NCBI GenBank assembly: GCA_031273145.1
Contig: JAISSL010000224.1
Span: 1 to 11,548, forward strand
Origin: Zoogloeaceae bacterium
GTDB taxonomy: Bacteria; Pseudomonadota; Gammaproteobacteria; Burkholderiales; Rhodocyclaceae
Length of the DNA stretch: 11,548 nt
Reading direction: 5' to 3'
Shown: positions 1 through 11,548 of the stretch, piece after piece
How the letters are laid out: each line of letters starts with the position of its first letter
Numbering within the stretch: the first letter of the stretch is position 1
Notes under the pieces: model-generated
Seen by the model: only the letters and a program-made list of their open reading frames with translations
What the model was told of the DNA's origin: nothing
The model's database searches: none
Made by a program: the position numbers and the translations under genes

Positions 1-1445
1 GGAAAATCATGCCCCTTGGCCAGCATCTGCGTCCCGACCAGAATATCCACTTCGCCCGCATGAATGCGCGTCAAAATGGCTTCCCACTGTTTGCGGCTCT
101 TGATGGAATCCCGGTCGACACGCAAAATTCGCGCTTCGGGAAATTGACCGGCAAGCGCCGCTTCGATGCGCTGCGTTCCTCGGCCAAAGGGTTGAATGTC
201 TCGATTGCCACAGGTAGGGCAAGACAGGGGAATTCTGGCTTCCAGGGCGCAGTGGTGGCAGCGTAGCCGCTTCTCCTCCAGATGCACGACCAGATTGGCC
301 GCGCAGCGCGGACAGTGGGAAATCCAGCCGCAGGCCGGACAGGCCAGCACTGGCGCAAATCCCCGCCGATTGAGAAAGACAAGGCTCTGCTCGCCCTTTT
401 GCAGCCTGATTCGCAACGCCTCCACGAGCGCCGGAGATAACCCTTCATTCAGCCGGATTTTGCGGGTATCAAGCATTCGCACTTCCGGCAGACGCGCAGC
501 GCGAATCGCCCGTTCCAGCAAGGTTACAAGCCGATAGCGCCCCTGCCTGGCATGTGCCCAGGTTTCCAGACTGGGCGTTGCCGAACCCAGTACAATGGGC
601 ATTTTGCCAAGGCTTGCGCGGTAGATGGCCAGGTCACGGGCGGAGTAACGCATCCCTTCCTGTTGCTTGTAGGAGAGGTCGTGCTCTTCATCCACAATGA
701 TTAACCCCAAATCGGGCAGCGGGGTAAAGACCGACAGGCGGGTTCCAACCACGATTCTGGCCTCTCCCAGAAAGGCGGACTTCCATGCCTTCTCCCGCGC
801 CGCTTCCGTAAGGCCGCTGTGCAGCATCACAATCGGCGTAGCATGAAAACGCGCCTGAATGCGCGTCTCCAACTGCGGCGTCAGATTGATTTCCGGGGTC
901 AGCACCAACGCCTGTCTGCCTTTTGCAAGCGCGTATTCAATTAAACGCAGATACACCTCGGTCTTGCCGCTCCCGGTCACGCCGTAGAGCAAAAAAGGCT
1001 GGAATCCCTCGGCAGCCACGATAGAAGCTACCGCTTCTGTCTGTTCCGGGTTCAGGTCGGGCACAGGCGGCGCTGCGGGTGGCATCGCAGCCGCGCGTTT
1101 TTTGGTTGCGCGGCGGGTGGCGGGATGAGGCTTTTTCAGGGCGGGCGGCAGCGCCTGATGAATCGCCTCGCCCAACGGCGCCTGATAATACTGCGCCGCG
1201 AATTCGCAGAGCCGGAAAAATTCCGGCGGCAACGGCGGCAAATCGTCCTCTACCCGTGCCGCTTCCTTCAACTGTTCAGGCGCAACTTCGCTCATCTCCG
1301 TAAAAGAGACGAGCACGCCGATTTTCTCCTGTCTGCCAAACGGAACCAACAGGCGAACTCCGGCCTTCAGCGCCGGATCATCGGCAACCCGATAATCAAA
1401 CAGGCGAGAGAGCGGCAAATCAAGCGCGATGCGGGCAATCGGCAT
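1..1445 (-). CDS. priA: PriA, primosomal replication restart helicase (partial, C-terminus beyond window)
   Basis: PriA is the 3'-to-5' superfamily 2 DNA helicase that recognises abandoned forks and reloads DnaB. Reading from the ATG at 1445 gives 481 codons before the window edge; the family is usually about 700-730 residues, so the C-terminal third is missing only because of the cut. Visible landmarks: N-terminal 3'-DNA-binding region (about 1-105), Walker A GVTGSGKT (155-162), LTPEINLTP (182-190), the DEEH box (252-255), GSATPSLE (287-294), eight zinc-binding cysteines in four CxxC pairs (369/372, 378/381, 396/399, 409/412), and GTQMLAKGHDF at the end. Between about 101 and 130 there is only a short basic, proline-rich linker where E. 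coli PriA has a winged-helix domain, so the ATPase begins about 70 residues earlier. A weak GGGGAAG lies 12 bases upstream of the ATG. Identification is firm; the exact start is less so. Confidence 0.95.
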   Translation of the reverse strand, partial: MPIARIALDLPLSRLFDYRVADDPALKAGVRLLVPFGRQEKIGVLVSFTEMSEVAPEQLKEAARVEDDLPPLPPEFFRLCEFAAQYYQAPLGEAIHQALPPALKKPHPATRRATKKRAAAMPPAAPPVPDLNPEQTEAVASIVAAEGFQPFLLYGVTGSGKTEVYLRLIEYALAKGRQALVLTPEINLTPQLETRIQARFHATPIVMLHSGLTEAAREKAWKSAFLGEARIVVGTRLSVFTPLPDLGLIIVDEEHDLSYKQQEGMRYSARDLAIYRASLGKMPIVLGSATPSLETWAHARQGRYRLVTLLERAIRAARLPEVRMLDTRKIRLNEGLSPALVEALRIRLQKGEQSLVFLNRRGFAPVLACPACGWISHCPRCAANLVVHLEEKRLRCHHCALEARIPLSCPTCGNRDIQPFGRGTQRIEAALAGQFPEARILRVDRDSIKSRKQWEAILTRIHAGEVDILVGTQMLAKGHDF

Positions 1446-1458
1446 GGCGGTTTGGTAC

Positions 1459-1500
1459 TTCCCCAAAGCTGTGGATAATTCTGTGAATAAAGACTTGAAA
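1459..1500. repeat. Copy 1 of duplicated double DnaA-box element
   Basis: This block reads CCCCAAAGC, a perfect reverse DnaA box, TCTG, a second box-like 9-mer, then a CTTGAAAAA tail. A closely similar block lies at 1866-1911, with the same box order and the same 12-bp offset between box starts. The block starts only about 15 bases upstream of the priA start, so DnaA bound here could also affect priA expression. That regulatory role is inference. Confidence 0.7.
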
Positions 1501-1541
1501 AAACCGGGCAAATCCCGTTTGCCGCAGAAGAGCCGGTTTTT
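1499..1541. repeat. Nested inverted repeat in the priA-hemE intergenic region
   Basis: AAAAACCGG (1499-1507) pairs with CCGGTTTTT (1533-1541). Inside it GGCAAA (1507-1512) pairs with TTTGCC (1518-1523) around a 5-base loop. The outer and inner arms share base 1507, so both cannot form completely at once. It lies directly beside the first DnaA-box pair. It could form a cruciform in DNA or a hairpin in priA-ward RNA. No function is assigned. Confidence 0.5.
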
Positions 1542-1615
1542 CCAGGAACCACATGCAAAACGAAAATCCTTGCAAAATCATGAGCTTAACGAAAGTCCAC
1601 AAAGTCAAGAAGGGA

Positions 1616-1657
1616 ATAGAAAAATTTTTTCGGGCGTTTGGGCAAAGATGTGTATAA
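1616..1657. repeat. AT-rich block plus DnaA box, unit 1 of 3
   Basis: An A5T6 tract (AAAAATTTTTT) is followed about 20 bases later by GATGTGTATAA, which contains the box TTATACACA on the minus strand. Related units lie at 1820-1861 and 2037-2078, giving a spacing of roughly 204 and 217 bp. Confidence 0.5.
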
Positions 1658-1819
1658 GACACAACCCCCTGCCTTCGGCGCAAAAAAGAAAACTGCGCGA
1701 CCAAAACGCAACCTGCCCCCCTTCTGGCGGGATGAAAAATGGGAGCAAAGCAAGGTGAATAGCGGCTTGCAGCGGTCATAGCCGGGCAGCTGAATTACCG
1801 CATTTTTCTCCAGCCGTTT

Positions 1820-1861
1820 CTTGAAATTTTCTCCAAGTGCTTGTGACGGCGATGTTTTTCA
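1820..1861. repeat. AT-rich block with decayed DnaA-box position, unit 2 of 3
   Basis: CTTGAAATTTTCTCC followed by CTTGTG, then GATGTTTTTC. It aligns by eye with the unit at 2037-2078 (CTTGAAAATTTTTTCC, CTTGTG, GATGTGCATAA), but the final DnaA box has been lost. Similarity is clear in the first 30 bases and weak after that. Confidence 0.45.
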
Positions 1862-1865
1862 GGTT

Positions 1866-1911
1866 TTCCCCCAAAAGCTGTGGATAAATCTGTGAATGAA
1901 TGCTTGAAAAA
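1866..1911. repeat. Copy 2 of duplicated double DnaA-box element
   Basis: CCCCCAAAAGC, a perfect reverse DnaA box at 1879-1887, then a weaker one at 1891-1899 and CTTGAAAAA. It is the partner of the block at 1459-1500, about 409 bp away. That is close to twice the spacing of the AT-rich units, as expected if the whole region grew by tandem duplication of a unit of about 205 bp. Confidence 0.65.
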
Positions 1912-2036
1912 GGCGAAAGCGCCATGCGCCATAAGGTCTTTCCTGCCCTTGCCGCAAAAATGACCAGTTTATGAAAGTTCTTCAAAATCAACGAGATATG
2001 AAGATTTTTTGCCTGTCAACACTCTTTTTCAGCCCT

Positions 2037-2078
2037 CTTGAAAATTTTTTCCTTGACTTGTGCGCGGGATGTGCATAA
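2037..2078. repeat. AT-rich block plus DnaA box, unit 3 of 3
   Basis: CTTGAAAATTTTTTCC followed by CTTGTG and GATGTGCATAA, with the box TTATGCACA on the minus strand at 2070-2078. It is the best-preserved partner of the units at 1616-1657 and 1820-1861. It ends 40 bases from the hemE stop codon. Confidence 0.5.
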
Positions 2079-2117
2079 ATCCGGGGGATACGCTCGGAAA
2101 ATCCGCGCATGAGCCTA

Positions 2118-3215
2118 TCATTGCCCCTGACAGGGCGTGCCGGTCGGGTAGTTGTGCACCGCATGAACCAGGGCGCGTACATGCTCCGGCGGGGTAAATT
2201 GGGAAATGCCATGCCCCAGGTTGAAGATGAGTCCGGTCATATCATTGCCCGCCGCCCCGTAGGAAGCAAGAACCTGGTTCGCTTCCCGAACAATCGTCTC
2301 TGGCGGCGCAAAGAGTACGCACGGGTCAAGATTGCCTTGCAGGGCAACCTGCCCGCCCACGCGCCGCCGCGCTTCGCCCAGATCAACCGTCCAATCCAGA
2401 CCGACCGCATCGCAACCGCTTTCTGCAATCCGCTCTAGCCAAAGCGCGCCGCCCTTGGTAAACAGGATGACCGGGATGGGTTCGCCGGCCTGTTCCCTGT
2501 GTAACCCGGCGACGATCTGCCGCATATAAGCCAGCGAAAATTCCTGATAAGCCGCGTTGGCAAGGGATCCGCCCCAGGTATCGAACAGCATGACGACCTG
2601 CGCGCCATTTTCAATCTGCGCGTTCAGATAGGCAATCACGGCCTTGCTGGTCACGTCCAGAATGCGGTGCAGCAGGTCGGGACGCGCATAGAGCATGGTC
2701 TTGACGTGGCGAAAATCCTTTGAGCCGCCGCCTTCGACCATGTAACAGGCCAGGGTGTAAGGACTGCCGGAAAAGCCGATCAGCGGCACTGCGTTATCCA
2801 GAGCCTTTCTGATCGTGAGGGTTGCGTCCAGCACATAGGCCAGACGATCATAGGGATCAGGCACATAAAGGGCGTTGATGGCCTGTTCTTCGCGCAAGGG
2901 GCGCTCGAACCGGGGGCCTTCCCCGGCTTCAAAATACAGCCCCAGCCCCATCGCGTCCGGCACGGTCAGAATGTCGGAAAACAGAATAGCCGCGTCTAAA
3001 TCGTAACGCGCCAAGGGTTGCAGAGTCACTTCACAGGCCAGATCGGCAGACTTGCACAGCGCCAGAAAGTCGCCCGCGCGTTTTCTGGTTTCGCAGTATT
3101 CAGGCAGATAGCGGCCTGCCTGTCGCATCAGCCAGATCGGGAGGCGCGTAACCGGCTGTTTCTTTAAGGCGCGAAGAAAATTGTCGTTTCTGGGGCGGGG
3201 CATGCGTTGGCTCAT
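2118..3215 (-). CDS. hemE: Uroporphyrinogen decarboxylase
   Basis: HemE is a cytosolic homodimer that removes four carboxyl groups from uroporphyrinogen III to give coproporphyrinogen III in haem synthesis. The 365-residue product has the family's usual length and TIM-barrel signatures: [15 protein letters not shown] (26-40) with the substrate-binding arginines at 31 and 35, ILFSDIL with the catalytic aspartate at 81, [13 protein letters not shown] (151-163), LFDTWGG (210-216), LQGNLDP (292-298) and FNLGHGI with the histidine at 335. The start [11 protein letters not shown] is chosen by family length; a second ATG at codon 5 is possible. Neither is preceded by a good Shine-Dalgarno, the upstream bases on the coding strand being pyrimidine-rich. 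It is separated from priA by the DnaA-box region and is divergent from the lipoprotein gene. Confidence 0.97.
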
Positions 3216-3232
3216 GAAGAAGAAAAATGTTT

Positions 3233-3241
3233 ATTATCCCA
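3233..3241 (-). promoter_or_regulatory. Possible extended -10 promoter for hemE
   Basis: On the minus strand the bases read TGG-GATAAT, which matches the extended -10 form (TGn before a -10 hexamer, 5 of 6 to TATAAT). No good -35 is seen at the right distance. The implied leader to the hemE ATG would be only about 11 bases, so this is tentative. Confidence 0.3.
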
Positions 3242-3260
3242 TGTCGCGGAAAAGCCCACC

Positions 3261-3276
3261 TGCCCTTTACAGGGCA
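3261..3276. repeat. Short perfect palindrome in hemE/lipoprotein divergent region
   Basis: TGCCCT-TTAC-AGGGCA: a 6-bp stem with a 4-base spacer lying between the two divergent genes. The position would suit an operator, but no regulator is known and no second copy was seen. Confidence 0.35.
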
Positions 3277-3301
3277 ATTCGCGCAATTTTGGCGTGACCA
3301 T

Positions 3302-3331
3302 TTGGAATTTTGCCGCGAGTTGTAGTAATAT
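3302..3331 (+). promoter_or_regulatory. Possible sigma-70 promoter for the small lipoprotein gene
   Basis: TTGGAA (3302-3307) and TAATAT (3326-3331) are separated by 18 bases, each matching 4 of 6 consensus positions. It lies about 60 bases upstream of the lipoprotein ATG at 3391. The score is modest; support comes mainly from position. Confidence 0.35.
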
Positions 3332-3390
3332 GCAGGTGGTTGGTTTTCCGGCCCAAAATTCTCTCCCAGTTACTTTTCAAGGATCACACA

Positions 3391-3666
3391 ATGAAACAAT
3401 CACTTCTTGTTGCCGCTCTGTTGTCCCTGGCTTTTGCCGCCTGTACTCCCGAAGCGCCCGCTCCCAGCGACGAACCTGCGCCTGCGCCTGCCGTTCAGGA
3501 AGCGCCCCCACCCGCGCCTGAAGAAGCCGTTGCGGATGATGAAGCCGCGCCTCCTGCGGAAGGCGACGAAGCTGCTCCTGCGGAAGGCGACGAAGCTACT
3601 TCTGCTGAAGAAGAACCAGCGCCCCCTGTAGTCAACGCGCCGCCAGTCGGCGGACTGCCGCAATAA
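3391..3666 (+). CDS. Small Ala/Pro/Glu-rich predicted lipoprotein
   Basis: The only convincing plus-strand gene, encoding 91 residues. It starts at the ATG at 3391 with an AAGGA Shine-Dalgarno 7 bases upstream. The N-terminus MKQSLLVAALLSLAFAAC is a signal peptide ending in a lipobox-like cysteine at 18; phenylalanine at -3 is less usual than leucine. If processed, it would be lipidated and held in the inner or outer membrane. The rest is a low-complexity acidic chain of Ala, Pro and Glu (PAPSDEPAPAPAVQEAPPPAPEE), with an imperfect 8-residue repeat PAEGDEA(A/T), ending in a proline- and glycine-rich tail. There is no folded domain I recognise. Such chains often act as flexible spacers or tethers, but no function is proven. 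It has its own likely promoter and a strong terminator, so it is probably a single-gene unit. Confidence 0.75.
   Translation: MKQSLLVAALLSLAFAACTPEAPAPSDEPAPAPAVQEAPPPAPEEAVADDEAAPPAEGDEAAPAEGDEATSAEEEPAPPVVNAPPVGGLPQ
3553..3600 (+). repeat. Two-copy 24-bp in-frame tandem repeat in the lipoprotein gene
   Basis: 3553-3576 and 3577-3600 differ at one base and encode PAEGDEAA and PAEGDEAT. The repeat keeps the frame, so copy-number change by slippage would lengthen or shorten the acidic linker without breaking the gene. Confidence 0.85.
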
Positions 3667-3714
3667 GTTCCAGGCAGGTAGCGCAAGGCAGAATTTTTCA
3701 GCCGCAAATCCAGG

Positions 3715-3742
3715 AAGCAGAGCCTTTGGCTCTGCTTTTTTT
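3715..3742 (+). terminator. Strong rho-independent terminator after the lipoprotein gene
   Basis: AAGCAGAGCC (3715-3724), loop TTT, GGCTCTGCTT (3728-3737): a perfect 10-bp stem with a 3-base loop, running into seven consecutive T residues (3736-3742). It lies about 50 bases after the lipoprotein stop codon. On the minus strand there is no T-run after the stem, so it acts mainly on plus-strand transcripts. Confidence 0.93.
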
Positions 3743-3751
3743 GCGCTGTTT

Positions 3752-3895
3752 CCCCTTCCCTACAGTTCGTCATCCAGGGGCAGGCGCGGCACTTCCGCGC
3801 TGATGACAGGCTTTTGCAGGTAGACGCAGCATCATCTTTCGCCGCGAAGCGGTCTCGCCAAAGATGGAGCGGATGTTCAACAATCCCTAGCGCGG
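3752..3895 (-). pseudogene. Truncated, deleted second copy of the hprK 3' end
   Basis: This stretch nearly matches the 3' part of the intact hprK further right. 3773-3826 matches 6113-6166 with two differences in 54 bases. 3833-3887 matches 6180-6234 with one difference in 55. 3761-3772 matches the hprK stop region (5925-5935). The copy lacks 177 bp that lies between two TCCAGGG motifs in hprK (5936-5942 and 6113-6119), which is a microhomology deletion. That deletion keeps frame, but a second one of 8 bases net (6 bases where hprK has 14, near 3827-3832) shifts it. Homology stops near 3895, so the remnant covers only about residues 208-250 plus the final DEL. It cannot encode a working kinase. 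The high identity implies a recent duplication or ongoing gene conversion. Confidence 0.9.
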
Positions 3896-3941
3896 TTTCG
3901 ATTCACTCGAGTACACTTTTGCACTTGTCTCCTTGCCATCT

Positions 3942-3984
3942 GCAAGACCTGTGGCGGGACGCAGGTTGCGTCCCCTACAAGGGT
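3942..3984 (-). repeat. REP-like palindromic element, first of a facing pair
   Basis: GGGACGCA (3956-3963), GGT, TGCGTCCC (3967-3974) is a perfect 8-bp hairpin. Read on the minus strand it has the frame TTGTAGGGGACGCAACCTG, followed by CGTCCCGCCACAGGTCTTGC. That matches the style of the second element at 4011-4053 in opposite orientation. The motif GTAGGGGnnGCAAnCTGCnnCCC suggests a dispersed intergenic repeat family. Confidence 0.65.
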
Positions 3985-4010
3985 TCAATGCGAAGTGCAC
4001 ATAAATTGTC

Positions 4011-4053
4011 CGTAGGGGCGGCAATCTGCCGCCCGCAAGACCTGCCGCCCGTG
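4011..4053 (+). repeat. REP-like palindromic element, second of a facing pair
   Basis: CGTA then GGGCGGCA (4016-4023), ATC, TGCCGCCC (4027-4034): an 8-bp stem with a 3-base loop. It shares the GTAGGGG lead and the central CAAnCTG of the first element on the other strand. The 10-mer GCAAGACCTG occurs in direct orientation at 3942-3951 and 4035-4044. Two facing palindromes with a short spacer form a BIME-like arrangement. No transposase of the RAYT type is in the window. Confidence 0.6.
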
Positions 4054-4192
4054 TCATACTTTAGCCCCGGTTGAGGAATCAAGATTCCATCATGTACAGG
4101 ATTAAACAAAAACCGCACTAACGCCTTATGAATTCATTTGCAAAGTATGGACAACCGAACCAGAACAATTTACCATCAACCCACTCCACCAA

Positions 4193-4220
4193 ATGCAGGG
4201 ACTAAATAGTCAGCCTGCAT
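4193..4220 (-). terminator. Hairpin overlapping the stop codon of the glycosyltransferase-like gene
   Basis: ATGCAGG (4193-4199) plus GACT (4200-4203) pairs with AGTC (4208-4211) plus CCTGCAT (4214-4220) around an AAAT loop, leaving a 2-base AG bulge. This gives 11 paired bases spanning the stop codon. On the minus strand only a short TTT follows the stem, so it is at best a weak terminator. It may instead protect the 3' end of the transcript. Confidence 0.4.
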
Positions 4221-5908
4221 ACCTTTTTGCCGTAAATAACTTCCACGCAAATCTGCGTGTCATTGTCGCAGTTTTCCCGTGATTTCAGAGTAACCCCCAA
4301 ACGATCCAAGATAGGCTCCAAATGAAATATCCTGACATTCCAGGAATGGTTTAAGTTTTCATTCTTGACATTCTGGCAAACTGGGTAAAACCCATTGTTT
4401 GAGATTTCATTGATGACTGTTTCTATTCTACGATTTTGCTGCAATGTACCCTTAAAATGAGCACCAAGCAGCAAAAAAGAATTCACGATTAAAATCGCAA
4501 ACATGGTATTGGCAACCCACCTGGATTTTTGGTCTTTGATATACAAAATCAGCAACGATACGGCTACAAACGTATGCAGTTGCGGATTGTATCGTGCCCA
4601 CCATGATTCTGGATTGATGATGGACAACACTGCAAGCAAAAAAACGAGTGGCGCGTACTCCTTGATTTTAGAGTAGCGCATCAGTAAACATACGAGGGTT
4701 ACCAGAAAAACTTCCCCGAATAGCGGCCCCCAGCCTCCCCATCTCACATCAGGCCAATAAAAGTTCTTTACCGCTCTCTTTAACTTTCTTTTTGAGAACT
4801 TGAATGGAATCTTTAACCCAGAAGGCTTGAAAGTATTTTCGGATTTTCCAAAGACACTCTTCACCAATTTGGAGAAACGATTCTTCTCATGGTATTTTTG
4901 TGTCAAATTGATTCCTCCCATCATGTTTACCTTGTTTTCCCCCATAGTGGGATGAAAAATATGATTGCCTTCAACCATGTTTTTCACATATGGGTTGACC
5001 ATTAATACAACGCCAATAATCAATATTGGAATGTATATTGCCAGCCTTGCGGCGGAAGACAAGTTGGGTTGGGTTGAGTTGGATCTGGTTTTAAATACCA
5101 AGTAAAAAGTTGCCACCGCAATGCACGAAGAAAATACAAATCCCGTGAACTTCAGGGAGGCGCAGCCGATCATGCCTGCAATGGCAAGAATCCAAAAGTC
5201 CATTGACCGTCTTACCCAGAAAAACCCATATAGCCCAATGATTGAGATAATCAAAAAGGCGCCCAAGGCACCATCTACATAATGGGTAAACAATTGGGTA
5301 ACCACTATCGGATTGAAAGTTAGTGCCACAGTGGCTAACCATCTCATGACTTTAGGTAAATCCGAGAGAGCAGACCATGCGGAAAACCCAAGTGAGAAGA
5401 GCAGTAGAAAATTGATGCTTTTCCCGTAATGAATATTCCCGGTCAGTTCGTAAATTGGCGCGGCATAAAGCCATGATAGTTTTGGATAGCTATTCATCCA
5501 AAGCACATTATTATACGGGAGTACTTCCGCCCAAAGCTCATTATCAACCGGATTGCTGCCCCCCAGTGTAGAGTGAAGAAAATCGAAATTTTCAGTGAGC
5601 GCCATGATTGCGCCCTGATGATAGGAAATACCATCCCAGAAAACATCAAACAGCAAATTGGACGCAATGAGAGAGAGCGCCAGAAAGAAAAAAGTCGCGA
5701 CAAGCGCCATAATCGCGCTGTTTAAACTGGAAAGCCTGTAAACAAAATAGAAAGCGCAACCCAAGCCAGCAAACCAGGAGGCAGATGTAATGTAGCTTGC
5801 AAAGCCGAAGCTCTTTGTGAGCGCAAAAAAGGACGCAGAACCCAATATGAAGAACAATATTGAGATAGCCGTCAGGGTCTGAATTTCGGTGGATTTTGCT
5901 GGCATCAT
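4202..5908 (-). CDS. Polytopic membrane protein, putative GT-C family glycosyltransferase
   Basis: 568 residues with many hydrophobic segments (about 12-30, 40-58, 65-87, 166-182, 190-208, 214-232, 238-256, 258-274, 290-305, 398-412, 418-432, 444-458, 466-482), so an inner-membrane protein. The first periplasmic loop holds DVFWDGISYH (88-97). An acidic residue in this position, after the first membrane helices, is typical of GT-C enzymes that use lipid-linked sugar donors, and WDGxxYH motifs occur in many uncharacterised members. A basic loop (about 340-385) and an ESWWARYNPQ motif (434-443) follow, then a soluble C-terminal domain with several cysteines (C534, C555, C563). Donor and acceptor are unknown. 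The start at 5908 is supported by AAGGA 7 bases upstream. The gene is clearly more AT-rich than its neighbours, lies 14 bases after hprK on the same strand and is flanked on the far side by an hprK remnant, all pointing to acquisition by transfer. Confidence 0.6.
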   Translation of the reverse strand: MMPAKSTEIQTLTAISILFFILGSASFFALTKSFGFASYITSASWFAGLGCAFYFVYRLSSLNSAIMALVATFFFLALSLIASNLLFDVFWDGISYHQGAIMALTENFDFLHSTLGGSNPVDNELWAEVLPYNNVLWMNSYPKLSWLYAAPIYELTGNIHYGKSINFLLLFSLGFSAWSALSDLPKVMRWLATVALTFNPIVVTQLFTHYVDGALGAFLIISIIGLYGFFWVRRSMDFWILAIAGMIGCASLKFTGFVFSSCIAVATFYLVFKTRSNSTQPNLSSAARLAIYIPILIIGVVLMVNPYVKNMVEGNHIFHPTMGENKVNMMGGINLTQKYHEKNRFSKLVKSVFGKSENTFKPSGLKIPFKFSKRKLKRAVKNFYWPDVRWGGWGPLFGEVFLVTLVCLLMRYSKIKEYAPLVFLLAVLSIINPESWWARYNPQLHTFVAVSLLILYIKDQKSRWVANTMFAILIVNSFLLLGAHFKGTLQQNRRIETVINEISNNGFYPVCQNVKNENLNHSWNVRIFHLEPILDRLGVTLKSRENCDNDTQICVEVIYGKKVCRLTI

Positions 5909-5922
5909 CGGTGGTTCCTTCT

Positions 5923-6861
5923 CTACAGTTCGTCGTCCAGGGTCAGCGCCTTTTGCTGGCGGGAGATGAATTCCTGCATACTGTCAATGCCGCGCATTTG
6001 CAGTATGGTATTGCGGACAGCCGTTTCGATCAGAACCGCCAGGTTGCGTCCCGCCACGACCGGAATCACCACCTTGCGGATCGGGACTTCGAGAATCTTC
6101 TGGGTTTGCGTATCCAGGGGCAGGCGCGGCGCTTCCGCGCTGATGACCGGCTTTTGCAGGTAGACGATGAGTTTTAATTTCATCTTTCGCCGCGAAGCGG
6201 TCTCGCCAAAGATGGAGCGGATGTTCAACAGTCCCAGCCCGCGCACCTCAAGATAATCCTGCAACATGCCGGGGCAGCGCCCTTCCAGGGTTGCCGGGGC
6301 GATACGCGCCAGTTCCACCACATCGTCGGCAATCAGGCCGTGCCCGCGCGAAATCAGTTCCAGCGCCAGTTCGGACTTGCCCACGCCCGAATCGCCGGTA
6401 ATCAGCACCCCCATGCTCAACACGTCCATGAACACGCCGTGGATGGAAGTTGTATCCGCCAGCCGACGCGCCAGATAGATGCGAAGCATGTCAATCACGG
6501 CGGCGCAAGGCCGGGTGGAAGTAAAGAGTGGGGTTTGCGTGGCGATGCACAGGATACGCAGTGGTTCCGGGATGGGCAGGCTATCGGAGACGATGAGCGC
6601 GGGCGGCTGGGCGGCGAGGAGTTCGCTCACCTGTTTCTGGAACTGTCCTTCCGAGACGCGGTTCAGCCAGGCGATTTCCGCCGCGCCAATGACCTGAAGC
6701 CGGTTGGGGTGAATCAGGTTCATGTGTCCGATCACATCCGCGCCATAGTTGCCGCTTTCTTTCAGGCTGATATGCCGCTTGGCCCCGACCGCTAGTTCCC
6801 AGGTCAGTTCCAGCTTGTCGCAGTGATCTTCGTAGAGTTGGACGATACTGATTTCCTGCAT
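5923..6861 (-). CDS. hprK: HPr kinase/phosphorylase
   Basis: HprK/P phosphorylates and dephosphorylates a serine of HPr. In proteobacteria it belongs to the regulatory nitrogen-type PTS rather than sugar uptake. The 312-residue product has the usual length. It shows an N-terminal domain (1-130), the catalytic-core histidine in HGVFMDVL (141), Walker A GDSGVGKS (156-163), RGHGLIADD (172-180), the family signature EVRGLGLLNIR (205-215) and the C-terminal helix ending in DDEL. The ATG at 6861 (MQEISIVQL) is chosen because it lies two bases after the ptsN stop and matches the family N-terminus. A GTG ten codons upstream would overlap ptsN. Its 3' end is duplicated at 3752-3895. rapZ, the common next gene, is absent; the glycosyltransferase-like gene takes its place. 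Confidence 0.96.
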   Translation of the reverse strand: MQEISIVQLYEDHCDKLELTWELAVGAKRHISLKESGNYGADVIGHMNLIHPNRLQVIGAAEIAWLNRVSEGQFQKQVSELLAAQPPALIVSDSLPIPEPLRILCIATQTPLFTSTRPCAAVIDMLRIYLARRLADTTSIHGVFMDVLSMGVLITGDSGVGKSELALELISRGHGLIADDVVELARIAPATLEGRCPGMLQDYLEVRGLGLLNIRSIFGETASRRKMKLKLIVYLQKPVISAEAPRLPLDTQTQKILEVPIRKVVIPVVAGRNLAVLIETAVRNTILQMRGIDSMQEFISRQQKALTLDDEL

Positions 6862-6863
6862 GG

Positions 6864-7316
6864 CTACCCGGCATTGGCGAAAAGGGCGCACACGGCGGCG
6901 GCATCCGCTGCGGTGGCAAGTTTCATGCGAAAGAAGGAGTCGGCAAAGAAGGTGGCGAGCGCGGCCAGAATCTGAAGTGAGGCTTCCGTTGCTTCTTCCG
7001 GCGCGAGCAGGACGAAAACGAGGGTGACGGGTTTGCCGTCGGGCGCGTCGTAATCGAGCGGTTCTGCCAGCCGGATGAAGGCTCCGACGGCATCGGTAAT
7101 CCCCTTGATGCGACTGTGCGGAATGGCAACGCCCTGCCCGATTCCGGTGGAGCCTAGCTTTTCCCGGCTCAAGAGATTCTCGAAGACCAGCGCCTGCTCG
7201 ATGTTGCAGGTGGACTCAAAAAGCTGTCCCGCTTCTTCAAGCAGACGTTTTTTGCTGCCGGCCTCCAATCCCAGCAAAACGCGGGATTCCGACAGGATGG
7301 TGGCGATTGGGTTCAT
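6864..7316 (-). CDS. ptsN: PTS IIA-like nitrogen regulatory protein (EIIA-Ntr)
   Basis: EIIA-Ntr is the terminal phosphoryl acceptor of the PtsP-NPr-PtsN chain and regulates potassium transport, nitrogen and envelope functions by protein contacts. From the ATG at 7316 (MNPIATILSE) the product is 150 residues, the expected size. The conserved GVAIPHSRI places the phosphorylated histidine at 67; LGSTGIGQG precedes it. An in-frame extension upstream to 7466 is low-complexity and runs into hpf, so it is rejected. No clear Shine-Dalgarno lies before the ATG; a stable hairpin ends 16 bases upstream. The stop codon is two bases from the hprK start, so the two are probably translationally coupled. 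Confidence 0.95.
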   Translation of the reverse strand: MNPIATILSESRVLLGLEAGSKKRLLEEAGQLFESTCNIEQALVFENLLSREKLGSTGIGQGVAIPHSRIKGITDAVGAFIRLAEPLDYDAPDGKPVTLVFVLLAPEEATEASLQILAALATFFADSFFRMKLATAADAAAVCALFANAG

Positions 7317-7332
7317 GATGGTAAGAGGGTGA

Positions 7333-7362
7333 AAGGCCGCCGCCGTGGGAGGTGGCGGCCTT
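7333..7362 (-). promoter_or_regulatory. GC-rich hairpin in the hpf-ptsN gap
   Basis: AAGGCCGCC (7333-7341) pairs with GGCGGCCTT (7354-7362), a perfect 9-bp stem with a 12-base loop. In the transcript it comes just after the hpf stop and ends about 16 bases before the ptsN ATG. Only three U residues follow the stem, so it is a poor intrinsic terminator. It could be an attenuator, an RNA-stability element or a block near the ptsN ribosome site. The stem is seen directly; the role is inference. Confidence 0.45.
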
Positions 7363-7372
7363 GGGACAAGAG

Positions 7373-7696
7373 TCAGTTGGCAAGATGGTCGGCGACCCGG
7401 TTGCCGCGATGGTGGTTGCTGATTTTCTGCTTGTGTTTCTGCACCTGACGATCCAGCTTGTCGCACATGCTGTCAATGGCGGCGTACAAGTCGCTATCGG
7501 TACTCTCCACAAAAATGTTCTTGCCGGGAACGTGCACGGTGACCTCCGCTTTCTGTTTCAGTTTGTCGACGGAAAGGATGACGGTGATGTCCGTAACCCT
7601 CTCGAAGTGTTGAATGACAGGCTCCAGCTTGCTTTCCACATAGCTACGCAAAGCCGGAGTGACTTCAATGTGATGCCCGCTGATTTGCAGATTCAT
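7373..7696 (-). CDS. hpf: Short-form ribosome hibernation promoting factor
   Basis: HPF binds the 30S decoding centre and promotes inactive 100S ribosome dimers when growth slows. The 107-residue product has the short-HPF length and pattern: MNLQISGHHIEVTPALRSYVESKL at the start, a central AEVTVHVPGKNIFVESTDSDLYAAID, then the helix MCDKLDRQVQKHKQK and a basic tail NHHRGN. It lacks the C-terminal dimerisation domain of long HPF. An AGAAGGAG Shine-Dalgarno precedes the ATG at 7696. It sits 25 bases after rpoN in the standard lptB-rpoN-hpf-ptsN order; sigma-54-linked co-transcription is known in related bacteria. Confidence 0.95.
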   Translation of the reverse strand: MNLQISGHHIEVTPALRSYVESKLEPVIQHFERVTDITVILSVDKLKQKAEVTVHVPGKNIFVESTDSDLYAAIDSMCDKLDRQVQKHKQKISNHHRGNRVADHLAN

Positions 7697-7721
7697 TTTT
7701 TCTCCTTCTGGTTTAAGGATG

Positions 7722-9215
7722 TTACAGGGTTTTACGCAAATTTACCGGAGGAATTCCAATGGATTCGCGGTATTTGGCCACAGTACGCCGGGCGACGATG
7801 ATGCCCTGCCGCCCTAGTATTTCGGATATTTGACTATCCGACAAGGGTTTTTTGCTCTCTTCCGCGCCAATCAACTGTTTAATCAACGCCCGGATCGCAG
7901 TGGCAGAACAAGCGCCGCCGGTATCGGTGGCGACATGGCTGCCGAAAAAGAATTTCAGTTCGTAGATGCCGCGCGGGGTTGCCATGTATTTCTGGCTGGT
8001 GACGCGGGAAACGGTGGATTCGTGCAAGCCCACCTCATCGGCAACTTCGCGCAACACCAGGGGACGCATGGCAACCTCGCCGTGCTCGAAAAACTGGCGT
8101 TGCCTCTCCACGATGCTCTGGGAGACGCGGGCAATGGTATCGAACCTTTGTTTGACGTTGCGAATCAGCCAGCGCGCTTCCTGCAACTGCGCGGAGAGCG
8201 GACTGTCCCCGCGCCGCTGGTGGGCAAGAATTTCCGCGTAGAGGCGATTGACGCGCAGTTTGGGGTAGGCATCCGGGTTGATTTGGGAGACCCAGTGCCC
8301 CCGCACTTTCCGCACCAGCACATCGGGCACGATGTAGCGCACGTCGAAGGACGCAAAGCGCGCGCCGGGATGCGGATCAAGGCGCGTGATGAGGGCTTGC
8401 GCCGTTTTCAGGTCGGCCTCATTGCAGGCGAGACGTTTGCGAAGGGCGGCAAAATCGTGGTTGGCCAGCAGTTCGAGATGGCGCTTGACGATGCGAAGCG
8501 CCAGTTTTTTGATGGAAGGCGCGATTTCTTCTTCCGTCAGCGCCTGCAACTGCAAGAAAAGCGATTCGCCCAAAGAACGCGCTCCTACGCCAACCGGGTC
8601 GAAACTTTGCAGGTTCCGCAGCGCCATGACCAGTTCCCGGACGCGGATTTTTGATTCCGGGGGGATGTTGCCCCACAGTTCCTTCAATGGAACCGCGAGA
8701 TAGCCGTTATCGTCCAGCGCCTCAATCAGAATACGGATCAGGTCTTTCTGCCGGTCGGACAAGAGGGAAAGCCCCAACTGCCAGAGGAGATGGTCGCGCA
8801 GGGTGGTGGCGCTGGCCTGCAAATCCTGCGCTTCCACGTCCTCATCGTCCCGATCCCGGCTTTTATGCCCCTCACTGCCGTAACTGCCGCCACCATCCTG
8901 ATACCAGCGTTCTTCTTCCATGTCCAGGGCGGAAAGGGTGCCTTCCCCGCCTTCTTCTTCGCGGTTGCTGTAGGTGTCTTCGTAATCGTTGCTTTCCTGC
9001 GCCGTTTCCTGCGCCCTTTCCGTCGTGTGGATAGGATACGCGCCCTCTTCGTTGTCCGCCTCGTCTTCCCGTTCCAGCATGGGATTTTCCCGCAGATACC
9101 GCTCGATTTCCTGCTGCATTTCCAGGGTCGAGAGTTGCAGCAGCTTGATAGACTGCTGCAATTGCGGCGTCAGCACCAGTTGGGAAGAGATTTTGAGCTG
9201 AAGGGCGGGTTTCAT
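7722..9215 (-). CDS. rpoN: RNA polymerase sigma-54 factor
   Basis: Sigma-54 directs RNA polymerase to -24/-12 promoters and needs AAA+ enhancer-binding activators to open DNA. The ATG at 9215 (MKPALQLKISSQLVLTPQLQQSIKLLQLS) gives 497 residues and the canonical glutamine/leucine-rich region I (1-50). Region II is long and very acidic (about 50-132, rich in Glu and Asp with a Gly/Ser/Tyr patch). The core-binding region follows, then the HTH part with LREVADEVGLHESTVSRVTSQKYMATPRG and the RpoN box ARRTVAKYRE (475-484), close to the C-terminus VNLRKTL. An in-frame extension to 9344 has no family support and overlaps lptB, so it is not used. There is no obvious Shine-Dalgarno; the gap to lptB is 34 bases. 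Confidence 0.97.
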   Translation of the reverse strand: MKPALQLKISSQLVLTPQLQQSIKLLQLSTLEMQQEIERYLRENPMLEREDEADNEEGAYPIHTTERAQETAQESNDYEDTYSNREEEGGEGTLSALDMEEERWYQDGGGSYGSEGHKSRDRDDEDVEAQDLQASATTLRDHLLWQLGLSLLSDRQKDLIRILIEALDDNGYLAVPLKELWGNIPPESKIRVRELVMALRNLQSFDPVGVGARSLGESLFLQLQALTEEEIAPSIKKLALRIVKRHLELLANHDFAALRKRLACNEADLKTAQALITRLDPHPGARFASFDVRYIVPDVLVRKVRGHWVSQINPDAYPKLRVNRLYAEILAHQRRGDSPLSAQLQEARWLIRNVKQRFDTIARVSQSIVERQRQFFEHGEVAMRPLVLREVADEVGLHESTVSRVTSQKYMATPRGIYELKFFFGSHVATDTGGACSATAIRALIKQLIGAEESKKPLSDSQISEILGRQGIIVARRTVAKYRESIGIPPVNLRKTL

Positions 9216-9249
9216 GGGCAGGAGGGTGAATGCGGCGCAAAAGGAAAGA

Positions 9250-10023
9250 CTACAGTTTGAAATGTTCGCCGAGGTAAATCTTGCGAACCATCTCATTATA
9301 GACGATCTCGCTGGGCGCGCCCTGCGCCAATACCTGTCCTTCATTCAAAATCCAGGCGTGGTCGCAAATCCCCAGGGTTTCCCGCACATTATGGTCGGTA
9401 ATCAACACGCCGATGCCGCGTTCCTTCAAAAAACGGATGATTTTTTGAATGTCCAGCACCGCAATCGGGTCGACGCCCGCAAAAGGCTCATCCAGCAGGA
9501 TGAAGCGCGGCTCGGTTGCCAGGGCGCGGGCAATTTCCACCCGTCGCCGCTCGCCGCCGGAAAGCGCCGCCGCATAAGTATGGCGGACATGGGTGATGTG
9601 CAGTTCTTCCAGCAAGCCTTCCAGCCGCTCGTTGATTTCGTTGGTGGAGAGTTCCAGGAGTTCCAGCACCGCCTGAATATTTTCCTCAACCGTCAGCTTT
9701 CTGAAGACCGAGGCTTCCTGGGGCAGATAGGCCAGCCCCAGATTTGAGCGGCGGTGCATGGGCAGGCGGGTGATGGGCATCGCGTCAATCAGGATTTCCC
9801 CGGCATCGGCGGCAATCAAGCCTACGATGATGTAAAAGCAGGTCGTCTTGCCCGCGCCGTTTGGTCCCAACAGTCCCACGACTTCCCCGCTTTGCACCTG
9901 AAAGGAAACATCGGCGACGACGGCGCGCGCCTTGTAGCGTTTTTGCAGATGCCGCGCCACAAGAAGGCTGCCGCTTGTCGCTGCTTGTAGCGTGGCGGGA
10001 TCGGAGAGTTCAGAAGTCATCAT
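9250..10023 (-). CDS. lptB: LPS export ABC transporter ATP-binding protein
   Basis: LptB is the cytoplasmic ATPase of LptB2FGC, which drives lipopolysaccharide across the envelope through LptA and LptDE. From the ATG at 10023 the product is 257 residues, with an N-terminal tail about 15 longer than most LptB. Motifs: Walker [10 protein letters not shown] (53-61), Q-loop [13 protein letters not shown] (99-111), signature LSGGERRR (154-161), Walker B FILLDEP (174-180) with glutamate 179, and H-loop histidine 211. FxxLT after the Q-loop is typical of LptB. The start overlaps the recX stop by 14 bases (11 if the next ATG at 10020 is used), so translation is likely coupled. lptC and lptA, the usual upstream partners, are replaced by recA-recX here. 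Confidence 0.95.
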
Positions 10024-10453
10024 CCCATTCCGTATCGCCCAGCACCTGGCGGATGCTGGCAGAGGAAAATCCCCGGTATTGCAGAAAACGCGCCTGCCGC
10101 GCCTTATCAAGCAAGGTATCGGGCAAGGTACCGAATTTTTTTTGCCAGACTACCCGACAGCGACTGTTTTCATCGTCGGCTTCGGCAAGCGCCGCCGCTA
10201 CGATTTCAGTCGCAACGCCTTCCCGCTTCAGTTGATGCGAGAGATGGACATTCCCGAAGCGTCTGCCGCGCGCGGAGACACGGTTCGTTGCGTAGCGCGT
10301 ATCCGAGAGCAGGTTGTCGGCAATCAGGGCATCCAAGAGGCCGTTCAGCGCGTCCTCCGATTCGGCAAGGGGCGCGAGTTTTTTTGCCAACGCGGCGCGG
10401 CTGTAATCACGCCGCGCCAGCAAGGCGAGAGCCTTTCCCCGCAGAGATGCCAT
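10010..10453 (-). CDS. recX: RecX, regulatory protein of RecA
   Basis: RecX binds in the groove of RecA filaments and limits filament growth and coprotease activity. The 147-residue helical protein has the family pattern: [21 protein letters not shown] near the start, [21 protein letters not shown] in the middle (the conserved DxRYA motif at about 51-55), and [18 protein letters not shown] near the end. The ATG shares one base with the recA stop (TAATG), so it depends on recA translation and its level should follow recA. Its end overlaps the lptB start. Confidence 0.95.
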
Positions 10454-11499
10454 TATGCGTCTTCATCTTTTCCGGCCTTGGTCGAGGATGCGGCCTTGCC
10501 GAATTTGAAGCCGTCCTTTACAGCGGCGCGGATGGCGGTTTCAATTTCCGCCGCCATATCCGGGTGCGCCTTCAGGAATTCGCGGGTGTTATCCTTGCCC
10601 TGCCCGATCTTGTTGCCCTTATAGGAATACCAGGCGCCCGACTTGTCGACGATCTTGCAGGCGACGCCCAGTTCGATGAGTTCGCCTTCGTGGGAGATGC
10701 CTTCGCCGTACAGGATGTCGAAAAAGGCTTCCTTGAAGGGCGGCGCAACCTTGTTCTTGGCGACCTTGACCTTGGTTTCGTTGCCGATTACCTCATCGTT
10801 CTTTTTGATTGGCCCGCCCCGGCGAATATCGAGCCGGACGGAAGCGTAGAACTTGAGGGCGTTGCCGCCGGTCGTGGTTTCCGGGTTGCCGAAGACCAGG
10901 CCGATTTTCATCCGAATCTGGTTGATGAAAACCACGAGGGTATTGGTTTTTTTGATGTTGCCGGTCAATTTTCTGAGCGCCTGGCTCATCAGACGGGCGT
11001 GCAGTCCCATGACGGAATCGCCCATTTCGCCTTCGATTTCCGCTTTTGGAGTCAGGGCGGCAACGGAGTCAATGACGATGATGTCGACCGAGCCGGAACG
11101 TACCAGCATGTCGGCAATTTCCAGTGCCTGTTCGCCGGTATCCGGTTGGGAGATCAGGAGGTCGCCTACGTTGACCCCCAGCTTTTGCGCGTACTGGGGG
11201 TCGAGCGCGTGCTCTGCGTCAATGAAGGCGGCAGTGCCGCCCAGCTTTTGCATTTCTGCCACGACGTGCAGACAGAGCGTTGTCTTGCCGGAAGATTCCG
11301 GCCCGTAGACTTCCACCACGCGCCCGCGCGGCAAGCCGCCGATGCCCAGTGCCAGGTCGACTCCGAGGGAGCCGGTGGAAACCACCTGGAGACCTTCATC
11401 AATTTCGGCCTCGCCCATTTTCATGATGGAGCCTTTGCCGAATTGTTTTTCGATTTGCGCGAGCGCTGCGGCCAGCGCCTTGGCCTTGTTTTCGTCCAT
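10453..11499 (-). CDS. recA: RecA recombinase
   Basis: RecA forms the nucleoprotein filament for homologous recombination and triggers LexA self-cleavage in the SOS response. The 348-residue protein has the normal length and motifs: the N-terminal polymerisation helix (1-30), Walker A GPESSGKT (66-73), catalytic glutamate 96 in [10 protein letters not shown], Walker B IIVIDS (140-145), loop L1 (EIEGEMGDS, 154-162) and loop L2 ([10 protein letters not shown], 203-212), and a C-terminal tail rich in Lys and acidic residues. In L2-proximal sequence it has IGLVFGNP where IGVMFGNP is most common, a conservative change. The ATG at 11499 has AAAGGA 5 bases upstream. It is the first gene of the run in this window. 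Confidence 0.98.
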
Positions 11500-11526
11500 G
11501 ACGATCCTTTCGTTAACAGGTGCGGC

Positions 11527-11532
11527 ATTATG
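11527..11532 (-). promoter_or_regulatory. Possible -10 hexamer of the recA promoter
   Basis: On the minus strand CATAAT (5 of 6 to TATAAT) lies 27 bases before the recA ATG. The expected -35 would be just outside the window, so it cannot be checked. No CTG-N10-CAG LexA box is visible in the 49 bases available; it may lie beyond the edge. Confidence 0.35.
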
Positions 11533-11548
11533 GCATAAGCAGACTGCG

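Follow-up and report, generated by a model that had tools for sequence, protein, structure and literature searches.

The DNA analyzed here (the window) is the entire contig C206, 11,548 bases long, of a 1,980,479-base assembly (G000; 294 contigs, 86% complete). Family models identified priA, hemE, hprK, hpf, rpoN, lptB, and recA in the window. The hemE gene (2118–3215; TIGR01464 above cut-off) lies upstream of priA (3–1445; TIGR00595 above cut-off), which is truncated by the contig end, and both are on the minus strand, in agreement with the original prediction that they run in the same direction. The closest named proteins shown for the window HemE, in a list excluding its own genome and nearest kin, were those of Azonexus and Dechloromonas (75–76% identity). 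An AT-rich frame of 568 aa at 4202–5908 resembled a membrane protein and matched no NCBIfam family. Between hemE and priA lies a 672-bp intergenic region (1446–2117, minus strand), whose open frames come from a mechanical ORF listing; an Rfam search of the window gave no match.

The gap contains five TTATNCACA boxes on the minus strand, as originally claimed: two perfect TTATCCACA boxes (1470–1478 and 1879–1887) and three with one mismatch (1482–1490, 1649–1657, and 2070–2078). The weaker sixth box was also found, as TCATTCACA with two mismatches at 1891–1899. This density is beyond chance, as had been proposed: the whole window has eight DnaA-box matches when up to one mismatch is allowed, whereas shuffled sequences average 1.31 (none of 200 shuffles reached eight), and the gap holds 5 of the 28 TTATNCACA occurrences in the assembly (Poisson P of about 6e-13 for at least five in 672 bp). 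The AT-rich blocks attributed to the gap were borne out in part, since its G+C content is 46% against 55% in the window and some of the window's most AT-rich 60-mers fall inside it, but others lie in the gene at 4.2–5.9 kb.

The boxes in the gap are arranged as two tandem copies of one unit which, read from hemE to priA, consists of box1, an IHF-consensus site, box III, and box II. Copy A, all on the minus strand, comprises box1 TTATGCACA (2070–2078; one mismatch), the IHF-consensus site TATCTCGTTGATT (1986–1998; one mismatch) 80 bp past the box1 start, box III TCATTCACA (1891–1899; two mismatches), and a perfect box II TTATCCACA (1879–1887). Copy B, on the same strand, comprises box1 TTATACACA (1649–1657; one mismatch), the IHF-consensus site TAAGCTCATGATT (1576–1588; one mismatch) 69 bp past the box1 start, box III TTATTCACA (1482–1490; one mismatch), and a perfect box II TTATCCACA (1470–1478). 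In both copies, box III and box II are 12 bp apart and the IHF-consensus site is 110–111 bp from box II. A 42-nt direct repeat of 88% identity, unnoticed in the original prediction, marks the two units, its copies lying 409 bp apart (1870–1911 on the copy A side and 1461–1502 on the copy B side). The same two copies were present in the two nearest relatives, G012 and G017, which belong to the same genus. Since copies A of different species resembled each other more (similarity 0.72–0.78) than copies A and B within one genome (0.56–0.61), the duplication predates the species split; the value for the window, 0.56, compares with at most 0.52 in 200 shuffles. By eye, an AT tract follows box1 in both copies in all three genomes. 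Doubled elements were also found in other lineages, namely G042, Noviherbaspirillum, and Duganella, and most relatives had a single copy.

We searched relatives with the pattern TTATNCACAN{160,185}TTATCCACA, that is, TTATNCACA followed after 160 to 185 positions by TTATCCACA. Among 399 genomes of the order, 252 contained the pattern, as did 214 of 370 from the class, and its reversed control matched two genomes in each set; not every match need be this element, as one of the two in family f5 is the likely oriC. Among 80 loci of named HemE proteins, a priA match accompanied 33, and the box pair was found at 25 of these 33 against none of the other 47. The order hemE, element, priA was kept even in two genomes of about 0.8 Mb (G378 and G399). 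Altogether, 80 of 106 distinct regions upstream of priA contained the element, giving 88 elements; these 106 regions are a non-random sample (23 of the 80 were fetched with the pattern and 25 via HemE in named genomes), and the counts include related, non-independent species. The element was absent from seven priA upstream regions examined (G318, G034, G036, G049, G043, G046, and G050), indicating that it is dispensable. One of these, G318, is a complete genome from the window's family in which only about 100 bp, with no element, separate hemE from the adjacent priA, so the element can be lost. Variants of the arrangement were also seen: in family f10 (L299 and L300, genomes G044 and G336), the box pair occurs two or three times around priA, with one copy in G336 on the far side of priA, and two same-direction TTATCCACA boxes lie 163 bp apart in L294 and L295 (G009:C46 and G003:C157), enclosing an IHF-like stretch in G003. 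Among papers mentioning hemE, priA, and DnaA, we recognized no description of the element, most subscription papers being outside this search.

The 88 elements upstream of priA were then scanned for IHF sites with the consensus YAANNNNTTGATW, which we took as the IHF consensus. A site with at most one mismatch lay between the boxes in 68 of the 88 elements (9.8 in shuffles). The consensus was exact in 28 (shuffles, 0.4; opposite strand, 1) and had one mismatch in 40 (shuffles, 9.35; opposite strand, 17). The position of the site was nearly constant relative to box II, at 107–111 bp in 65 of 68, and its distance from box1 fell into classes of 56–57 bp (3 elements), 67–71 bp (33), 76–80 bp (27), and 88 bp (2), with three others. 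Correspondingly, the box-to-box distance was 175–180 bp in 46 elements and 184–191 bp in 34, and none fell at 181–183 or 192–196 bp; these gaps persisted when the pattern-fetched loci were left out. Such steps of about 11 bp suggest, with related species counted together, that the helix face of box1 matters. In 78 of the 88 elements, box III lay exactly at −12 from box II and had no more than two mismatches. An inverted box I was found exactly at +14 within two mismatches in 30 of 87, against zero to two at each of the other offsets from +9 to +30. All three core boxes were found in six of seven chosen class-level loci, with an IHF match at the usual place in three of the seven. A second full three-box core resembling DARS lies away from priA in G005, a genome of the window's genus (L296, G005:C38, 21800–24800, core near 23237); its upstream IHF match has two mismatches. 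The IHF consensus is also printed in PMC10380432.

The gene neighborhoods bear on whether the element serves priA. Under this explanation, the gap would be a priA promoter controlled by DnaA and IHF, in which a loop between box1 and boxes III/II would enclose the promoter and DnaA would set the supply of PriA. Of 30 pattern-fetched loci, 27 lay between hemE and priA, one by priA alone, and two by neither. In seven genomes (G002, G006, G007, G011, G015, G016, and G226), the element precedes priA but hemE is missing from the 900 bp upstream, and the more distant neighbors varied in at least four cases: one neighbor was common to G002, G011, and G015, and other frames were found in G007, G006, and G226. 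The element also precedes priA in the class-level genome G705. These loci favor a link to priA, although five of the seven hemE-less loci, all of which retain the box II/III part, lack a strict box1, which is present in G006 and G226, replaced by ATATNCACA in four, and missing from G007. Conversely, in G001 the full element adjoins hemE, and the gene that follows had no PriA match in tblastn and fits no NCBIfam family; other class genomes have the architecture next to rimO (G464 and G523) or a nuclease gene. A sigma-70 scan of window positions 1300–2300 gave a single match, on the plus strand and at chance level, and none on the minus strand, on which priA lies. In rearranged relatives, the element thus stays with priA or, once, with hemE; among the gene names in relatives, those of ylqF, the aspartate carbamoyltransferase gene, the OYE-family gene, rimO, the nuclease gene, and the G705 priA rest on family searches. 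Because the element is not tied to one gene, an autonomous site is favored over a priA promoter, strong as the priA association is, and we consider the promoter explanation unlikely. The G001 element, beside hemE without PriA, speaks against a pure priA promoter.

The original prediction offered the gap as a candidate chromosomal origin or DnaA-titration locus, partly by analogy with Caulobacter, in which hemE lies beside the origin. This analogy fails because seven relatives have the element upstream of priA without hemE in the adjoining 900 bp. The fragmentation of the window's own assembly into 294 contigs precludes a whole-genome skew, and the proposed check for a GC-skew minimum was run in five complete relatives (G039, G042, G024, G029, and G056), among which skew was clear in G039 and weak in G042. 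In G039, sampled across the whole chromosome, the skew changes at 1.695 Mb, where a cluster of six boxes lies beside the ylqF GTPase gene; the element, with hemE–priA at 0.14 Mb, is 1.55 Mb from the flip, and dnaA is found at 1.28 Mb. In G042, an oriC-like site with two TTATATATAAATAGTAGTAGTAG stretches by TTATCCACA lies at −48.5 kb, next to the aspartate carbamoyltransferase gene and close to a weak change in skew, and the doubled element is at −92 kb, 43 kb away; over the 220 kb read, the 20-kb bin at 0–20 kb ran contrary. This likely oriC is itself duplicated, with two AT-rich TAGTAGTAGTAG blocks by TTATCCACA about 400 bp apart (L279, 11200–11820). Coarse skew in G024 had pointed near hemE–priA (2.27 Mb), but with denser sampling the clearest change fell near 2.34 Mb, and skew was weak throughout. 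Both G039 and G042 thus offer better origin candidates than the hemE–priA gap.

TAGTAG repeats are found at origins; neither TAGTAG nor CTACTA occurs in window positions 1441–2125, and TAGTAG-like repeats are present at the −48.5-kb site of G042, between dnaA and dnaN in G030 and G026, and in G005 (C42). G026 and G030, both of the window's family, have an oriC-like site in the dnaA–dnaN gap. Within the genus, four genomes (G004, G005, G014, and G019) carry a related oriC-like site next to an OYE-family gene; G009 gave another match, and G003 one by pattern. This genus site (L338/L339 in G005:C42, L340, L341, L343, and L344) is homologous to the dnaA–dnaN site of G031 and appears to have moved away from dnaA; G009 carries two copies of it. 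In the window's genome, the dnaA contig ends inside dnaA, short of the dnaA–dnaN gap, and the stretch of it that was read contains no TTATNCACA. Upstream of this dnaA (L034, G000:C49), a gene that looks unrelated stands where rpmH would be expected.

Of the two functions first proposed for the gap, DnaA control is supported, in the form of a widely conserved DnaA–IHF element whose boxes are arranged as in DARS and datA, and the origin is not; the gap is unlikely to be the origin in the window's clade. A narrower version is that the doubled element captured initiation in the small clade of G000, G012, and G017. Nowhere else in G000 do two TTATNCACA fall within 1 kb of each other, and in G012 and G017 no TTATCCACA pair of this kind lies outside the gap; neither a homologue of the genus oriC-like site nor a close OYE homologue was detected in these three genomes, which share the duplication and the AT tract after box1 in both copies. 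However, no TAGTAG or CTACTA repeat adjoins a box, the G000 assembly is 86% complete, the likely origins of G039 and G042 are at other sites than the element, and doubling occurs also in G042, Noviherbaspirillum, and Duganella. Moreover, G007, G011, and G016 lack a doubled element and likewise gave no match to the oriC homologue, so its absence may reflect divergence. We regard such a capture as very unlikely. Finally, a cluster that simply titrates DnaA and forms no defined nucleoprotein structure would account for the several high-affinity boxes of this non-coding gap, including 5 of the 28 TTATNCACA of the assembly, but would need no fixed IHF position, no fixed III/II spacing, and no roughly helical stepping of box1, and is highly improbable.

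Together, these results indicate, with a probability of roughly 70%, that the gap consists of two tandem copies of an autonomous DnaA–IHF control element and is not a chromosomal origin. Judged from the sequence, the window locus is most likely a doubled locus controlling the nucleotide state of DnaA. Several observations count against this reading: box I is degenerate in both window copies and within two mismatches in just 30 of 87 elements, each of the window's IHF sites has a mismatch, the IHF-like site of DARS2 is spaced differently, only three of the seven class-level loci have the IHF match in place, and some priA upstream regions lack the element. In the predicted mechanism, IHF would bend the DNA so that DnaA at box1 meets DnaA at boxes III/II; the resulting complex would shift the nucleotide state of DnaA, as E. 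coli DARS2 or datA does, and change the supply of active DnaA-ATP, and two copies near origin-proximal genes would double the dose. The boxes, their spacing, conservation, and duplication, and the association with either neighboring gene were observed in the sequences; protein binding, the loop, and the direction of the effect on DnaA are inferred. The doubled copies would constitute a natural dosage experiment. One spacing rule finds such elements in more than half of the sampled order and class genomes, which would make DnaA control testable outside E. coli, and an origin label on this window would mislead annotation.

In E. coli, initiation is tuned by the datA and DARS loci, and DARS2 combines a Fis site with ADP–ATP exchange on DnaA. 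We compared the element with E. coli datA, oriC, DARS1, and DARS2, fetched at what we took to be their coordinates. In the core of DARS1 and DARS2, boxes II and III are 12 bp apart and an inverted box I lies 14 bp from box II, the same positions and orientations as in the element. The window likewise has boxes II and III in direct orientation 12 bp apart, with box II perfect in both copies and box III carrying two (A) or one (B) mismatches. By contrast, the box I positions of the window (1865–1873 in copy A and 1456–1464 in copy B, minus strand) are degenerate, with three and five mismatches, and we therefore did not file the window as DARS. The IHF-like site of DARS2 is on the same side as in the element, 99 bp from box II compared with 107–111 bp. 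DARS2 lacks the direct distal box1 and instead has an inverted TTATCCACA 98 bp beyond its IHF-like site, and the gene neighbors of DARS1 and DARS2 are unlike those of the element. A review describes DARS-like sequences in many proteobacteria (PMC10380432), while another paper associates the core of DARS2 with E. coli relatives (PMC4245941).

The layout of E. coli datA, in which box 2 is followed after 65 bp by IHF and after a further 97 bp by box 3, has the same orientation as the element. The corresponding distances in the window are close to these, at 69 and 98 bp in copy B and 80 and 99 bp in copy A, which is thus about one helical turn longer on one side, and box III of copy B is identical to datA box 3. 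The two differ in the box that lies 12 bp past box 3, which is inverted in datA and takes the place of the element's direct box II, and in the datA neighborhood of tRNA-Gly and queG. PMC10380432 and PMC5742627 associate datA with a low-affinity box 7 and DnaA-ATP hydrolysis. To the reading of the element as datA-like, the DARS core match added a second comparison. With proteobacterial oriC, the element shares clustered DnaA boxes in a non-coding gap, AT-rich stretches, and an IHF-like site; the window element lacks the TAGTAG/CTACTA repeat beside a box, and E. coli oriC lacks the element's box/IHF layout.

Because boxes II and III keep the spacing of the DARS core, DnaA reactivation is the likeliest activity of the element in the order at large. 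In the window's clade, inactivation or plain titration appears about as likely as reactivation, since box I has degenerated there and the spacing of copy B resembles that of datA. E. coli datA and DARS2 act on DnaA in opposite directions, and through the geometry that the element shares with both datA and DARS one could examine why such a site switches DnaA on or off. We tentatively raise the possibility, itself rather doubtful, that one ancestral DnaA–IHF switch (box1, IHF, III, II, inverted I) extends across the Beta- and Gammaproteobacteria and that E. coli datA and DARS2 are its diverged descendants. If so, the window copy would be a doubled living relative of that switch, in which one side has the spacing of datA and the other that of DARS.
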